Assembly (NCBI RefSeq): GCF_007097395.1
Contig: NZ_VKDC01000004.1
Span: 310,001-374,000, forward strand
Length of the DNA stretch: 64,000 nt
Source: Fulvivirga sp. M361
GTDB lineage: Bacteria > Bacteroidota > Bacteroidia > Cytophagales > Cyclobacteriaceae
Direction: 5' to 3'
Positions 1 through 64,000 of the stretch are shown here, in pieces. Numbering within the stretch: position 1 is the stretch's first letter; each line of letters begins with the position of its first letter. Position numbers and translations under genes: made by a program. The notes under the pieces are model-generated. The model was not told where the DNA came from. It saw only the letters and a list, made by a program, of their open reading frames with translations, and ran no database searches.

Positions 1-882
1 AATATCGGCACCTATATCAAAATAGAGCAGGCATGTAATGCAGTGCATTACATTTTCCACGGATGGTTTGTCTTTGAAAGGAAGATGAAAATCATAGGAC
101 CTGCCATTACAGTCAACGGACACTAGATGGTCTTCTTCCCTGGTAATTCTAACATCACTGTTCTGGTGGCGCCCCCAGGTAAATCCTCTTGGGCTTAGTT
201 CTGCATCTATCAGTGTATGGTCTTTGCAGTACACTACTACCTCAGCACTTTTAAATAGCAATGCTTTTTCAGCTACTTTTTGTTCGTGGGAGACAAACCC
301 TTCATCATGTGCCGGACCTATGTTAGTGAAGATACCAATGGAAGGCGCTATTATCTTTTGCAAATGTGTCATTTCACCGGTTTGCGAAATGCCAGCTTCA
401 AAAATGGCAACTTCATGGCCTTCTTCTATTTGCCATACGGAAAGAGGAACACCCAACTGCGAATTATAGCTTCTTGGACTTTTAACTACATTCCTGACAG
501 GACTAAAAAGGCGATACAGCCATTCTTTAACAATGGTTTTTCCATTGCTTCCGGTAACGCCAATCACAGGAAGGTCGAACTCACTTCGATGAAAAGCAGC
601 TAAACGCTGTAAGGCCGTTAGTACATTTCTTGCACAAAAAACGTTGGCATGATCCGGTAGACTTACAGGCCGTTGGACCACGAAGTTACGCACCCCCTTT
701 TCATAAAGGTTTGTCACATAGTCATGACCATCGTGATGAAGGCCCGGAATAGCGAAAAACACACTACCCTCCAGCGGAGTAGATTTCCTGCTATCAGTAA
801 CCAGGTATTTGATGGCAATATCCCGGTCAAAATTCAGAAATTCGCCCTCAGTAAGTTGCGGCAATTGCCCAAATAGGATCAT
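1..882 (-). CDS. murF: MurF-type UDP-N-acetylmuramoyl-tripeptide--D-Ala-D-Ala ligase, 5' part only
   Basis: Reading the minus strand from an ATG at 882 gives 294 open codons that run off the left edge. MurF adds D-Ala-D-Ala to the UDP-MurNAc-tripeptide in the cytoplasm, the last cytoplasmic ligase step of peptidoglycan precursor synthesis. Seen: an N-terminal Mur ligase fold with TDSRK near residue 30, the ATP-binding loop GVTGSNGKT followed by IVKEWL near residue 117, and the central-domain element IGPAHDEGF. The IVKEWL wording after the P-loop is typical of the Bacteroidetes proteins in which MurF is fused to a C-terminal alanine racemase (about 820 residues). That half would lie outside the window, so the fusion is an inference. 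The start follows from the usual N-terminus of the family; no better upstream start is seen. Confidence 0.9.
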   Translation of the reverse strand, partial: MILFGQLPQLTEGEFLNFDRDIAIKYLVTDSRKSTPLEGSVFFAIPGLHHDGHDYVTNLYEKGVRNFVVQRPVSLPDHANVFCARNVLTALQRLAAFHRSEFDLPVIGVTGSNGKTIVKEWLYRLFSPVRNVVKSPRSYNSQLGVPLSVWQIEEGHEVAIFEAGISQTGEMTHLQKIIAPSIGIFTNIGPAHDEGFVSHEQKVAEKALLFKSAEVVVYCKDHTLIDAELSPRGFTWGRHQNSDVRITREEDHLVSVDCNGRSYDFHLPFKDKPSVENVMHCITCLLYFDIGADI

Positions 883-911
883 GCTTAAAGATACCGATCC
901 ATTCTATTATT

Positions 912-1655
912 TCAGGCTTTTGATCGTTCTTCCACCTTTTGCCAGTGAATGATATCCATGATATTATTGAGATAATCACCACGTTTGTTCTGATAGTTCA
1001 GGTAATAAGCATGTTCCCATACATCAATACCCAGCAGTGGGGTACCCTGCATTTCAGCAAAGGGCATTAAGGGATTGTCCTGGTTAGGTGTAGTGGTCAC
1101 CTTCATGGACCCTTGTCCATCCTTGATCAGCCATACCCATCCTGAACCAAATACAGATTTACCTCCACTGATCAAAGCACTTTTAAGTTCATCTACCGAA
1201 CCAAAATCCTGATCGATTTTAGTAATGAAATCAGCAGAAGGCATGCTTCCTCCCGGGGTCAAACTTGGCCAAAAGAGTGAATGATTGTAGTGACCTCCAC
1301 CATTGTTTCTAATACCATCTGGCAAATTCCCGTCTTCAAAAAGTTCTTCAAAGCTGCTCATTGGCTTATTGGCAGTTTCCAGTGCAGCCTTTAATTTGTT
1401 TACATATCCCTGATGATGTTTGCCATGATGTATTTCCATCGTAGTAGCATCTATGGTTGCTTCCAACGCATTGTAGTCATAAGGCAGGTCTGGCAATTGA
1501 AGTAGTTCTTCAAAATTTGATACTACATCTTGTTCAGCTGTTTCTTCCGTCTCATTACCGGATTTAGAAGTACAGGCCGACATAATGACAGATGGCGCCA
1601 CTCCTGCCGCCAGCGAAGACGTAGCCAGTGTTTTTATAAAAGATCGTTTTTTCAT
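912..1655 (-). CDS. Fe/Mn superoxide dismutase, exported lipoprotein form
   Basis: This enzyme dismutes superoxide to peroxide and oxygen. The 247-residue protein has about 45 extra N-terminal residues compared with a normal ~200-residue SodA/SodB: a KKRSF-type Tat-like start, a hydrophobic stretch and a lipobox ending at Cys28 (MSAC), so it is probably anchored in the envelope. Metal ligands are all present: His76 in EIHHGKHH, His125 in YNHSLFW, Asp211 and His215 in DVWEHAYY. The NNGGGHYNH wording suggests the manganese type, but cambialistic use is possible. It lies 30 bp downstream of murF on the same strand but is a stand-alone gene by context. Family assignment is certain; location is inferred from the signal. 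Confidence 0.93.
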   Translation of the reverse strand: MKKRSFIKTLATSSLAAGVAPSVIMSACTSKSGNETEETAEQDVVSNFEELLQLPDLPYDYNALEATIDATTMEIHHGKHHQGYVNKLKAALETANKPMSSFEELFEDGNLPDGIRNNGGGHYNHSLFWPSLTPGGSMPSADFITKIDQDFGSVDELKSALISGGKSVFGSGWVWLIKDGQGSMKVTTTPNQDNPLMPFAEMQGTPLLGIDVWEHAYYLNYQNKRGDYLNNIMDIIHWQKVEERSKA

Positions 1656-1858
1656 GAATAAGTTGGTTTAGGACAATGTACAGGAAAGCGTTCAGTTCAT
1701 ATTGATCTCATGAAGGTAAGGCATAAGCACTTTTTTATCAACCTCAATCCTTTAAAAATAAGTTAGTGAGAAAAGCTTGCATGGGCCGGTTAGAAATTAT
1801 TTTGATTAACCAAGCGCTCTAATGTCCGGCGTGAGATGAGTTTTGATCATGGAGTATG

Positions 1859-2725
1859 TTATAATTTCAACACCATTTCATATTGGTTGAGCTGGTTTTG
1901 AAATCCAAGATTTTCAAAGAAGTGATGCAGACTTGTATTCTTTTCAGATATATTAAGTACTGTAAAATTATGCTTTCTACTGGTATGTAGCACTTTTTGT
2001 ACCATGCTAGACCCTATTCCTTTACCACGAAACATTGGATCGACCCCAATTTGGTTGATCCGGCCAAAGGCAGGCTGATAAATGATATAGCCCATACATT
2101 GACCTTCTTCCTTTCTGGCTTCCATGACATTGATATTTGGCAAATTTTGCTCTATCATTTCCCGGGAGTCAAGGAAGGAGGGGTCATGATCTGCAAAAGG
2201 GGCATAGGTCTGCCATAATGGTCTCGGCACATCTATATAAGAGACACCTTCCACCTTCTTTTTCCTGATCGGTTTGATCAGCTTATAGCATTTGAAAAAA
2301 TCACATTTTTCAAAGCCCACAGACTCATATGCCCTGATGGCTTTATCGTTTGTGGTAAGCACCTCCAGGACACTTTGTTCTATACCTTTTGTATGGAAAA
2401 TGGGAAGAAGGTGATCGTACATTGCTGCAACCAGCCGCCGCCCACGGTATTTAGGACGTACTCCTGTACCTCCATTATAAGCGGTAAGGACACCTTTATA
2501 GTTATTAATGGCGGTGAATATGAAGGCAGCAAGACCCCCTCCTTCATGAAAGACACCGCATGAAGACTCGAAGGAAATTTTAAGTCGTTGAACGAACTTT
2601 TGTACAAATTGCTCTTTGGTAAGTTTAAAGGGAACACTATAATCGGAAAATGAATCGAGAAATGCCAGATAGATGTCTGTAAGTATTCCCGGGTCAAGAG
2701 CTTCTATATGGAAGGTTTTGTTCAT
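1859..2725 (-). CDS. Tandem GNAT acetyltransferase
   Basis: A 288-residue protein with two GNAT (acyl-CoA-dependent N-acetyltransferase) modules. The first acetyl-CoA loop is around residues 89-96 (VRPKYRGRRL) and the second around 228-238 (VDPMFRGKGIG). The C-terminal module ends with the usual LGF near residue 273. Two-domain GNATs often have one degenerate copy, and here the first loop (RGRRLV) departs further from the R/Q-x-x-G-x-G/A consensus than the second. The substrate cannot be told from the sequence. The start codon shares one base with the stop of the CsaA-like gene upstream (TAATG), so the two are probably translated from one mRNA. Confidence 0.85.
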   Translation of the reverse strand: MNKTFHIEALDPGILTDIYLAFLDSFSDYSVPFKLTKEQFVQKFVQRLKISFESSCGVFHEGGGLAAFIFTAINNYKGVLTAYNGGTGVRPKYRGRRLVAAMYDHLLPIFHTKGIEQSVLEVLTTNDKAIRAYESVGFEKCDFFKCYKLIKPIRKKKVEGVSYIDVPRPLWQTYAPFADHDPSFLDSREMIEQNLPNINVMEARKEEGQCMGYIIYQPAFGRINQIGVDPMFRGKGIGSSMVQKVLHTSRKHNFTVLNISEKNTSLHHFFENLGFQNQLNQYEMVLKL

Positions 2726-3069
2726 TATATCAATCGTGCTCCGTTTGGAACATCACCTTTATCGTCCGGCCGTGCAAGAACGATATGACCATCGGCATCT
2801 GCAAAACCCGTGATCAGCACCTCAGACATGAACGGACCGATCTGCTTCTTCGGAAAATTAACAACACATATGACCTGCGTGTTCATCAAATCCTCCTTAG
2901 CATAGTGATAGGTAATCTGGGCACTGGATTTTTTTATTCCCAGGTCACCTCCGAAATCTACGGACACCTTATAGGCAGGCCGACTTGCCTCAGGAAACTC
3001 CTCTACATTCACGATAGTACCTATTCGCAGTTCTACCTTATCAAAATCACTCCAGGTTATTACTGTCAT
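2725..3069 (-). CDS. csaA: CsaA-like tRNA-binding-domain protein
   Basis: A small OB-fold protein of the EMAP/tRNA-binding type (114 residues from the ATG at 3069). The family carries RNA-binding and reported chaperone/export activity. Typical wording is present: FDKVELRIGTI at the N-terminus, RPAYKVSVDFG, VNFPKKQIGPFMSEVL and a C-terminal PNGARLI. The frame is open upstream to 3165, but the 32 extra residues do not resemble the family and the Met before TVITW fits the normal length, so I place the start at 3069. The gene overlaps the GNAT gene by one base. Confidence 0.88.
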   Translation of the reverse strand: MTVITWSDFDKVELRIGTIVNVEEFPEASRPAYKVSVDFGGDLGIKKSSAQITYHYAKEDLMNTQVICVVNFPKKQIGPFMSEVLITGFADADGHIVLARPDDKGDVPNGARLI

Positions 3070-3174
3070 TGTATAAATTTTTGTTAAAATATGTAAATTA
3101 TAGTACATGGCGAACCAGTGATCGAAACAATTTGATAAGTAGTTCGTATATTTAGTACCTCTCAAGAGAGCTGT

Positions 3175-3588
3175 ATGAAATCGAATTACTCGAAGCTGTT
3201 TCTAGCACATATTGTCTTTGCATTTTTAGTCATGTTCAATCCTGTTCAGGTATATGGACAGGAGGGTGACTATTTTTATGAAGATGAGGCACATGAAGAC
3301 CAGGCGAATGAATCAGCGATTATGAGCCCTGATGAGCATTATGTGGTAAAGGAAAAATCCAACACCAAAACTTCACGCCCTGCTTCAATAAAAGAAAGCA
3401 GTAAAAACGCAAAAACCGCTGCAGGCAAGAAAAATACTCCTCCGCTACAAAAACCAAAGGAAGCGCCTGTTGTGAATGAAGAAACCCAGGAGATGTCTTC
3501 ACCACAGGACACAGAATCGCCACTTTCTTTTAATTTCTTGTATTATATTATTCAGAAGTTCAAATTTTCTGACGTCATTGACGAATAG
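3175..3588 (+). CDS. Exported charged protein of unknown function
   Basis: A 137-residue protein with a clear signal peptide (hydrophobic residues 9-22, cleavage probably after VYGQ). The mature part is low-complexity: acidic at first (GDYFYEDEAHEDQ), then Lys/Pro/Ser-rich, ending in a short hydrophobic-aromatic segment (FNFLYYIIQKFKF). I recognise no domain. It starts about 100 bp from the divergent csaA-like gene and lies just in front of the TonB-dependent receptor, but the receptor has its own operator, so co-transcription is not implied. Confidence 0.6.
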   Translation: MKSNYSKLFLAHIVFAFLVMFNPVQVYGQEGDYFYEDEAHEDQANESAIMSPDEHYVVKEKSNTKTSRPASIKESSKNAKTAAGKKNTPPLQKPKEAPVVNEETQEMSSPQDTESPLSFNFLYYIIQKFKFSDVIDE

Positions 3589-3655
3589 TAATCTGTCAAT
3601 TGTGTGTCAATCTGCTACCTTTTATAAAATAATAACAAAAGGATCATCGGATATT

Positions 3656-3670
3656 TGCAACTTTGTTGCA
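3656..3670. promoter_or_regulatory. TGCAAC-N3-GTTGCA palindrome, putative Fur/Zur-family operator
   Basis: A perfect 6-3-6 inverted repeat (TGCAAC TTT GTTGCA) ends two bases before the ATG at 3673. A closely related palindrome sits before the partner lipoprotein gene (6165-6179). Short GC-containing palindromes of this size in front of TonB receptors are usual for Fur-family metalloregulators. Which metal it responds to is inference. The overlapping GATATTTGC resembles the Bacteroidetes -7 element (TAnnTTTG), which would put the operator on the transcription start and give an almost leaderless mRNA. Confidence 0.55.
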
Positions 3671-3672
3671 TA

Positions 3673-6105
3673 ATGCTTTTAAAGTCTTTACCCTTTCTTT
3701 TATCTCTGGGCCTTCTAACGGGTTATGCTAACTCATATGGTCAGGCTAAAAATTGTGCCAAAAACTGCACTTGTACCGTATCTGGTGAAATTGTGGATGC
3801 AACAACAGGAGAAGCTGTCGCTTTTGCTACTGTAAAAATCATAGATAGTGACAAAGGAGTATTATCTAATGCCGAAGGGCATTTTGAGATCAGGGGTTTA
3901 TGTGTGACTGAGGTAGACATTGAGGTATCTCACATTGGCTACAAGCGTATTATGCATCACCATGACATTTACCATCCGCGGCTGCAAGTGCAGTTGGCTG
4001 CTGACGAAGTAGTACTGGAAAGTATTATTGTAGAAGGGGAAAGTACAGGCGCCGGTCTGCTCTCACTGGCAGAGGTAGCACTGGAAGGAAAAAAACTGGA
4101 TGAAGTAAAAAACAAGTCATTAGGAGATGCACTGGCCACTTTAAGCGGGGTTAGTACGCTAAAAACAGGGCAGAACATAGTGAAGCCCGTAGTCCACGGA
4201 CTGCATAGTAATCGTGTATTGATCATCAACAATGGGGTGCGCCACGAATTCCAAAATTGGGGTGCGGAACATGCCCCTGAAATAGATCCTTCTCTGGTGG
4301 ATAAGCTCAGTGTGGTGAAAGGCGCAGCCACAGTACGTTATGGGCCTGATGCATTGGGCGGCGTGATACTGATAGATGCGCCACCCCTGGAGTTACATGA
4401 AGACTGGAATGGAGAAGTTAGTCTTTCGGGAAACACCAATGGCAGATCAGGTGAAGGTAGTGTAGAGTTACATAAAGGTTTTGACCGGACTGCTTTTTTT
4501 GGTCAGGCTTCCTGGATACAGCAAGGTGACTTATCCGCTCCTGACTATCAACTCACCAATACAGGGAAAAAAGAATGGAGCGCTGCTGCAGGTGCACGTT
4601 ATCATTGGCCTCATGTAGATTTGAATGTTTACTATTCTCATTTTAACCAGGAACTGGGCATTCTCAGGGCTTCCGTTTCCGGCAATTTAGTGGATCTTGC
4701 GAACAGCATCGAAAGCGAAATACCTCCTAATACACGACCTTTTTCCTATGATATCAATAATCCAAGACAGACCGTAGAGCATGACCTGTTTAAATTGCAA
4801 GGCAAATGGAATGGTGATCATCAGTCTTTGGATGTTCAGTACGCATTTCAATTGAATAAACGGAAGGAGTTTGACGTACGCCGCGGGGCAAATAACCAAC
4901 GTCCGGGCATTGACCTGGAACTAATCAGTCATATCCTGGAGGCAGACTGGAAGCATGCCAACTTCAAAAGGTGGGAAGGTAATATAGGTGTACAAGCTAT
5001 TTATCAAGATAATAACAACCAGCCTGGCACTAACACAGTGCCTTTTATTCCAAACTATAATGTCCTGCGGTTAGGAGCTTATTTGATAGAATCACTTCCT
5101 ATAGGGAACAACTGGGTAGAAGTCGGTTTACGCTATGACTATCAAAACTTTTCTGTAGTAGGCCGTGAACCTGATAACAGTGTATACAAAAATGAGCTGA
5201 CCTACCAAAATGCCTCATTTACCACAGGCTATCGATGGAAGTTCAGCAAGTCTAAAAGTTTTAGAACGAATCTAGGAACAGCATGGAGAGCTCCCAACGT
5301 TTCAGAACTATACAGTTTTGGCCGGCACCAATCTTCCATTGACTATGGGTTGCTACGTTATAGTATTAGCGAAGCAAATCTGGTAACAACGGATGATATC
5401 CTTACAGAAGAAGAACGTCCGGTTCCTTCAGAAATTGGTGTTAAATGGGTGAACACATACCAGTGGAAGAATAAATTCATTGACGCGGAAGTTACCGCTT
5501 ATGTTAACTATATTGATAATTACATTTATTCGCGACCCGGCGGTATCACGCAAACGGTACGTGGTGCTTTTCCTTTCTTTCTATTTGATCAAGCTGATGC
5601 ACTATTTTTTGGATTGGATGTAAGCAGCACCATCAAACATAGTGGTAAGTGGAAATCTGAGTTTAACGGAAATTATTTATGGGCACGAGATATAGAAAAT
5701 AATGACAATTTTGTAGCATTACCTCCAGTCAACCTTGCTTACCGAATCTCATTTAATACCAGGAAATTGGGTCCTTTTCGATCCTCAGAGTTTACGCTGG
5801 ATCTGGGGTATACATTTCAACAGTTTCAGGCACCCAGAACTATTTCTGTCCGAACGCTACTGGAGGCAAAAAGCGATGACATTAATATTTTTGCTGAAAA
5901 CGCCGCTGATTTTGATTTTATCGACCCTCCTGACGGGTATTTTTTAGCAGGGTTTTTATGGCGTTCTACCATTGGCCCTGTCAATACATTGCTACGTATT
6001 GATAATCTATTGAATGTCAATTATAGAAACTATACCGATCGCCTTCGTTACTTTGCTGACGATGCAGGTATCAATGTAGGCTTAACCCTTTCCTATGCGT
6101 TCTGA
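3673..6105 (+). CDS. TonB-dependent outer-membrane receptor, probably metal (zinc?) uptake
   Basis: A receptor of about 810 residues. Order: signal peptide (LLKSLPFLLSLGLLTGYANSYG), a short Cys-rich stretch (NCAKNCTCTV), a CarboxypepD_reg-like/DUF4480 beta-sandwich (SGEIVDATTGEAVAFATVKI), a plug domain (HGLHSNRVLIINNGVRHE... with SVVKGAATVRYGPDALGGV) and a 22-strand barrel ending in the aromatic LTLSYAF. Conserved plug wording WGAEHAPEID and the His cluster MHHHDIYHP fit metal-ion receptors of the ZnuD-like group. Neighbouring partner lipoprotein and shared palindrome support a metal regulon. The reading frame is open from a TTG at 3655, but that codon lies inside the operator, so the ATG at 3673 is the better start. 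Substrate is inferred, not proven. Confidence 0.88.
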   Translation: MLLKSLPFLLSLGLLTGYANSYGQAKNCAKNCTCTVSGEIVDATTGEAVAFATVKIIDSDKGVLSNAEGHFEIRGLCVTEVDIEVSHIGYKRIMHHHDIYHPRLQVQLAADEVVLESIIVEGESTGAGLLSLAEVALEGKKLDEVKNKSLGDALATLSGVSTLKTGQNIVKPVVHGLHSNRVLIINNGVRHEFQNWGAEHAPEIDPSLVDKLSVVKGAATVRYGPDALGGVILIDAPPLELHEDWNGEVSLSGNTNGRSGEGSVELHKGFDRTAFFGQASWIQQGDLSAPDYQLTNTGKKEWSAAAGARYHWPHVDLNVYYSHFNQELGILRASVSGNLVDLANSIESEIPPNTRPFSYDINNPRQTVEHDLFKLQGKWNGDHQSLDVQYAFQLNKRKEFDVRRGANNQRPGIDLELISHILEADWKHANFKRWEGNIGVQAIYQDNNNQPGTNTVPFIPNYNVLRLGAYLIESLPIGNNWVEVGLRYDYQNFSVVGREPDNSVYKNELTYQNASFTTGYRWKFSKSKSFRTNLGTAWRAPNVSELYSFGRHQSSIDYGLLRYSISEANLVTTDDILTEEERPVPSEIGVKWVNTYQWKNKFIDAEVTAYVNYIDNYIYSRPGGITQTVRGAFPFFLFDQADALFFGLDVSSTIKHSGKWKSEFNGNYLWARDIENNDNFVALPPVNLAYRISFNTRKLGPFRSSEFTLDLGYTFQQFQAPRTISVRTLLEAKSDDINIFAENAADFDFIDPPDGYFLAGFLWRSTIGPVNTLLRIDNLLNVNYRNYTDRLRYFADDAGINVGLTLSYAF

Positions 6106-6164
6106 TGCTTGATTTAAATCATACTTTTCTTGTAACACTATTGTATTGTTCTTATACTTGTACT

Positions 6165-6179
6165 TGCAACAATATTGCA
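6165..6179. promoter_or_regulatory. Second TGCAA-N5-TTGCA palindrome, putative shared operator
   Basis: TGCAA CAATA TTGCA lies 15 bases before the ATG of the lipoprotein gene at 6195. It matches the palindrome at 3656-3670 at 11 of the 12 arm positions, and both are preceded by TA-(C/T)-TTGC. Two such sites in front of two adjacent genes argue that the same repressor controls both. Confidence 0.5.
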
Positions 6180-6194
6180 TTAATCTAAACAAAC

Positions 6195-6863
6195 ATGAAA
6201 CACATTAACTATTTCCTAAGTCTTTTAAGCCTCCTGAGTTTGGCTACATTATTCAGCTGTAGTGACGATGACCCCCCTTCTGCCGAAAATGAAGAAGAAA
6301 TCATTGATCTGGTGAAGCTGACCTTTACACCGGCAGGAACCGGAACACCCATAGTTGTTGAAGCTAAAGATGATGACGGAGAAGGTCCCGGAGATTTTGA
6401 GCTTGACCCTATCAATTTGGCGGCAGGTGTGATATACACACTAACTATTGAGGTCAGAAATGAAGAGGAGGGTGAAGACATTACAGAAGAAATAAAGGGA
6501 GAAGCTACGGCGCATCAGTTCTTCTTCGCCTGGACAGGCCAGATCTTTGAGAATCCTAACGGATTGGGTAACTACGCTGATGACGGCCAGAGTCAAGGGC
6601 CATATGGGAATGAAGGAGGTTCAGTATTATACGCCGATGAAGAAACAGACCTTCAATTCGAACCGGATGAAGATGGAGTAGTTCCACGGGATAATGTTCC
6701 TGTAGGTTTGACTACCACCTGGGAAACTATAGAAACACCACCCATGGATGCACAACAGTTCAGAGTAGTATTATTACATCAGCCCGGATTAAAAACGGCT
6801 ACTTCCGATTCTTCCATTGGAGATCCTGATGTAGACCTTACGTTCAGTATTACTATACAATAA
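6195..6863 (+). CDS. Lipoprotein partner of the TonB receptor ('type 1 periplasmic-binding fold' annotation family)
   Basis: A 222-residue lipoprotein (lipobox LFSC, Cys22) with a strongly acidic N-terminal linker and a beta-rich body. Wording such as LTFTPAGTGTPIVVEAKDDD, EATAHQFFFAWTG and FRVVLLHQPGLKTAT is recurrent in a Bacteroidetes family found directly after TonB-dependent receptors, usually annotated as 'type 1 periplasmic binding fold superfamily'. Acidic clusters and the His in EATAHQFFF could bind metal. It follows the receptor by 90 bp with its own operator-like palindrome, so it is likely co-regulated. Function unproven. Confidence 0.75.
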   Translation: MKHINYFLSLLSLLSLATLFSCSDDDPPSAENEEEIIDLVKLTFTPAGTGTPIVVEAKDDDGEGPGDFELDPINLAAGVIYTLTIEVRNEEEGEDITEEIKGEATAHQFFFAWTGQIFENPNGLGNYADDGQSQGPYGNEGGSVLYADEETDLQFEPDEDGVVPRDNVPVGLTTTWETIETPPMDAQQFRVVLLHQPGLKTATSDSSIGDPDVDLTFSITIQ

Positions 6864-6916
6864 ACTCATGTCATAACGACCTATTCAGATGAGATCAGGT
6901 TGTCGGACATCGTAAA

Positions 6917-6950
6917 GAGTCATCGGGATTTTCCGATGGCTTTGTTTGTC
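6917..6950 (+). terminator. Stem-loop terminator after the lipoprotein gene
   Basis: CATCGG (6921-6926) and CCGATG (6933-6938) form a stem with a six-base loop. The stem can be extended to 6917/6942 with wobble pairs and is followed by a T-rich run (CTTTGTTTGT). It ends the receptor/lipoprotein unit. Confidence 0.55.
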
Positions 6951-7130
6951 TAAAAGTGTTATCAAAATAGTGTTAAAGTAGTTCTATCACTATCTTTAAC
7001 TACAAAAATAGGTGAAAACCAAACCGTTGGTATGCACCGTCGTTTAACTATCTGTACTGAGGAAATCATTATTCGGTAAAAGTAATACTGATAACTTCCT
7101 CCAAAATGGGTTTAGGTTGAATGTTATCAG
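6951..7130 (+). ncRNA. Possible small RNA or leader region (gene-free)
   Basis: About 180 bases without a coding frame lie between a weak terminator and a very strong one. CTGATAAC (7088-7095) and GTTATCAG (7123-7130) form an 8-bp inverted repeat directly before the strong terminator stem, and CCTCC inside its loop could compete for the GGAGG of that terminator. This is the layout of a small RNA or attenuator, but no known family is recognised and the promoter is not clear. Confidence 0.25.
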
Positions 7131-7163
7131 GGAGGCCATTCTAAGAATGGCCTCCGATTTTTT
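7131..7163 (+). terminator. Strong intrinsic terminator
   Basis: GGAGGCCATT (7131-7140) and AATGGCCTCC (7146-7155) form a perfect 10-bp stem with a five-base loop, followed by GATTTTTT. No gene ends immediately upstream, so it closes either a long 3' UTR or a non-coding transcript. Confidence 0.85.
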
Positions 7164-7205
7164 AAAGTAATATGACGCAGGCTGTATTTAAACGGTTAAT
7201 ATCAG

Positions 7206-7236
7206 TTTGCCAATAACTGAATCTGTTTATTTTTAG
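7206..7236 (+). promoter_or_regulatory. Bacteroidetes-type promoter for the PD40 gene
   Basis: TTTG (7206-7209) is followed after 18 bases by TATTTTTA (7228-7235), a one-mismatch copy of the Bacteroidetes TAnnTTTG element. It sits about 55 bp before the ATG at 7290 and downstream of the strong terminator. Confidence 0.5.
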
Positions 7237-7289
7237 TATCTTATAAAAGAACCAATATATTTGATGGTAAGGCAAGGAATAAACAAAAA

Positions 7290-8291
7290 ATGAAGTATAT
7301 ACCTCTTATCCCTATCATTACGCTTTTTCTGGCTTCTTGTGACAGACCTAAACAGCCGGACGCATTGCATGATCAAAACACCACTGAAAACCTGGAAATA
7401 GCTCTTGACTATACGCCGGAGATGGTCGGCCCAGGCATTATTTCAAGAAGTTCATTTGAAGGACATGCCAGCATTACACCAAATGGAGATGAAATATATT
7501 TTGCTGTTTATTCAAATGATCACGGCTACAGTACCATAGCCTACTCTGCTAAAAAAGAAAATAAATGGTCTGAGCCGGAGATCGTAAGCTTCTCAGGGCG
7601 TTACAGCGATGGATCTCCGGCATTATCACCTGATGGTAAAACACTCTACTTTAGTTCCAGACGGCCAATAAATGGAGACGTTATTAACACGAGCAATGAT
7701 CTCTGGTACGCTAAAAGAAATGTAGATAGCAAATGGGCTGCTCCTCAACGATTGAAAGGAAAAATCAATACACCTTACAACGAGTTTTCGCCCTCTGTTG
7801 ATCAGAAAGGGAACTTATACTTTTGCTCAAACCGACCTGATGGGTATGGCGACATGGATATTTATTATGCAGAATATATTGATGGAAAGTACGGGGACCC
7901 TATACTTCTTAATGATTCCGTTAACTCTCAGTATCACGAAGGGAACGTGGGAATTTCGCCTGATGGAAAGGTGCTTTATTTGATGGTCCAACATAAGCCG
8001 GGAGACCTGGGTTATGATGATATTCATTACGCGGTAATGAAAGGTGACACCTGGAGTAAGGCTAAAAATATTGGCCCAATAGTAAATACTCCGACGTATG
8101 ACTTCTCACCAAAAATATCTCCGGATGGTAAGATACTCTATTTTTCCAGTCGTATAAACAGAGATTACAATGCCCCTCATATCGCTTATACTTACAACTC
8201 TTTTCAAAAGCATTTAAATTCTCCTTTAAATGGATTGGGGAATATTTACCGGGTAGAGTTGAGTTCATTGAATTTGGAACTGGATGAGTAG
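7290..8291 (+). CDS. PD40 (WD40-like) beta-propeller lipoprotein
   Basis: A 333-residue lipoprotein (lipobox LASC, Cys16) built from repeated TolB/PD40-type blades. Blade signatures are SPDGKTLYFSSRRP near residue 113, QKGNLYFCSNRPDGYGDMDIYY near 172-193, SPDGKVLYLM near 225 and SPDGKILYFSSR near 277. Such proteins occur as surface or periplasmic scaffold/sensor modules in Bacteroidetes; a specific ligand cannot be named. It overlaps the following cysE gene by 8 bp, which is unusual because the functions are unrelated. Confidence 0.85.
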   Translation: MKYIPLIPIITLFLASCDRPKQPDALHDQNTTENLEIALDYTPEMVGPGIISRSSFEGHASITPNGDEIYFAVYSNDHGYSTIAYSAKKENKWSEPEIVSFSGRYSDGSPALSPDGKTLYFSSRRPINGDVINTSNDLWYAKRNVDSKWAAPQRLKGKINTPYNEFSPSVDQKGNLYFCSNRPDGYGDMDIYYAEYIDGKYGDPILLNDSVNSQYHEGNVGISPDGKVLYLMVQHKPGDLGYDDIHYAVMKGDTWSKAKNIGPIVNTPTYDFSPKISPDGKILYFSSRINRDYNAPHIAYTYNSFQKHLNSPLNGLGNIYRVELSSLNLELDE

Positions 8292-9018
8292 TATTTGGGG
8301 AAAGATAAAGACTGAAGTAACGGATGTATCAGATTTCATAGGCCAAAAGCTAGCTAAAGAATTTATCTCAAATAGTAGTTCTTTAGAGGACGCTCTTATA
8401 AAACTCCTTGCCGGGAAACTGTCAGATGATCAGTTTGAAGCACATGAACTCATCCCCTCGCTCAGGACTGCTTTTTACAAAAATAAAACCTTATCAAAGA
8501 TCATTGAACAAGATCTCGTTGCCTACTTTGAAAGAGACTTTGCATGTAAATATTATGTGGAAGTACTGTTTTTCTTTACCGGGTTTCAGGCTTTGGAAGC
8601 TTTCAGGATTGCGCATGAGCTGTGGAGTGAGAAAAGTGATTTTACCGCCAGGTGGATACACAAACGTGTAAGCGAAGTATATAGCGTTGATATACATCCG
8701 GCTGCTGATATTGGTTCAGGGTTAGTAATAGATCATGGCATAGGAGTGGTGATTGGGGAAACATGTAAAATAGGAAATAATGTGTTTATTTTTCATAACG
8801 TCACCCTGGGTGGAACTGGAAGGTCCGATGGCGCCAGGCATCCCGAAATAGGCTCTAATGTGGTGATTGGAACTGGTGCAACAATCCTCGGTAACATTAA
8901 GATTGGTGAAAACTCAGTGATAGCAGCGGGAGCTGTGGTGCTAAATGATGTGCCTGAAAATACTACCGTAGCAGGAGTACCCGCAAAACATATAGGTAAA
9001 GCCAATAAAATTCAATGA
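8284..9018 (+). CDS. cysE: Serine O-acetyltransferase
   Basis: This enzyme acetylates serine with acetyl-CoA to O-acetylserine, the precursor of cysteine. The 244-residue protein has the usual helical N-terminal domain (1-130) and a left-handed beta-helix of hexapeptide repeats (about 135-240). Active-site region: DIHPAADIGSGLVIDHGIG and VIGETCKIGNNVFIFHNVTLGGT; the His of DHG and of FHNVTLGG are the catalytic/CoA-site residues. It ends with AGVPAKHIG. It starts inside the 3' end of the PD40 gene, so it is probably translationally coupled. No cysteine synthase is in the window. Confidence 0.93.
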   Translation: MSSIWGKIKTEVTDVSDFIGQKLAKEFISNSSSLEDALIKLLAGKLSDDQFEAHELIPSLRTAFYKNKTLSKIIEQDLVAYFERDFACKYYVEVLFFFTGFQALEAFRIAHELWSEKSDFTARWIHKRVSEVYSVDIHPAADIGSGLVIDHGIGVVIGETCKIGNNVFIFHNVTLGGTGRSDGARHPEIGSNVVIGTGATILGNIKIGENSVIAAGAVVLNDVPENTTVAGVPAKHIGKANKIQ

Positions 9019-9239
9019 CAAACAGACACCTCCACTAAGAACTATTCCATTGCCAAACAGCTCTTCATACATTCGTCGCTATAAATCTACAATACTTGCA
9101 GCTAAGTCGGCCGTCATAGTATCCTGATCTCGATTCAGATTGATTTCCGCAATATCATACTTTTAGTCGCCAACAGGAATTGAAATGCTTCTGATGGCAA
9201 ATAAGGTGTAACAAGGCTTTGAAAAGTCTCGTTTTCAGT
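9015..9239 (-). pseudogene. Decayed 3' fragment of an unidentified gene
   Basis: Two overlapping minus-strand frames join into one protein-like stretch: ...FQSLVTPYLPSEAFQFLLATK, then after a frame change YDIAEINLNRDQDTMTADL, then past an in-frame TAG RRMYEELFGNGI. Codon use and residue mix look like real coding sequence, broken by one frameshift and one stop. I do not recognise the family. The rest of this ~400-bp gap (9240-9422) shows no further coding signal. Confidence 0.35.
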
Positions 9240-9422
9240 TCAAATTAACATTAAAAAATTCATCAAAAACCCGCGTGGAAAATACTATACACTCGATGCA
9301 AAATATAGTTTGGAATGCATTACGAACTGCTAAATGCGCTCCGGAGGTTAAGGCCAAACCTCTAAGACCTATTTGGAATACGTAATATGTAAGTGTAACA
9401 TCAAGAATTTCACAAAGAAAAA

Positions 9423-9971
9423 ATGAAGATAACAATATTTGGCGCATCGGGTTCGGGAACTACTACCTTAGCCAGGTCTTTATCGCAACGATTGGGTTGG
9501 GTCCATTTGGACGCTGATGATTATTACTGGGCAAAAACAGACATCCCTTTCCAAAATAAGCAGCCGAAAGAGGTGAGGAATGAAAATTTGAAAAGAGATT
9601 TTGAAGTCACTGAAAATGTAATAGTGAGCGGCTCTTTAGTGACATGGAGTGAATACTGGAATAGTGCGTTTGATTTAGGAGTGTTACTAAGGTTACCTCA
9701 TAAAATCAGGATGGAAAGGTTAAGAAATAGAGAAAAGAAAAGGTATAGCGAAAAACTAAAAAGTGATATCGAAATCAAAAACAAATATGAAGCATTCATA
9801 GCATGGGCAGCGAAATATGATGACACATCGTTTAATGGGAGAAGTATCACTCAACATAAAAACTGGATCAAATTACTTACCTGTGAAACGATAGAAATAG
9901 AAGGGGATCTAACAACTGATGCAAGAATCAATATAGTCATTGAAAAAATAAAAAATACCTACAACATTTAA
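9423..9971 (+). CDS. Adenylate-kinase-like / topology-modulation P-loop kinase
   Basis: A 182-residue P-loop NTPase of the FlaR/AAA_18-like small-kinase group. Walker A is GASGSGTTT at residues 7-15, with Thr-rich ending instead of the usual GKST/GKTT: the Lys of the Walker A motif is replaced by Thr. Downstream come HLDADDYYW (substrate/Mg region), VIVSGSL (Walker B-like) and an Arg-rich lid (RMERLRNREKKRYSEK). Family members are annotated as shikimate- or adenylate-kinase-like with unknown substrate. The missing Walker A Lys is typical of this subfamily in part, but should be checked. Confidence 0.7.
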   Translation: MKITIFGASGSGTTTLARSLSQRLGWVHLDADDYYWAKTDIPFQNKQPKEVRNENLKRDFEVTENVIVSGSLVTWSEYWNSAFDLGVLLRLPHKIRMERLRNREKKRYSEKLKSDIEIKNKYEAFIAWAAKYDDTSFNGRSITQHKNWIKLLTCETIEIEGDLTTDARINIVIEKIKNTYNI

Positions 9972-10036
9972 GCGTGCAGGTATTGCCTGAACCTGGTTGT
10001 TTAGTTTAAAAAAAGAAGCAGGTCAGGTTGATCAAA

Positions 10037-10838
10037 TTAAGATTCTATGGTAACGCTTACATTGCCTGCCCCGGAAGAAAAGGCCGCAAACAAATGAAAG
10101 CCGCCAAGTGGCGCGGTGCTATTATACGCCAGCAGGTAAAAAGAGCCTTCATAATCCGCATCACCCTCTTCATAATCACCTACAAAACTATACACACTGG
10201 TACAACTGGTGGACGAAGCAGTAATGTCCCAGGACTCAAAATAGGGGCCCGCTGAATAACCGGTCGTTGTACATTTAACGTACAGTGTGTGATATATTCC
10301 AAAAGACTTATACTCGGCTATTGCATCGATAGTCTGAAGCCCGGGGCCAGGTGTAAAACTGGAGTTAGAATCCGTATCCGTAGCATAATTTGCCGGAGGG
10401 CAGTATGCCGTTGTTCGTGCGTTGTTAATATCGGAATTTTCACTTAACAAGGCCAATACGTCATCATAAATACTGAACTTTTTAATATGCTTTACCGGTA
10501 ACCAGATCTTCATACAGGTTATTATACATTTCATTTGAGGCTAAAACTGTCTCAGATGTCAGATCAACCTTTATTAAATGGTCTCCAATTTTCACCATAT
10601 GGTCTTTGTTGAGCACGGTGGCCATAATCCCGTATTCATCGGCGACGGATGCATCTATTGTCAGATCCAACGCTGCCATATAAGCTTCAAAGTCACTGAT
10701 CGAATGAAACGTAAGTAAGTCCGGGGCTACAGGGGTGATATCATCTACACCGGTGGCATTTTCTTCCGTACAGGAAAACTGGCCCAGGTATAGCATACAT
10801 AGTAAAAAAAACGTGAGTGAATTTTTCATAATTTTCAT
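10037..10838 (-). pseudogene. Frameshifted lipoprotein gene of unknown function
   Basis: Two frames cover one gene. The first (start 10838, stop at 10482) encodes a lipoprotein N-terminus (lipobox QFSC) ending ...NNLYEDLVTG. The second (to 10037) continues HIKKFSIYDDVLALLSEN and carries a Cys-containing beta-rich C-terminal half (TTAYCPPANY, VKCTTTGYSAG). A single extra base near 10485-10495 explains the break: removing the G after GGTAAA restores VTG-K-HIKKF. It may be a true pseudogene or a sequencing error. The separate ATG of the second frame at 10534 lies in overlap and is unlikely to be used. No domain recognised. Confidence 0.6.
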
Positions 10839-11325
10839 TGTTAGAGATTGTTGGTTGTACGACCCGGTTTTTTAGGGAGCTTTGGATCTTTTTCTCCTAT
10901 AAATTAACCTGTCTCTTTTTATAAATACAGCGGATCAAAAGTGATTAACCTATGGGTGTAATATTTCGCGATTTTAATCACTTTGCAATCTACAATACAT
11001 TGATAATCAATAATATATGAATTATTAATTCAATTTCAATACACAAATTTCTATAACATTAATTATGATTAATTCATATTAAAATATTGTTAATTTTATT
11101 CAATAAAGATGGTGCGCTTAAGAGCAAAATCTAGTTTCAACTCATGGGTCTGAGCATAGCCAAATGTATGATCTTTGTTGAATAGGCAACCCGGCTTGGC
11201 AACAGGTATGAATATCATCATGTTTAGCGATACCACATCTACGATTTGATCAAATAAAAGTATAGATCAGCCTGGCCGGTCAGCCCATAAAAATGAGTTT
11301 ATCAAAATAGAATGAACGTTCAGGT
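10839..11325. other. AT-rich divergent intergenic region
   Basis: 487 bases between the divergent broken lipoprotein gene and the Crp-type regulator. Strongly AT-rich, especially 11000-11110 (ATTAATT-type runs). No coding frame, RNA gene or clear repeat is seen. It must hold the promoters of both flanking genes, which I cannot place with confidence. Confidence 0.5.
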
Positions 11326-11907
11326 ATGCAATTAAATGAACTGACAGCAAGCTTTGCAGCGTATTGGCCATTGGATGAACAAGCCATTACAGCCCTTGAG
11401 GATTGCGTAGTTAGCAAAGCAATAAAGAGAAAAGAATATATTTTAAGGGCTGGTGAAGCATGTGATCATTTCACCTTTGTGGTCAGGGGGTGCTTCAAAA
11501 TGTATAAAGTAGATGACGGTGGCAACCAGCATAATCTTCAGTTTGCTACTGAAAACCATTGGATAGCTGATTACGGAAGTTTCTATGGGGAGGAGCCAAG
11601 TGAATTATGCATTGAAGCGCTGGAGGCTTCAGATATCCGGCAGATCCCAAGAAATAATTTGTTTTACCTGTATGATAACTTTCCTGTTTTTGACAGGAAT
11701 TTCAGGATCATTATTGAAAACACCTTCATAGAACAGCAAAAACGAGTGTTACAAACAATCAGCTCCACTGCAGAAGAGCGGTATTTATACTTCCTGGAAA
11801 AATACCCGGAGTTAGCCCACCGTGTTTCCAATGTACAAATCGCCTCTTATATCGGTGTGACACCTGAATTTCTGAGCACAATACGAAGAAAAATAGCTCT
11901 CAAATAA
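11326..11907 (+). CDS. Crp/Fnr-family transcriptional regulator
   Basis: A 193-residue regulator with an N-terminal cyclic-nucleotide-binding-like beta-roll (about residues 15-120; YILRAGEACDHFTFVVRGCFKMY) and a helix-turn-helix C-terminus (VQIASYIGVTPEFLSTIRRKI, residues 171-191). This short form, ending immediately after the recognition helix, is common in Bacteroidetes and generally lacks the residues needed for cAMP binding. Targets are unknown; the VOC gene follows 117 bp downstream. Confidence 0.88.
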   Translation: MQLNELTASFAAYWPLDEQAITALEDCVVSKAIKRKEYILRAGEACDHFTFVVRGCFKMYKVDDGGNQHNLQFATENHWIADYGSFYGEEPSELCIEALEASDIRQIPRNNLFYLYDNFPVFDRNFRIIIENTFIEQQKRVLQTISSTAEERYLYFLEKYPELAHRVSNVQIASYIGVTPEFLSTIRRKIALK

Positions 11908-12024
11908 GGACACATCAGGCATCTGCCAACGTAATTTCTTAAACTATCTTATAGGTAGAACATTTTTGAGTTTTCCACCTTTGTAAGCAAAAGGAAAAAG
12001 AAAGTTTTAATTTAAATCCGGATC

Positions 12025-12399
12025 ATGGCAAAAACATTTCAAGGACTAAGAACAACCATATATCGCGTAAGCGACCTTCCTAAAGCGACTGCCTGGTACG
12101 CAGAAATATTTGAAACAGCACCTTACTTTAACGACACTTTCTATGTGGGATTTAACATTGCCGGTTACGAACTAGGTCTGATTGCCGATGAGGCGGATGA
12201 TGTAGAAAAAACGGGAAATGTACTTACCTACTGGGGAGTAGAAGATGTTCAAAGCATATATAACAAACTTCTGTCTGCCGGCGCCGTCGACTACGAAAAA
12301 CCTCACAACGTAGGAGGCGAGATCATGGTTGGTGCCGTCAAAGACCCATGGGGAAATGCATTGGGGATCATTTACAATCCACACTTCGCCCTTGAATAA
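12025..12399 (+). CDS. VOC-family (glyoxalase/bleomycin-resistance fold) protein
   Basis: A 124-residue single-chain VOC protein with two beta-alpha-beta-beta-beta modules: YRVSDLPKATAWYAEIF in the first and GGEIMVGAVKDPWGNALGII in the second. Members are metal-dependent lyases, isomerases or binding proteins; the substrate cannot be told. It ends 9 bp from the convergent Gfo/Idh/MocA gene. Confidence 0.85.
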   Translation: MAKTFQGLRTTIYRVSDLPKATAWYAEIFETAPYFNDTFYVGFNIAGYELGLIADEADDVEKTGNVLTYWGVEDVQSIYNKLLSAGAVDYEKPHNVGGEIMVGAVKDPWGNALGIIYNPHFALE

Positions 12400-12407
12400 G
12401 GGTATTT

Positions 12408-13781
12408 CTAAACTTCATATTCCGAAGGTTTTATTTTGATCTTAGCCCCGCCATTATTGATAGCTTCGTGTATTTTGTAAATACAAACTTCACTTTTGTA
12501 TGATTCAATGGCCGTGTAATTAAGCGTTTCTTCCCCCCGGACAGACTCAATGAAATTGTAAAGATGGGCAGTATGGGCCCTCATGTTATAGACTTTGTCC
12601 ATATCGCCCATTTCCTTAATGTTGTAGCTAACCTGCGGAGCAGTTTCTCTGATCCCGGAATCCGCCTGGGCATTTGCTTTGTTTTGGTCTTTATACATGG
12701 TCATATCAGAGCCACGGCTCAGGTAATTCATATCTACATATTTCTGCCATTCCGAAGCATCCACCCTGGACTCACGGTAGATCTTGTTTTCTTTACCCTC
12801 TGATATGATAAATGCCCCTTTATCTCCCACAAACCTTTCAAAATTACCTACGGCACGTGAGTTCGAAATATTCTCATAAATGCCTATTGATTTACCTTTT
12901 GGAGTGTCGTACTCTAAGATAGCCGCCATAGTATCAGCCTGCTCATACCCATGGTATGAATTGTTACCGGTAGCATACACCGTGTGCGGAAAAGCATCCA
13001 GAAACCAGTTGAAAATATCAATCTGATGAGAGCCAAGATCGGAAACTACGCCTCCGCCCAGCTTTTTGTAATTCCGCCAGTTGTAGACCTGGTCAACGGT
13101 ATCAAATCCATACTTTTTCAAAACCGCCAATTGAATATTATCCTCTTTTTTGGGCTGCTGAGTCCATATCTGAGATCTATTCCATTGCCCTATAGCATGA
13201 GTGATCCTGCCAAACACCTGCTCTTGCTTCAGAAGTTTCTGATAAGTGAACCGGTAACGGTCATTACTTCTTCTTTGACGTCCGATCTGCAACAGCTTAC
13301 CGGTCTCCTTCATGGCTTCGGCCATTTTTCGGGCATCCTGTATATTATTGGACATCGCCTTTTCACAATAAACATGTAGCCCGTCCTTTAATGCATCTAC
13401 AGAATGCTGCATATGCCAGAAATCCGGTGTGGCAAGTACTACCGCATCCAGCTTTTCTTTCCTTAGCATCTTATAAAAATCCTCGTACGCGCTGACCTTC
13501 GTGTTGTATTTAGCTTCAAATCTATTTTTAGCGTTTTCCCTTCTGCTTTCTATAACATCACAAACGGCCACCAGATTAGCGCCCGGGATCTTGGGAATAT
13601 TTTGGAATATCATACCGTTGCCTCTACCTCCGCAACCCACAACAGCTACGTTCACTTTATCTCCTACCTGCAAAGGGTTAGCAGTGATGTGAAATGGCTT
13701 GGCCAATATCAGCCCAACTCCGGCTAAAGTGGTCTTTTTCATAAAGTCTCTTCGCCCACTATTTTCGTCGTTATTTTTCAT
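12408..13781 (-). CDS. Gfo/Idh/MocA-family oxidoreductase, Tat-exported
   Basis: A 457-residue NAD(P)-dependent sugar-type oxidoreductase. It begins with a twin-arginine signal (GRRDFMKKTTLAGVGLILAKP), then the Rossmann fold (VAVVGCGGRGNGM, residues ~45-57; VAVCDV), the conserved YCEKAMSNN (EKP-type catalytic Lys region) and GGGVVSDLGSHQIDIFNWFL. Probably acts in the periplasm on a sugar or glycoside (3-keto-sugar chemistry is known for such exported members). It forms a loose group with ApbE, a sugar isomerase-like protein and a NupG-type permease nearby, but the latter two are on the other strand. Confidence 0.92.
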   Translation of the reverse strand: MKNNDENSGRRDFMKKTTLAGVGLILAKPFHITANPLQVGDKVNVAVVGCGGRGNGMIFQNIPKIPGANLVAVCDVIESRRENAKNRFEAKYNTKVSAYEDFYKMLRKEKLDAVVLATPDFWHMQHSVDALKDGLHVYCEKAMSNNIQDARKMAEAMKETGKLLQIGRQRRSNDRYRFTYQKLLKQEQVFGRITHAIGQWNRSQIWTQQPKKEDNIQLAVLKKYGFDTVDQVYNWRNYKKLGGGVVSDLGSHQIDIFNWFLDAFPHTVYATGNNSYHGYEQADTMAAILEYDTPKGKSIGIYENISNSRAVGNFERFVGDKGAFIISEGKENKIYRESRVDASEWQKYVDMNYLSRGSDMTMYKDQNKANAQADSGIRETAPQVSYNIKEMGDMDKVYNMRAHTAHLYNFIESVRGEETLNYTAIESYKSEVCIYKIHEAINNGGAKIKIKPSEYEV

Positions 13782-13820
13782 GGTAAGTTTGGTTAGATAC
13801 TATAAAATTAGCTATTCTGA

Positions 13821-14702
13821 TCAAGAATTTGGTTCCAGCATTTTGATTTTCCCTTCCTTTGCATAAGCCACCCAACGTAACCCGTCGATCTCCTGCCATA
13901 CGTCGAGAATTTCAGGTTCTGTCATCAGGAAAAATGCCGTGGAAAGCGCATCACTATAAGCCGGGTCATCGGCACACACCCAGAGTCTGTCATATAGGGG
14001 TTGAAAAGAATTCGTACCCGTTCTAGGGTCAAAGATATGTTGCCCTTGCCAATAAGTGCCCGAAGCGCTGACGCTGGTATTCATTATCTCGACCTGTACC
14101 TCATCATTTGTAGCTGCCAGTGAAAATGGCCAGGACTGATCTTCAGTACTTCTTACCAGCACTGTACTATCCCCGGCGTTTAGCTTGAAAGCTTTAACCT
14201 CCTGACGAACTAAATATTCACTCATTTCATTCAATGCAAATCCCTTTCCGATGCCCCCGAGGTCAAGATACATGCCCTGTTTTATTTTATAAACCCGGGG
14301 CTCATCAGGGTCTACATAGATACTGGCATTTTCCTTCTCTTCACGGACCTTCTGTAGTGCATGGATTACCTCTTTATCGTTGAGCAGGCCTTGCTTGCCT
14401 GCTCTGAAGATATCCATGTACTTCCCTACTCCCACGTCAAAGGCTCCGCTTGTCCATAACATCACCCGGATGGATTTTTTCAGCACCTCCCACGATTCAT
14501 TTTCTATCAGCACGCTATTACCTTCTTTAAGATCGTTGATCCTGCTTATATCACTATCCGGGACAAATCGGCTCAACGTTAGCTCCAACTCGTCCATTAG
14601 CTGACATGCCTGGCCCAGGACCGAATGGATTGCTGCGGAATCAGAGTCTGCCACTTCCAATACGAACCGGGTGGCCATTGCTTCATGTTCTATGGCGTCC
14701 AC
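13821..14702 (-). CDS. apbE: FAD:protein FMN transferase (ApbE family)
   Basis: ApbE proteins transfer FMN from FAD onto Thr/Ser of target flavoproteins. The 293-residue protein shows SRFVPDSDISRIN, GAFDVGVGKYMDIF, the FAD-binding DLGGIGKGFALN and the late motifs SASGTYWQGQHIFDPRTG and ADDPAYSDALSTAF. The start is a GTG at 14702; no signal peptide or lipobox precedes it and the frame closes upstream, so unlike many ApbE lipoproteins it looks cytoplasmic or truncated. It lies 39 bp upstream of the oxidoreductase gene on the same strand and is probably co-transcribed. Confidence 0.88.
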   Translation of the reverse strand: MDAIEHEAMATRFVLEVADSDSAAIHSVLGQACQLMDELELTLSRFVPDSDISRINDLKEGNSVLIENESWEVLKKSIRVMLWTSGAFDVGVGKYMDIFRAGKQGLLNDKEVIHALQKVREEKENASIYVDPDEPRVYKIKQGMYLDLGGIGKGFALNEMSEYLVRQEVKAFKLNAGDSTVLVRSTEDQSWPFSLAATNDEVQVEIMNTSVSASGTYWQGQHIFDPRTGTNSFQPLYDRLWVCADDPAYSDALSTAFFLMTEPEILDVWQEIDGLRWVAYAKEGKIKMLEPNS

Positions 14703-15057
14703 GCTACAAATTACCTTTTTTTTCGTTTTTGCAATGTGAATTTTTGTTTACCGGTTTTATTCGTTGTCCAAGCTGGTTTTCAGCCCTTAAAAAACACTTC
14801 TTAGACATATCGTAACTCTCATAATATCAAATGATTACACTCAAAAAAGAGAGGGGTGTAAGAGCAATTGTTCCCTGACTAAGTGTTCAAGTGCTTTTTA
14901 TTACCGGGCAGGAATGCTGTTAACTTCTCGCTGTTTTTCGTAATTTCCTTCGGATTATTTATCCGGTGAAATATATTGCCAGTTATTAACTTGCTAAAAT
15001 ATAAGAACTTGCAATCCTATATAAGGCAAGATCCCAACACCTTATTATGCTCGACCT
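14703..15057. other. Divergent intergenic region
   Basis: 355 bases between apbE and the divergent isomerase-like gene. No open frame of note, no RNA gene and no strong hairpin is seen; presumably it carries the two divergent promoters. Confidence 0.45.
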
Positions 15058-16050
15058 ATGAAAAGAAGAACTTTTAACAAAAATGCCATAGTAACAGGCC
15101 TCGGCGTCGGTTTGACCGGGCTAAAGGGGTGTACCTCATCGAATAAAAAAAGCGAAGCTCAAACCGTTGATGATATGCCATTTTTTAAATTGTCCCTTGC
15201 GCAGTGGTCCATTCATAAAATGATCCGGGAAGAAGGGCTGGACCCGTACGCATTTGCCGACAAAGCCAAAAAATGGGGTTTTGCAGGATTAGAATATGTG
15301 AGTCAATTATACCAGGATGGTCTTCAAAAAAGCTCAAGTATCAGTGTAGGTCTGCAACAGATGGTAAAGCAGTTAAAGGTCAGAAGTGATGACAATGGCC
15401 TCGAAAACCTGATCATGATGGTAGATCTGCCTCCAGGGGAGGGGGATATGGCTGTGCTCGATGAAACACTCCGGAAAAAAGCTATTGAAAATCATTTCCC
15501 TTATGTGGAAGCTACAGCTGCACTTGGATGCCATTCTATGCGCGTAAATATGTTCGGAGAGCTAGACCCTGGTAACTGGAAATCTACAGCGGTGGATGCA
15601 TTAGGGGAACTTGGTGAATATGCAGCCAGCGGCAACGTGAATATCCTTATCGAAAATCATGGTTACCTCTCGTCCAATGCACCGCTACTGATGGAGGTAA
15701 TTAATGAAGTAAATTTACCCAACTGTGGAACGCTGCCCGACTTTGGTAATTTTTGTTTAAAGCGCGCGGATGATCAGCGATGGGGTACTGCCTGCATAGA
15801 AGAATACGATAAGTACAAAGGCGTGGAAGAGTTAATGCCGGCTGCAAAAGCCGTAAGTGCAAAATCATATGACTTCGATGCGGATGGAAATGAAACCAGC
15901 ATAGACTATCAGCGCATGCTTAAAATAGTAAAAAATGCCGGATATACGGGGTACATCGGTGTGGAGTATGAAGGAAATCGATTAAGTGAAGAAAAAGGAA
16001 TAATCGCCACTAAGGAATTATTAGTTAACATCGGGAAAACACTGGCTTGA
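15058..16050 (+). CDS. Xylose-isomerase-like TIM-barrel protein, exported lipoprotein
   Basis: A 330-residue AP-endonuclease-2/sugar phosphate isomerase-epimerase fold protein. It begins MKRRTFNKNA with a twin-arginine-like motif and a lipobox-like GLKGC, so it is probably exported. Barrel motifs: LAQWSIHK, GFAGLEYVSQ, ILIENHGYLSS (metal Glu/His region), CGTLPDFGNFC and GYTGYIGVEYEG. Its substrate is probably a sugar or keto-sugar. It is followed after 25 bp by a sugar/nucleoside permease, a pairing common in Bacteroidetes sugar loci. Confidence 0.88.
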   Translation: MKRRTFNKNAIVTGLGVGLTGLKGCTSSNKKSEAQTVDDMPFFKLSLAQWSIHKMIREEGLDPYAFADKAKKWGFAGLEYVSQLYQDGLQKSSSISVGLQQMVKQLKVRSDDNGLENLIMMVDLPPGEGDMAVLDETLRKKAIENHFPYVEATAALGCHSMRVNMFGELDPGNWKSTAVDALGELGEYAASGNVNILIENHGYLSSNAPLLMEVINEVNLPNCGTLPDFGNFCLKRADDQRWGTACIEEYDKYKGVEELMPAAKAVSAKSYDFDADGNETSIDYQRMLKIVKNAGYTGYIGVEYEGNRLSEEKGIIATKELLVNIGKTLA

Positions 16051-16075
16051 CGCCAGTATCAAACTATTTGCTTCC

Positions 16076-17281
16076 ATGACTACCAAGGTAAATATTCAAC
16101 TCTCTACTATGATGTTCCTGCAGTTTTTTACGTGGGGGGCATGGTTTGTTACGATGGGTACTTTTTTAGCTACTGAGCTAAAAACGGATGCCGATGCTAT
16201 AGGAGTAGCTTACATGACACAGGCCTGGGGCGCCATTGTAGCCCCATTTGTCATCGGACTTATAGCAGATCGCTTTTTTTCTGCGCAAAAACTACTTGGA
16301 GTACTTCACATTTTGGGTGCCGGATTATTATACATGGCGGGTACATCCGGGAACTTTGCCCAGTTCTATCCCTACATTTTGAGCTACATGATCGTTTATA
16401 TGCCCACGTTAGCATTGGTCAATAGTGTGGCCTTCCATCAAATGACCGATCCGTCAAAGCAATTCGCAAAAGTCAGACTCTGGGGTACCATCGGCTGGAT
16501 AGCAGCAGGAATGCTGATCGGATATGTTTTTCAATGGGAAGCCAAGAACATGCTTGGGTCCACCTTTATGTTAGCGGTCATTGCTTCGGGAACGTTGGGT
16601 ATTTATAGCTTTTTCCTGCCGGAAACCCCTCCTTCCACAAAGAGTCAAAAGGCAAGTATCAGAGATATCCTGGGGTTAGAATCCCTTGGATTATTGAAGG
16701 ATAGAAACTACCTCGTCTTTTTCCTGACATCGGTACTGATATGTATTCCGCTGGCCTTCTATTATAGTTTTGCTAACGCTTTCTTAAACGAAATTGAAAT
16801 GCAAAATGCTGCTGGAAATATGACATTCGGTCAAATTTCGGAGGTGCTCTTTATGCTGCTTATTCCCATTTTCTTACGAAAGTACGGGCTTAAGATGACA
16901 TTAGCCGTGGGTATGCTGGCGTGGGCATTGAGGTATGCCCTTTTCGCCTATGGCGATGTGGGGCCTTCAGTTTGGATGCTCTTTCTGGGAATCATCCTTC
17001 ATGGCATCTGCTATGATTTCTTTTTTGTATCAGGTCAGATCTTTACCGATCACAAAGCAGATGACAAAATAAGAAGTGCTGCACAAGGCCTCATTACCCT
17101 GGCCACTTATGGGGTAGGCATGCTGATTGGATTCAAGACTGCGGGACTCATTGTGGATCATTACGTAGTCCCTGGTAGTCATGATTGGCAAACTATCTGG
17201 ATGCTCCCCGCGGGTTTTGCTCTAGCAGTACTTATTGTATTTGCCTTCACTTTTAAGAATGAACAGATAAAAACCAAATGA
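16076..17281 (+). CDS. NupG/XapB-type MFS permease
   Basis: A 401-residue inner-membrane transporter of the nucleoside:H+ symporter family with about 12 hydrophobic segments. Typical wording: FLQFFTWGAWFVTMGTFL at the N-terminus, VRLWGTIGWIAAG between TM4 and TM5, and HGICYDFFFVSGQIFTD in the C-half. In Bacteroidetes, copies beside Gfo/Idh/MocA and TIM-barrel isomerases probably import sugars or sugar derivatives rather than nucleosides (inference). Forms an operon with the preceding isomerase-like gene. Confidence 0.9.
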   Translation: MTTKVNIQLSTMMFLQFFTWGAWFVTMGTFLATELKTDADAIGVAYMTQAWGAIVAPFVIGLIADRFFSAQKLLGVLHILGAGLLYMAGTSGNFAQFYPYILSYMIVYMPTLALVNSVAFHQMTDPSKQFAKVRLWGTIGWIAAGMLIGYVFQWEAKNMLGSTFMLAVIASGTLGIYSFFLPETPPSTKSQKASIRDILGLESLGLLKDRNYLVFFLTSVLICIPLAFYYSFANAFLNEIEMQNAAGNMTFGQISEVLFMLLIPIFLRKYGLKMTLAVGMLAWALRYALFAYGDVGPSVWMLFLGIILHGICYDFFFVSGQIFTDHKADDKIRSAAQGLITLATYGVGMLIGFKTAGLIVDHYVVPGSHDWQTIWMLPAGFALAVLIVFAFTFKNEQIKTK

Positions 17282-17342
17282 TCTTACTTTTCAAGAAAAT
17301 GAAACGCCATTATACTGCCCTATTCTTTCCGTTTTAATTTCA

Positions 17343-18605
17343 GTGCAACAAATACCACAACCCACTCAGCCGTTCGAACGTATCGGCTCACTTGATTTTC
17401 TGAGAGGTGTAGCCCTGTTGGGGATACTGATTATTAACATTGAAAGCTTTACCTATCCTGATCCCTGGAGTCCCTATAAATATGGTTTCTGGGACCCTTG
17501 GGACCACAATACCCGATTTTGGGTTTACTTTCTGGCACAAGGTAAGTTCTTCAGTATGTTCACTCTGTTGTTTGGTGCAAGTTTTTACATTTTTTTAGAG
17601 CGGCTGGAACAAAAAGGGATTGGTCTGAAAGCATTGGATATCTACGCCCGGCGATTATTATGGCTGTTCATTTTTGGGGCTGCTCATGCGTACCTACTCT
17701 GGGATGGAGATGTACTCTATCACTATGCCGTATGCGGATTTTTGTTATTCCCGTTTCGCTCTTTTACGATCCGTTCACTTCTTTTGATACTGCTCATCCC
17801 GATTGCCACCCTACTGCTTAATTCTTATAACAGGGTGACTGCCACACAAAAACAGTATGCAGAATTTATACAAGCCAGTAAAATAAAAGAAGGACAACAA
17901 ACGGATGAAACTATGAAAAAGATCCAGCGTTGGGAAAGTAGGACAAAAAAGAAAAGCGCCTTAGATTCAGAGGTACAGGTGCCCAGGAAAACATATTTCC
18001 AGAGTGTTCTTACCAATGCTGAACATACTAAAGTGCACAAGGGGGCGGTCCTGTATCAAGGCATTTTATTCCGAACCCTGATCATGATGATCCTGGGAAT
18101 TATACTCTACAAGTCAGGAATATTTCTTAACTATCAGTCTGTCAAATACTACTGGCCCATTGCCATCACCTTGCTGTTAGTAGCGCTCGTAATCAATTAT
18201 ACCAGGTACTATCATTGGAGTTTTGAGTATTTCCATCCGGTGAAAAGTATTTGGAAGAGTTGGTTATTTACCTTTCCTAAAGAATTATCAGGACTTGCCT
18301 ATGTACTTGTTTTGAACGGTCTTTATCAAAAGTATCTGGCATCGGTAAAACTCAAATTAATATCCAATATAGGTCGGATGGCACTGACCAATTACATCAT
18401 GCAAAGTATGATTTGCGGGTTCATATTTTATGGTTATGGCCTGGGCAGGTACAATCATTATTCCAGGTTTGAACTTTTATCCATAGTGGCGATCATCTGG
18501 TGCCTACAGCTTTTTCTAAGCTGGTGGTGGCTGAAAAAGTTTCGGCAAGGACCGCTGGAATGGTGTTGGAGGAAACTTACTTACGGTAATATTCAGCAGG
18601 TTTAA
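17343..18605 (+). CDS. DUF418 multi-pass membrane protein
   Basis: A 420-residue integral membrane protein with the DUF418/DUF405 signature: RIGSLDFLRGVALLGILIIN near the N-terminus and a C-terminal domain with GRMALTNYIMQS and PLEWCWRKLTYG. About 9-10 membrane segments are visible. Function unknown; the family is related to acyltransferase-3-like membrane proteins. The start is a GTG at 17343; this keeps the conserved N-terminal RIGSLDFLRG. Confidence 0.88.
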   Translation: MQQIPQPTQPFERIGSLDFLRGVALLGILIINIESFTYPDPWSPYKYGFWDPWDHNTRFWVYFLAQGKFFSMFTLLFGASFYIFLERLEQKGIGLKALDIYARRLLWLFIFGAAHAYLLWDGDVLYHYAVCGFLLFPFRSFTIRSLLLILLIPIATLLLNSYNRVTATQKQYAEFIQASKIKEGQQTDETMKKIQRWESRTKKKSALDSEVQVPRKTYFQSVLTNAEHTKVHKGAVLYQGILFRTLIMMILGIILYKSGIFLNYQSVKYYWPIAITLLLVALVINYTRYYHWSFEYFHPVKSIWKSWLFTFPKELSGLAYVLVLNGLYQKYLASVKLKLISNIGRMALTNYIMQSMICGFIFYGYGLGRYNHYSRFELLSIVAIIWCLQLFLSWWWLKKFRQGPLEWCWRKLTYGNIQQV

Positions 18606-18747
18606 GACCTTATGCACCTGGTACAACATGTTTTTTAACATATTGATCTGAAATACACCTGCTGACAAGGGCATTGATAAAACTTATACCCTGCCATATA
18701 CGTCCGATCATAGAGATAAATTTAACAGGATTTAACAGAAAAAAGTA

Positions 18748-19200
18748 ATGATGACCAGATCTATTTATTTGACCAGTATTTTTTTACTTCTGATAATGAA
18801 GGTAAATGCACAATCGGCACAAGATTCATTAGCCATTAAACAGGCTGCACTTGATTACATTGAATCACAACACCATGTTGATCCGGCCCAATTTGAACGT
18901 GCTGCCCATCCAAGAATGGTAAAGAGGACCTTTTGGAGGCATAAAACGGCTGAAAAAGAATACCTGGGTGAAACGTTTAAAGATGCTATGGTATTACTGG
19001 CTGGAACCTATAATCAAAACGGTGATAAGTTTCCGGAAAACCCTAAAAAGGAAGTGATAATACTGGATATTTTCGATAAGACCGCTTCTGTAAAACTCAT
19101 TGCTGATGAATGGATCGACTATATGCATATTGTTAAGCTAAATGGTAAGTGGAAGATTGTGAACGTACTTTGGCAATTCAATGATTCATCCAGGCATTAA
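18748..19200 (+). CDS. Exported NTF2-like (lumazine-binding-like) protein
   Basis: A 150-residue protein with a signal peptide (MTRSIYLTSIFLLLIMKVNAQ). The rest is a SnoaL/NTF2-like cone fold of the 'nuclear transport factor 2 / putative lumazine-binding' group: ALDYIESQHHVDPAQFERA, HPRMVKRTF, VIILDIFDKTASVKL and KLNGKWKIVNVLW. Family members are of unknown function. Start could be either of two adjacent ATGs. Confidence 0.8.
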   Translation: MMTRSIYLTSIFLLLIMKVNAQSAQDSLAIKQAALDYIESQHHVDPAQFERAAHPRMVKRTFWRHKTAEKEYLGETFKDAMVLLAGTYNQNGDKFPENPKKEVIILDIFDKTASVKLIADEWIDYMHIVKLNGKWKIVNVLWQFNDSSRH

Positions 19201-19282
19201 AATTATGGTCCAAAAAGACAACCCGATCAAAAGAATTACTTAGTAAGAGTTTCAGAATAAAACTAGTTATCCAAAATAATTA

Positions 19283-19306
19283 AAAACCCGTTTTTGCGGG
19301 GGTTTG
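19283..19306. terminator. Bidirectional stem-loop between convergent genes
   Basis: AAAACCCG-TTTTTG-CGGGGGTTT forms a stem with A/T-rich flanks between the NTF2-like gene (plus) and the RelE-like gene (minus). Confidence 0.5.
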
Positions 19307-19361
19307 GGCAGGTTTTGCGATTGGAAAGCTTCGGCAATCTCCTTATCAGGGAGTGTGGTAT

Positions 19362-19658
19362 TTATCTATCTTTCCACTTACCAGGATCAAGTGAAGTATG
19401 AAAAACGGCCTGAATAGTTGCGGTTTTGTTTTCTTCATTTATAGTGAAATGGATCATATAGGGGTATTTCTTAAGTGGCTGGCAGTGTACATCATCATAA
19501 CGGATCTGGAAGAAGGGGTTTTCCTCGAGAGAAACCAAGTGTTTGTTTAGTGCAGCTTCAAACCTCTCACCGAGTCCGACCTGTTGTTCATCGTAATAGT
19601 CAATAGCCTGTTGGATATCTTGGAGAGCAGCAGGTTCAATAATGATGCTGTAAGCCAT
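19362..19658 (-). CDS. RelE/ParE-family toxin
   Basis: A 98-residue type II toxin of the RelE/ParE superfamily: YSIIIEPAALQDIQQAIDYYDEQQVGLGERF, RYDDVHCQPLKKYPYMIHFTI and a C-terminal VFHTSLDPGKW. Probably an mRNA interferase or gyrase inhibitor. The start overlaps the stop of the antitoxin gene by one base. Confidence 0.85.
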   Translation of the reverse strand: MAYSIIIEPAALQDIQQAIDYYDEQQVGLGERFEAALNKHLVSLEENPFFQIRYDDVHCQPLKKYPYMIHFTINEENKTATIQAVFHTSLDPGKWKDR

Positions 19659-19864
19659 TAAGTTTTTTTAAAACGAAGTTGCTTACGGGCTTCCTGCCAT
19701 GGGATCAGTTCTTCAGGGTTGGAATTCTTAATGCGTTCCCTGACAATGGCTTTATGTCCATCCGGAATATCTATTTCCTCCGCTTTATCAAAACCCAGTT
19801 GGTGAATGAGTTCCATAAAGAACTGGTATTTACTATCGGGAATATTTAGGGTTATTTGTTTCAT
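19658..19864 (-). CDS. Antitoxin partner of the RelE/ParE toxin
   Basis: A 68-residue protein: a short beta-strand N-terminus (KQITLNIPDSKYQFFMELI) and a charged C-terminal tail ending WQEARKQLRFKKT, the toxin-wrapping type common in Bacteroidetes. It lies directly upstream of the toxin and 5 bp downstream of the XRE gene, so the three probably form one operon. Confidence 0.78.
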   Translation of the reverse strand: MKQITLNIPDSKYQFFMELIHQLGFDKAEEIDIPDGHKAIVRERIKNSNPEELIPWQEARKQLRFKKT

Positions 19865-19869
19865 TATGA

Positions 19870-20211
19870 TCAGGCAAAGGCCTTTTTAGCTTTAACATTC
19901 TGTAAAAGACCATCCAATGCATAAAGGATATGCTCTTTATCGGTACGAGGTAACTGACTCAAATCTTTTAGTCTTTGCAGCATCCCCGGATCTTTAAATA
20001 ATTGGTCATCCTCTGTCTCCCCCAAAAGATAACCCACTGTCGTATTTAAGATTGCAGCAATTTTTTTAGCGACTTCTATGGAAGGTATCATTTCATCCCT
20101 TTCGTAACGACCAATTACAGAAGTAGATGTTCTCAGTAGCTTGGCCAGTTCACCTTGCGACATTTTTTGTTCCTTCCTCAGTTCAGCGACTTTTTTTCCA
20201 AACGCACTCAT
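19870..20211 (-). CDS. XRE-family helix-turn-helix regulator
   Basis: A 113-residue DNA-binding protein: HTH_3 domain at residues 5-60 (KVAELRKEQKMSQGELAKLL, then TSVIGRYERDEMIPSIEVAKKIA) followed by a helical tail. It heads the toxin-antitoxin operon and is probably its repressor, a three-gene arrangement rather than the usual two. Confidence 0.85.
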   Translation of the reverse strand: MSAFGKKVAELRKEQKMSQGELAKLLRTSTSVIGRYERDEMIPSIEVAKKIAAILNTTVGYLLGETEDDQLFKDPGMLQRLKDLSQLPRTDKEHILYALDGLLQNVKAKKAFA

Positions 20212-20387
20212 GACAAAACACTTATAAGGAATACAAAACTCCTATTTTACTAAAAGAAAACAAATATAAAACCCTTATATGAGTTAAAAAAGTTGTTTCC
20301 ATTAATGTATTTGACATCCGGTCACATCAAATCAAATGTACTTTCAATGGATTCATTAATGCCCGACAGCATCAAAAAAGCTTGTTC

Positions 20388-20618
20388 ATGGATACTGCAA
20401 GAGACTTACTGTTATATTTTGAACCCTTAGAGAATCATAAAATTCGACTCCTGGCATTAAAACTGAATAACTACAAGCATAGGGTTATCGCTGAATTTGA
20501 GCATTACGACTTTAACGAAACTCCTCAAATCATAAAATTTGACAAAATCACCGGTGAAATTCACTTGGTCGCCAAAGACAAAAGGTATAGCAACTGCACG
20601 CTATTTTTCAACTTATAA
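20388..20618 (+). CDS. Small protein of unknown function
   Basis: A 76-codon frame from the ATG at 20388 (a TTG two codons earlier is also possible). Sequence begins MDTARDLLLYFEPLENHKI and ends KRYSNCTLFFNL. No signal peptide, membrane segment or known domain. It is a stand-alone gene after the XRE regulator. Coding potential looks fair but is not proven. Confidence 0.4.
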   Translation: MDTARDLLLYFEPLENHKIRLLALKLNNYKHRVIAEFEHYDFNETPQIIKFDKITGEIHLVAKDKRYSNCTLFFNL

Positions 20619-20702
20619 GCCTGATGTAAATCATTTCTGTATTAAGAAATTACCATTTAACTTCACTCCAAATTTATTAATCACACTAAATCATTTTCTC
20701 CC

Positions 20703-21608
20703 ATGAGAACCCTCTATAGTTTAGCTTTAATAGTAGTCTTTTTATTTACCCAATGCTCCTCTGACGACGACCCCGATAAAGCGGGATTTCCGAAAGCTGA
20801 AGAGGGTACCATGACAGCGCTCGTTGGAGAAGACGAATGGGTAAGTGACCCCAACGAAACAGCCATTTCGATCATTGACAATACTATCAGTATTGGTGCA
20901 AAAGCACCGGACGGTAGCAGTATGAGCCTGGTAGTAGTAGGTACGGAGACCGGAACCTATGAGATCCAAACCATCAATTCGGGACAGATCCCCTTAAACT
21001 CAGCCGCTTTCTCTCCAGCAAATTTAGCCGTGTCAAACCCTACATTTGCCTCTTTGAGTATTAGTAATAGTGCTAAAGGATCCATCACTATTTCAAACAT
21101 AGACACAGATAATGCTACTATGTCTGGGTCGTTTGATGTGACATTATCAAGGTTTGTTGACGGACAAGAAGAACTAATAGACGTAACCGGAGAGTTTAAT
21201 ACAGTTGGATATACAGACAGTGTCGTTCCAATTGATGATAACTCCTTTAGTGTAAAAGTAAATGGAGTTGCCTTTGAGCCTGAACTAATATCCGGAGCCA
21301 TAGTAGCCGGCAAACTGACTTTAGTCTTTAATAATGGGGCTGTTCAAGGTATCAGTATTGACCTTCCAACCAATGTTTCTACAGGAACACAAAATTTAGG
21401 AGGATTTGGGACTGCCATTAGCGCTTTATACTACCTTGGGTCTGTAAGGTATTCTTCTTTTAATGGAAGCGGCGCTGTAATCGTGACACAACACGATACT
21501 ACCAACAAAAGGATTGAAGGTACATTTAGCTTTGATGCTGAGGAGTGGCCCCTCGGTTCCGGTACCGTATCTATTACGGAAGGCGAATTCGCACTAACTT
21601 ATAAGTAA
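20703..21608 (+). CDS. DUF6252-like lipoprotein with two beta-sandwich repeats
   Basis: A 301-residue lipoprotein (lipobox FTQC, Cys18) followed by an acidic SSDDDPD linker. Two similar modules are visible: residues ~33-160 (EDEWVSDPNETAISIIDNTI) and ~190-300 (SVKVNGVAFEPELISG). The EGTFSFDAEE and SGSFDVTLSRFVD stretches match the FTG-F type repeat of DUF6252 proteins. Function unknown, surface or periplasmic. Confidence 0.7.
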   Translation: MRTLYSLALIVVFLFTQCSSDDDPDKAGFPKAEEGTMTALVGEDEWVSDPNETAISIIDNTISIGAKAPDGSSMSLVVVGTETGTYEIQTINSGQIPLNSAAFSPANLAVSNPTFASLSISNSAKGSITISNIDTDNATMSGSFDVTLSRFVDGQEELIDVTGEFNTVGYTDSVVPIDDNSFSVKVNGVAFEPELISGAIVAGKLTLVFNNGAVQGISIDLPTNVSTGTQNLGGFGTAISALYYLGSVRYSSFNGSGAVIVTQHDTTNKRIEGTFSFDAEEWPLGSGTVSITEGEFALTYK

Positions 21609-21622
21609 ACAAAAATATCACA

Positions 21623-21664
21623 TGTATTCCCTTGCCACCGAATAGGGGATGGCAAGGGAATACA
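21623..21664. repeat. 15-bp perfect inverted repeat with 12-base loop
   Basis: The arms at 21623-21637 and 21650-21664 are exact reverse complements (TGTATTCCCTTGCCA). There is no T-run after the hairpin, so it may be an mRNA-stabilising structure or rho-independent terminator without a U-tract. It lies between two genes on the same strand. Confidence 0.7.
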
Positions 21665-21683
21665 GCATCACAAAATATATTTT

Positions 21684-22343
21684 ATGAAGAAAATTATACT
21701 ATCCGTAATCTTAAGTATTAGTACGCTATATGCAGCCCTTAGCCAAAGTATGAGCGTTATGGTAAGGACTAATATCAGCATTGGTATGGACTATCAGTCG
21801 CTGGATTTCAATGGAAATGAATTATTTTACAGTCCTGGCGGAGGAATAGGTATAGAAGGAGGGCTACAGCTGGAGATGATAGAAAGGCTTTATGCCTATA
21901 TCAGTGTAGGATACCAGCTGAACCTGGCGCTTCAGGCTGAAAATGTTAACGGCTCTTCCAATAAAACCTCATTTAATTTTAACCGGAAACTCATCACGTT
22001 AGGAGCTGCAAAAATTATAAAATTATCTGAAAATACTGTTCAGGGTTTAATTCTTGGCGCAGGCATGAACTACAGTATCCCCGGCAAAATACGCATCGAA
22101 GAAAACGATGCCGATTTTGGTGAAATATCTTATGAATCCGGTTTTGGATTTCACCTGGAAACAGGGCTAAGGCTAAGGCTTTCAGAAGGGCTTTACCTGG
22201 ACCCCTCCATAAGGTACAGATCACTTGATCTATCAGGAAAATCGTATAACAGAGGATCTTTTGAGTCTCTGCCTGATTACCTCCAAGAGCTTGATGCCAG
22301 TGGGTTGGAGTTAGGCGTAACCATTGTAAAGACATTAAAATAA
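21684..22343 (+). CDS. Outer-membrane beta-barrel protein
   Basis: A 219-residue protein with a signal peptide (KKIILSVILSISTLYAALSQ) and alternating hydrophobic strands typical of a small OmpW/OprF-type barrel (GGGIGIEGGLQLEMIERLYAYISVGY; GLRLRLSEGLYLDPSIRYRS), ending in LGVTIVKTLK. Function unknown. Confidence 0.7.
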   Translation: MKKIILSVILSISTLYAALSQSMSVMVRTNISIGMDYQSLDFNGNELFYSPGGGIGIEGGLQLEMIERLYAYISVGYQLNLALQAENVNGSSNKTSFNFNRKLITLGAAKIIKLSENTVQGLILGAGMNYSIPGKIRIEENDADFGEISYESGFGFHLETGLRLRLSEGLYLDPSIRYRSLDLSGKSYNRGSFESLPDYLQELDASGLELGVTIVKTLK

Positions 22344-22359
22344 TCAATGAGATGAGTGC

Positions 22360-22381
22360 GCTTCCCTGGATCCAGGGAAGC
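22360..22381. terminator. Palindromic bidirectional terminator
   Basis: A 22-base perfect palindrome with 11-base half-sites (GCTTCCCTGGA and its complement) lies between the convergent barrel gene and the minus-strand gene at 22451. Confidence 0.55.
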
Positions 22382-22450
22382 TTACACTCCTTTAGCAACC
22401 ATTACAATTGCCATCAACGGGCTTAGGTTGACTTTTCAATTATTTTATGG

Positions 22451-22816
22451 TTACTGTTCATCCTCCAGGGCGATTATTCCGGATTCGCTCACATGGATTA
22501 TCTTTTCTATTTTCCTGGTCGGTGTCACAATCTCAAACCTGTAATTACCATGTGGTAAATTGCCCAGGTTAAAGGGCTGAACAAATGAGGGCTGTTTCCG
22601 GGTACCGTACGCCAGCAGCCAGTTCCCTCCCAGCAAACTGATCTTCACTTTTCCCGGTGTAAGTGACCGATAGATTACATTTACGTACTTGCCAATCGTT
22701 TCTAATTTTACCTTCTCTACAAGGGTTTCATTATCTTTTTTGTTACCAAAAGTCAGTCGGGCTGTACTTAAAACTATTAAAAGTATCAGCACCAGGGGGG
22801 TGAGGTTTCTTATCAT
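22451..22816 (-). CDS. Exported small protein with T9SS-tail-like beta fold
   Basis: A 121-residue protein with a signal peptide (LVLILLIVLSTARLTFG). The remainder resembles a single beta-sandwich module (VNVIYRSLTPGKVKISLLG, LPHGNYRFEIVTPTRKIEK), similar in style to the DUF3244 or Por-secretion-tail fold. Function unknown. Confidence 0.55.
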   Translation of the reverse strand: MIRNLTPLVLILLIVLSTARLTFGNKKDNETLVEKVKLETIGKYVNVIYRSLTPGKVKISLLGGNWLLAYGTRKQPSFVQPFNLGNLPHGNYRFEIVTPTRKIEKIIHVSESGIIALEDEQ

Positions 22817-23009
22817 ATGAAATTCTTATCATGCTTTACTCTAAGTCGAAAGCAGGCAGAGGTTTGTAATCACCCTATTGAAAAAATGATTTGGATCTAC
22901 CGGAGGTTCTCACATGATAAGTCCGCCTGAAGTTGTTTTGACCTATTTCTCAAGAACACACGCACAGTATATGTGCTATCTTTACCGGTGCCCGGTTTTA
23001 TGGTTAGAT

Positions 23010-23216
23010 TTAAAAGTTAATAGATACCCCGGACCTGTATACAGCAGCTCTTGGATAATTTCCAATATCTATTCCATCAGAAAACACATTGTTCGACGCA
23101 ACTTCCGGATCAACCCCTGAATAGTTGGTCCAAACGATCGGGTTTTGGGCCGCCACGTAGATCCGGATATTTTTTAATCGAATTTTTTCTAGTCGTAATC
23201 CTAACAGAATGAGCAT
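23010..23216 (-). pseudogene. C-terminal remnant of a SusC/RagA-type TonB-linked receptor
   Basis: This 68-codon frame ends with the standard SusC C-terminus: KNIRIYVAAQNPIVWTNYSG, VDPEVASNNVFSDGIDIGNY and YPRAAVYRSGVSINF. A complete SusC is about 1000 residues, so more than 90% of the gene is missing. The sequence up to 23429 shows no further similarity. No SusD is present. Confidence 0.8.
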
Positions 23217-23429
23217 TGAACTACTTGCAAAACGGGTATTTTAGAAAAGTAAGAATATAACTTAAAAAAAGGAGCAGGTCGAGTAAGGTTTAAAGCCTCC
23301 ACATTGTAAGCATATTTGTACTTGGGAATTCCCCGTATATTAAGCTCTGCAAATGCCTATTTCTCAAAACAATATCCACCGATATCAGTTACCAATTATG
23401 ACGTAGGTTAATCCATTTACTACCACCTT

Positions 23430-24368
23430 ATGAGAACCACCGTTTTGTCCTTCCTGGTCTTCACTTTAGGCTTTTTAGAAACTTCCGGGCAGCAGTTAGT
23501 GATCAAATCTCCGGTTAAATTTTTAGCGCTTGGAGACTCTTACACGATTGGACAAAGTGTACCGGCAAAAGACCGGTGGCCGGCACAACTGACTGATTCC
23601 CTGGTTCAGTTGGGTTTTGAAGTTGAAGGCTTTAGGATCATAGCAAGAACAGGCTGGACCACCGGAAATTTGCTCAGTGCTTTAGACCGGGAATCTCCGG
23701 ACACTAATCATACCCTGGTCAGTTTACTTATTGGCGTAAATGATCAATTTCAGGGATCAGGTATTGGTCTGTATAACGCCGGGTTTAGAAAACTGTTAAG
23801 CCGGGCCATAGCCTATGCCGACGGCGACACCAGCAGGGTGTTTGTGCTTTCTATCCCGGATTATGCCTTCACTCCTTTTGGAGGTAACAACCAAAATATA
23901 TCTACGGAAATTGATGAATTCAATGCCCTTAATCGTTCGATATCAGAAAATTACAAGATCAGCTATTTTGATATTACCGACATCTCCAGGAGAGGACTGA
24001 CAGAACCCGGACTGGTAGCTTCGGATGAGCTCCATCCGTCAGGGGCCATGTATGAGCTATGGGTAGGCCGGGTCATTGCCGGGGCTGAATTACAACCTGA
24101 GAGAGACATAGAAACTGTCACATCAGCAGATAGAAAGATGAAAAGCGCATCACTAAGGTTTTTCCCTAACCCGGTCCAATCGGACCTATACTTGGAAATT
24201 ACAGGGCGTACTGCCATTAAAATAAGTACGATGTCGGGGCAAATTTTGAAACAGTTGGTCCTTTCTAACAGTGGAAGGATCCCTACAGGCCCATTGAACA
24301 GCGGACTGTACCTGTTACAATGGAACAATAAAAAGGAGAGTGGTAGCGCTGTTTTCATGAAAAATTAA
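23430..24368 (+). CDS. SGNH/GDSL hydrolase with type IX secretion tail
   Basis: A 312-residue secreted esterase-like protein: signal peptide to about residue 21, block I GDSYTIG (Ser of GDS), block III IGVNDQF and block V DELHPS giving the Ser-Asp-His triad. The last ~75 residues (LRFFPNPVQSDLYLEITG ... NSGLYLLQW) form a type A Por-secretion C-terminal domain, so it is sent to the cell surface by the T9SS. Substrate unknown (lipid or acetylated glycan). Confidence 0.9.
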   Translation: MRTTVLSFLVFTLGFLETSGQQLVIKSPVKFLALGDSYTIGQSVPAKDRWPAQLTDSLVQLGFEVEGFRIIARTGWTTGNLLSALDRESPDTNHTLVSLLIGVNDQFQGSGIGLYNAGFRKLLSRAIAYADGDTSRVFVLSIPDYAFTPFGGNNQNISTEIDEFNALNRSISENYKISYFDITDISRRGLTEPGLVASDELHPSGAMYELWVGRVIAGAELQPERDIETVTSADRKMKSASLRFFPNPVQSDLYLEITGRTAIKISTMSGQILKQLVLSNSGRIPTGPLNSGLYLLQWNNKKESGSAVFMKN

Positions 24369-24424
24369 GGGGTCGCAACACCATGGTCTTTTACGCTGTG
24401 AAAATAACACTGAAATAAAACGCC

Positions 24425-25192
24425 TTAAGCATCCCCCAACCACGCTTTAAAATGACTGGCTTTTTCACTACTCACCGTTACCGGCTCATCTATGGGCTGC
24501 TTCAACTCTATCAGTAACTTCCCTTTGTGAAATTTATGCACCTTTTTAATGGCCGGAAAGTGAACAATAAACTGCCGGTTGGCCCGATAGAATTGATCAG
24601 GGTCTAATTGCTGCACCAACTCATCCAGGTTAAAGTCCATCAGGTGAGTGTGCCCGTGGCTGGTGGTCAGATGTACCACCCCATGGCGGGTCTGAAAATA
24701 AGCGATATCAGTGGTTTCGATAGAGATAAGTTCTTCCCCTTTTTTAACAAGAAACCTCGTCTTGAACTTTTTGTCATCCAACCGGATTTGACCAATGAGT
24801 GCATTCAGGTCCAGTGCATTGTTGTTGCCAAATGCGCTTTTCATCTGCTCATATTTGCTCAGGCTTAAGCTTAGTTCTTCTTTCTTGATCGGTTTTAAAA
24901 TGTAATCAATACTATTTACTTTAAACGCCCTTAATGTATACTCATCAAATGCAGTAGTAAATATTACAGGCCTGCTGACCGTTACCGCATCGAATATCTC
25001 GAAGCTAAGCCCATCACTCAGCTGTATGTCCATAAAGATAAGATCCGGCAGATGCTCTGTTTCAAACCATCTTATGCTTTCCTCCACACTGTCCAGTACA
25101 TCAATGATCTCAATTTCAGGGTTGATCTCTTCCAGCACCTTCTGAAGTCTTCGAAAGGCCGGGGCCTCGTCTTCAATGATCAGTACCTTCAT
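24425..25192 (-). CDS. LytTR-family response regulator
   Basis: A 255-residue regulator: receiver domain 1-120 (IIEDEAPAFRRL; phospho-Asp in LPDLIFMDIQLSDG; TAFDEYTLRAFKVNSIDYILKP) and a C-terminal LytTR DNA-binding domain (about 150-255; DIAYFQTRHGVVHL, FYRANRQFIVH). Its ATG overlaps the kinase stop by 4 bp (ATGA), so the two are translationally coupled and form one system. Confidence 0.93.
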   Translation of the reverse strand: MKVLIIEDEAPAFRRLQKVLEEINPEIEIIDVLDSVEESIRWFETEHLPDLIFMDIQLSDGLSFEIFDAVTVSRPVIFTTAFDEYTLRAFKVNSIDYILKPIKKEELSLSLSKYEQMKSAFGNNNALDLNALIGQIRLDDKKFKTRFLVKKGEELISIETTDIAYFQTRHGVVHLTTSHGHTHLMDFNLDELVQQLDPDQFYRANRQFIVHFPAIKKVHKFHKGKLLIELKQPIDEPVTVSSEKASHFKAWLGDA

Positions 25193-26331
25193 ACGCTCGG
25201 GGCCATGACTTTTTGGGTTTCACTTTTTACCTGAAGAAGCGGTACGGAGACCAGGAAATTGTGATCAGTAGTGATCACATCGATATTTTTATGACCAAAA
25301 TAAGCATAGCGTTCACGAATATTGACCAGTCCCGTCTTTGTGGACTTTTCAATCACATTTTTCTTTTGCAGATTGTTTTTCACCACTACAGAACGAGACC
25401 GGTCTACAAACACTTCTATGTTCAACGGGTGGTTTTTAGAGATACGATTATGCTTGATAGCGTTTTCTACCAATATCTGGATGGTGAGCGGAGCAATACT
25501 TAGGTCCAGATATTTGTCCTCTACATTAAAAACCGCGTGAAGATTCTCCGGATAACGGATCTTCAAAAGGAAAATATAGTTCCTGGCAAATTCAAGTTCA
25601 TCCTTCAGGGTTACCAGTTCTTTGTCTTTATTCTGCAGGATATAGCGATATACTTCCGATAATTTCTCAGTAAATTCTACTGCTATTTTGCCATCTTCTG
25701 CTATTAATACCGTAAGTGTGTTCAGGCTGTTAAACAGAAAGTGTGGGCTCATCTGGTTTTGCAGTACTTCAAATTGAGTACGTATTTGTTGATTCTTCAA
25801 GGCTTCATTCAGCTGGATACTCTTTTTCCACTGCTCAAAGAAGTATACATTTTCATACACAGAGCCTATTACCATGGCACACAAAAAGTTTAGCGGCACA
25901 TGACCAAATGCCTCCGTAGGGTCCATAAGCTGTTCCCAGCCTTTGAACTGAAAGAGCAGACAAAGCAGTGGCTCCCCTATGGTAAGAAATGCAATAAGTG
26001 ACAGTATGGTCATCAACAGTCGCCTGGGTGTCTGCCTTATTTGCGGGTATTTTCTACGGAACAGCATAAAGAGCATAAAAGCGCCGTTCCAGAATATGGT
26101 GGTAAAGGTAAAGCTTACAAAATATTTAGAAACGTAGCTGTCTTCCGGTTCCTTATGCAAGAACATCATAATCATAGCCAGCAGCACTATCCCTGTCCAT
26201 CGTACATATACTTCCCTTACTCTCACGTCATTTACTCCTTTAATGAAGAACAAAATACGGAATAAATGCATGGAAAACGAACCTGAAACAAACCAAAGCA
26301 GTGCCATGCCGGGGTGAAACCGGGAAATCAC
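25189..26331 (-). CDS. LytS/YehU-type sensor histidine kinase
   Basis: A 380-residue membrane kinase with 4-5 N-terminal membrane segments (1-160), a His_kinase domain with QMSPHFLFNSLNTL (phospho-His in PHF) near residue 192, and a HATPase domain with VENAIKHN. The signal sensed is unknown. It is divergent from the TonB-dependent receptor at 26486, a likely regulatory target by position. Confidence 0.9.
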   Translation of the reverse strand: MISRFHPGMALLWFVSGSFSMHLFRILFFIKGVNDVRVREVYVRWTGIVLLAMIMMFLHKEPEDSYVSKYFVSFTFTTIFWNGAFMLFMLFRRKYPQIRQTPRRLLMTILSLIAFLTIGEPLLCLLFQFKGWEQLMDPTEAFGHVPLNFLCAMVIGSVYENVYFFEQWKKSIQLNEALKNQQIRTQFEVLQNQMSPHFLFNSLNTLTVLIAEDGKIAVEFTEKLSEVYRYILQNKDKELVTLKDELEFARNYIFLLKIRYPENLHAVFNVEDKYLDLSIAPLTIQILVENAIKHNRISKNHPLNIEVFVDRSRSVVVKNNLQKKNVIEKSTKTGLVNIRERYAYFGHKNIDVITTDHNFLVSVPLLQVKSETQKVMAPSV

Positions 26332-26485
26332 CTTGTGAAACCGGAGTATACCCGGATAACCCCGGATCTACAGCTTATGGATGGAAACAACGTGTTCAGC
26401 TCATTATTTACCAGCTCCACCCACATTCTCATTTTATAAAAAAGCTCACACCTCTAAGTTGGTGTCATCAAAAACGCAATAAATC

Positions 26486-28894
26486 ATGAAACACTGGTTC
26501 CGATTCATAACAATAAAAGGCTTGACACTCATTGGTATAGCAACGTTTGGGCAAACCCAAAACGTCAAAGGAAAGATCATGGATGCTCAGGCCGATTATC
26601 CGCTGATCGGTGCGTCAATATTATTATTGGACTCTGACCCGGTAGTAGGAGCTGTGACCGATATAGAGGGTGAGTTCAAGTTAACCGACATTCCGGTAGG
26701 ACGCCAGACATTTGCCATTCAATATGTAGGTTATAAGAGTATTACCATGCCCAATGTGTTAGTCACTGCCGGAAAAGAAGTGGTCTTGAATATTAAGCTG
26801 GAAGAATCGGTAGAAAAGCTTAATGAAGTAGTGGTTACAGCTAATGCAGACAAAGACGCGCCACTGAATGAATTAGCTAAGGTCAGCGCACGGACTTTCA
26901 GCCTTGAGGAAGTAACGCGCTTTTCGGGAGGCAGAAACGATGTGGCCCGATTAGCTACAAGCTTTGCCGGAGTAAGCGCCCCTAATGATTCAAGGAACGA
27001 CATTGTAGTTCGTGGGAACTCACCCGTTGGATTATTGTGGAGAATAGAAGGCATACCTGTCGCCACCACAAATCACTTTGCCACTCTTGGTACAACAGGC
27101 GGTCCTGTAAATGCATTGAATACCAATTTATTAAGAACATCAGACTTTCTTACAGGTGCATTCCCGGCTGAATATGGCAATGCCAACGGGGCTGTATTTG
27201 ATGTGAATTTCAGAAATGGTAATGCAGACAAGTATGAATTTACCGGACAGCTAAGCGCTTTTAGCGGATTGGAATTCATGGCAGAAGGGCCATTGAGCCA
27301 GGCCAAAGGTGCTTCTTTTGTAGCCTCATATCGTTACGGGATCGCCAGTGTTGCAGCCACAGGTACCGGCGCCATACCCTATTACCAGGATTTCTCTTTT
27401 AAGCTAAATCTCGGGGAAACCCGTTGGGGCCGCTTTGAGCTCTTCGGCATCGGAGGGCTTAGCAGCATTGATTTCCTGGGAGATGAAATTGATGAAGATG
27501 ATCTCTTTGCCAACCCGAATGAAGATGCATTTGTAGACAATCAACTCGGATTGATCGGGTTAAACCATACCTTGAGATTAAACAAAACTACTTTCCTCAA
27601 AACCTCACTAGGTGCATCCACAAACTATAATCAATACCTCCAGGATAACTTTATAAATGATAATGATGGTAATCTCATCGGTAAGTTCAGGTCCGTTAAC
27701 GCAGAAAATCGTGAAAACCGGTTTACCTTTTCCAGCACATTAAATAAAAAATTCAATGCGCGCTGGAGTTTACGAGCAGGGGTACTTACTGAGCGATATC
27801 AAACCGATTTTAGTACGGAAGACCGTGATAACCGTGTAACTATACCAGATGAAAATAATGATGGGGTCCCGGATTTTTTTATCACGCAACGGGACTTACA
27901 AGATGGTTACTTCCTGACGCAGGCCTTTGCACAGACAGAATATAAAATAACGGACGACCTGAATATAACGGCAGGATTACATGCTCAACATCATGAATAC
28001 ACAGAAGATTTTGTTGCAGAACCCAGGGCAGCTGTTAGCTGGCAGGCACGCCCCAATCAACGCCTGAGCCTGGCGTATGGACTGCATGCCCAGGCTATTC
28101 CCTCGCCTATCCTTTTCTTCGAAGAAGAAATAGCCACAGGTCAGTTCGTACGTACCAATGAGCGCCTCGATTTTATGAAAAGTCATCATTTCGTGCTGGC
28201 TTACGACAGAAATTTAGGCATGGACTGGAGACTAAAAGCCGAAACATACTACCAAAGCATTTTCGACGTACCGGTAGAACGCATTCCCAGTAGCTATTCC
28301 ATTTTAAACGAGGGATCTGGTTTTATATTCGACGAAAAAGGATCACTTATAAATGAGGGCACCGGCCATAACTATGGTATTGAGCTCACCCTGGAAAAAT
28401 TCTTCAGCCAGGGGTATTACATGTTGATGACCACATCGCTGTATGAATCCCGGTATGAAGGCAGCGATGGAATAGAGCGCAATACAGCATTCAATAATAA
28501 CATTGTGTATAATCTTTTACTTGGAAAAGAATGGAAGTTCGGTGTTGGTGGCAGGAATGCATGGACGTTTGATAGCAAGTTCACCACTGCCGGAGGCGCC
28601 ACCTTTACGCCGGTAGACCTTGAGGCAACACGTGCCAATGCAGGAAGAGAACTGCGAATGGATGAGATCGCTTTCAGTCAACGCTACGACGCTTATTTCC
28701 GCTGGGATGTAAAATTTGGAGTACGCCTGAACAGCAAAAACAAAAATGTCTCTCACCAGTTTTTTGTTGACCTGCAAAATGTGACAAACAGAGAAAATGA
28801 ATTTCTAAGAAGGTATAATGAAGTAACCGATGAAGTTAACCAGGTGGATCAAATTGGTTTCTTCCCGGACATACTGTACAGGATACAGTTCTAG
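26486..28894 (+). CDS. TonB-dependent receptor with CarboxypepD-like domain
   Basis: An 802-residue outer-membrane receptor: signal peptide (KGLTLIGIATFGQ), CarboxypepD_reg-like sandwich (VKGKIMDAQADYPLIGASIL ... YVGYKSI), plug (RNDVARLATSFAGVSAPNDS, VVRGNSPVGLLWRIEGIP, GAFPAEYGNANGAVFDV) and barrel ending DILYRIQF. The plug lacks the N-terminal signalling domain of sigma-regulated receptors. This non-SusC type is often under LytTR control; substrate unknown. A small ACACC/GGTGT hairpin precedes the ATG. Confidence 0.9.
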   Translation: MKHWFRFITIKGLTLIGIATFGQTQNVKGKIMDAQADYPLIGASILLLDSDPVVGAVTDIEGEFKLTDIPVGRQTFAIQYVGYKSITMPNVLVTAGKEVVLNIKLEESVEKLNEVVVTANADKDAPLNELAKVSARTFSLEEVTRFSGGRNDVARLATSFAGVSAPNDSRNDIVVRGNSPVGLLWRIEGIPVATTNHFATLGTTGGPVNALNTNLLRTSDFLTGAFPAEYGNANGAVFDVNFRNGNADKYEFTGQLSAFSGLEFMAEGPLSQAKGASFVASYRYGIASVAATGTGAIPYYQDFSFKLNLGETRWGRFELFGIGGLSSIDFLGDEIDEDDLFANPNEDAFVDNQLGLIGLNHTLRLNKTTFLKTSLGASTNYNQYLQDNFINDNDGNLIGKFRSVNAENRENRFTFSSTLNKKFNARWSLRAGVLTERYQTDFSTEDRDNRVTIPDENNDGVPDFFITQRDLQDGYFLTQAFAQTEYKITDDLNITAGLHAQHHEYTEDFVAEPRAAVSWQARPNQRLSLAYGLHAQAIPSPILFFEEEIATGQFVRTNERLDFMKSHHFVLAYDRNLGMDWRLKAETYYQSIFDVPVERIPSSYSILNEGSGFIFDEKGSLINEGTGHNYGIELTLEKFFSQGYYMLMTTSLYESRYEGSDGIERNTAFNNNIVYNLLLGKEWKFGVGGRNAWTFDSKFTTAGGATFTPVDLEATRANAGRELRMDEIAFSQRYDAYFRWDVKFGVRLNSKNKNVSHQFFVDLQNVTNRENEFLRRYNEVTDEVNQVDQIGFFPDILYRIQF

Positions 28895-28952
28895 CTCGAG
28901 AGGGTTGGAACAAGGCATAAGGTGGTGAACAGGTGAATTAAAAAATGATGAA

Positions 28953-29681
28953 ATGGAGTTATCAGGAAATAAGGTATTGATTACAGGCGGGTCCTCAGGA
29001 ATAGGACTTGCCATGGCCCGGAGATTAGAATCTATGGGAAACCATGTGATCATCACCGGGAGGAACAGAAAGAAACTGGAGGCCGCAGCAGACCGCTATG
29101 GGCTCGATTTTTATCAATGCGATCTGTCCGTACCTGACCAGTTACTGGCATTAACAGAGGCTATACGGGATCAACATTCTGACATTAACATGCTTATAAA
29201 CAATGCCGGACTGCAATTCAACTACAGTTTCACGGATGAAGTATCTTTTGAGAGGATACAATATGAGGTAGAGGTTAATTTCAATGTAGTGATGAAGCTT
29301 TGTGCCGCTTTTGTCCCCTTACTTTTAGGGACAAAAGAAAGCGCTATCGTCAATGTATCTTCCGGGCTGGCGCTGAGCCCCAAAAAGTCCGCACCGGTGT
29401 ACTGTGCCACTAAAGCAGGTGTACATATTTTCAGCAAAGCACTGAGATATCAATTAGAAGGGTCCAATGTTAACGTTTTTGAAGTGCTACCTCCTCTTGT
29501 AGACACTCCTATGACCGAAGGAAGGGGCAAGGATAAAATCTCCACACAGCAGCTGGTAGATGAATTCATCACTGCCGTGGGTAAAAATATATATGAAATA
29601 AATATTGGTAAGGTGAAGCTACTTAAACTAATGCATCGCGTCGCACCTGCCATTGCTGATCACCTCTTAAAAAATAACTAG
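28953..29681 (+). CDS. Short-chain dehydrogenase (DltE/YciK-like)
   Basis: A 242-residue NAD(P)-dependent SDR: cofactor motif TGGSSGIGLA (residues ~11-20), NNAG, catalytic Ser of NVSSG and YCATKAG (Tyr-x-x-x-Lys). Classical SDR; substrate unknown. The following 70-residue gene begins 2 bp after its stop. Confidence 0.92.
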   Translation: MELSGNKVLITGGSSGIGLAMARRLESMGNHVIITGRNRKKLEAAADRYGLDFYQCDLSVPDQLLALTEAIRDQHSDINMLINNAGLQFNYSFTDEVSFERIQYEVEVNFNVVMKLCAAFVPLLLGTKESAIVNVSSGLALSPKKSAPVYCATKAGVHIFSKALRYQLEGSNVNVFEVLPPLVDTPMTEGRGKDKISTQQLVDEFITAVGKNIYEINIGKVKLLKLMHRVAPAIADHLLKNN

Positions 29682-29683
29682 TC

Positions 29684-29896
29684 ATGATTGAAGTATTTGC
29701 TACCAACATTCAACATATGAAAGATGCCCGGGTTATCCAGGGATTATTCAGTATCGTATTCCCCAAATTTGAAATTAATTTTGACTTGAGTGATATAGAT
29801 AATATCTTGAGAGTTGAGTCCGCCACACCGATAGACCCGCATTCGGTAATGTACTATGTTCAAAATCTTGGATTTTCTATCCAGGTACTTGAATAA
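29684..29896 (+). CDS. Small HMA-like fold protein without CxxC
   Basis: A 70-residue protein (IEVFATNIQHMKDARVIQGL ... MYYVQNLGFSIQVL) with the beta-alpha-beta-beta-alpha-beta pattern of heavy-metal-associated domains but no Cys-x-x-Cys, so metal transfer is unlikely. It is in one transcription unit with the SDR gene. Confidence 0.6.
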   Translation: MIEVFATNIQHMKDARVIQGLFSIVFPKFEINFDLSDIDNILRVESATPIDPHSVMYYVQNLGFSIQVLE

Positions 29897-29993
29897 AAAA
29901 CATAATACTGCCGGCACCGCATGTGAGGGTTGAAAGATAGGTGAACTTCTAAATAGAAGAGTATAAATTGTTTTCCCAAATAAATGATTCTTT

Positions 29994-30413
29994 ATGGATA
30001 CTAACCAGGTATTTCAAATTGTCAATACAGCGGTGTTACCAGGCTGGATCATTTTAGCTGTTTTTCCGGGAAAACGATGGAGAAATATAACCATTTATAC
30101 TCTGGCGCTATTCATGGCTCTTGTCTATGGGTTCTATGTTATCACAGGGTTTTCGGATTTTAACCCATCCGCTTTTAGCACGTTGGCAGGTGTTAAACAC
30201 CTTTTTACACTCGATCAGGCCGTACTTGCAGGCTGGATACATTACCTGACATTTGATCTGTTAATAGGCAACTGGATAGTAAACCAATCCATCAGACATA
30301 AGATAAAGCATTACTGGGTGATCCCCTGCCTGTTTTTCTGCTTTATGTTCGGCCCACTGGGGTATCTTTTCTTTTCATTGGTCAGGGTATTTAAAACCAG
30401 GAGTCTTGCTTAA
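29994..30413 (+). CDS. ABA4-like (DUF4281) membrane protein
   Basis: A 139-residue protein with four hydrophobic segments and the family wording AVLPGWIILAVFPG, HLFTLDQAVLAGWIHYLTFD and FGPLGYLFF. Plant ABA4 acts in carotenoid (neoxanthin) metabolism; the bacterial role is unknown. The next gene begins inside its stop region. Confidence 0.85.
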   Translation: MDTNQVFQIVNTAVLPGWIILAVFPGKRWRNITIYTLALFMALVYGFYVITGFSDFNPSAFSTLAGVKHLFTLDQAVLAGWIHYLTFDLLIGNWIVNQSIRHKIKHYWVIPCLFFCFMFGPLGYLFFSLVRVFKTRSLA

Positions 30414-31200
30414 TGTATTTCAATACCTGGCCTCTTCTAACCGTATTTTGGCTTATGGAGCAATGTTTTTCGGTTTGGTAAGCCTGGTTGTTCTGGTGTT
30501 ACTTCCCTTTGAAACGCGCCTTATATTGGGGATCAACCTTTGGATAAAGCCGCTGAAATTTGCTATTTCTATTTTCATTTTTCTGGTTACCAGTATCTAT
30601 ATACTGGAACCCTTGCCGTATTCGGAGAGCAAACGAAGCGTTATGAGCTGGATATTACTGATTACCATGCTGGTCGAGATCATTTGCATTCTATTCCAGG
30701 CGGCCAGAGGTCAACTGTCCCATTTTAATATTACTGACCCTATTGGTGCCATCATGTTTCCGTTGATGGGCCTTGCTATCACCATTGCTTATTTGGTCTA
30801 TGGCGTTATATTATATGATTACTTCCGGCTGCAGGTCTCTCTTCCAGGCGAATTGACCTGGGCCATACGGATAAGCATCATTATCTTTTTGATTGGGCTC
30901 ATTTCGGGATTCATGATGGGAAGCAGCCTCAAGCATACCATCGGTATGGCAGATGGCGGCCCCGGATTACCTTTTACCAACTGGAGTACTGTGGCAGGAG
31001 ACCTGAGAGTATCCCATTTTATCAGCATCCATGCCATCCAGGTACTCCCATTATTAGCCATTTCATTGCCTTATATACTGCCACAAAATTTCCCTATCAA
31101 AAACCTCGTGATCATATGTGTTTCAGGTACAGTTTACCTGGGTTTCACTGTTGCAACACTTTTACAGGCCCTCCACGGAAAACCTTTTATCCGAATATAA
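30406..31200 (+). CDS. Multi-pass membrane protein of unknown function
   Basis: A 264-residue integral membrane protein with about seven hydrophobic segments (YGAMFFGLVSLVVLVLLPF; WILLITMLVEIICILF; HAIQVLPLLAISLPYIL). The conserved-looking KPLKFAISI and GLPFTNWSTVAGDLRVSHFI are known from an uncharacterised Bacteroidetes membrane family. The frame starts with TTG at 30406, overlapping the ABA4-like gene by 8 bp; an internal ATG 19 codons later is an alternative. Confidence 0.7.
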   Translation: MLNVFQYLASSNRILAYGAMFFGLVSLVVLVLLPFETRLILGINLWIKPLKFAISIFIFLVTSIYILEPLPYSESKRSVMSWILLITMLVEIICILFQAARGQLSHFNITDPIGAIMFPLMGLAITIAYLVYGVILYDYFRLQVSLPGELTWAIRISIIIFLIGLISGFMMGSSLKHTIGMADGGPGLPFTNWSTVAGDLRVSHFISIHAIQVLPLLAISLPYILPQNFPIKNLVIICVSGTVYLGFTVATLLQALHGKPFIRI

Positions 31201-31329
31201 AACCGCTTGCCCTGATCAGGTCTGAAATCTGTCAGCAGACTGTAATAAAAGGCACCAGGCAGATCACTAACCTTTCGAATTCACAACGTGGCCACCAAAA
31301 TATCAGGACATAAAAACACAGATGAACAG

Positions 31330-32238
31330 ATGAAAATAACAGGAATAAAACAACCGTTTAAGACAGGTTTTAGAATAGCATTATTATTCGTTGCAGGCAT
31401 TGTACTAGGTATGTTGCCTGCAAAACAAGTAAATGCACAGGGCAGCACGTCTTCCTTATTATGGAAGATAGAAGACAACAGCCTCGCAAAGCCCTCATAC
31501 CTTTATGGAACAATACACCTGATCTGTCCCGACGATTTCTTTTTCACCGAGGCTACCCAAAAAGTATTGGACGAAGTAGAGCATATTGCCATGGAAATAG
31601 ACTTGAGTGATCCGCAGATGATGACTAAAATGCAGCAGCTGTCTTTAAATCCAGGCAGAAAGAATTTTAGTGAAGACCTGACCGAAGAAGATGCAAAAGT
31701 GCTCAATGAATTTTTACAGGCCAACTATGGAGCTGATCTTACACAACTGGGGGTTATGAAGCCATTTGCCCTGTATTCTATGATAATAATAAAGGCCCTC
31801 AAATGTGATCAGCCAGCATCTTATGAACTGGCTTTTGTGAAAGAAGCTACCAAAAGAGAATTGGAGATCAGCGGGCTGGAGACGCCAGAATTTCAAATGG
31901 GATTGTTTGATGATATCCCGCAGACAGAGCAGATCCAATGGATAGTAGAAGCCATTGTTGAAAAAGAAGATACTCAGGAGGAATTCACCCGAATGGTAGC
32001 AGCCTATAAAGAACAGGACCTGAAAGCCTTGTCAGGTATAATTATGGAAAACGACCAGTTTGCCGGGTATGCAGACATGTTACTGTATCAGAGAAACAAG
32101 GATTGGATCAGTAAAATAGAAAAACTGGCAAAAGACGGATCTACATTGATCGCTGTCGGTGCCGGACATCTCGGCTCAGACCAGGGAGTGATTGCCTTAT
32201 TGAAAAAAGAAGGATATACCATAAGCCCGGTGCCATAA
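31330..32238 (+). CDS. TraB/GumN-family protein
   Basis: About 302 residues from the ATG at 31330 (a GTG at 31288 in frame would add 14 unconvincing residues before the signal peptide). After the signal peptide come the TraB/GumN motifs: SYLYGTIHLICP (GTxH) near the start, MEIDLSDPQMM, and the C-terminal AVGAGHLGSDQGVIALLKKEGY (GxxH). The family is related to TIKI metalloproteases, with the GTxH and GxxH His residues as likely metal ligands. Confidence 0.88.
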   Translation: MKITGIKQPFKTGFRIALLFVAGIVLGMLPAKQVNAQGSTSSLLWKIEDNSLAKPSYLYGTIHLICPDDFFFTEATQKVLDEVEHIAMEIDLSDPQMMTKMQQLSLNPGRKNFSEDLTEEDAKVLNEFLQANYGADLTQLGVMKPFALYSMIIIKALKCDQPASYELAFVKEATKRELEISGLETPEFQMGLFDDIPQTEQIQWIVEAIVEKEDTQEEFTRMVAAYKEQDLKALSGIIMENDQFAGYADMLLYQRNKDWISKIEKLAKDGSTLIAVGAGHLGSDQGVIALLKKEGYTISPVP

Positions 32239-32318
32239 GAAACTAGTGTCATCTCACACCTCAAATAGCGTTCAAACTATTTTTTCGGTCTCCTTTCCAA
32301 AGTTGGCAGTAAGCAAAG

Positions 32319-32374
32319 AGCAGTCGGCAATATTGTGTAATAAAACTTTTGCCTACTGCATATTGCCGATTGCT
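32319..32374. repeat. Imperfect 15-bp inverted repeat (REP-like)
   Basis: Arms 32319-32333 and 32360-32374 match as reverse complements at 14 of 15 positions (AGCAGTCGGCAATAT). The TGCCTACTGC/TGCCGATTGC wording resembles dispersed palindromic repeats of Bacteroidetes genomes. It lies in a ~430-bp gene-free gap (32239-32672) where I see no convincing coding frame. Confidence 0.45.
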
Positions 32375-32474
32375 GACTGGTCGACAGCCTTACAATACCT
32401 CAAATATACTTGCCCTCTACCCTACACGTCCGTTGAGGATCGACTGAACACTGCTTGGCCCGGTCTAAGTATTG

Positions 32475-32510
32475 AACAGGAGTTGGCCTGAGCCTTCTCC
32501 TGTTTTTGTT
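32475..32510 (+). terminator. Intrinsic terminator
   Basis: AACAGGAG (32475-32482) pairs with CTCCTGTT (32497-32504), with an inner GGC/GCC helix, then TTTTGTTTT. Ends transcription from the TraB/GumN gene. Confidence 0.75.
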
Positions 32511-32672
32511 TTAATAGGTCTTTATGTTGATATCTGATTGTTTATTCATCTGATCCGGTGTAAGTAGAGTGTAAAAACAAATAATTGTCCATTGAATTGT
32601 CCAAACACCGCTAAGCATTCCTCTGAGCAAAGTATTTTACCTTGTAGGATCATCCTTTAAACCCAAATTAAG

Positions 32673-33443
32673 ATGAAAAAACTACTTTTATTCAGCTTGC
32701 TGTCCATCTCGCTTTTTTCCTGTAGTGATGAAATGGAAGAACTTAATGTACAAAAGCAGGAGAACGTATAAATCAAAGGCATCCCATACATTCAACTTGA
32801 CGATACCGGCAATTTCGACCGGTCTCAATTAGATGAAAAACGGATCCGCCTGGCTGAAAATGGTTTCAATATGTTAGAGAAGGACAAGCTTTATTTGTTT
32901 GACAATAAAGAAGAGGCAGAGGCTTTTGCCTACCGGCCCTTTATATCGGACGAAGTTCAACCAACACCGGGGATCACTTCACGGCAGATGGCAACACAAT
33001 ACAGGTTACCGGACGGCCCCAGTTATGTCGACTTTTACAGTCATGTCACCGGAGGGCCCAGGTATTTTTTTATCGACTATTATTGGATGGAGGCCGAGGT
33101 CTCCTATCATGGTCACTGGAATAAAAAAAGTTTAAGACGCTTACGTTCAAACAGTAATACTAAGCTTTATACCAGGGGAAGGTGGCCTTATGACCCGGAT
33201 AAATGGTATGATTTTCCGAAGGACTATACAATGGATCTTGATAACGCAATATCAGAGGTCTATGTCAACAATTCGGAGACAAACGCACATATTGTCCTAG
33301 TGCTTTATGACGGTCAGAATTATGAAGGCAGACAATTATTGATTCGTCTTGGAAGCGGGGATGCCCACAGCTACAAATTAAAGCATGTTTTCGGTTTAAA
33401 TTACGATAATAAAACCAGTTCTATCAAAATATCATCAACCTGA
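32673..33443 (+). pseudogene. Beta-gamma-crystallin-like lipoprotein gene with internal stop
   Basis: From the ATG at 32673 the frame encodes a lipoprotein start (lipobox LFSC) for 32 codons, then hits TAA at 32769-32771, and continues in the same frame without break to 33443. The downstream part has IPYIQLDDTGNFDRSQLDEK directly after the stop and ends with a beta-gamma-crystallin Greek-key motif (VLVLYDGQNYEGRQLLI ... YDNKTSSIKIS). An ATG at 32871 could give a 190-residue cytoplasmic product, but it lacks the export signal. One base change accounts for the stop, so it is a young nonsense mutation or a sequencing error. Confidence 0.75.
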
Positions 33444-33710
33444 TAAAGTAAATCTGCCGGAACATAGCTTTCGGGTCTTTGTGCTCTTTAAAGAAATGAA
33501 TACATATAAAACAAAGCGGGTAACTTCAAGAAAAATCGATCCGTTTGACCTGGTTTTAACTAAACCATTCAACCCCTCTCATTGGTATAGAAGTTAAAAC
33601 TCATAAAATGTGCTCTATCTCTTAATAAAAGGCTTTTCTCGGAAAATCAGATAATAGGAAAAACGTCCGGTTTGAATACTACAAAGTGTATGAGATAAGT
33701 ATTAAGAAAG

Positions 33711-33762
33711 CTACAAACCTCAAAATGAGTGCTCCATTTGGCACTCATTTTGAGGTTTGTAG
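33711..33762. repeat. 22-bp perfect inverted repeat, 8-base loop
   Basis: Arms 33711-33732 and 33741-33762 are exact reverse complements (22 bp, beginning CTACAAACCTC). The hairpin lies in the ~430-bp gap between convergent genes and is probably a bidirectional terminator, though it is far longer than needed. The rest of the gap (33444-33874) has no coding signal. Confidence 0.8.
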
Positions 33763-33874
33763 TTCGGTTTCTATTCCTTTTTACCCTATGACCTTGTTCT
33801 CTGCACGATAAAGGCCGGGTTATACCCTTATCAATATCCATTAAACGCTATGCCCCAGGCTCTTCGCACTCTGC

Positions 33875-35191
33875 TCAACCCCTCCCCAAAGTAGTCAAAC
33901 GTTCTATGTCATTATGAATGGAAAGCGTTAATAAAGTGGTGGCAGTGCAAAAAACAGGGCTGGTAATACAGTGGTGACCATTCCAACTACCGTCTTCATT
34001 TTGTATGGACAACAGTCGATGGGAGATGTCTTTATACCACTGTTCCCAATCCTTGTCATCATTTACCACTAAAGATTCACCGGTTTGTAAATAACTCAAA
34101 AACTCTTCGCCCCCATTATTACCAAAACCACTCATTACCCGGTCTTCCTGGGCAGTATTTTTAGAAGACTCATATACCTGGTAGGCAGTATTATACCTTG
34201 CCGCCTCTTCACGACTGTATCCTATATCCATCAAATTCTCCACAGATACGTCAGCGTCCTCCTCTAACTCCCCATTTATCTTAGCTTTTTGCATCGCCTC
34301 TTTGACCTTACGGGCTTCTTTAGCGCTGGAACGAACGGAACCTGATACGGAATACAAAACAATTCCGGCACCTTTATCTGTCTTAACCTTCCCGGACGAC
34401 GCATCATAATTGCCTTTTTGATAGTCACGGGCCTTTTCCAGCACCACTTCGTCTATTTCTGCTCCTTCATATTCAGCAGACTCCAAAGCCGTTGTAGCCA
34501 GGGATGATTGCAATACACCTGCCCAACCGGAACCTTTGAAACTACCATCTGCATCCTGGGCCTCCTGTATCTTATCCACACATACGTTCAGGCTGTTTTT
34601 CGCTCGTTGCTTTAGCTGATCATTATCCAGGTGGGGTATGATATTTGAAAAAAACTGTGCTGTCAGTACTGCGTCAATATTATCTCCTAATTTGGTCTGG
34701 ATCTGCGTTCCGGAAAGCGTTGTGATCTTCAAACGATTATCAGGAGTTGACTCTACAGCATCTAATAAATAAAATAATGCCTTCTTCAATTGTTCCGGAT
34801 ATTCACCTGATTCCAATGTATTTCCCGTTCTTAAAAGCGCCATGGCCACCATAGCGGTAGTTGCCGGATCGGCCTGTACAGCATGTGGGTCTAGTACATC
34901 CTGTCGCTGGTGAGTGCCGGCACCCCAACCACCATTATGCTGCTGCGCCTGTATGATCCAGCTTAGCCCATTTTCCAGGGAAGCCGTAATTGCTTCGGAA
35001 GGTAAATAGCCATCAATATGTGGCGAGGCTTGCTCACCAAAAAGTGTTTGAAATACGCAACCTCTTGGTGTGTAGCAAACGGTAATAGCTTCCGAAAAGG
35101 CGGTCTGCACCTTTTGAACAGACCTGGGGGAAGATGTGATAAGCATAACCCCTCCTATCAGGGCTAAACTTGATGTTTTAAATGTTGTCAT
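33875..35191 (-). CDS. Squalene-cyclase/prenyltransferase-like alpha-alpha toroid protein, exported
   Basis: A 438-residue protein with an N-terminal hydrophobic stretch (SSLALIGGVMLITSSP) and QW-type repeats of terpene-cyclase barrels: LSWIIQAQQHNGGWGAGTH near residue 78, IQEAQDADGSFKGSGW near 210 and LLSIQNEDGSWNGHHC near 400. The class II cyclase acid motif DxDD is not seen and the protein is shorter than squalene-hopene cyclase (~630), so catalysis is doubtful. Cysteines cluster at both ends (CYTPRGC; CITSPVFC), suggesting disulfides outside the cytoplasm. Its upstream region is duplicated near 36.8 kb. Confidence 0.72.
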   Translation of the reverse strand: MTTFKTSSLALIGGVMLITSSPRSVQKVQTAFSEAITVCYTPRGCVFQTLFGEQASPHIDGYLPSEAITASLENGLSWIIQAQQHNGGWGAGTHQRQDVLDPHAVQADPATTAMVAMALLRTGNTLESGEYPEQLKKALFYLLDAVESTPDNRLKITTLSGTQIQTKLGDNIDAVLTAQFFSNIIPHLDNDQLKQRAKNSLNVCVDKIQEAQDADGSFKGSGWAGVLQSSLATTALESAEYEGAEIDEVVLEKARDYQKGNYDASSGKVKTDKGAGIVLYSVSGSVRSSAKEARKVKEAMQKAKINGELEEDADVSVENLMDIGYSREEAARYNTAYQVYESSKNTAQEDRVMSGFGNNGGEEFLSYLQTGESLVVNDDKDWEQWYKDISHRLLSIQNEDGSWNGHHCITSPVFCTATTLLTLSIHNDIERLTTLGRG

Positions 35192-35310
35192 AATAGTTCA
35201 TTTTGTTGACTTGATACAGATGAGATGTTCCAACGGCCCAAATTCCATAAATCACGATCAGGTTTTTTCCGGAACTTATCAGAATGATTTATTGGATTGG
35301 AATAGCCAGG
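35187..35310. repeat. Direct repeat R1, copy a (promoter/start of the toroid gene)
   Basis: About 124 bp running from the start codon of the toroid gene into its upstream region. It is matched at roughly 90% by 36779-36902 in the same orientation (shared blocks include TAATAGTTCATTTTGTTGAC and AATCACGATCAGGTTTTTTC). Confidence 0.8.
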
Positions 35311-35356
35311 CCAATAGAAGCACTTTGCAAAAATGTATTACTCATTACGCTATGGA

Positions 35357-35468
35357 CTTCCTGAAAACACTTTCCTTGATTTATTCCGAAGTCATAGACT
35401 TCTCAGTCCATCATTCTTAAAGGATGGGTAGGCATAAGTTGCGCTCCGCTAAACTGAAGCCAGGTAGG
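35357..35468. repeat. Direct repeat R2, copy a
   Basis: About 112 bp matched by 36654-36767 in the same orientation; shared blocks include TTTCCTTGATTTATTCCGAA and CGCTCCGCTAAACTGAAGCC. No coding frame is recognised. The following 35469-35665 shows nothing I can name. Confidence 0.75.
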
Positions 35469-35665
35469 GTTGTAGCAACTTATTTGCTTTCATTGCCTTC
35501 CGTTGGGGTTCTTAAACCGACCAAGAATCCTAAAAAAAACCTATCACTCGCCAAAGGCATAGCGATTGTTTCTCTTTTTTAACACCCGAGCTACTGATTT
35601 ATGCGGAACCATAGTCATTAAACAAGAGCATAACGACACCTATCTTTTTTCAAAACCAAGATAGA

Positions 35666-35989
35666 TTACGTATTCCTTTCTACTATTTCCGAATCATCCT
35701 TTTCTGTAGTAAAAAAATCTGTTACATAGACCTTTTTTAAGGTTTTATCTACATGGTAAATGATCTTGATAAACTTGCCTTTACTCCGCTCAAAAAGAAG
35801 GTAACGATAGCCTTGTGGACGATGGGATAAAAGAGGTTCTGGCGAACCACGATGATAAAACTTATCTAAACTAAGGGCTTTATCCTTGAGGGAGGTAGTT
35901 ATCCGATCAGCTCGATCAAGGGAGTAATGTTCAAAAAGATATTCAGCTACGTCATAGAAGTGGATGTTTGCCTAATAAGTAAATTCTAC
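35666..35989 (-). pseudogene. RelE/ParE-type toxin gene with early stop
   Basis: A minus-strand frame of 108 codons overlapping the antitoxin stop encodes HFYDVAEYLFEHYSLDRADR, PHRPQGYRYLLFERSKGKF-like wording and IYHVDKTLKKVYVTDFFTT, a RelE/ParE toxin. Codon 6 is TAG (35974-35972), and no start codon follows before the conserved part, so no full toxin can be made. The toxin has decayed while its antitoxin is intact, as expected for a degrading addiction module. Confidence 0.7.
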
Positions 35990-36258
35990 CGGGTAACGGA
36001 GTTGCGTTTCGCTTTCTTCCAATTTTCAAAATCTTTGTTAAACTGAGATGATGTAATGGTCTTACCTTCGGCTATATCACGTTCCGAAACGTCCGCTCTA
36101 CGGTTCATCTCATCTTTGTTAAGTAAATCTTTTATATAGGTAAGAACCTTCTCTTGCTGATCGTTTTCTAACAACAGTAGATGACTGATCAACTCTTTTC
36201 CAATCACTTTTTCCATAATTTCGATCCTTGATGCTGATTGTAAAGATAACGTTTTCAT
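35986..36258 (-). CDS. Antitoxin of a broken toxin-antitoxin pair
   Basis: A 90-residue protein (or 76 from an internal ATG at 36216, before EKVIGKELI): a helical N-terminal half (LLLLENDQQEKVLTYIKDLL) and a charged tail (DIAEGKTITSSQFNKDFENW), typical of the Bacteroidetes antitoxins paired with RelE/ParE toxins. Its stop overlaps the toxin remnant. Confidence 0.72.
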   Translation of the reverse strand: MKTLSLQSASRIEIMEKVIGKELISHLLLLENDQQEKVLTYIKDLLNKDEMNRRADVSERDIAEGKTITSSQFNKDFENWKKAKRNSVTR

Positions 36259-36653
36259 GGGTCATTTGGATTTCCTTAACAAAAGAACAAGCCGCAGGCT
36301 TTAAAAAGTGAGGACCGACAGCATATCTTGAAGACACCGCACGCACTGATCCGGGAGACTAAGACGCGGCTTACCTTTGGATAAAACGTTAGCTTCGTAC
36401 CTGCATTACAATGCTGGCTTGTTTCCTTCCTGATCTTCAATAATCCGCGGCGGACTTGTTTGGGTGAGGGTATGATAAAGTAGGACATCCCATTACAGGT
36501 TTCAAGATACGTATTTCCTCTATTTTAGGCCTCTTAAAGTCGCTAAGGCCCGTTCATGTTGCGGTAGTTCATTTGTCAGGTGAAATGGAAGTGTATATAC
36601 TTCCACACGTAGCAAAGTTTCCGATATCCATGGGTGTGATAATGCCCTGTGAG
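36259..36653. other. Gene-poor decayed stretch
   Basis: About 395 bases between the antitoxin gene and repeat R2b. On the plus strand a frame from about 36469 reads a protein-like VGHPITGFKIRISSILGLLK and GEMEVYILPHVAKFP for about 70 codons but has no upstream start and matches nothing I know. Otherwise no feature. Confidence 0.3.
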
Positions 36654-36767
36654 CTTCCTGAAAAACGCTTTCCTTGATTTATTCCGAAGTCACAGACTTC
36701 TCAGTTTAGCATTACTAAAAAATTGGTAGGCATAAATTACGCTCCGCTAAACTGAAGCCAGTTAGGA
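36654..36767. repeat. Direct repeat R2, copy b
   Basis: Second copy of R2 (see 35357). Unlike copy a it contains a 10-bp inverted repeat (TCAGTTTAGC 36701-36710 / GCTAAACTGA 36746-36755). Confidence 0.75.
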
Positions 36768-36778
36768 TTTTCAATATA

Positions 36779-36902
36779 GTCATAATAGTTCATTTTGTTG
36801 ACTTGATACGGATGAGATGTTCCAGCCACCCGGATTCCATAAATCACGATCAGGTTTTTTCCGGAACTTGTCAGAATGATTTATTGAATTGGAATAACAA
36901 GG
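36779..36902. repeat. Direct repeat R1, copy b (ghost promoter)
   Basis: Copy of the upstream region and ATG of the toroid gene. Read on the minus strand it still shows ATG ACT ATA TTG AAA (MTILK, compare MTTFK of the intact gene) before the match ends in R2b, as if a second toroid gene had been deleted. It lies ~100 bp upstream of mutS. Confidence 0.7.
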
Positions 36903-36998
36903 TCGGTAAAACCACCTTAGAAGCACCTTAGGGAAGGTCCTTGCCGGTTGCTTATCCCTGTAAAAAAATGAATATTTGTGACTTCGTTGCAACCACTT

Positions 36999-39614
36999 AT
37001 GCCCAAGGTAAAAGATCCTAAAGAAACCCCTTTAATGAAGCAGTACAACGCTATCAAGGCGAAGTACCCTGGTGCTTTACTCCTGTTTCGTGTGGGCGAT
37101 TTTTATGAAACTTTTGGAGAAGATGCTATCCGGGCCAGTAAGGTGTTGGACATTGTACTCACCAAAAGGGCCAATGGAGCAGCCTCACACATAGAGTTGG
37201 CCGGTTTTCCGCATCACTCGTTGGACACCTATTTGCCAAAATTGGTAAGGGCGGGCAACCGGGTAGCCATTTGTGACCAATTGGAAGACCCAAAATCTGT
37301 TAAAGGCATTGTAAAACGGGGAGTCACCGAATTGGTAACACCCGGACTATCTTTTAATGATAATGTGCTGGACAGGAAATCAAATAATTTCCTGGCGTCC
37401 GTTTTTTTTGGAAAAGATAAGGTCGGCGTTTCTTTCCTTGATCTGTCTACAGGTGAATTCATGACCTCCACGGGTTCCAGGGAATACGTTTCTAAACTGT
37501 TCCAGGGCTTTAATCCTTCTGAAGTGATTATGAGTAAGTCCGACCGTGATGATTTTAGCACACTGTTTGGAGACGAATATCTCACGCACCACTTGGATGA
37601 ATGGATATACAATTTCAGTTTTTCCTATGAAAAGTTGATCGAGCACTTCAAAACGACATCGCTCAAGGGATATGGCATCGAAGGAATGGAAGAAGCCATT
37701 ACCGCAGCAGGCGCTGTATTGCATTACCTGGAAGCAACGGAGCACAAAGAGATGTCACACATCTCATCCGTATCCCGCATAGACGAAGACAAATATGTAT
37801 GGCTGGATAAATTCACCATCCGTAACCTGGAATTGGTTTATGCCCAGCATGACGGAGGAGTACCGCTCATTGATATACTCGATGCCACTGTCACGCCTAT
37901 GGGTTCACGTATGTTAAAAAAATGGATGGTACTGCCATTAAAAGAACTCACGGCTATTCGGGAGCGGCTTATGGTGGTGGAAGCCTTTCGTGAAGATGAA
38001 GAACTCCTGGAAGAGGTGGTCCAATCCCTTAAACACATAGGGGATGTAGAGCGACTCATTTCTAAAGTGGCAGTGGGCAGGATCAACCCGCGTGAAATGC
38101 TGCAGTTAAAGAAAGCGCTTTCCTATACGGCGCCTATCAAAACGTCACTAACAGGATGCAAAGTAGGGCCGCTAAAGAAGCTGGGGGATCAGCTCAATCC
38201 CTGTGAGTTTTTATTAGAACGGATCGAAAAAGAGCTTAAAGATGAGGTGCCTATCGTGTCCAATCAGGGCAACATCATTCAAGATGGTGTCGATGAGGAA
38301 CTGGATGAATTACGGAAAATAGCCTTTTCAGGTAAAGATTTTCTACTACAAATACAACGGCGTGAAATAGAACGCACAGGCATTCCATCACTTAAGATAG
38401 CTTATAATAAAGTGTTTGGTTACTACCTTGAAGTCAGCAATGCGCACAAAGAAAAAGTACCGGAGGAATGGATACGTAAACAAACTCTGGTAAATGCCGA
38501 GAGGTACATTACCGAAGAGCTTAAAGTTTATGAAGAGAAGATACTCAATGCGGAAGACAAGCTCATCGTCATAGAGCAACGTTTGTTCCAGGACCTGATC
38601 GCCCAGGCAGGAGATTATGTCACCCAGGTGCAACAAAACGCTCGAATTCTGGCCATGCTGGATTGTCTCACTTCTTTTGCGATGGTAGCTGCCAATAACA
38701 ATTATGTAAAGCCGCAAGTGAATGATTCCACCGTCATTGATATCAAAGAAGGAAGACATCCGGTCATTGAAAAACAACTGCCTGTAGGAGAAACTTATGT
38801 ACCCAATGACGTTTTCCTGGATAACGATCAGCAGCAGATCATGATCATAACCGGTCCGAATATGGCAGGTAAATCTGCCCTGCTCAGGCAGACAGCACTC
38901 ATTGTATTACTCGCCCAAATGGGCTCCTTTGTACCTGCCCACAGCGCTTCCATTGGAGGAGTGGATAAGGTCTTTACACGTGTGGGGGCTTCGGATAATC
39001 TGTCCAAAGGAGAATCTACCTTTATGGTAGAAATGACCGAAACCGCCAGTATTCTGAATAATCTTTCAGATCGAAGCCTCGTGTTAATGGATGAGATAGG
39101 TCGGGGTACCAGTACCTATGACGGGGTATCCATTGCCTGGTCCATTGCAGAATATTTACATAATCATAGGGATCATCGTGCAAAAACGTTATTTGCTACG
39201 CATTACCATGAACTGAACCAGCTGACAGAAGACTTTCCCAGGATCAGGAATTTTAATGTTTCAGTAAAGGAAGCAGGTGATAAGATCTTGTTCATGAGAA
39301 AATTGAAAGAAGGAGGTAGCGAACATAGCTTTGGTATCCATGTAGCGCAGCTGGCAGGCATGCCCAACAGGGTGGTAATACGGGCAAACGAGATCATGCG
39401 CTTTCTCGAAAAAGACAAGCATAAAAATGATACTTCTGAAAAGCTCAAAGAAGTGCCTAAAGCAAACTATCAGATGAGTCTGTTTGAGGCCGATCCCAGG
39501 TTCAAAGAAGTTCAGCAGATGATAGATGCACTGGACATCAACACTATTTCTCCTGTTGAAGCCTTATTAAAACTTAATGAGATCAAATCTGTACTTTCAG
39601 AAAAAAAGAAGTAA
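36999..39614 (+). CDS. mutS: DNA mismatch repair protein MutS
   Basis: MutS recognises mismatches and small loops and recruits MutL. The 871-residue protein carries the mismatch-probing FYETF (Phe-x-Glu) near residue 32, connector, lever and clamp domains, and the ATPase: Walker A GPNMAGKS at 619-626, GASDNLSKGESTFMVEM, Walker B VLMDEIGRGTST and FATHYHEL. Length fits the family. The frame is open from a GTG at 36978, but the ATG at 36999 gives the usual N-terminus. An isolated gene here, without mutL. Confidence 0.97.
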   Translation: MPKVKDPKETPLMKQYNAIKAKYPGALLLFRVGDFYETFGEDAIRASKVLDIVLTKRANGAASHIELAGFPHHSLDTYLPKLVRAGNRVAICDQLEDPKSVKGIVKRGVTELVTPGLSFNDNVLDRKSNNFLASVFFGKDKVGVSFLDLSTGEFMTSTGSREYVSKLFQGFNPSEVIMSKSDRDDFSTLFGDEYLTHHLDEWIYNFSFSYEKLIEHFKTTSLKGYGIEGMEEAITAAGAVLHYLEATEHKEMSHISSVSRIDEDKYVWLDKFTIRNLELVYAQHDGGVPLIDILDATVTPMGSRMLKKWMVLPLKELTAIRERLMVVEAFREDEELLEEVVQSLKHIGDVERLISKVAVGRINPREMLQLKKALSYTAPIKTSLTGCKVGPLKKLGDQLNPCEFLLERIEKELKDEVPIVSNQGNIIQDGVDEELDELRKIAFSGKDFLLQIQRREIERTGIPSLKIAYNKVFGYYLEVSNAHKEKVPEEWIRKQTLVNAERYITEELKVYEEKILNAEDKLIVIEQRLFQDLIAQAGDYVTQVQQNARILAMLDCLTSFAMVAANNNYVKPQVNDSTVIDIKEGRHPVIEKQLPVGETYVPNDVFLDNDQQQIMIITGPNMAGKSALLRQTALIVLLAQMGSFVPAHSASIGGVDKVFTRVGASDNLSKGESTFMVEMTETASILNNLSDRSLVLMDEIGRGTSTYDGVSIAWSIAEYLHNHRDHRAKTLFATHYHELNQLTEDFPRIRNFNVSVKEAGDKILFMRKLKEGGSEHSFGIHVAQLAGMPNRVVIRANEIMRFLEKDKHKNDTSEKLKEVPKANYQMSLFEADPRFKEVQQMIDALDINTISPVEALLKLNEIKSVLSEKKK

Positions 39615-39750
39615 TGGCATTCTGATAAAACCATCCGGCCTCTGTTTACTCCCGAAAGATTTGTTAAACTCATAGCCACCGGAGCATGCACTTTTTCTCT
39701 TCATTAAATAAATCAGTAATTTTGCTCATTCAAAGAGGCTAAAAGAACGT

Positions 39751-40707
39751 ATGATGTCGAATAATGAAACACTGGAAGTTAGGAATAAGCCCTTACTAAA
39801 ACAGGAAATAGCGTTCCTGATCGTGCATTTGCTCCCTTTATTTGCACTTTTAACCGGAGCCACACTTTTCGATTGGATCGTTTGTGCTTTCCTTTACTTT
39901 TTCCGAATGTTCTGGATTACCGGAGGGTATCACAGGTACTTTTCCCACAAGTCGTATAAAACATCACGTTGGTTCCAGTTTGTGATTGCTTTTATGGCTC
40001 AAACCTCCGCTCAAAAAGGAGTGCTATGGTGGGCAGCACATCATCGTCACCATCATCGTACCAGCGATACTCCTTCAGATCCGCATTCCATGAAACTTTA
40101 CGGGTTTTGGTATTCTCATGTAGGCTGGATCATAGGGCCTGATTATAAAAAAACAGATTATAAAACCATTGGTGATTATGCCAAATACCCTGAATTAATG
40201 TGGCTAAATAAGCACTATTTGGTGCCTCCGGTTACTTTGGCACTTATTGTCACCGCACTTGGTGCATGGGTCAATGGGGGTAGTATCTTGCTCATGTTCA
40301 CACATCATGGACTCTCTACACTTTTCGTGGGTTTCTTTTTGAGTACAGTGATCACCTATCATGGTACTTTCTCTATTAATTCCATCATGCACAAATTCGG
40401 TAAGCAACGTTACGAATCAGGGGATGAATCCAAAAACAGTCTTTGGCTTGCATTGTTAACACTTGGTGAAGGATGGCACAATAATCATCATTACTACGAA
40501 GTGGCTGCAAGGCAGGGGTTCTTCTGGTGGGAAATTGATATCACGTACTATGGATTGAAAATATTAAGCTGGCTGGGCCTTATTTATGACTTGAAAGGTG
40601 TCCCGGGACATATCAAATACTCTAAAAATAAGCAGCACGCCAAAGAACTGGCAGCGAAGATAAAGGAGAAGGAACTGTCTATGGCAGAACTAAGAAAATC
40701 AGCCTGA
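39751..40707 (+). CDS. Acyl-CoA / fatty acid desaturase
   Basis: A 318-residue membrane di-iron desaturase, delta-9 type. All three His boxes are present: HRYFSH (61-66), HHRHHH around 97-102 and HNNHH (243-247), with four membrane segments. It introduces a cis double bond into acyl chains for membrane fluidity. Stand-alone gene downstream of mutS. Confidence 0.92.
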   Translation: MMSNNETLEVRNKPLLKQEIAFLIVHLLPLFALLTGATLFDWIVCAFLYFFRMFWITGGYHRYFSHKSYKTSRWFQFVIAFMAQTSAQKGVLWWAAHHRHHHRTSDTPSDPHSMKLYGFWYSHVGWIIGPDYKKTDYKTIGDYAKYPELMWLNKHYLVPPVTLALIVTALGAWVNGGSILLMFTHHGLSTLFVGFFLSTVITYHGTFSINSIMHKFGKQRYESGDESKNSLWLALLTLGEGWHNNHHYYEVAARQGFFWWEIDITYYGLKILSWLGLIYDLKGVPGHIKYSKNKQHAKELAAKIKEKELSMAELRKSA

Positions 40708-40864
40708 TAGCAAGCCAGCATTAAGTATTCTTCCGTACGTTATCATTTTACCTGAGGTGTTAAGCTTTACATTATTTGAGCATTCATTTCGTCTTACAAT
40801 CGCATAGAAGCACATGCCAATATTGTCTATGTCATTTGCTATCTTTAATTGAATTATTAGAGGC

Positions 40865-41233
40865 ATGTCTGAAAAAAAAGGGTTGTTGAACTTCTTGAAG
40901 CTGGATAATATTGTTGAGCACTTTATAGGTCTGGTTGAATCCAAAATTGAGATCGCCAAGATCGAAATAAAGGCGGAACTGGCGCAGGGAATTTCTAAAG
41001 GGATAGTTGCCTTGCTTTTGATATTCTTTATGGCGCTTTTCTTTTTATTCCTGAATATAGCAATAGCATTGTTCATTGGGCATGCTGTGGACAACCTGGG
41101 GCTGGGCTTTTTAATGGTTTCGGGATTTTACCTCGTTGTTTTCATCCTATTGTATCTTATGAAAGATTTCTTGAAGCTGGATACATTTTTTGAAGATAAG
41201 CTGAGTGATGTGTTGAAAAGAAACAAGCCTTAG
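40865..41233 (+). CDS. Phage-holin-family (YqjE-like) membrane protein
   Basis: A 122-residue protein: amphipathic N-terminus (FLKLDNIVEHFIGLVESKIEI) and two adjacent membrane helices (residues ~48-105), as in the 'putative actinobacterial holin-X/YqjE' family. The family is cellular rather than phage-encoded. First of three tightly linked genes ending in pcrB. Confidence 0.75.
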   Translation: MSEKKGLLNFLKLDNIVEHFIGLVESKIEIAKIEIKAELAQGISKGIVALLLIFFMALFFLFLNIAIALFIGHAVDNLGLGFLMVSGFYLVVFILLYLMKDFLKLDTFFEDKLSDVLKRNKP

Positions 41234-41237
41234 ATCG

Positions 41238-41606
41238 ATGAATTCGTCGAAAAAAATACAAGAGTTGAAAGATATTTCGAATAAGCACAAAGAGGCGCTT
41301 GAAAAAGATATATCATTTGCAGTAGAAAAGTCAAAAAAGGTGGCCTTTAGAGTGGTGCTTATTGGTGGAAGCCTGGCGTTGGCATGGGTTGTGACGCGTT
41401 CCTTACTAGGAGAAAAGACAGCAAATAAGGCAAATAAACCTACAAACCTGGCAAAACCCTCTCGATTTGCGAATACCCGGAATTTTATTTTGTCACAATT
41501 AATGACTTTTTTACTTTCTTTGGCCAAAGAGAAATTGACAGATTATTTACAAGAGATAAATTCGATCCATGTCGATACTGAACATACTGAACGAAAGAAA
41601 AGTTAA
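41238..41606 (+). CDS. Small protein with one membrane segment, unknown function
   Basis: A 122-residue protein: Lys-rich helical N-terminus, one hydrophobic segment (VAFRVVLIGGSLALAWVVT, residues ~34-52), a low-complexity KTANKANKPTN linker and a helical C-terminus. It begins 4 bp after the holin-like gene and overlaps pcrB by 38 bp, so the three are one operon. Similar pairs of holin-like and YtxH-like proteins are common in Bacteroidetes. Confidence 0.65.
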   Translation: MNSSKKIQELKDISNKHKEALEKDISFAVEKSKKVAFRVVLIGGSLALAWVVTRSLLGEKTANKANKPTNLAKPSRFANTRNFILSQLMTFLLSLAKEKLTDYLQEINSIHVDTEHTERKKS

Positions 41607-42330
41607 AAGGCAAAAGTCCCTGGCGATCTTAATAGATCCGGATAAAGTAGATGACCTATCTTCCCTGAAGCAGCTACTGCCTATGAGTGAAGAGTGCTAT
41701 GTAGATTTTTTTTTCGTGGGAGGGAGTCTTATGACTAACAATAATCTTTCACAGGTAGTAAAAACCATCAAAAATCTTACGGACATTCCTGTGGTACTCT
41801 TCCCAGGAAATACAATGCAAATTGATATCCGCGCAGATGCCATTCTGTTTTTGAGTTTGATCTCCGGCAGAAATCCTGACCTCTTGATCGGTCAACATGT
41901 AGTTTCAGCACCTATTTTAAAAGGTAGTTCGCTGGAAATATTACCTACGGGTTATATGCTGGTGAATGCAGAAAGTACTTCTGCCGTCTCTTACATGAGT
42001 AATACCCGGCCCATTCCTCCTGATAAAGATTCTGTGGCTACCTGTACTGCTATGGCCGGTGAGATGCTGGGCCTGAAACTGATCTATATGGATGCAGGTA
42101 GTGGTTCCAGGCAGCCTATCCCGGCAAGGATGATCAGCAAGGTACGAAGGTCTATTGATGCGCCTTTAATCGTTGGCGGCGGCATCAATTCATCGGAAAA
42201 AGCGAAACATGCGCTGGAGGCCGGCGCAGATATGATCGTTATAGGCAATGCCATAGAAAAAGATCCCAATCTCCTGATTGAGATCTCCGAGAAAATCTAT
42301 GACTTCAATAAGTCGCTAAACATTCATTAA
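41569..42330 (+). CDS. pcrB: Geranylgeranyl/heptaprenylglyceryl phosphate synthase
   Basis: A 253-residue TIM-barrel prenyltransferase joining a polyprenyl diphosphate to glycerol-1-phosphate, the archaeal-type ether-lipid step. Motifs: SLAILIDPDK, FFVGGSLMT, PVVLFPGN, YMDAGSGSRQPIP and LIVGGGINSSEKA. The GGGPS family is known in Bacteroidetes, but the lipid product there is not understood. It starts 38 bp inside the preceding gene and overlaps the convergent AraC gene by 15 bp. Confidence 0.93.
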   Translation: MSILNILNERKVKRQKSLAILIDPDKVDDLSSLKQLLPMSEECYVDFFFVGGSLMTNNNLSQVVKTIKNLTDIPVVLFPGNTMQIDIRADAILFLSLISGRNPDLLIGQHVVSAPILKGSSLEILPTGYMLVNAESTSAVSYMSNTRPIPPDKDSVATCTAMAGEMLGLKLIYMDAGSGSRQPIPARMISKVRRSIDAPLIVGGGINSSEKAKHALEAGADMIVIGNAIEKDPNLLIEISEKIYDFNKSLNIH

Positions 42331-43242
42331 TGTCTCACGCTTACGCATTTTTCCTGCTGGTATGCCGTACATCATTTTGAAACGTCTACAGAAATAAGCA
42401 GTATCTTTATATCCGCATGATCTGCCGATATCCCTGATACTCATTTTAGTAGTACGTAGTAATTTGACAGCGTACTCCATCCGTTGATATTCGATGTAAT
42501 CCTGAGGATTAATACCTGTCAACGTTTTGAAATACTGACCTACATAATCTTCAGATACTTCTGCTACTTCAGATAAAACCTTATTAGTCAGTTCACCTCC
42601 AAGGTTATCCTTGATATACTTGAATAAAGTGATCAAACGTGGGTCTTTAAAATAGGTACTGTTAGTGGCCATTTGCTCAACGAACATCCTGTTGTCGATG
42701 ATGTGTCGAATAGACTCGATCACCAATAGTTCGGTTTTCGTCTTAATAGCTCGTTGGTTCCCTTCTTTTTGCTGACTTTCCTCAGTGATGATCTCGTATA
42801 ATAACGAGTTCACTCGTGTATTCTCAAGTGAGAATGCAGGAATGTCAAGCGCAGTGAAAAAGTTAACCGTGTCAAATACTTTCGTCTCAAAAACAATCAT
42901 ACTAAAGTCTGCAGCCACAGTTCCGGTGATGTCCTGTAAGTTGGACGTCCTGAAAAACTCTGCCTGTTTGAAGCCAAACTCTTCCATTCCCAACACAGTA
43001 GTTTTCTCAGTAACCTCACCAAAATGTATTGGTGTCAGACGATGCGCGGGAATGAATAATGCATGACCTTCTTTTAACAATTCCTTGTTTTTGCCGAAGT
43101 AGACAAGTCCTTTTTTGAGAATAAGTATGACATTTTCAGTATCCTTAAAATCCTTGATAGTAAAGGGATTTGTTACCTTAACGTTATTGGACTTGACATA
43201 CTTAATTCCTAAGGATTCAATTATTTTGTTGTAATCTTCCAT
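42316..43242 (-). CDS. AraC-family transcriptional regulator
   Basis: A 308-residue regulator with a cupin-like N-terminal domain (about 30-120) and an HTH_18 C-terminal domain (about 205-305): LSEVAEVSEDYVGQYFKTL, GINPQDYIEYQRMEYAVKLL and MSIRDIGRSCGYKDTAYFCR. Ligand unknown. The gene is isolated; a palindrome lies ~60 bp upstream. Confidence 0.9.
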   Translation of the reverse strand: MEDYNKIIESLGIKYVKSNNVKVTNPFTIKDFKDTENVILILKKGLVYFGKNKELLKEGHALFIPAHRLTPIHFGEVTEKTTVLGMEEFGFKQAEFFRTSNLQDITGTVAADFSMIVFETKVFDTVNFFTALDIPAFSLENTRVNSLLYEIITEESQQKEGNQRAIKTKTELLVIESIRHIIDNRMFVEQMATNSTYFKDPRLITLFKYIKDNLGGELTNKVLSEVAEVSEDYVGQYFKTLTGINPQDYIEYQRMEYAVKLLRTTKMSIRDIGRSCGYKDTAYFCRRFKMMYGIPAGKMRKRETLMNV

Positions 43243-43299
43243 TAACCATGTGCATTAATTCAATACACTAATATAAAAATAAACAATTAACTTACATGC

Positions 43300-43316
43300 A
43301 CTATTCTAAGAATAGT
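43300..43316. promoter_or_regulatory. 17-base palindrome upstream of the AraC gene
   Basis: ACTATTCT-A-AGAATAGT is a perfect 8-1-8 palindrome about 60 bp upstream of the AraC-type ATG and 25 bp beyond the acyl-CoA dehydrogenase stop. It may be an autoregulatory operator or part of a terminator. Confidence 0.4.
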
Positions 43317-43341
43317 ATGATTTTTTTGAGAAACGGCGTTT

Positions 43342-44484
43342 TTAGCCTTTGAGCAGCTCTCTGGCGATTACAATTCGTTGAATTTCTGACGTGCCTTCGT
43401 AGATCTGAGTGATTTTTGCATCACGCATTAAGCGCTCTACATGGTATTCTTTTACAAATCCGTATCCGCCATGAATTTGTACTGCCTCTACCGTCGTGTC
43501 CATGGCCACCTGTGAGGCGAAAAGTTTGGCCATTGCACTTGCATGCGCGTAAGGTTTCTTTTGATCCTTCAAACTGGCGGCCTGAAGACAAAGTAAACGG
43601 GCTGCTTCAATTTGCGTAGCCATATCAGCCAGTTTGAATTGTATTGCCTGATGTTGTGAAATTTCTTTACCAAAGGCCTTTCTTTCCTTTGAATATGCCA
43701 GGGCCAATTCATAAGCCCCCGAAGCAATACCAAGCGCCTGAGATGCAATACCAATTCTACCTCCATTTAATGAGGCCATAGCAAATGCAAAGCCAAAACC
43801 ATCTTCTCCAATCCTGTTGGCTTTTGGAACCTTCACATCTGTAAACATTAAGGAGTGCGTATCAGAACCTCTAATGCCTAACTTATCTTCTTTCTTGCCT
43901 ACTACGAATCCTTCCATATCTTTTTCCACGATAAGCGCATTGATCCCTTTATGTTTTTTTTCCGGGTCTGTCTGAGCAATTACGATATAGATACTGGCAC
44001 TATTCCCATTCGTAATCCAGTTCTTGGTGCCATTGAGCAGGTAGTGGTCACCTTTATCTTCAGCCGTAGTTCGTTGACTCGTGGCATCTGAGCCGGCCTC
44101 AGGTTCAGAAAGACAAAAAGCTCCTATCTTTTCACCGGTAGCCAGCCTGGTAAGGTATTTTTGCTTTTGCTCCTCCGTGCCATAGGTTTCCAGTCCCCAA
44201 CATACCAATGAGCTGTTTACTGACATACAAACAGAGGCTGAGGCATCAATTTTAGAGATCTCCTCCATGGCAAGGACATAAGAAACACTGTCCATACCCC
44301 CTCCATTATAAATAGGATCTACCATCATTCCCATGAAGCCCAATTCTCCCATCTTCTTGATCTGCTCTGCCGGGAATTGTTGCTTTTCATCTCTTTCAAT
44401 TACTCCTGGTAATAACTCCGTTCGGGCAAAATCTCTTGCAGCAGCCTGTACAGCCAATTGTTCTTCGGTCAATTCAAAATTCAT
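43342..44484 (-). CDS. Acyl-CoA dehydrogenase
   Basis: A 380-residue FAD enzyme of short/medium-chain acyl-CoA oxidation: N-terminal MNFELTEEQLAVQAAARDFA, FAD/substrate motif GAFCLSEPEAGSDA, WITNG, IQIHGGYGF-type region and the catalytic Glu in IYEGTSEIQR. The frame extends to 44532, but those 16 residues lie over the terminator of the upstream operon, so the ATG at 44484 is the start. Confidence 0.94.
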   Translation of the reverse strand: MNFELTEEQLAVQAAARDFARTELLPGVIERDEKQQFPAEQIKKMGELGFMGMMVDPIYNGGGMDSVSYVLAMEEISKIDASASVCMSVNSSLVCWGLETYGTEEQKQKYLTRLATGEKIGAFCLSEPEAGSDATSQRTTAEDKGDHYLLNGTKNWITNGNSASIYIVIAQTDPEKKHKGINALIVEKDMEGFVVGKKEDKLGIRGSDTHSLMFTDVKVPKANRIGEDGFGFAFAMASLNGGRIGIASQALGIASGAYELALAYSKERKAFGKEISQHQAIQFKLADMATQIEAARLLCLQAASLKDQKKPYAHASAMAKLFASQVAMDTTVEAVQIHGGYGFVKEYHVERLMRDAKITQIYEGTSEIQRIVIARELLKG

Positions 44485-44516
44485 TTTCTTCAAGTGGTTT
44501 AGTATTACTTTATAAA

Positions 44517-44544
44517 CAAAAAAAGCCCACAAATATTTGCGGGC
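44517..44544 (-). terminator. Intrinsic terminator of the panC-panD operon (minus strand)
   Basis: On the minus strand, GCCCGCAAAT (44544-44535) pairs with ATTTGTGGGC (44534-44525) followed by TTTTTTT (44524-44518). It ends the minus-strand operon whose last gene stops at 44575. Confidence 0.85.
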
Positions 44545-44574
44545 CTCAAAATTACAACTTATTTAAAATCAGCT

Positions 44575-45270
44575 TCAATCACGATTTCCTAAAAACAAAC
44601 TGATATAATAAAGTAATGTTACGAGTGATCCAATCGCCGCTACTACATAGGTCATAGCTGCCCATTTTAAAGCATCTTTTGCCATGTCGTATTCTCCGCT
44701 ATCCACAATGTTTCTACCTTGCACCCAGGCCAATGCGCGTTTACTTGCATCGAACTCAACAGGCAGTGTCACAAATGAGAATAATGTCATCACACCATAA
44801 GCACCTATAATGGTCAATAATACAAGTTCATAAGGAAATGCACTGAATAGGAACATACCTCCAAAGAGCATAACCATCATGATCACATTCAAAATTTTAG
44901 CACTGGCATTTTGCAAAGGCACCATAGCAGAACGAAATTCGAGCATGCTGTAAGCTGTAGCATGCTGAACCGCGTGGCCGCATTCATGAGATGCCACCGC
45001 TGCTGCTGCAGCATTTCTACCATGATATACCTCTTCGCTTAGATTAACCGTTTTGTTCATAGGGTTGTAGTGATCCGTCAGGCGGCCTTGTACAGCTGTC
45101 ACTTTTACATCATGTATGCCATGATCAGCCAACATCAGCTGGGCAACTTCGGCGCCGGACAGGTCCTTTCGTAAAGGCACTTGTGAATATTTCTTGAATT
45201 TGCTTTTCAACCTTGAGCTGACCGCAAAACTTATGATCCCAAATACAATAATTATTATCCAAATTCCCAT
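44575..45270 (-). CDS. YugP-type membrane zinc metallopeptidase
   Basis: A 231-residue membrane protein: N-terminal membrane helix (IIIIVFGIISFAV), zinc site ASHECGHAVQH (HExxH) near residue 93 and three further hydrophobic segments. Family DUF/Peptidase_M48-like 'neutral zinc metallopeptidase 2'. Last gene of the panC operon. Confidence 0.9.
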   Translation of the reverse strand: MGIWIIIIVFGIISFAVSSRLKSKFKKYSQVPLRKDLSGAEVAQLMLADHGIHDVKVTAVQGRLTDHYNPMNKTVNLSEEVYHGRNAAAAAVASHECGHAVQHATAYSMLEFRSAMVPLQNASAKILNVIMMVMLFGGMFLFSAFPYELVLLTIIGAYGVMTLFSFVTLPVEFDASKRALAWVQGRNIVDSGEYDMAKDALKWAAMTYVVAAIGSLVTLLYYISLFLGNRD

Positions 45271-45291
45271 GATTGTATTTCTCCTTTCTTT

Positions 45292-45771
45292 TTATAGATT
45301 TTTGATCTTGTTAATAATGCCGGAGGTAGAATAGCCAGGTACCAAAGACACCGTTTTCACCTCTCCACCATTTGAGATTACAATATCCGCACCAACGATA
45401 TTTTCTGCCAAATAGTCATCTCCTTTTACGAGAATGTCCGGTTTTAGTTCTTTTATAAGACTATAAGGCGTATCATCGGAAAAGTGCACCACCATATCCA
45501 CAAATTCCAGTGCGGCAAGCATTCTGGCTCTTGATATTTCATCTGTTACAGGCCTTTCTTCTCCCTTAAGTTTTCGTACAGACTGGTCCGTATTTAATCC
45601 CACAACCAGACGATCTCCAAGGTTACGTGCTTTTTCCAGGTAATCAATATGACCTAAATGTAAGATGTCGAAACATCCATTGGAAAAAACTACTTTTTGA
45701 CCTGCACCCTGCCATTCATTCATCCGTTTTTTGGCTTCTTCCAGGTATTTTATTTTACTTGCCGTGCTCAC
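45292..45771 (-). CDS. HldE-C/RfaE2-like nucleotidyltransferase
   Basis: A cytidylyltransferase-fold protein of about 160 residues: [17 protein letters not shown] (GxFDxxHxGH), [11 protein letters not shown] and VKGDDY. The best match is D-glycero-beta-D-manno-heptose 1-phosphate adenylyltransferase (the C-terminal half of HldE), used for ADP-heptose in LPS core synthesis. The frame extends to 45891, but the GTG at 45771 gives the family length; it overlaps the upstream gene by 17 bp. Confidence 0.85.
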
Positions 45772-46789
45772 TTTTATTTCTATAATACTGACTAAGAAAA
45801 AGAGACAATGCTCCGAAAAGGATGATGATCGCTGTCTGCCACCCATGAAGTATAAACGTATAAGCCACAGCAATGTCCTGCTCCAGGCCATATAATATTA
45901 CCAACCCCAATGGCACCAGCACATGGTAGCTGCCTGCCCCACCCGGTAGTGGTATGGCCATCGCTATGCCTCCAATAACAAATATGGTGAGAGCGGCCAG
46001 CAAACCAATAGTGGAAGTCTCCGGAAAAGCCATGAGAATGAAATAACTCATAAGATAGTATAACACCCAGATCAATAATGAATAGAGGATGAAATTAACT
46101 TTACTATCCAGCCTGAAAATAACCAATACACCACTCTTTACCCCCTTGAAAGCCTTTCTGGATTTAGACAACAATTTCAACGTAAAGTACCGGTGTGATT
46201 TATAGACGTAATAAATAACGAAGAAAAGACCAAGCGCAAACAAGGCAACACCTATAAATAACGTCATTGAACCACCTTCTTCAGAAGGGGCCGTTTCATC
46301 AAGGTTTATTTTCCCAAAGAAGTATAACAAATTGTCCAGCTGGACTAAAAAGGATGTGCCTATTAGTAATAATAAAAATATCAGGTCTATTACTCGTTCT
46401 GCTACCACAGTACCGATAGATATATCTACCGGAGTTTTATTCAGACGATACAAGGTATAACAACGCGATACTTCTCCTCCTCTCGGAATGGCCAGGTTAA
46501 TAAAGTATCCTACCATTACAGAGATGAATCCATCTCTGAGGCTTAAAGGATGGTTCAGGGGTTTGAGCAGAAGCTTCCATCGTTCCGCCCGTACAACATG
46601 ACTGAGTACGGCTGCTATGGCTGATAACATGAGGTAAAGTTTATCAGCTGATACCCAGGCTTTCCCTATAAATTCCCGTTTACTTTCCCCTTCGGCAACT
46701 TCTATGTTTTGAAAGGATATCCATAGAAGTGTCCCTGTGACGCCTAACATCACTATGTATTTAAGGACATTCACAGCCTTATTGCTCAT
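45755..46789 (-). CDS. LPG-synthase-TM-like (flippase-like) membrane protein
   Basis: A 344-residue integral membrane protein of the UPF0104 family with about 8 membrane segments and the signatures [37 protein letters not shown] and [18 protein letters not shown]. It resembles the membrane part of MprF and may flip or synthesise lipids. It begins 3 bp after panD. Confidence 0.88.
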
Positions 46790-46792
46790 AAC

Positions 46793-47143
46793 CTATAAAG
46801 GTAACTTGTTGTTAGCATCAGGAAAAATGACCGTAGGCTTGAATACTTTGGCCTCCTCAAAATCCATATGAGCATATGATATAATAATGACGATGTCACC
46901 TACCTGGGCCAGCCGGGCTGCGGGGCCATTTAAGCAGATCATGCCACTGCCCCGTTCTCCGGTGATCACATAGGTTTCCAGACGCTCACCATTATTGATA
47001 TTCACCACCTGCACTTTTTCTCCTTCTATGAGATTTGATGCGTCCAGCAGATCCTGATCAATGGTGATACTACCCACATAGTGCAACTCGGATTGAGTAA
47101 TTCTTACCCGATGTATTTTTGATTTTAAGACTTCAATATTCAT
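46793..47143 (-). CDS. panD: Aspartate 1-decarboxylase
   Basis: A 116-residue pyruvoyl enzyme making beta-alanine for pantothenate. The self-cleavage site YVGSITID places the pyruvoyl-forming Ser at residue 25, after Gly24; [12 protein letters not shown] and IISYAHMD are also standard. It overlaps panC by 11 bp. The pair supplies both beta-alanine and the final ligation. Confidence 0.95.
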
Positions 47144-47984
47144 TATGTATGATCACATTATCAATAAGCCGCACAGCACCTAAGTATCCGGCAATACACA
47201 ATGCTACGGACTTCTTGCCTTTTATGCCATCTATCTTTTGTAATGTCCATGTATCAATGAGTTCAAAGTATTCCAGTTCTGCTTTACTTTTTTTGAAAAA
47301 ATCTTTAACCTCCTGTCGAACAGTTTCTACTTTCATACCCTGCTTTATGAGCTCTTCACCCCTCTTTAATGAAGCATAAAATATGGTTGCTTCATTTCTG
47401 TCACTTATACTTAAACGCCTGTTTCTTGACGATAAAGCCAGTCCATCCGGTTCGCGAACAGTAGGAATGCATCGCAACTGTACATCAAATGACAGGTCGT
47501 TCACTAATCGCTGGACAACCGCAAACTGTTGAAGGTCTTTCTGACCGAAGTAAGCGCTGTCCGGCTGCACAATGTTAAGTAATTTAGCAACCACTATACC
47601 CACACCATTAAAGTGGCCAGGGCGAAACTGTCCCTCCATGGTATGCTCAAGATTGTCAAAATTCAGGACCAACCGCGTTTTTGTCGGATACAATCCGTCT
47701 CTTTCCGGAGCGAAAACAACATCATTTCCCCGGCTTTCCAACAGCGCTATATCTTCTTCAAATGTATTAGGGTACTTATGCAGATCTTCAGAGTTGTTAA
47801 ATTGTAACGGATTAACAAAAATACTTGTAACTACTGCATTATTTTCCTTACGGGCGTTTTCTACCAAAGATAAATGCCCGTCATGTAATGCTCCCATGGT
47901 GGGCACGAGACCTATCGTGGCGCCCTGTGCTCTCATACTTTTTAACCATGCCTTGAGGTGTTTGATTTGCCTAAATAACTGCAT
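47133..47984 (-). CDS. panC: Pantothenate synthetase
   Basis: Condenses pantoate with beta-alanine using ATP. About 283 residues from the ATG at 47984: [15 protein letters not shown] (HxGH motif), [36 protein letters not shown] and the KMSKS-like SSRNRRLS. An upstream ATG at 48029 adds 15 residues over the divergent promoter region and is less likely. Confidence 0.95.
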
Positions 47985-48057
47985 TTGAGACCATTCAAGA
48001 GGCCGCAAAATTATGTTTTTTAAAAACACTTAATGCGGATTAGAGCTAAAATTTTAG

Positions 48058-48065
48058 TACTTTTG
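48058..48065 (+). promoter_or_regulatory. TAnnTTTG -7 element for the glycogen-synthase-like operon
   Basis: TACTTTTG matches the Bacteroidetes -7 consensus exactly, 35 bases before the ATG at 48101. The -33 TTTG is not clear. A GATTAA/TTAATC mini-hairpin follows. Confidence 0.35.
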
Positions 48066-48100
48066 TGGATTAATTTTTTGTTAATCAAATCCGTATCAAT

Positions 48101-48907
48101 ATGTCAAAACTTCGTATTCTATATGTAGCCAGCGAGATCAATCCGTTTTTACAAACTTCCGAAGTTGCAGATTTCGTAAGAAAGTTGCCTCAGGCAATGC
48201 AGGAAAAAGGAATGGAGATCAGAATATTGGTCCCCCGGTTTGGATTGATCAATGAGAGGAAGAACAGATTACATGAAGTTGTAAGATTATCAGGTATTAA
48301 CATTGCGGTGGGTGAAGAGGAAAAGCCATTAATTATTAAAGTGGCCTCTATTCCCAACGCCAAATTACAAGTCTATTTTATTGACAACGAGGATTACTTT
48401 CATCGTAAATCCGTCTTTCACGATAAAGAAAACAAATTTTATGAAGACAACGATGAGCGGGCAATATTTTTCTGTAAAGGCGTTATAGAAACCGTAAAAA
48501 AACTTGGATGGGCACCGGATGTTGTGCATTGTAATGACTGGATGACCAGCCTGATACCTTTATATTTAAAAACCACCTATAAGAACGACCCTTTGTTTAA
48601 GGAAGCCAAGACCGTATTTTCAGTATATAATACCAGTTTTTCACACAAGTTTGACAATGACTTAATTGAGAAAGTGAAAATGATGGATATTGAAGATAGC
48701 ATGCTGGCAAACTTACAAACAGCCGATTTCAATGGTTTTATCAAATTAGGGGTAGAATTTTCTGACGCTGTTATCAAAGCAGAAGACCATCAGTCACTGG
48801 ATGGCTTGTTTGGAGAGCTAACAGAGGAAAAGAAAATAGAAACCATAGAGGACAACGAAAATTTTACAGATTCATACTATAATCTATATAATGAACTTGT
48901 GGGCTAA
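48101..48907 (+). CDS. Glycogen/starch synthase-like protein, N-terminal half only
   Basis: A 268-residue protein equal to the GT5 N-terminal Rossmann domain: RILYVASEINPFLQTSEVAD, VLVPRFGLINER-type wording and APDVVHCNDWMTSLIPLYLK. The C-terminal nucleotide-sugar-binding half of glycogen synthase is absent, so it is probably not a full glucosyltransferase. This short form next to panC and DUF4270 is a conserved Bacteroidetes arrangement; it overlaps the next gene by 17 bp. Confidence 0.85.
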   Translation: MSKLRILYVASEINPFLQTSEVADFVRKLPQAMQEKGMEIRILVPRFGLINERKNRLHEVVRLSGINIAVGEEEKPLIIKVASIPNAKLQVYFIDNEDYFHRKSVFHDKENKFYEDNDERAIFFCKGVIETVKKLGWAPDVVHCNDWMTSLIPLYLKTTYKNDPLFKEAKTVFSVYNTSFSHKFDNDLIEKVKMMDIEDSMLANLQTADFNGFIKLGVEFSDAVIKAEDHQSLDGLFGELTEEKKIETIEDNENFTDSYYNLYNELVG

Positions 48908-50291
48908 AAGGCTTGGGCTGTGTATCTTCTCAGCCCTCGCATTTTTTTCTTGTGAAGAAGAGAAAACAATAGGGTTACCTCAAGATGACAACTTGGGGGT
49001 TTTTTTTGTAGAAATACCACTAAAAGATTACCTGGGCCAGGTTTGGGTTGACGATCTTGAAGCAGATAATAGTGGGACACTCATTGCCGGAGAACATCAG
49101 GATCCGGAGTTCGGTACGATCCGTTCTACGGCTTATACCCATCTGGTACCTCCGCTTAGCAGGGTGGGTTTCAGTGATACACTCGTTTTTGACTTTGTAG
49201 GTGCTGAAATGGTCCTTAGAATTACAGACGCTTTTGGCGATTTAGAGGGAAGCCCTGCCGTTGAATTAGGATTGTACCAGTTGTCTGAGGTAATTTCCAG
49301 CGATGTTGACTACACCAATTCGAGTAACGTCGCCGCAGACCGGAAAGTGGGAAGTGCAAATTTCAACTTTGTTTCCGATTCATTAGGGCTGGAGTACACA
49401 CCGGAATTAGGTATTGACCCCACACTTTTTGATACGGATAGTGTATATTTCTATAACACTCGTTTTGATCTGGACCCGGTGGTCTGGAAAGAGATCTTTG
49501 ACAATCACATTACCTTATTAAAAGACGATGAAAATGTAGCTGATGACAGTGTTTTCACTGTGTTCAGCAACACTGTAAAAGGATTTAAGATAGTACCAGA
49601 AGCAGGTAATACTTCCCTGGTCTATTCAAGTACCAACCCACAAGGGGAACGGATCAATAATATTGTCAGGTTTTTTTACAGGGATAATGACTCTAACCTG
49701 GATACTTTATTTTATTCATTTAATACGTTCGCATCATTTAATGAGGTTTCTCCAAATGCTAACTCAGGCTGGACAAATGGCCGATTCAGCACCATTACTT
49801 CCAGTTATGACCCTGTAGTATTGGATGACCCTAATGTATATATCCATGCAGGAGCTAATTTATTTGCATCCGTCGACCTGGCGCCATTCTTAAACTTTGC
49901 AGATACTATTCCCTCAGGAGTTGTTGTACAAAATGCTCAACTGTTTATAAATGGTGACTCTACCTTACTTGACAAAAGATTTAGAACTCCTGCAGGACTC
50001 AGCGTCACATTGACTTCGGATGAAGAACTGGAAAGTTCTGAATTTTCGGTCATTCCCAGCGGCACCTTGTTTGGCCCGGGTAGTCCATTCGCTGAAGTAC
50101 CGGTAAATCTTACTTACGACAATGACTCTGTTAACGTGATTACAACACCTATCTATTTGAAGGAAGTAATTACAGCCGGAACAGATTTAAACAGGGTCAT
50201 ACTTAAAAGTGCTTTTGATAGAGAATTAAGCCGGGTGATCATTCCTAAAGATTCTATCTTCCTGAGAGTATTTTATAATTCAATTGACTAA
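48891..50291 (+). CDS. DUF4270 lipoprotein
   Basis: A 466-residue outer-envelope lipoprotein (lipobox FFSC) of the DUF4270 family: LGVFFVEIPLKDYL, HQDPEFGTIRSTAYTH and a C-terminal NRVILKSAFDRELSRVIIPK. Beta-rich with Asp/Asn-rich repeats. Function unknown, but constantly linked to glmS and panC. Confidence 0.88.
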   Translation: MNLWAKRLGLCIFSALAFFSCEEEKTIGLPQDDNLGVFFVEIPLKDYLGQVWVDDLEADNSGTLIAGEHQDPEFGTIRSTAYTHLVPPLSRVGFSDTLVFDFVGAEMVLRITDAFGDLEGSPAVELGLYQLSEVISSDVDYTNSSNVAADRKVGSANFNFVSDSLGLEYTPELGIDPTLFDTDSVYFYNTRFDLDPVVWKEIFDNHITLLKDDENVADDSVFTVFSNTVKGFKIVPEAGNTSLVYSSTNPQGERINNIVRFFYRDNDSNLDTLFYSFNTFASFNEVSPNANSGWTNGRFSTITSSYDPVVLDDPNVYIHAGANLFASVDLAPFLNFADTIPSGVVVQNAQLFINGDSTLLDKRFRTPAGLSVTLTSDEELESSEFSVIPSGTLFGPGSPFAEVPVNLTYDNDSVNVITTPIYLKEVITAGTDLNRVILKSAFDRELSRVIIPKDSIFLRVFYNSID

Positions 50292-50294
50292 AAT

Positions 50295-52130
50295 ATGTGT
50301 GGTATAGTAGCATATGTAGGGTCTCGAAAGGCCCACGATGTGATTATTAAAGGCCTCAAACGCTTGGAATACAGAGGCTATGACAGCGCAGGCATCGCTT
50401 TGTTAAATGGTGGATTGAACATCTATAAAAAAAAGGGGCGTGTTGTTGACCTCGAGAATACGCTTGAAGAAGAGAGCCTTTCCAGTACTATAGGCATAGG
50501 CCATACACGGTGGGCCACACATGGAGAGCCCAATGATGAAAATGCCCACCCACACTATTCTTTTTCTAAAAAACTGGCCATTATTCACAATGGTATCATT
50601 GAAAACTACAGCTCGCTCAAACAAGATCTGTTAAATAAGGGGTATACGTTCCAAAGTGATACCGATTCCGAAGTCTTTATTCACTTTATAGAAGACATAC
50701 AGAAAAACGAAAACTGCACATTGGAAGAAGCCGTTCGGCTGGCCCTGACCAAGGTAGTAGGTGCTTATGCCATTGTGATCATGTCTCAGGACAATCCTAA
50801 TATGTTGATCGCCGCCAGAAAAGGTAGTCCATTGGTCATTGGAGTCGGGAAAGACGAATTTTTCCTGGCATCAGATGCAACACCCATTATTGAGTATACA
50901 AATGAAGTAGTCTATCTAAACGACTATGAAATAGCCATAATAGAAAACAATGAGCTTCGCTTAAAGAATACCCAGGACGTACCCAGCACACCCTATGTCC
51001 AAACCCTTGACATGGAGTTGGAGGCCATCGAAAAAGGAGGTTACGAACACTTCATGCTGAAGGAGATCTTTGAACAGCCAAAATCCATCAGCGACTGTAT
51101 GCGAGGGCGTTTAAATGCGAATAGTGGCAGGTTAGTACTGGGAGGTATCCGGGAATATGCAAATAAACTTGTCAATGCCGACAGGATCATCATGGTGGCC
51201 TGTGGCACTTCGTGGCATTCCTGCCTGGTAGCAGAATATTTTTTCGAAGAGTTCTGCAGGATACCTGTAGAGGTAGAATATGCGTCAGAGTTCCGTTACA
51301 GGAACCCTATCATCAACGAAGGAGATGTAGTGATCGCCGTGTCCCAATCGGGTGAAACAGCAGATACGCTGGCAGCGATTGAATTAGCCAAATCCAAAGG
51401 AGCAATCATTTTTGGTGTATGTAATGTAGTAGGTTCTTCTATTGCAAGAACATCACATGAAGGGGCGTATACACACGCAGGCCCTGAAATAGGAGTGGCA
51501 TCTACCAAGGCGTTTACGGCTCAATTGACCGTTCTTAATATGATCGCTATGAGAGTAGCCCAGAAAAAGGGAACCATAACGGAAAGAAGGTACCATGAGC
51601 TACTGGTAGAAATGGAAAACATCCCTTCCAAAGTAGAAAAGGCGCTCACACTCGATGAAAAAATCAAAGATATAGCAACTTTATTCCAGGATGCACGTAA
51701 TTTTCTGTATCTGGGCAGAGGATACAATTTCCCCGTAGCACTGGAAGGTGCTTTAAAACTCAAAGAGATCTCATATATTCACGCTGAGGGCTATCCGGCC
51801 GCAGAAATGAAGCACGGGCCTATAGCACTTATAGACGAAGAAATGCCCGTTGTTTTTATTGCTACCCGTGACAGCTCTTACGACAAAGTGGTATCCAATA
51901 TCCAGGAGGTAAAGGCCCGTAAAGGAAAAGTGATCGCAGTAGTGACTGAGGGAGATGCACTTATCCCCAAAATGGCAGAATTTGTGATCGAAGTCCCTAA
52001 AACAGATGAAGCTTTAATGCCATTGGTATCCGTTGTTCCATTACAGCTGTTATCATATCATATTGCGGTTATGAGAGGGTGCAATGTGGACCAGCCAAGA
52101 AACCTGGCAAAATCTGTCACAGTGGAGTAA
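50295..52130 (+). CDS. glmS: Glucosamine--fructose-6-phosphate aminotransferase
   Basis: Makes glucosamine-6-phosphate from fructose-6-phosphate and glutamine, the entry to cell-wall amino sugars. 611 residues: N-terminal glutaminase beginning MCGIVAYVG with Cys1 (after Met removal) as nucleophile, GHTRWATHG, and two SIS domains (ACGTSWHSCLVAEYF; GRGYNFPVALEGALKLKEIS) ending QPRNLAKSVTVE. Starts 4 bp after the DUF4270 gene. Confidence 0.97.
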   Translation: MCGIVAYVGSRKAHDVIIKGLKRLEYRGYDSAGIALLNGGLNIYKKKGRVVDLENTLEEESLSSTIGIGHTRWATHGEPNDENAHPHYSFSKKLAIIHNGIIENYSSLKQDLLNKGYTFQSDTDSEVFIHFIEDIQKNENCTLEEAVRLALTKVVGAYAIVIMSQDNPNMLIAARKGSPLVIGVGKDEFFLASDATPIIEYTNEVVYLNDYEIAIIENNELRLKNTQDVPSTPYVQTLDMELEAIEKGGYEHFMLKEIFEQPKSISDCMRGRLNANSGRLVLGGIREYANKLVNADRIIMVACGTSWHSCLVAEYFFEEFCRIPVEVEYASEFRYRNPIINEGDVVIAVSQSGETADTLAAIELAKSKGAIIFGVCNVVGSSIARTSHEGAYTHAGPEIGVASTKAFTAQLTVLNMIAMRVAQKKGTITERRYHELLVEMENIPSKVEKALTLDEKIKDIATLFQDARNFLYLGRGYNFPVALEGALKLKEISYIHAEGYPAAEMKHGPIALIDEEMPVVFIATRDSSYDKVVSNIQEVKARKGKVIAVVTEGDALIPKMAEFVIEVPKTDEALMPLVSVVPLQLLSYHIAVMRGCNVDQPRNLAKSVTVE

Positions 52131-52151
52131 AGGTTTTTAGGATTTTTAATA

Positions 52152-53519
52152 TTATTCCAACGTAATAACCTCAGCTTCAGGACTATTGATATAGCTTTGA
52201 AGATATCGGTCTATCTCAACAGTGGTTTTGTAGTGCTCTACGATAGTTTTTACCTGGTCCAGGTGCTTTATGCCCAGACGTTGATGGCAGAAACCAAATC
52301 CTTTGTAAGCTCCTTTTTCGACCAAAATAACAGAGTTTTCATCCAAATAACGGCCTGTTCCTACAATGGCATACGAATGATCATCAGTACTTAACGTTTC
52401 TATTAACTCTTGTACCCGATGATTGTATATGCCAGGTTCTTCGGCGCCGATACATGCCCCTTTGCAATTTCCTTCGTCCAGGTCGTAACAACGCTCTGTG
52501 GTTTTATGTATACCGCATAATCTGGGACAGAGATCATATTCTTTGGCTTTAGCAATTAGAAAATGCCACGCATCAGCATGGGTATTGAACACAATCAGTC
52601 CTTGCATTCCCTTCATTAGCTTACCTACATTGATATGCTGGTAACCCAGTCTGTCTTCATATCGGTATAAGGTCCATTGATTCTGGACATATTTTTGAGA
52701 ACGGTTGTACTTGGGCCAAAGCCGTTTTATCTCCTGCGATTCCAGTACCAGGGCTAATAACTCATTTCCCGTCAGTTCATATTGAATATGGTGCACCTCA
52801 TTACGTATATACTGGTTTCGCGGGTCTTTAGAGCGCCCTGAAAAATGCCCGCTGATCCGGCGTTTAATGTTTACAGCTTTTCCCACATAGATCACTTCAC
52901 CTTTATCATTCAGAAAATAGTAAACTCCGGGCGATTCCGGCAGCGCATTAAACTCCTGCTTAGGCAAATTTGGAGGAAGTGTGGTTTCTTTTGACCCCTT
53001 GTGAAGCGCAATCTGTACAAACTCAGCGTTTTCATTCAGGAGTTTTTCAAATAAAATGGCCGTAGCCTCAGCATCTCCTGCCGCCCTGTGCCGGTTCTTT
53101 ATCGGTATTTCCAATTGTTCGCATAAATTACCCAAACTGTAGGATCGAAGTCCCGGAAATATACCCCGGCTCAGCCGTACGGTACATAGTCTTTTTGGGC
53201 CAAGCTCCAGGCCTGCTTCTTCCAGTGCGGTTTTTAAGAAGGAATAATCGAAATGGACATTATGTGCTACGAAAACTTTGTCCTTGATCAAGTGATGTAT
53301 TGCCTGGGCTACCTCTTTAAAAACAGGCGCCGTGGCTACCATATCATTCGTTATGCCTGTGAGCCCTGTAATATACTCCGGTATTATTTGCTGTGGGTTG
53401 ATCAGTGTGACATAGCTGTCCACAATACTCTCACCATCATGGATATAAATGGCCACTTCCGTGATCTTATGCTTTCCGGCAAAGCCACCTGTAGTTTCAA
53501 TATCAACTATGGCATACAT
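52152..53519 (-). CDS. DnaQ-like exonuclease fused to GIY-YIG (UvrC-N/Cho-like) nuclease
   Basis: A 455-residue two-domain nuclease. Residues 1-165 form a DEDDh 3'-5' exonuclease (YAIVDIETTGG; AHNVHFDYSFL; NRHRAAGDAEAT). Residues ~190-275 form a GIY-YIG domain (SPGVYYFLNDKGEVIYVGKA; Arg in IKRRISGHF), followed by a Cys-containing region with DLDEGNCKGACIGAEE. This fusion recurs in Bacteroidetes and probably acts in nucleotide excision repair. It ends convergently 21 bp from glmS. Confidence 0.9.
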   Translation of the reverse strand: MYAIVDIETTGGFAGKHKITEVAIYIHDGESIVDSYVTLINPQQIIPEYITGLTGITNDMVATAPVFKEVAQAIHHLIKDKVFVAHNVHFDYSFLKTALEEAGLELGPKRLCTVRLSRGIFPGLRSYSLGNLCEQLEIPIKNRHRAAGDAEATAILFEKLLNENAEFVQIALHKGSKETTLPPNLPKQEFNALPESPGVYYFLNDKGEVIYVGKAVNIKRRISGHFSGRSKDPRNQYIRNEVHHIQYELTGNELLALVLESQEIKRLWPKYNRSQKYVQNQWTLYRYEDRLGYQHINVGKLMKGMQGLIVFNTHADAWHFLIAKAKEYDLCPRLCGIHKTTERCYDLDEGNCKGACIGAEEPGIYNHRVQELIETLSTDDHSYAIVGTGRYLDENSVILVEKGAYKGFGFCHQRLGIKHLDQVKTIVEHYKTTVEIDRYLQSYINSPEAEVITLE

Positions 53520-53627
53520 ACTCCTAATTTAACAAATAGGTGTTTAACCACCGGATAGTTGTAAAAATTTTGCAATGAGTTCATACGGTTTTTCCCTAAC
53601 ATTGTGAACTGTTTAAATCCGGTAAGT

Positions 53628-55304
53628 ATGAGCGACACAGAGAGCAAAGAGCCTCTAAATTTCATTGAGCAAATCATAGAAGAAGACCTTAAAAACGGCA
53701 AACACGGAGGGGTGGTCCATACTCGATTTCCTCCTGAACCAAATGGTTACCCCCACATAGGGCATGCAAAATCCATTGTGTTAAACTTTGGACTGGCGGA
53801 GAAATATGGCGGAAAATGCAACCTGCGTTTTGATGATACCAACCCGGAAAAAGAAAGTTCCGAATATGTAGAAGCCATTAAGCGAGATGTAGAGTGGCTT
53901 GGATACGAATGGCATGGAAACGCCCTGTTTGCTTCAGATTACTTCGACCGGCTTTATGAGTGGGCGACAGAGCTAATCAAGAAAGAAAAAGCCTATGTAG
54001 ACGATACCCCGGTGGAACAGATTCGGGCAGAACGTGGTACGCCTACAGAGCCTGGAAAGGAAAGTGCGTATAGAAACCGGTCCGTGGAGGAAAACCTGAC
54101 ACTCTTTTCAGAAATGAAGGATGGTAAATATCCCGACGGAGCTAAAATATTACGGGCCAAAGTTGATATGGCTTCCCCTAATATGCACATGCGTGATCCG
54201 ATCCTTTATCGTATCAGACATGTAGAGCATCATCGTACAGGAAACAGCTGGTGCATCTACCCAACATACGATTTTGCCCATGGACAATCTGACAGCCTGG
54301 AAGAGATCACACATTCGCTCTGCACATTAGAATTTGAGGTACATCGCCCACTGTATAACTGGATCATCGAACAACTGGAGATATTCCCATCACGCCAAAT
54401 AGAATTTGCACGGCTCAACTTAGGGTATACTATTGTCAGTAAGCGAAAGCTACTCCAACTGGTAGAAGGGGGTTACGTAAGCGGTTGGGATGACCCACGT
54501 ATGCCTACCCTATCCGGGATACGACGTAGGGGATATACGCCGAATGCCATCAAGAACTTTATTCATAAAGTGGGAATTGCGAGAAGAGATAGTATCACAG
54601 ATGTGGCACTATTGGAATACAGTATTCGCGAGGACTTGAATAAAACGACCAATCGTGTTATGGGCGTGCTGGACCCTGTTAAATTGACCATTACCAACTA
54701 TCCTGAAGACAGAGACGAAGAGCTGACTGCCATCAACAATCCTGAAGATGAAAGCGCCGGTACCCGCAAGCTTCCATTTTCGAACGAGATATTCATTGAA
54801 CGTGCCGACTTCATGGAAGACCCTCCCAGAAAATTCTTCCGGCTGGGCCCCGGACGTGAAGTAAGACTTAAATACGCCTATATTATTAAGTGTGAAGATT
54901 TCAAAAAAGACGGAGATGGTAATATTACAGAGATCATCTGTACCTATGACCCTGATTCCAAAAGTGGTCAGGATACCAGCGGAAAGAAAGTGAAAGGTAC
55001 ATTGAGCTGGGTTTCAGCAAAGCATGCGGAGACAGTAGAAGTGCGGCTTTATGACCGTTTATTTAAAACCGAAAACCTGAATGAAATCGAAGATGATTTT
55101 TTGAACCATCTCAATACCGATTCATTGAGTACATTGGATAATGTAAAAGTAGAGCCTTCATTGAAAAATGCACAAGCGGGTAGTCGTTTTCAATTTGAGC
55201 GTCAGGGTTATTTTGTAGTAGACCAGGATTCTGGTGATACTAAAAAAATATTCAACAGAACTGTTACGTTAAGGGATAACTGGGCAAAACAATCCCGGAA
55301 ATAA
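53628..55304 (+). CDS. glnS: Glutaminyl-tRNA synthetase
   Basis: Charges tRNA-Gln directly. 558 residues from the ATG at 53628 (frame open to a weak start at 53604). Class I motifs: [15 protein letters not shown] (HIGH) and the KMSKS-like [27 protein letters not shown] and the C-terminal anticodon-binding barrel are complete. The last gene before the tRNA pair. Confidence 0.96.
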
Positions 55305-55326
55305 GAGAAGAAAAATTGATAACAGT

Positions 55327-55361
55327 ATTGCAAATTAAGCTCCCTTACTTAAATTTGCAAT
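55327..55361. terminator. Imperfect stem-loop after glnS
   Basis: ATTGCAAATTAAG (55327-55339) pairs with CTTAAATTTGCAAT (55348-55361) apart from one bulged base. No T-run follows, so a transcription stop is only possible. Confidence 0.35.
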
Positions 55362-55397
55362 CCAATTGGAAAACGAACAACACTGTTTGTTTCTCAA

Positions 55398-55473
55398 GCG
55401 AGAGTAGCTCAGCTGGTAGAGCGCAACCTTGCCAAGGTTGAGGTCGCGGGTTCGAACCCCGTCTCCCGCTCCA
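55398..55473 (+). tRNA. tRNA-Gly (GCC), CCA encoded
   Basis: Cloverleaf: acceptor GCGAGAG / CTCCCGC, D-arm GCTC...GAGC, anticodon arm CAACC-TTGCCAA-GGTTG (anticodon GCC), T-arm GCGGG-TTCGAAC-CCCGT, discriminator T73, encoded CCA. The acceptor stem has an A4-C69 mismatch where G-C would be expected. Confidence 0.95.
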
Positions 55474-55487
55474 TTAGTAAACAAAAT

Positions 55488-55515
55488 ATGCCGGACGGGT
55501 TCCGGCATTATTGTT
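55488..55515 (+). terminator. Terminator after tRNA-Gly
   Basis: ATGCCGGA-CGGGT-TCCGGCAT stem (8 bp, five-base loop) followed by TATTGTTTG. Confidence 0.75.
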
Positions 55516-55587
55516 TGAGACATGTTCCTGATTTAACAAAGGAATAACAGTCAGAAAAGTCTGACTCGCCAGATATTTAAAATAGTT

Positions 55588-55672
55588 GCCCGGGTGGTGG
55601 AATTGGTAGACACGCAGGACTTAAAATCCTGTGGGCATTGCGCCCGTGCGGGTTCAAGTCCCGCCCCGGGTA
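55588..55672 (+). tRNA. tRNA-Leu (TAA)
   Basis: Class II tRNA of 85 bases: acceptor GCCCGGG / CCCGGGT, anticodon arm CAGGA-CTTAAAA-TCCTG (anticodon TAA), long variable arm (GGGCATTGCGCCC-type stem), T-loop GGTTCAAGTCC, discriminator A; CCA is not encoded. Accessory genes begin directly downstream. Confidence 0.96.
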
Positions 55673-55692
55673 CACTGATTATCAATCAGTTA

Positions 55693-55724
55693 AGAGCTTC
55701 AAGAATTTCTTGAAGCTCTTTTTG
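55693..55724 (+). terminator. Strong terminator after tRNA-Leu
   Basis: AGAGCTTCAAG / CTTGAAGCTCT stem (11 bp, five-base loop) with TTTTTGTTT. Confidence 0.85.
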
Positions 55725-55924
55725 TTTAGGCTTGGTTTAAACATAGTTTAAACATTTTGACAGCTAATATCCTGAAAACCTTCGTTCGCATTCCATCTCA
55801 ATAATTAATAGCATTAGATTCACTAAGCAGAATGAATACCGAAATTTCTATTTTGAAAGATTCTGGAAATAAAGGGTATCACTAGTTTCGGTCATAACGA
55901 CAAAAGTTTCATGACCTCTAACCT

Positions 55925-55984
55925 ACCTTAAAATGTAGTTAGTCGAGTAGGTAAAGATGAATTATACCCCTAAACCTCTCAATT
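55925..55984. repeat. Direct repeat R3, left copy
   Basis: 60 bp, present again at 60784-60844 in the same orientation, identical except for one inserted G (GTCGAG versus GTCGGAG). The two copies bracket the four-gene operon and the integrase fragment. The right end of this copy runs directly into the 5'-truncated small membrane gene. The stretch 55725-55924 has no other feature. Confidence 0.9.
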
Positions 55985-56125
55985 GTAATCTTTGTGATCT
56001 TTACAATTTGTTTCTTCCTCTCTGCCGCTTTTGCGTTTGGATATATATATGGGCAACGGAATGGATATGACAAGGCTATAGAGGAGTTACACGAAATGGC
56101 GGGGCGTACAAGAGGAAATGCCTAA
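55961..56125 (+). pseudogene. 5'-truncated gene for a small single-pass membrane protein
   Basis: Frame after a TGA at 55958: it reads IVIFVIFTICFFLSAAFAFG, then YIYGQRNGYDKAIEELHEMA, then TAA at 56123. The first 24 bases lie inside R3 and offer no ATG (a GTG at about 55997 is the only candidate start), so R3 appears to have replaced the original 5' end. One membrane helix plus a charged tail; function unknown. Confidence 0.5.
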
Positions 56126-56236
56126 AGGATCAACTGATATAGATCTCGATGTAAGTTTTTACTCGAAATATAACTAAATTTTTTGGCGAAAAAATAAGAT
56201 TATATCTATCTTATATAGTAAATATAGATAGGTACA

Positions 56237-57628
56237 TTGTTTGGTTTGCCACTAAAATATATAAGTTGTATAATCCTTTGGCTTTCAAGCCTTTTCATGT
56301 CGCCCACGCAGGGGCAGATGCTTGCTATCGAAACGCCTCGTCCCTTTTCTTTTGAGACATATGGGATGGAGAGTGACTTTTACAATTCACCATCTATACC
56401 AAATAGTGTAAGTCAGATTAGTACTTTTCCCGATTATACGAGACAAGGTGGATTGACTCGCCATCAAGTGAATCTTCAGAGTGTAGAAAATGATATTAAG
56501 GCGTATAATGATCGAAAAGCTCAGACAGCCTCATTAATGGCCGAAATAGATCAAGCAATGTCTGCTCGCTCTATTAACTACACTTTCCCTAATCTCAATA
56601 ATGATGCAAGACATCAAAGATTTGAACGCGCTTTAGATCAATTGTCGCTCATGTTAGATGATCAACAGCCTCTAGACATTACGAAGGCCGTATCAATCGT
56701 AGAAAATGCTTATGACCCAAGTGTCACTTATCAGGACTTGAAAAGACAAGTCCAAAATCTCGCGTTTCTCAGTGATTACATCTTAAAAACAAAAGGCTTA
56801 CCAGAAGGCGATAACCTCTCCAAAGTCATGTCAATGTTTCATGTCATGGCGGATACAACGACTATCACGCTTGAAGGTCAAGAATTTGAGCAAACCTTTT
56901 ATCCCTTACTCTATGATTTTGATGACCCTTGGGGACGACAAGACTATTCTAAAATGTTTGTATCCAAACTCCTTCGCTTTGGAACGGGCAATTGCAATTC
57001 ATTACCACGCTTGTTTCTGATGGTCGCAGAAGAGCTTAATGTTGATGTGTCTTTGGCCTTTGCCCCTAATCATTCTTATATCAAGTTTCAAGATCGCTAT
57101 GGAGAATGGCATAATATTGAACTTACCAACCAGATGCTTACCACCGATGATATTATCATGGAAAGTGGTTGGGTGAAGGCAGAGGCCATTAGAAGTGGTA
57201 TTTACATGAATCCTTTGACCAAGAAAGAGATTATTGCACAATCGGTTAATGATCTGGCTCTAGCCCATGAGAAACTTTTTGGGCCAAGTGAGTTCTCTCT
57301 GCGATGTGCAAATTTGGCCTTAAAGTACAATTCAAAGAGCATAACTGCGCATCAAATAAAGGCCAGTTATCACACCAGTCTTTTGCGCTATGTGGTTGAG
57401 CAATACAACCAACAAAAGCGCTCCAAGACTGCTTTTTTTCAAGATAAAAAGGCTATCGCAATCAAGTCAAAGATGGAGACGGATTATCAAATCATAGATG
57501 ACTTGGGGTTTTCTGAAATTCCGGAAGAGGTTTATAATCAATGGATAAAAGCCATGGATAATGAAGGAAATAGACAGGCCAGTCGAACACGACAAAGAGA
57601 AATGCTAAATTCACTTAACAAATACTGA
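56237..57628 (+). CDS. Exported transglutaminase-like (papain-fold) protein, paralogue 1
   Basis: A 463-residue protein, first gene of a four-gene operon. TTG start at 56237 (no in-frame ATG precedes the signal peptide; a TAG lies just upstream). Signal peptide to about residue 27 (ISCIILWLSSLFMSPTQGQ). Catalytic-looking core: YDFDDPWGRQDYSKMFVSKL, then GTGNCNSLPRLFLMVAEEL with Cys253, then FAPNHSYIKF with His279, then WHNIELTNQ with Glu295: a Cys-His-acid arrangement like SirB1/transglutaminase-like proteins. A helical C-terminal part resembles TPR-type helices (residues ~335-460). Clearly paralogous to the protein at 59404. Substrate unknown. The next gene begins 1 bp after its stop. Confidence 0.75.
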   Translation: MFGLPLKYISCIILWLSSLFMSPTQGQMLAIETPRPFSFETYGMESDFYNSPSIPNSVSQISTFPDYTRQGGLTRHQVNLQSVENDIKAYNDRKAQTASLMAEIDQAMSARSINYTFPNLNNDARHQRFERALDQLSLMLDDQQPLDITKAVSIVENAYDPSVTYQDLKRQVQNLAFLSDYILKTKGLPEGDNLSKVMSMFHVMADTTTITLEGQEFEQTFYPLLYDFDDPWGRQDYSKMFVSKLLRFGTGNCNSLPRLFLMVAEELNVDVSLAFAPNHSYIKFQDRYGEWHNIELTNQMLTTDDIIMESGWVKAEAIRSGIYMNPLTKKEIIAQSVNDLALAHEKLFGPSEFSLRCANLALKYNSKSITAHQIKASYHTSLLRYVVEQYNQQKRSKTAFFQDKKAIAIKSKMETDYQIIDDLGFSEIPEEVYNQWIKAMDNEGNRQASRTRQREMLNSLNKY

Positions 57629-57629
57629 C

Positions 57630-58643
57630 ATGAGACAATCGGTCATTGCATTAACTACGATCATGTTACTCATAATGAGTACTTCATACAGCCAACAACC
57701 TTTTGAAAGGCTTGGATACACTGTACCGATCTCAACCTTGAGCCAAGGAAAATATAGTGAGGATTTTACCTCAGACTCTCTCGTTCAGGTTGGCAGTGTT
57801 ATGCTCAATCGTGTGACTGGCAAAATCGTTTCTTTTATCACCTATGATACGATGTATTCTGAACACTCTCTTGATCCACAGCTAATCAGCAGATTCATGT
57901 CTCAGGATCCGTTGGGAGAGAAGTTTTATCCACTTTCACCTTATAACTATGTAGCGAACAATCCGATTCTATTTGTTGATCCAGATGGGCGTGAGCTTGT
58001 GGTTTACTTTAAAGGTAAAGGATCGAATACTAAATTTATTAACCAGATTAACGCCATGTTTGACGGCCAATTTAAACTTACATTTACCCAGTTTAAAGAC
58101 GGTGATGGCAACGCGGTAAAGGGAAAGTACACTGTTGGTATTCAGGCTACTGAAGATGGGGGTGATGTCAGCAAATTAACTGAAGGCCAACAGGCGTTTT
58201 ATAAAGGGTTCAAACAAGTAGTTGATCACTCTGTAAGAGTTGATTTAGATGTATTTAACGGTAACAGTAAAGTCGATGTTGGTAACTACCAAAACAATGC
58301 TTTAGATGTCGGTGACACCGAGCAATTTCCTGAGTATGATGCAACAAAGTATGAACAACAAGGCCCAACCCAAGGCGGAAAAATAATTCATGAAGTGAGA
58401 GAGCAGTTCGGCAAGGCTCTTGACGGTAGGAAAAAGGGTGATTGGAGAGGTTATAATTCCAATCATAGTCGAGCCATTGGATGGGAGAATTCTGTGAATG
58501 GCAACACACGGTTAGGAGATGGTGGAAACATTGATTCAGGTGTTATTCAACAATTCAAGCTTAAGAATGGTAGTGTAGTTAAATACAAGATAATTGGTCA
58601 TCAATCGCAGGAAATTCTTATCGTAAAACCTCATAACAAATGA
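57630..58643 (+). CDS. Miniature exported Rhs-core protein with C-terminal toxin-like domain
   Basis: A 337-residue protein. Residues 1-22 are a signal peptide (SVIALTTIMLLIMSTSYSQ). Residues ~85-120 hold the RHS-repeat-associated core signature: LISRFMSQDPLGEKFYPLSP, then YNYVANNPILFVDPDGRE. In normal Rhs proteins this marks the end of a cage of over 1000 residues; here the YD-repeat cage is missing. Residues 121-337 are the variable tip. It has HEVREQ (His254-Glu255) and NHSRAIGWEN (His279, Glu286), the His-Glu wording of a recurrent Bacteroidetes Rhs-tip family that may bind metal. I infer an envelope-acting toxin. Its stop overlaps the lipoprotein start (ATGA). Confidence 0.72.
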   Translation: MRQSVIALTTIMLLIMSTSYSQQPFERLGYTVPISTLSQGKYSEDFTSDSLVQVGSVMLNRVTGKIVSFITYDTMYSEHSLDPQLISRFMSQDPLGEKFYPLSPYNYVANNPILFVDPDGRELVVYFKGKGSNTKFINQINAMFDGQFKLTFTQFKDGDGNAVKGKYTVGIQATEDGGDVSKLTEGQQAFYKGFKQVVDHSVRVDLDVFNGNSKVDVGNYQNNALDVGDTEQFPEYDATKYEQQGPTQGGKIIHEVREQFGKALDGRKKGDWRGYNSNHSRAIGWENSVNGNTRLGDGGNIDSGVIQQFKLKNGSVVKYKIIGHQSQEILIVKPHNK

Positions 58644-59392
58644 TATTCAGATATATCTGCATATGCTTGTTTGCTCTTGTTTTCATGAGTTGTGATAAGC
58701 AAACCAACACTATTGAAGGTGAATATCATGGTTTTTTTTATGAGACATGGTACAGGGTTAAATTAAGATCTAACAAGGAATTTGAGTTTAAAATTGAAGG
58801 GCATCAGGGTGATGGGAGTGGGTTTGGAACCTATGAGATCAGCAACGATACTTTGACTTTCCACTTAGCAGAAGGAAGCCAGCCCTTCAGTATGGACATA
58901 GAAGGTGAGAAGTATCTTATTGAAAATGATTCTTGCCTCATCAATATATGGACAAGGCTAGATTTGTGTAAAAATGTTCCTCCCGATCAGGAATGGTCGA
59001 GTAGCAAAAGGAGTATTTATTATCCTTACAAGAAGCCTGTTAATAACGATGTGCGCGATGAAATGAATCAGGCTTTGTTTAGTGCTCTAAACGTTGAAGA
59101 TGTGAGGAGCTACATGCCTGATACAGTTGATCAAGTTATTTTGAAATCATATCATGAAATTTCTGGTCAAGAAGGTTTTACCCTGAGTCAATTTGGGAAG
59201 CCTGTAATGGTGAAAACTGAGCTGGAAATTAAACAAGAGGGTCATGGAAGTTTTCTAGAAATTATGGATATCAATATTCAAGACGATCAGATGTTAATGT
59301 TACTGGCATACGGACAAACCTATCTTAACTATGCAGTTAATTTCACGAAAGTTGAAGACGGCTGGGAAGTTGAAAGTACAAAGGTTTATTGA
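58640..59392 (+). CDS. Lipoprotein, candidate immunity protein
   Basis: A 250-residue lipoprotein (lipobox FMSC, Cys18). N-terminal half looks like a small beta-barrel/lipocalin-like module (GEYHGFFYETWYRVKLRSNK, EISNDTLTFHLAEG); the C-terminal half (about 130-250) is a mixed fold ending YAVNFTKVEDGWEVESTKVY. No known family recognised. Position directly after an Rhs-type toxin with a 4-bp overlap, and the same envelope location, suggest it is the immunity protein (inference). Confidence 0.6.
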   Translation: MIFRYICICLFALVFMSCDKQTNTIEGEYHGFFYETWYRVKLRSNKEFEFKIEGHQGDGSGFGTYEISNDTLTFHLAEGSQPFSMDIEGEKYLIENDSCLINIWTRLDLCKNVPPDQEWSSSKRSIYYPYKKPVNNDVRDEMNQALFSALNVEDVRSYMPDTVDQVILKSYHEISGQEGFTLSQFGKPVMVKTELEIKQEGHGSFLEIMDINIQDDQMLMLLAYGQTYLNYAVNFTKVEDGWEVESTKVY

Positions 59393-59403
59393 TACTCTTT
59401 CTG

Positions 59404-60504
59404 ATGAATAGTAGATCAGTTTTATTGATCATAATCTTAAGTGTGTTTATCGGTCGGATCAATACCCAAGCGCAGAAAGTTTCTACCAATAACAGATTAT
59501 ATAACGAGGCATTTGATCACCTAGCTGGAATGCTAAGTGGAGAGATTGAGATTAGTCTTAAAGATGCCGTATATCAAGTCGAAAATGCCTATCTCGATGA
59601 TAATTTGAGTTATGATTCATTTAACCTCTCAATTGAATATTACACCAATATTGCCCGATTATTTTTAGAAAAGTCCGAACTGGACTACATGGGTGATGAT
59701 AAAGAGAATATCAGGAAGAATGGAGCCATATTTACAGTAATGACTGCTAAGGAGAATATCTATTTAAAAGATGATTACTACCTCATGCCAGATCCTTTTC
59801 TGTACGATTTTGATGATTTCTGGGGTGAAAGAGATTGGACTAATATGTTCGTTTCCAAATTACTCAATACCCATAGCGGCAATTGCCACTCACTCCCACT
59901 TTTATATAAAATTCTGGCAGAAGAATTAGAAGCCAAGGCCTATCTTTCTTTTGCACCAAACCATACCTATATCAAGGTTAGGTCTCAAAACCCAGAAATT
60001 GGATGGTATAATACTGAGCTTACCAGTGCAACCTTTCCAATTGATGCTTGGATTAAGAGCAGTGGTTATGTTCATCTCGATGCAATCAAGAACGGGATTT
60101 ACATGGATACGCTCTCGAAAAGCCAAGAAATAGTGATGTGTATGATTGACTTAGCTAAAGGTTATGAAAGGCATTTCAAGAAACCGGATGACTTAGATTT
60201 TTTAGTTCAATGTGCTGATACAGCACTGGCATATTATCCAAACTATGTGAATGCGATGCTTTTGAAAGCTGAAACATTGAAGAAGAAATTTGAGGCCATA
60301 ATGGATAAGGAAGGAGCAACTTACGCTAGTCAAGTTCTTTCGATAGATGAAAACAAAACACTCTTTGAGCAAATGGAAACTTTATACGCCAAAATCTTTC
60401 GTATGGGGTATCGCACGATGCCTAAAGAAATGTATGCAGAATGGCTTAGTGATCTAAACAAACACGCTGATAAGTATACTAATAAAGCATTGAACATTGA
60501 TTAA
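59404..60504 (+). CDS. Exported transglutaminase-like (papain-fold) protein, paralogue 2
   Basis: About 366 residues from the ATG at 59404 (12 bp after the lipoprotein stop; a TTG at 59389 is in frame). Signal peptide SVLLIIILSVFIGRINTQAQ. It shares the core with paralogue 1: YDFDDFWGERDWTNMFVSKL, SGNCHSLPLLYKILAEEL (Cys161), SFAPNHTYIKV (His187), WYNTELT (Glu205) and SGYVHLDAIKNGIYMDTLSK. The N-terminal ~90-residue extension of paralogue 1 is missing. The two appear to be an old duplication flanking the toxin/lipoprotein pair. Both keep the putative catalytic residues, so both may be active. Confidence 0.75.
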   Translation: MNSRSVLLIIILSVFIGRINTQAQKVSTNNRLYNEAFDHLAGMLSGEIEISLKDAVYQVENAYLDDNLSYDSFNLSIEYYTNIARLFLEKSELDYMGDDKENIRKNGAIFTVMTAKENIYLKDDYYLMPDPFLYDFDDFWGERDWTNMFVSKLLNTHSGNCHSLPLLYKILAEELEAKAYLSFAPNHTYIKVRSQNPEIGWYNTELTSATFPIDAWIKSSGYVHLDAIKNGIYMDTLSKSQEIVMCMIDLAKGYERHFKKPDDLDFLVQCADTALAYYPNYVNAMLLKAETLKKKFEAIMDKEGATYASQVLSIDENKTLFEQMETLYAKIFRMGYRTMPKEMYAEWLSDLNKHADKYTNKALNID

Positions 60505-60509
60505 ATATC

Positions 60510-60791
60510 TCATGGACTTGGCTTCTTGTAGCTTGCTTTAGTGATTTTAGAGTTAATCTCATCAAACAAGTTTTGCTGTATCAATCCTGCATAATGTTTC
60601 TCTGTTACTTGTACAGATGAATGACCGAGACCTTTGGAGAGTTTGCGAATATCAATTCCTAATTGCAAGCCAATATTCATCCAAGTGTCACGGAAGCTGT
60701 AAGAACGTACCCTCTTGTATATGCCTGCCATAGTCGCGATCTCTTGGATATGTTTATTGAACCATCCAAGGCGGTCGTTCTTAACCTTAAA
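60510..60791 (-). pseudogene. C-terminal remnant of a tyrosine recombinase (integrase)
   Basis: A minus-strand frame of 73 codons from an internal ATG at 60731, open upstream to about 60791 where it runs into repeat R3. It carries the end of a phage-type integrase: SYSFRDTWMNIGLQLGIDIR (second catalytic Arg), GLGHSSVQVTEKHYA (His and the nucleophilic Tyr). About three quarters of the gene is missing. This is the usual mark of a former integrative element. Confidence 0.85.
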
Positions 60792-60844
60792 ATGTAGTTA
60801 GTCGGAGTAGGTAAAGATGAATTATACCCCTAAACCTCTCAATT
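60784..60844. repeat. Direct repeat R3, right copy
   Basis: 61 bp, identical to 55925-55984 except for one additional G. It truncates the integrase coding frame. The following 60845-60925 shows nothing I can name. Confidence 0.9.
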
Positions 60845-60925
60845 CACACTGCTCTTATTATGCAGTCGCTGTAATCTGAAAAATAATAATCAAAAGATCG
60901 GTACATGTCCTCATACGAAAGGGTA

Positions 60926-61075
60926 GATATAGGTTGTGAATTTTGAAATGCTACTTTCAATTGATTGCCATGAAATTAAGTACTTAATAAGTGGATAATG
61001 AGCATTGTAAAATCTCATTTAAGCTATTTTAAGTGCTATATTTAGTGTTGGTAATAGGGTGTTCCTGTTGTCTGG
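60926..61075. repeat. Direct repeat R4, left copy
   Basis: 150 bp, matched over exactly the same length by 63001-63150 at roughly 85% or better (shared: GTGAATTTTGAAATGCTACT and CATGAAATTAAGTACTTAAT). The GCTATATTTAGT near its end resembles a Bacteroidetes -7 element, so the repeat may carry a promoter. Confidence 0.85.
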
Positions 61076-61098
61076 CAAAAAAAAACCAACCCAATAAC

Positions 61099-61572
61099 CT
61101 AATCTTTTCGTTCCTCTATAACGGATTTTAAAATCATCATTGCATTCAATACTTCTGGGAAACCATTATAAGGTAAGGTTTGTAAAATCACATCTTTTAT
61201 TTCATCTGCTTCCAAGCCAATATTAAAACCTGAATTTATATGAAACTTTAGTTGTGGTAGAGTGTAACCCTTTGTTGTAAGTGAAGCTATTATTATTAGC
61301 TGTTTATCTCTTTTTGACAAACTACTCTTTTCATAAATATCACCATATCCGAATGTTACAATGTAATCTGAAAGTTCTGGTGCTATTTCGGAAAGATTAT
61401 CTACAATATTTTGGAATGCGTTAGAATCTAAAGCATTCAGATTTTCAATCCCTTTTACATATCTAGTTGAATTTGTTTGTGTAGAATCAAGTACAACTTG
61501 ACCAAGCACGCATTGACCAAACAAAAAACATATTAGGCTTAATAAAAAGGGCTTATAAAGTTGTACCACCAT
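61099..61572 (-). CDS. Exported carboxymuconolactone-decarboxylase-family protein
   Basis: A 157-residue protein with a signal peptide (FLLSLICFLFGQCVLGQ) and a CMD/AhpD-like helical domain (RDKQLIIIASLTTKGYTLPQ; HINSGFNIGLEADEIKDVIL). The AhpD Cys-x-x-Cys is absent, so peroxidase-type activity is unlikely. It starts 20 bp inside the SDR gene (61553), so the two are translated together. Confidence 0.82.
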   Translation of the reverse strand: MVVQLYKPFLLSLICFLFGQCVLGQVVLDSTQTNSTRYVKGIENLNALDSNAFQNIVDNLSEIAPELSDYIVTFGYGDIYEKSSLSKRDKQLIIIASLTTKGYTLPQLKFHINSGFNIGLEADEIKDVILQTLPYNGFPEVLNAMMILKSVIEERKD

Positions 61573-62290
61573 CTACGATAATTTTTTCATTTCGTAACAC
61601 TCGAGATTTATTCGATAGGAGAAACTCTACAATGGGAGCAATATCTGTTGGTTGAATGATTCTACCAATTGGCGATGTTGAAGAGAAATATTCTAATAAA
61701 TTATTAATTGCTTCATCAGTCATTCCAGACTTTTTCTGAATTGGACTTTCGGTTACGCCAGGGCTAACAATATTTACTCTAATTCCTCTATCTGCAAGTT
61801 CAATATTTAGAACTTTAGCTATACTTTCCAAAGCTGCTTTACTTGCAGTGTAAACACTTGTGTCAGCAAAAGACTTAAAAACAACAATTGAAGTATTTAA
61901 TACAATGCTTGAGGGGTTGTTCAAAATAGGTATGAATTTTTGGACTGTAAAAAAAGCACCCTTGAAATTAATATTCATTGTTTCATCAAATAATTCTTCG
62001 GATGTTCCTTCAAAATTAGATGCTCTAAAAACACCTGCGTTGACGAACAAACCATCAATATTTCCAAATTGATTTTTGACTTTTATTACTAATTCATCAA
62101 TATCACTTAATGAAGATGTGTTCGATAAAAAGCCAAAGCAGTTTTGCCCTAATTTTGAAATAGCACTATCCAAATTTTCTTTAGTTCTTCCTGTTATTAT
62201 TACTCTATAATCTAAATTCAATAGATATTCAGCACAAGCAAATCCAATCCCTGTTGTTCCACCTGTAATTACAATTATTTGTTTATTCAT
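61553..62290 (-). CDS. Short-chain dehydrogenase/reductase
   Basis: A 245-residue classical SDR: TGGTTGIGFA cofactor motif, NAG region (VNAGVFRA), Ser of LNTSIVVF, YTASKAALE (Tyr-x-x-x-Lys) and the C-terminal IIVDGGTTL. Divergent from an HxlR regulator and probably controlled by it. The region is visibly AT-richer than the housekeeping part. Confidence 0.9.
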   Translation of the reverse strand: MNKQIIVITGGTTGIGFACAEYLLNLDYRVIITGRTKENLDSAISKLGQNCFGFLSNTSSLSDIDELVIKVKNQFGNIDGLFVNAGVFRASNFEGTSEELFDETMNINFKGAFFTVQKFIPILNNPSSIVLNTSIVVFKSFADTSVYTASKAALESIAKVLNIELADRGIRVNIVSPGVTESPIQKKSGMTDEAINNLLEYFSSTSPIGRIIQPTDIAPIVEFLLSNKSRVLRNEKIIVDGGTTL

Positions 62291-62340
62291 CTTATAATTT
62301 CTTTTCGCAAAAAAGAAAAATAACTATATAATTGACAAGT

Positions 62341-62358
62341 ACTTACTTTTTAGTAAGT
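62341..62358. promoter_or_regulatory. Inverted repeat between SDR and hxlR, probable HxlR operator
   Basis: ACTTACT-TTTT-AGTAAGT is a perfect 7-4-7 inverted repeat in the ~100-bp divergent region, preceded by a TTGACA. The flanking TACT/ACT resembles the known HxlR/YodB-type sites. Confidence 0.6.
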
Positions 62359-62392
62359 TACTAACCAGCAAGTCGGAAAAGCACGTTTTGAT

Positions 62393-62737
62393 ATGAAAAC
62401 AGAAGAAAAAATAATTAAAAAAAAATATCAACAAGCCAAAGAATGTCCAATAACGATATTTATGGAACAAATTGGTGGAAAATGGAAACCTGTAATTATT
62501 TGGCTTTTAATTTTAAACGAAGTAATGCGATTTAATGAATTGGATAAAGCAATTGATGGAATTAGTCAAAAAATGTTATCACAACAATTAAAGGATTTAG
62601 AAAAATTGGATATTATAGATAGAAAATCTTACCCGGTAATTCCACCAAAAGTCGAATACCGATTGACTGATAAAGGAAAGTCTTTGAAAGAAAATCTGAC
62701 TAAAATAATGGAATGGAGCAATCAAAATCTGAAATAG
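62393..62737 (+). CDS. HxlR-family winged-helix regulator
   Basis: A 114-residue regulator of the HxlR/MarR-like type: ECPITIFMEQIGGKWKPVII with the family Cys at residue 18, LDKAIDGISQKMLSQQLKDL and YRLTDKGKSL. Members often sense electrophiles or oxidants through the N-terminal Cys. Divergent from the SDR/CMD genes. Confidence 0.92.
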   Translation: MKTEEKIIKKKYQQAKECPITIFMEQIGGKWKPVIIWLLILNEVMRFNELDKAIDGISQKMLSQQLKDLEKLDIIDRKSYPVIPPKVEYRLTDKGKSLKENLTKIMEWSNQNLK

Positions 62738-63000
62738 CTTGCGCAAGCTAATGAGTAGACGACCGTGAGCCATAAGCCCACAGCCTTCCCCGTACTCGGA
62801 TACGGGGGTGCACCTCCACATACTTACGCAGAAACTTCAGCATTGGCGCCACCACTCAGCGTACTCGCAACATGAAGTCACCTATATATGTTTCGCAGGT
62901 TTATGTCTGTAATAAACCAGATGTTCCACCACTTGACCCTACCCAGGCACTTTAGTGATAGGTGAAGCCCTTGGGAAACAGTATGCTGGTTAAAAGTATG
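62738..63000. other. GC-richer orphan fragment
   Basis: A palindrome TAGCTTGCGCAAGCTA (62735-62750) covers the hxlR stop and may terminate it. Behind it lies ~250 bp of clearly different composition, with a CCCCGTACTCGGATACGGGG hairpin (about 62794-62813) and a minus-strand stretch MLKFLRKYVEVHPRIRVRGR that looks protein-like but is only ~34 codons. Possibly the end of a lost mobile element. Confidence 0.3.
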
Positions 63001-63150
63001 GATATGGATTGTGAATTTTGAAATGCTACTTTCGATTGACTGCCATGAAATTAAGTACTTAATAAGTAGATAATGAGCATAGAAAAATCTCCTTTACACT
63101 ACTTTTAGGGCTATATTTAGTATTGGTAATAGGGTATCCCTGTTATCTGG
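63001..63150. repeat. Direct repeat R4, right copy
   Basis: Second copy of the 150-bp repeat (see 60926). It lies 33 bp before the TIR gene and probably supplies its promoter. Confidence 0.85.
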
Positions 63151-63183
63151 ATGTTATAGGCAAATTAATACAAACAGAAAGTT

Positions 63184-64000
63184 ATGAGCGAACAATCAGA
63201 AGGAAAAGAAGAGCAATCAAAACTCAAAACAGCAAGTTCGTTGGTTTTTATAAGTCATGATACCAGAGATGCTGAAATTGCTGAAGCTTTTAGTGTATTA
63301 TTAAAGAGAGTAAGTGCTGGTGTTCTCAAGTCTTTTCGTTCTTCTGACAAAAAAGGTAATCAAGGAATTGAATACGGCGTTGAATGGTATCCAGAAATAA
63401 TTAAGAACATTCAGAACGCAACTGATGTAGTTTGCTTACTAACTCCGAATAGTGTTGATAGACCTTGGATTCTATTTGAAGCGGGAATGGCCAAAGGAAA
63501 GCTGAATACTCCTATTTTAGGAGTTGCAGTTGGGCTAACTCTGAAAAAAGCTTCAAACGGCCCATTTGCACAGTTTCAAAATTGCAGTGGAGATGAAGAT
63601 GCATTATGCAAGCTCGTTTTTCAATTGGTTGACAGAATACCCAATTCTGAACCAGATGAGGAAACAATAAAATTCCACGTTCAAAAATTCATCGCATCAA
63701 TTGACGAAATTTTCTCAAAAAGAAAAACCGATACGGAGGATAACCATGTTGTGGAATACAATGAAAATGATACTCCTAAACTATTTGAGGAGATTAAAGT
63801 CATGTTCCAAGATTTACCTTCAAGAATCGAAAGTAGAATTGATCCCGAATACAGAGATAGAAAGAGAAGAAGGAGGATTCATCCAAGGATGATTGAAGAA
63901 TTATTTCATATGACTCCTAACCCTACAATTGGAATATTAATGGCTTTAGCGCTGGTGAAAGACAAAATGCCTTGGTTGTATGAACTTGGAACAGAAACAT
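63184..64000 (+). CDS. TIR-domain protein, N-terminal part (candidate defence gene)
   Basis: 272 codons from the ATG at 63184, open to the right edge. Residues ~18-155 form a TIR-like domain: SSLVFISHDTRDAEIAEAF, SSDKKGNQGIEYGVEWYPEI, VVCLLTPNSVDRPWILFEAG (Glu99 in WILFEAG is the likely NADase catalytic residue) and ILGVAVGL. A charged helical segment follows (EYRDRKRRRRIHPRMIEELF). Bacterial TIR proteins commonly act in anti-phage defence by cleaving NAD+. The partner or effector is outside the window. Confidence 0.82.
   Translation, partial: MSEQSEGKEEQSKLKTASSLVFISHDTRDAEIAEAFSVLLKRVSAGVLKSFRSSDKKGNQGIEYGVEWYPEIIKNIQNATDVVCLLTPNSVDRPWILFEAGMAKGKLNTPILGVAVGLTLKKASNGPFAQFQNCSGDEDALCKLVFQLVDRIPNSEPDEETIKFHVQKFIASIDEIFSKRKTDTEDNHVVEYNENDTPKLFEEIKVMFQDLPSRIESRIDPEYRDRKRRRRIHPRMIEELFHMTPNPTIGILMALALVKDKMPWLYELGTET

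Follow-up and report, generated by a model that had tools for sequence, protein, structure and literature searches.

A four-gene exported cassette of Fulvivirga sp. M361 that links a stand-alone Rhs tip to two papain/transglutaminase-like proteins

The window analyzed here, a 64,000-nucleotide stretch of Fulvivirga sp. M361 DNA, carries four tightly packed genes. On balance they probably form a polymorphic toxin-immunity system, exported by Sec, whose constant processing apparatus for stand-alone Rhs tips would be two related papain/transglutaminase-like enzymes. The enzymes and the module that precedes the toxin are constant while the toxin ends change, and we therefore count the cassette among polymorphic toxin-immunity systems, with two enzymes dedicated to it. 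This association of Rhs tip and enzyme in distant bacteria points to a possible undescribed route of preparing interbacterial toxins. An initial sequence-only reading of the cassette knew of no system of this content, and we found no description of it in the literature searched.

The cassette and its flanks

The four predicted-exported genes lie on the + strand between positions 56237 and 60504, packed as the sequence-only reading had said. Gene 1 (56237..57628, 463 amino acids (AAs) from a TTG start) encodes papain/transglutaminase-like enzyme 1, a member of the P1 clade with a signal peptide and residues C253/H279/E295. It is followed after a gap of 1 bp by gene 2, the mini-Rhs toxin (57630..58643, + strand, 337 AAs), which consists of a constant half-core module (57696..57995, +; a leader of about 60 AAs and then Rhs core positions 42–75 only) and a variable toxin end of 215 AAs (57996..58640, +). 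Gene 3 (58640..59392, +), which overlaps gene 2 by 4 bp, encodes a 250 AA lipoprotein with the lipobox FMSC that is the likely immunity protein. Gene 4 (59389..60504, +) encodes enzyme 2, of the P4 clade, with a signal peptide and C166/H192/E210; it is 371 AAs long and overlaps gene 3 by 4 bp if it starts at the TTG, or 366 AAs long with an 11 bp gap if it starts at the ATG at 59404. The 11 bp gap given previously reflects the ATG choice, and of the two catalytic cysteines named then, Cys253 keeps its number and Cys161 becomes C166 when counted from the TTG. A home-made hydrophobicity/lipobox heuristic (not SignalP) gives genes 1, 2 and 4 type I signals and gene 3 its lipobox, so a signal on every gene is upheld by that measure, which at other loci left five of 45 enzymes and unfused tips unflagged (L052_8, L013_7, L011_6, L013_8 and L041_9).

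A direct repeat of 60–61 bp, of which two copies were found in the genome, flanks the cassette on the left (55925..55984, +) and right (60784..60844, +). A C-terminal remnant of a tyrosine recombinase/phage integrase (60510..60797, - strand) is truncated where it meets the right copy; it matches PF00589 with 28.2 bits (cut-off 27.1) over profile positions 110–166 of 172. Genes for tRNA-Gly and tRNA-Leu lie at 55398..55673 (+), and tRNA-Leu looks like an integration hot spot within the genus; comparison of empty sites there showed repeated tRNA ends in one sister genome and no clean empty copy of the 60 bp repeat. The cassette is mobile-looking. None was found in 50,697 phage records, nor in viral contigs searched with peptide patterns of one sequence only, and a plasmid search gave only five rhizobial records with weak matches.

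Recurrence of the enzyme-tip linkage

The same genes occur together, two or more at a time, at 18 further Bacteroidota loci, as had to be expected if the cassette is a real unit. An Rhs tip is present at all 18 of these loci, which were found with the enzyme, and both enzyme paralogues at 14; chance is excluded because the linkage recurs in 18 of 18. A single enzyme is found at four of the 19 Bacteroidota loci (one of these, L045, stops about 200 bp from a contig end) and at the rhizobial loci described below, and the pair is therefore not essential. Five of the 15 pair loci encode enzyme 2 and the module as a single protein, with the enzyme preceding a half-core that has a toxin end of its own. 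Two tips share one enzyme set at L046, where they are unrelated, and at L042, where they are related (toxin ends 34% identical). In L132 an insertion-type ORF adjoins a second tip remnant.

Among 395 evenly drawn Bacteroidota genomes the enzyme profile matches in eight, and all eight have an Rhs tip at the locus; among the matches listed, all nine full-length modules are at enzyme loci, in seven of those eight genomes. In 295 genomes of the family, eight of nine full-length module matches sit at enzyme pairs, and the ninth, in G432, is in a decayed gene (two stops), with no enzyme in the 19 kb read there. No full-length intact half-core module without an enzyme was seen in the samples searched, among the matches listed. 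Three candidates for such modules among the matches listed (G070, G049 and contig 19 of G109, whose matches start at positions 17, 23 and 20) extend beyond the core without reaching the full length of the module, and were rejected as ordinary tips that have the first core half; no enzyme lies beside them by tblastn (E ≤ 1e-3). Distances between enzymes correlate with those between modules (r 0.77–0.82), which may simply reflect shared ancestry.

The half-core module

Gene 2 matches the Rhs core profile TIGR03696 (Rhs_assc_core) with 33.3 bits (cut-off 32.5), and does so at positions 42–75 of 76 only; no repeat family matches it, so that the window tip is without YD repeats. Comparison shows that the tips combine a constant leader with only the latter half of the Rhs core, which makes a module of about 100 AAs. 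Searched by sequence against solved structures, the module profile finds Rhs/Tc/teneurin-type chains, in the core half only. The window leader begins QPFERLGY next to the predicted signal cleavage, and an N-terminal [NQD][PI][FY] is conserved at this place in 13 of 15 unfused tips. D71 and D95 are invariant in the 16 modules aligned (of 20). Since the Rhs autoprotease's two aspartates and its P-x4-DP motif are retained in the half-core, it may be able to cleave itself without the enzymes.

TIGR03696 matches that are not linked to enzymes look different. In four genomes, 35 of 36 start at position 16 or before and reach 75 or 76, and the last is a false match. The 40 TIGR03696 matches in these four Bacteroidota genomes include no tip-less Rhs shell; a single early-ending match was considered as one and rejected, since the 682 AA protein that contains it looks by eye like a C-terminal processing protease.

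Toxin ends and putative immunity genes

When 20 tips were compared, the modules were alike in 189 of 190 pairs and the toxin ends in three of 190, which supports the toxin-immunity unit proposed from the window. The toxin ends of four of the 20 exceed a Pfam cut-off (Ntox33, Amidase_2, Peptidase_M91 and Tox-REase-7), as does one of four further tips (Ntox23, in L132); matches to GIY-YIG and TreTu_C fall short of theirs. Nothing in Pfam matches the window tip. Its toxin end carries an HE-x2-EQ / H / A-x3-E pattern and by eye seems zincin-like; the label Peptidase M91 was rejected for it, given the lack of a Pfam match and the presence of HE-x2-EQ rather than HExxH. Sequences related to this end form the C termini of ordinary Rhs proteins in two other genomes from the genus.

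The gene 3 lipoprotein has no significant family match, and its place 3' of the toxin and its lipobox make it the likely immunity protein. No relatives of gene 3 were found beside the homologous toxin ends in sister species (tblastn, E ≤ 1); in G429 and G648 the products of the genes that neighbor those ends resemble lipoproteins by eye and match nothing over a Pfam cut-off. More generally, 14 of 20 first downstream genes (window included) look exported by the heuristic, and only one of ten scanned has a Pfam match over cut-off (DUF4279, after Ntox33 in L046). Some relatives have nuclease-type ends (Tox-REase-7 above cut-off, GIY-YIG below) followed by genes without an export signal by the heuristic. 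The unit had been tentatively placed in the envelope; the toxin-immunity part of that idea stands, and "envelope" is too narrow for relatives of this kind.

The enzyme pair

At 33% identity over 334 columns (E 7e-53, in a single comparison) the two enzymes are paralogues, and C253/H279/E295 of gene 1 align with C166/H192/E210 of gene 4, so that both keep Cys, His and Glu as the sequence-only reading had stated. All 38 enzymes read have this triad: the alignment shows it in 33 of 33 Bacteroidota members, and a motif search in five more. In the alignment the active-site motif is GQC/GNC, which we take to be transglutaminase-like. Pfam Transglut_core2 gives the window enzymes 13.9 and 17.3 bits, below its cut-off of 23.5, matches 24 of 28 scanned family members at E ≤ 0.1, and exceeds its cut-off in each of the two distant relatives that were scanned (47.3 and 36.6 bits). 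A papain/transglutaminase-like fold is thus suggested by Pfam profiles and motifs. Enzyme 1 has an extra N-terminal region of about 100 AAs, and the C-terminal part of both enzymes is TPR-like according to profile matches of the family. In a search of solved structures by sequence, the enzyme profile finds designed TPR proteins, with a best E of 2.4e-6; none of the chains it finds is named papain-like or transglutaminase. The enzymes fall into two groups, P1 and P4, each present once in all 15 pair loci; P4 as a whole is weakly supported (61/15).

Split Rhs genes on rhizobial plasmids

On rhizobial plasmids a single enzyme relative adjoins an Rhs tip gene. Two of these plasmids encode the Rhs protein in two pieces, a shell and a separate tip, with the enzyme gene between them; the shells match core positions 1–50 and 1–55 and the tips 42/43–76. 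The enzyme gene overlaps the shell gene by 4 bp, and shell and tip each have a signal peptide by eye. Only two of the five rhizobial records have an intact shell adjoining the enzyme. An intact Rhs near the Rhizobium leguminosarum tip matches core positions 1–76.

Possible roles of the enzymes

We envisage that the enzymes, in the periplasm or at the surface, would recognize the constant half-core module and form an acyl-enzyme on it, which would then be hydrolyzed, freeing the C-terminal toxin as the core's aspartyl autoprotease does in ordinary Rhs toxins, or the module would be transferred to an acceptor; hydrolysis seems somewhat ahead. Such cutting or re-joining would replace the processing that ordinary Rhs toxins perform inside a complete barrel, and the lipoprotein would shield the producer cell. 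That the papain-fold proteins mature or cross-link the toxin, as first suggested, stays the leading class of explanation.

A more specific version, possible though doubtful, makes the enzymes transpeptidases that join the exported tip covalently to an acceptor (an Rhs shell in rhizobia, some surface or cell-wall acceptor in Bacteroidota) and so display or load the toxin after export. The rhizobial shells and tips, separate, cut at the same core position and with the enzyme gene between them in a 4 bp overlap with the shell, agree with it, as do the conserved tip N-terminus and the GQC/GNC motif; but the four Bacteroidota genomes contain no shell half, an intact shell is beside the enzyme in a minority of the rhizobial records, and two halves that assemble non-covalently would not require a ligase. 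We would give slightly less credence still to a full split-toxin assembly, in which shell or acceptor and tip are exported separately and then joined, outside the cytoplasm, by dedicated papain-fold transpeptidases; the Bacteroidota pair would then divide the labor, one enzyme cutting and the other joining. It is rather unlikely that the enzymes are chiefly periplasmic chaperones or surface anchors acting through their TPR-like parts, even though anchoring has been proposed for the inactive transglutaminase domains that precede RHS repeats in the part of PMC3482391 that treats them, since Cys, His and Glu are kept in both paralogues across deep divergence, unlike in those published domains.

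The earlier alternatives that the papain-fold proteins neutralize the toxin or are further effectors fare worse. Some polymorphic systems do have papain-like domains as toxins (PMC3482391), but the enzymes are constant while the toxin ends change, a single set serves the two unrelated tips of L046, and in five loci an enzyme is fused before a half-core that already has its toxin end; such roles are quite improbable. Least credible is a neighborhood artefact, generic exported transglutaminases lying by chance near common Rhs genes. Rhs cores are indeed abundant in the window genome (23 matches at E ≤ 1, including one false match), but none is within 20 kb of six ordinary transglutaminases found there (five are on contigs of 45–71 kb and were judged for the nearest 20 kb; the sixth is 150 kb from an Rhs core), full module and enzyme are both uncommon and yet, among the matches listed, turn up at the same loci, and enzyme-module fusions exist.

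Rhs toxins studied so far, to our knowledge, carry out their own processing within a closed barrel. The present branch, found in several Bacteroidota families and on rhizobial plasmids, lacks that barrel or has it split, and encodes next to the toxin enzymes whose active-site residues are intact. Its toxins are small (1 kb) and come with a constant enzyme partner; it provides testable substrates for a group of uncharacterized exported transglutaminase-like proteins, and it raises the question of how a tip exported through Sec gets to a competitor. Should the enzymes ligate, this would be a new mode of toxin assembly outside the cell, and split-toxin assembly, if true, would allow one constant apparatus to be loaded with alternative toxins from small stand-alone cassettes.

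Comparison with known systems

LapG-type periplasmic transglutaminase-like cysteine proteases release a surface protein. They resemble the present enzymes, as predicted, in being periplasmic cysteine enzymes of the same broad fold, but LapG has no toxin or Rhs partner. Polymorphic toxins have a constant N-terminal part, an exchangeable C-terminal toxin and an immunity gene 3' of the toxin, as outlined in PMC3482391; the cassettes resemble them in the constant part, exchangeable end and shared toxin domains, but the auto-processing peptidases in the passages concerned are inside the toxin polypeptide, and here there are two separate paralogous enzyme genes and a half-core tip. The same text describes inactive transglutaminase domains of Rhs toxins, which like our enzymes are exported transglutaminase-like domains linked to RHS; they lack the catalytic residues, whereas the triad is intact here, and they precede the RHS array in one protein, whereas the window has separate genes and a tip without an array (PMC3482391, in the sections concerned). 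The fusions in five of 15 pair loci likewise join the half-core module and not an RHS array. In Neisseria MafA/MafB (PMC3482391), as here, a constant partner gene adjoins a toxin with constant N-terminal and variable C-terminal parts; that partner is a surface lipoprotein thought to anchor, and here it is two papain-fold enzymes. Rhs effectors and Tc toxins have an aspartyl autoprotease core with two DP motifs before the toxin (PMC8636562 and PMC8765631), and the present tips share a C-terminal core with two DP motifs ahead of the toxin. In those proteins the C-terminal part, as described there, seals the complete barrel of its own protein or BC complex (PMC8636562, PMC8765631). Unlike canonical Rhs/Tc proteins, the window tip is core positions 42–75 only, without YD repeats and without a full core.

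Recurrence of the four-gene cassette

The cassette at 56237–60504 of the window (plus strand) encodes a papain/transglutaminase-like enzyme (P1), a mini-Rhs tip, a lipoprotein and a second such enzyme (P4); the order, spacing and export signals claimed for these ORFs by the sequence-only reading were borne out on re-reading, the export signals being heuristic predictions. The two enzymes are paralogous (33% identity), with a weak match to Pfam Transglut_core2, which matches 24 of the 28 family members scanned (E <= 0.1), and TPR-like similarity in their C-terminal halves. The 337 aa tip is predicted to be exported, and its sole passing Pfam or NCBIfam model is the Rhs-associated core, at profile positions 42–75 of 76; the lipoprotein has no significant match in either collection. 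Our searches of an open-access library, which does not cover all print, turned up no account of such a gene set. The closest published account, judged from the accessible part of it, is PMC3482391, and the accessible main text of a paper on bacterial teneurin-like toxins (PMC13018210) contains neither "transglutaminase" nor "papain".

This is the only locus of the enzyme family found in its own genome (2 matches, E <= 1). Ten of 295 genomes of the same taxonomic family (its own included) carry the enzymes, each with two adjacent matches, as do seven of 395 genomes drawn evenly across the phylum (own included; single-sequence query), or eight with the enzyme profile A2. The 18 distinct loci read besides the window are all that were found in the family sample, the phylum sample and named genomes (L012, L009 and L010 duplicate L046, L048 and L054, respectively, and are counted once), and all 18 have an Rhs tip inside the cluster. 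Fifteen loci, the window included, have the enzyme pair: in the order P1-P4-tip (L048, L052, L054, L055, L013), P1-tip-immunity-P4 (window, L041, L044, L046, L011), or P1 and then a P4-tip fusion (L047, L049, L050, L051, L053). Four have a single enzyme (L042, L043, L045, L132). One enzyme set accompanies two unrelated tips in L046, and two related tips with 34% identical ends in L042. The most divergent Bacteroidota locus, L132 (7080–9823), has an Ntox23 tip, a lipoprotein, its single enzyme and, 3' of the latter, an insertion-type ORF adjoining a second tip remnant.

Cys, His and Glu are kept in all 33 aligned Bacteroidota enzymes and, by motif, in five more. In a maximum-likelihood tree of 38 enzymes, 15 P1 and 15 P4 rows are each set apart by one branch (support 85/99 and 61/15; 99/97 for P4 minus its two most divergent rows), and the rhizobial enzymes (below) and L132 lie outside both groups (100/100). 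A single old duplication behind P1 and P4 would fit this tree best, although the P4 node is weak. Distances of P1, P4 and the module correlate (r 0.77–0.82, reached in none of 5000 permutations), which shows joint inheritance, not contact.

A constant module with variable toxin ends

Among 20 tips compared, the modules (leader plus second half of the Rhs core) are alike in 189 of 190 pairs and the C-terminal toxin ends in 3 of 190. Ends that exceed the Pfam cut-off include Ntox33 (L046), Tox-REase-7 (L055), Peptidase_M91 (L054), Amidase_2 (L050) and Ntox23 (L132). A GIY-YIG end (L041) falls below it, and most of the others have no Pfam toxin match. Relatives of the window's toxin end occur in 5 of 107 genomes, its own included; in G429 and G648, of the same genus, they are the C-termini of longer Rhs proteins in which the first core half is present (38% identity over 197 residues with that of G429). 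The shared pattern GK-hIHE-hxEQ / H / A-x3-E looks zincin-like by eye, though it matches no family. The gene after nuclease-type ends (L055, L041) and the Ntox33 end (L046) lacks an export signal, and that after peptidase or amidase ends (window, L011, L044, L046, L050, L054) looks exported, both heuristically; with toxin classes set partly by eye, this comparison is an impression, not a test. If the pattern is right, the former group would act in the cytosol of the target cell and the latter in its envelope. Elsewhere, L219 (1746–14461, genome G049) holds an array of full-core Rhs tips with repeated 5' ends and a small gene after most of them, an ordinary type of cassette store.

The window-tip module matched 16 of the 295 family genomes, nine over its whole length. 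Of these nine, eight belong to enzyme-pair loci; the remaining one (G432) is a decayed gene with two stops, and the 19 kb read there contain no enzyme. Enzyme-bearing G519 and G523 fell below the threshold of this search; L049 and L050 show the fused modules of these two genomes. With the module profile A1, matches turned up in 81 of the 395 phylum genomes; among the matches listed, those of full length are in nine places in seven genomes, all at enzyme loci, and most of the others begin no earlier than position 50, like ordinary Rhs cores. Three listed matches starting at 17–23, considered as enzyme-free modules, proved to be tips of the ordinary type, first core half included, with no enzyme nearby. 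Since A1 was built from enzyme-linked tips, the fairer comparison is the search with the window module. The control was six ordinary transglutaminases found in the genome of the window, none of them within 20 kb of an Rhs core match.

Rhs genes split in mid-core

Searched for relatives outside Bacteroidota, the plasmid and phage collections gave five rhizobial plasmid records as the nearest. Neorhizobium petrolearium and Rhizobium lentis encode Rhs shells (1855 or 1832 aa) with RHS/YD repeats that end just past a GRF motif; both are annotated as TcdB middle/N-terminal, which Pfam confirms for N. petrolearium. In both, the enzyme gene overlaps the shell gene by 4 bp, and a tip gene 3' of it, which by eye encodes a signal peptide, restarts at the GRF motif. 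The shells cover positions 1–50 and 1–55 of the Rhs core profile TIGR03696, the tips of these two species and of R. leguminosarum cover 42/43–76, and 1–76 are covered by an intact Rhs protein encoded near the R. leguminosarum tip. The R. leguminosarum enzyme and tip adjoin an insertion element (by eye), and in two Mesorhizobium records the same enzyme has a Tn3 transposase on its 5' side and, on its 3' side, a short gene with the annotation Rhs core. The split loci (L184, 6116–13958; L183, 3185–10776) have the transglutaminase-like gene between shell and tip; that of Neorhizobium adjoins type II secretion genes. The rhizobial cut lies where the core match of the Bacteroidota tips begins. Of 40 core matches in four Bacteroidota genomes, only the four enzyme-linked tips start at 42, and none is a complementary shell.

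Mobility

A 60–61 bp direct repeat (55925–55984 and 60784–60844), with no third copy found in the genome, bounds the cassette and the truncated end of a tyrosine recombinase (60510–60797) at its right copy; the bounded region looks like a decayed integrative element. The adjoining tRNA-Leu(taa) (55588–55673) is likely an integration hot spot: its 3' part is repeated downstream in steps of about 3 kb and 2 kb in the sister genome G655 (L178, 730–1054, 4161–4264 and 6292–6328), and is found once more in the genome of the window, on a small contig (L179, 1010–1118). The 295-genome sample includes 14 further members of the genus, none of which has the enzymes, and this fits acquisition of the cassette. 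An apparently non-coding 158-nt repeat (87% identical) is at 60918–61075 and 62993–63150, with a third copy at 484–642 of L180; the spacing is about 2.1 and 1.4 kb, and small genes lie among the copies (by eye, short-chain reductase, AhpD-like and HxlR-like), and neither window copy has an Rfam match.

Proposed mechanism and comparison with known Rhs toxins

We propose that the tip would be exported by Sec and that the papain-fold enzymes would then process the constant module or make its processing possible, either hydrolysing it or transferring it to an acceptor. Sequence comparison shows the (heuristic) export signals, the constancy, the linkage, the fusions, the conserved triad and the split; we infer action of the enzymes on the module, its chemistry, immunity through the lipoprotein, and delivery. 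The tip N-terminus [NQD][PI][FY], conserved in 13 of 15 unfused tips and kept inside four of five fusions, is a candidate for the site of recognition or cutting. In L046 (2379–6455) the P4 enzyme and its two different tips begin with a near-identical signal peptide followed by NPYESIG; this common start suggests that 5' ends were exchanged or that the three proteins have one sorting tag.

In ordinary Rhs/Tc toxins, according to the accessible parts of PMC8636562 and PMC8765631, an aspartyl autoprotease, formed by the C-terminal core and sealed into the barrel, cuts after the second DP motif. The tips described here, like those toxins, retain both aspartates, but unlike them have no barrel of their own.
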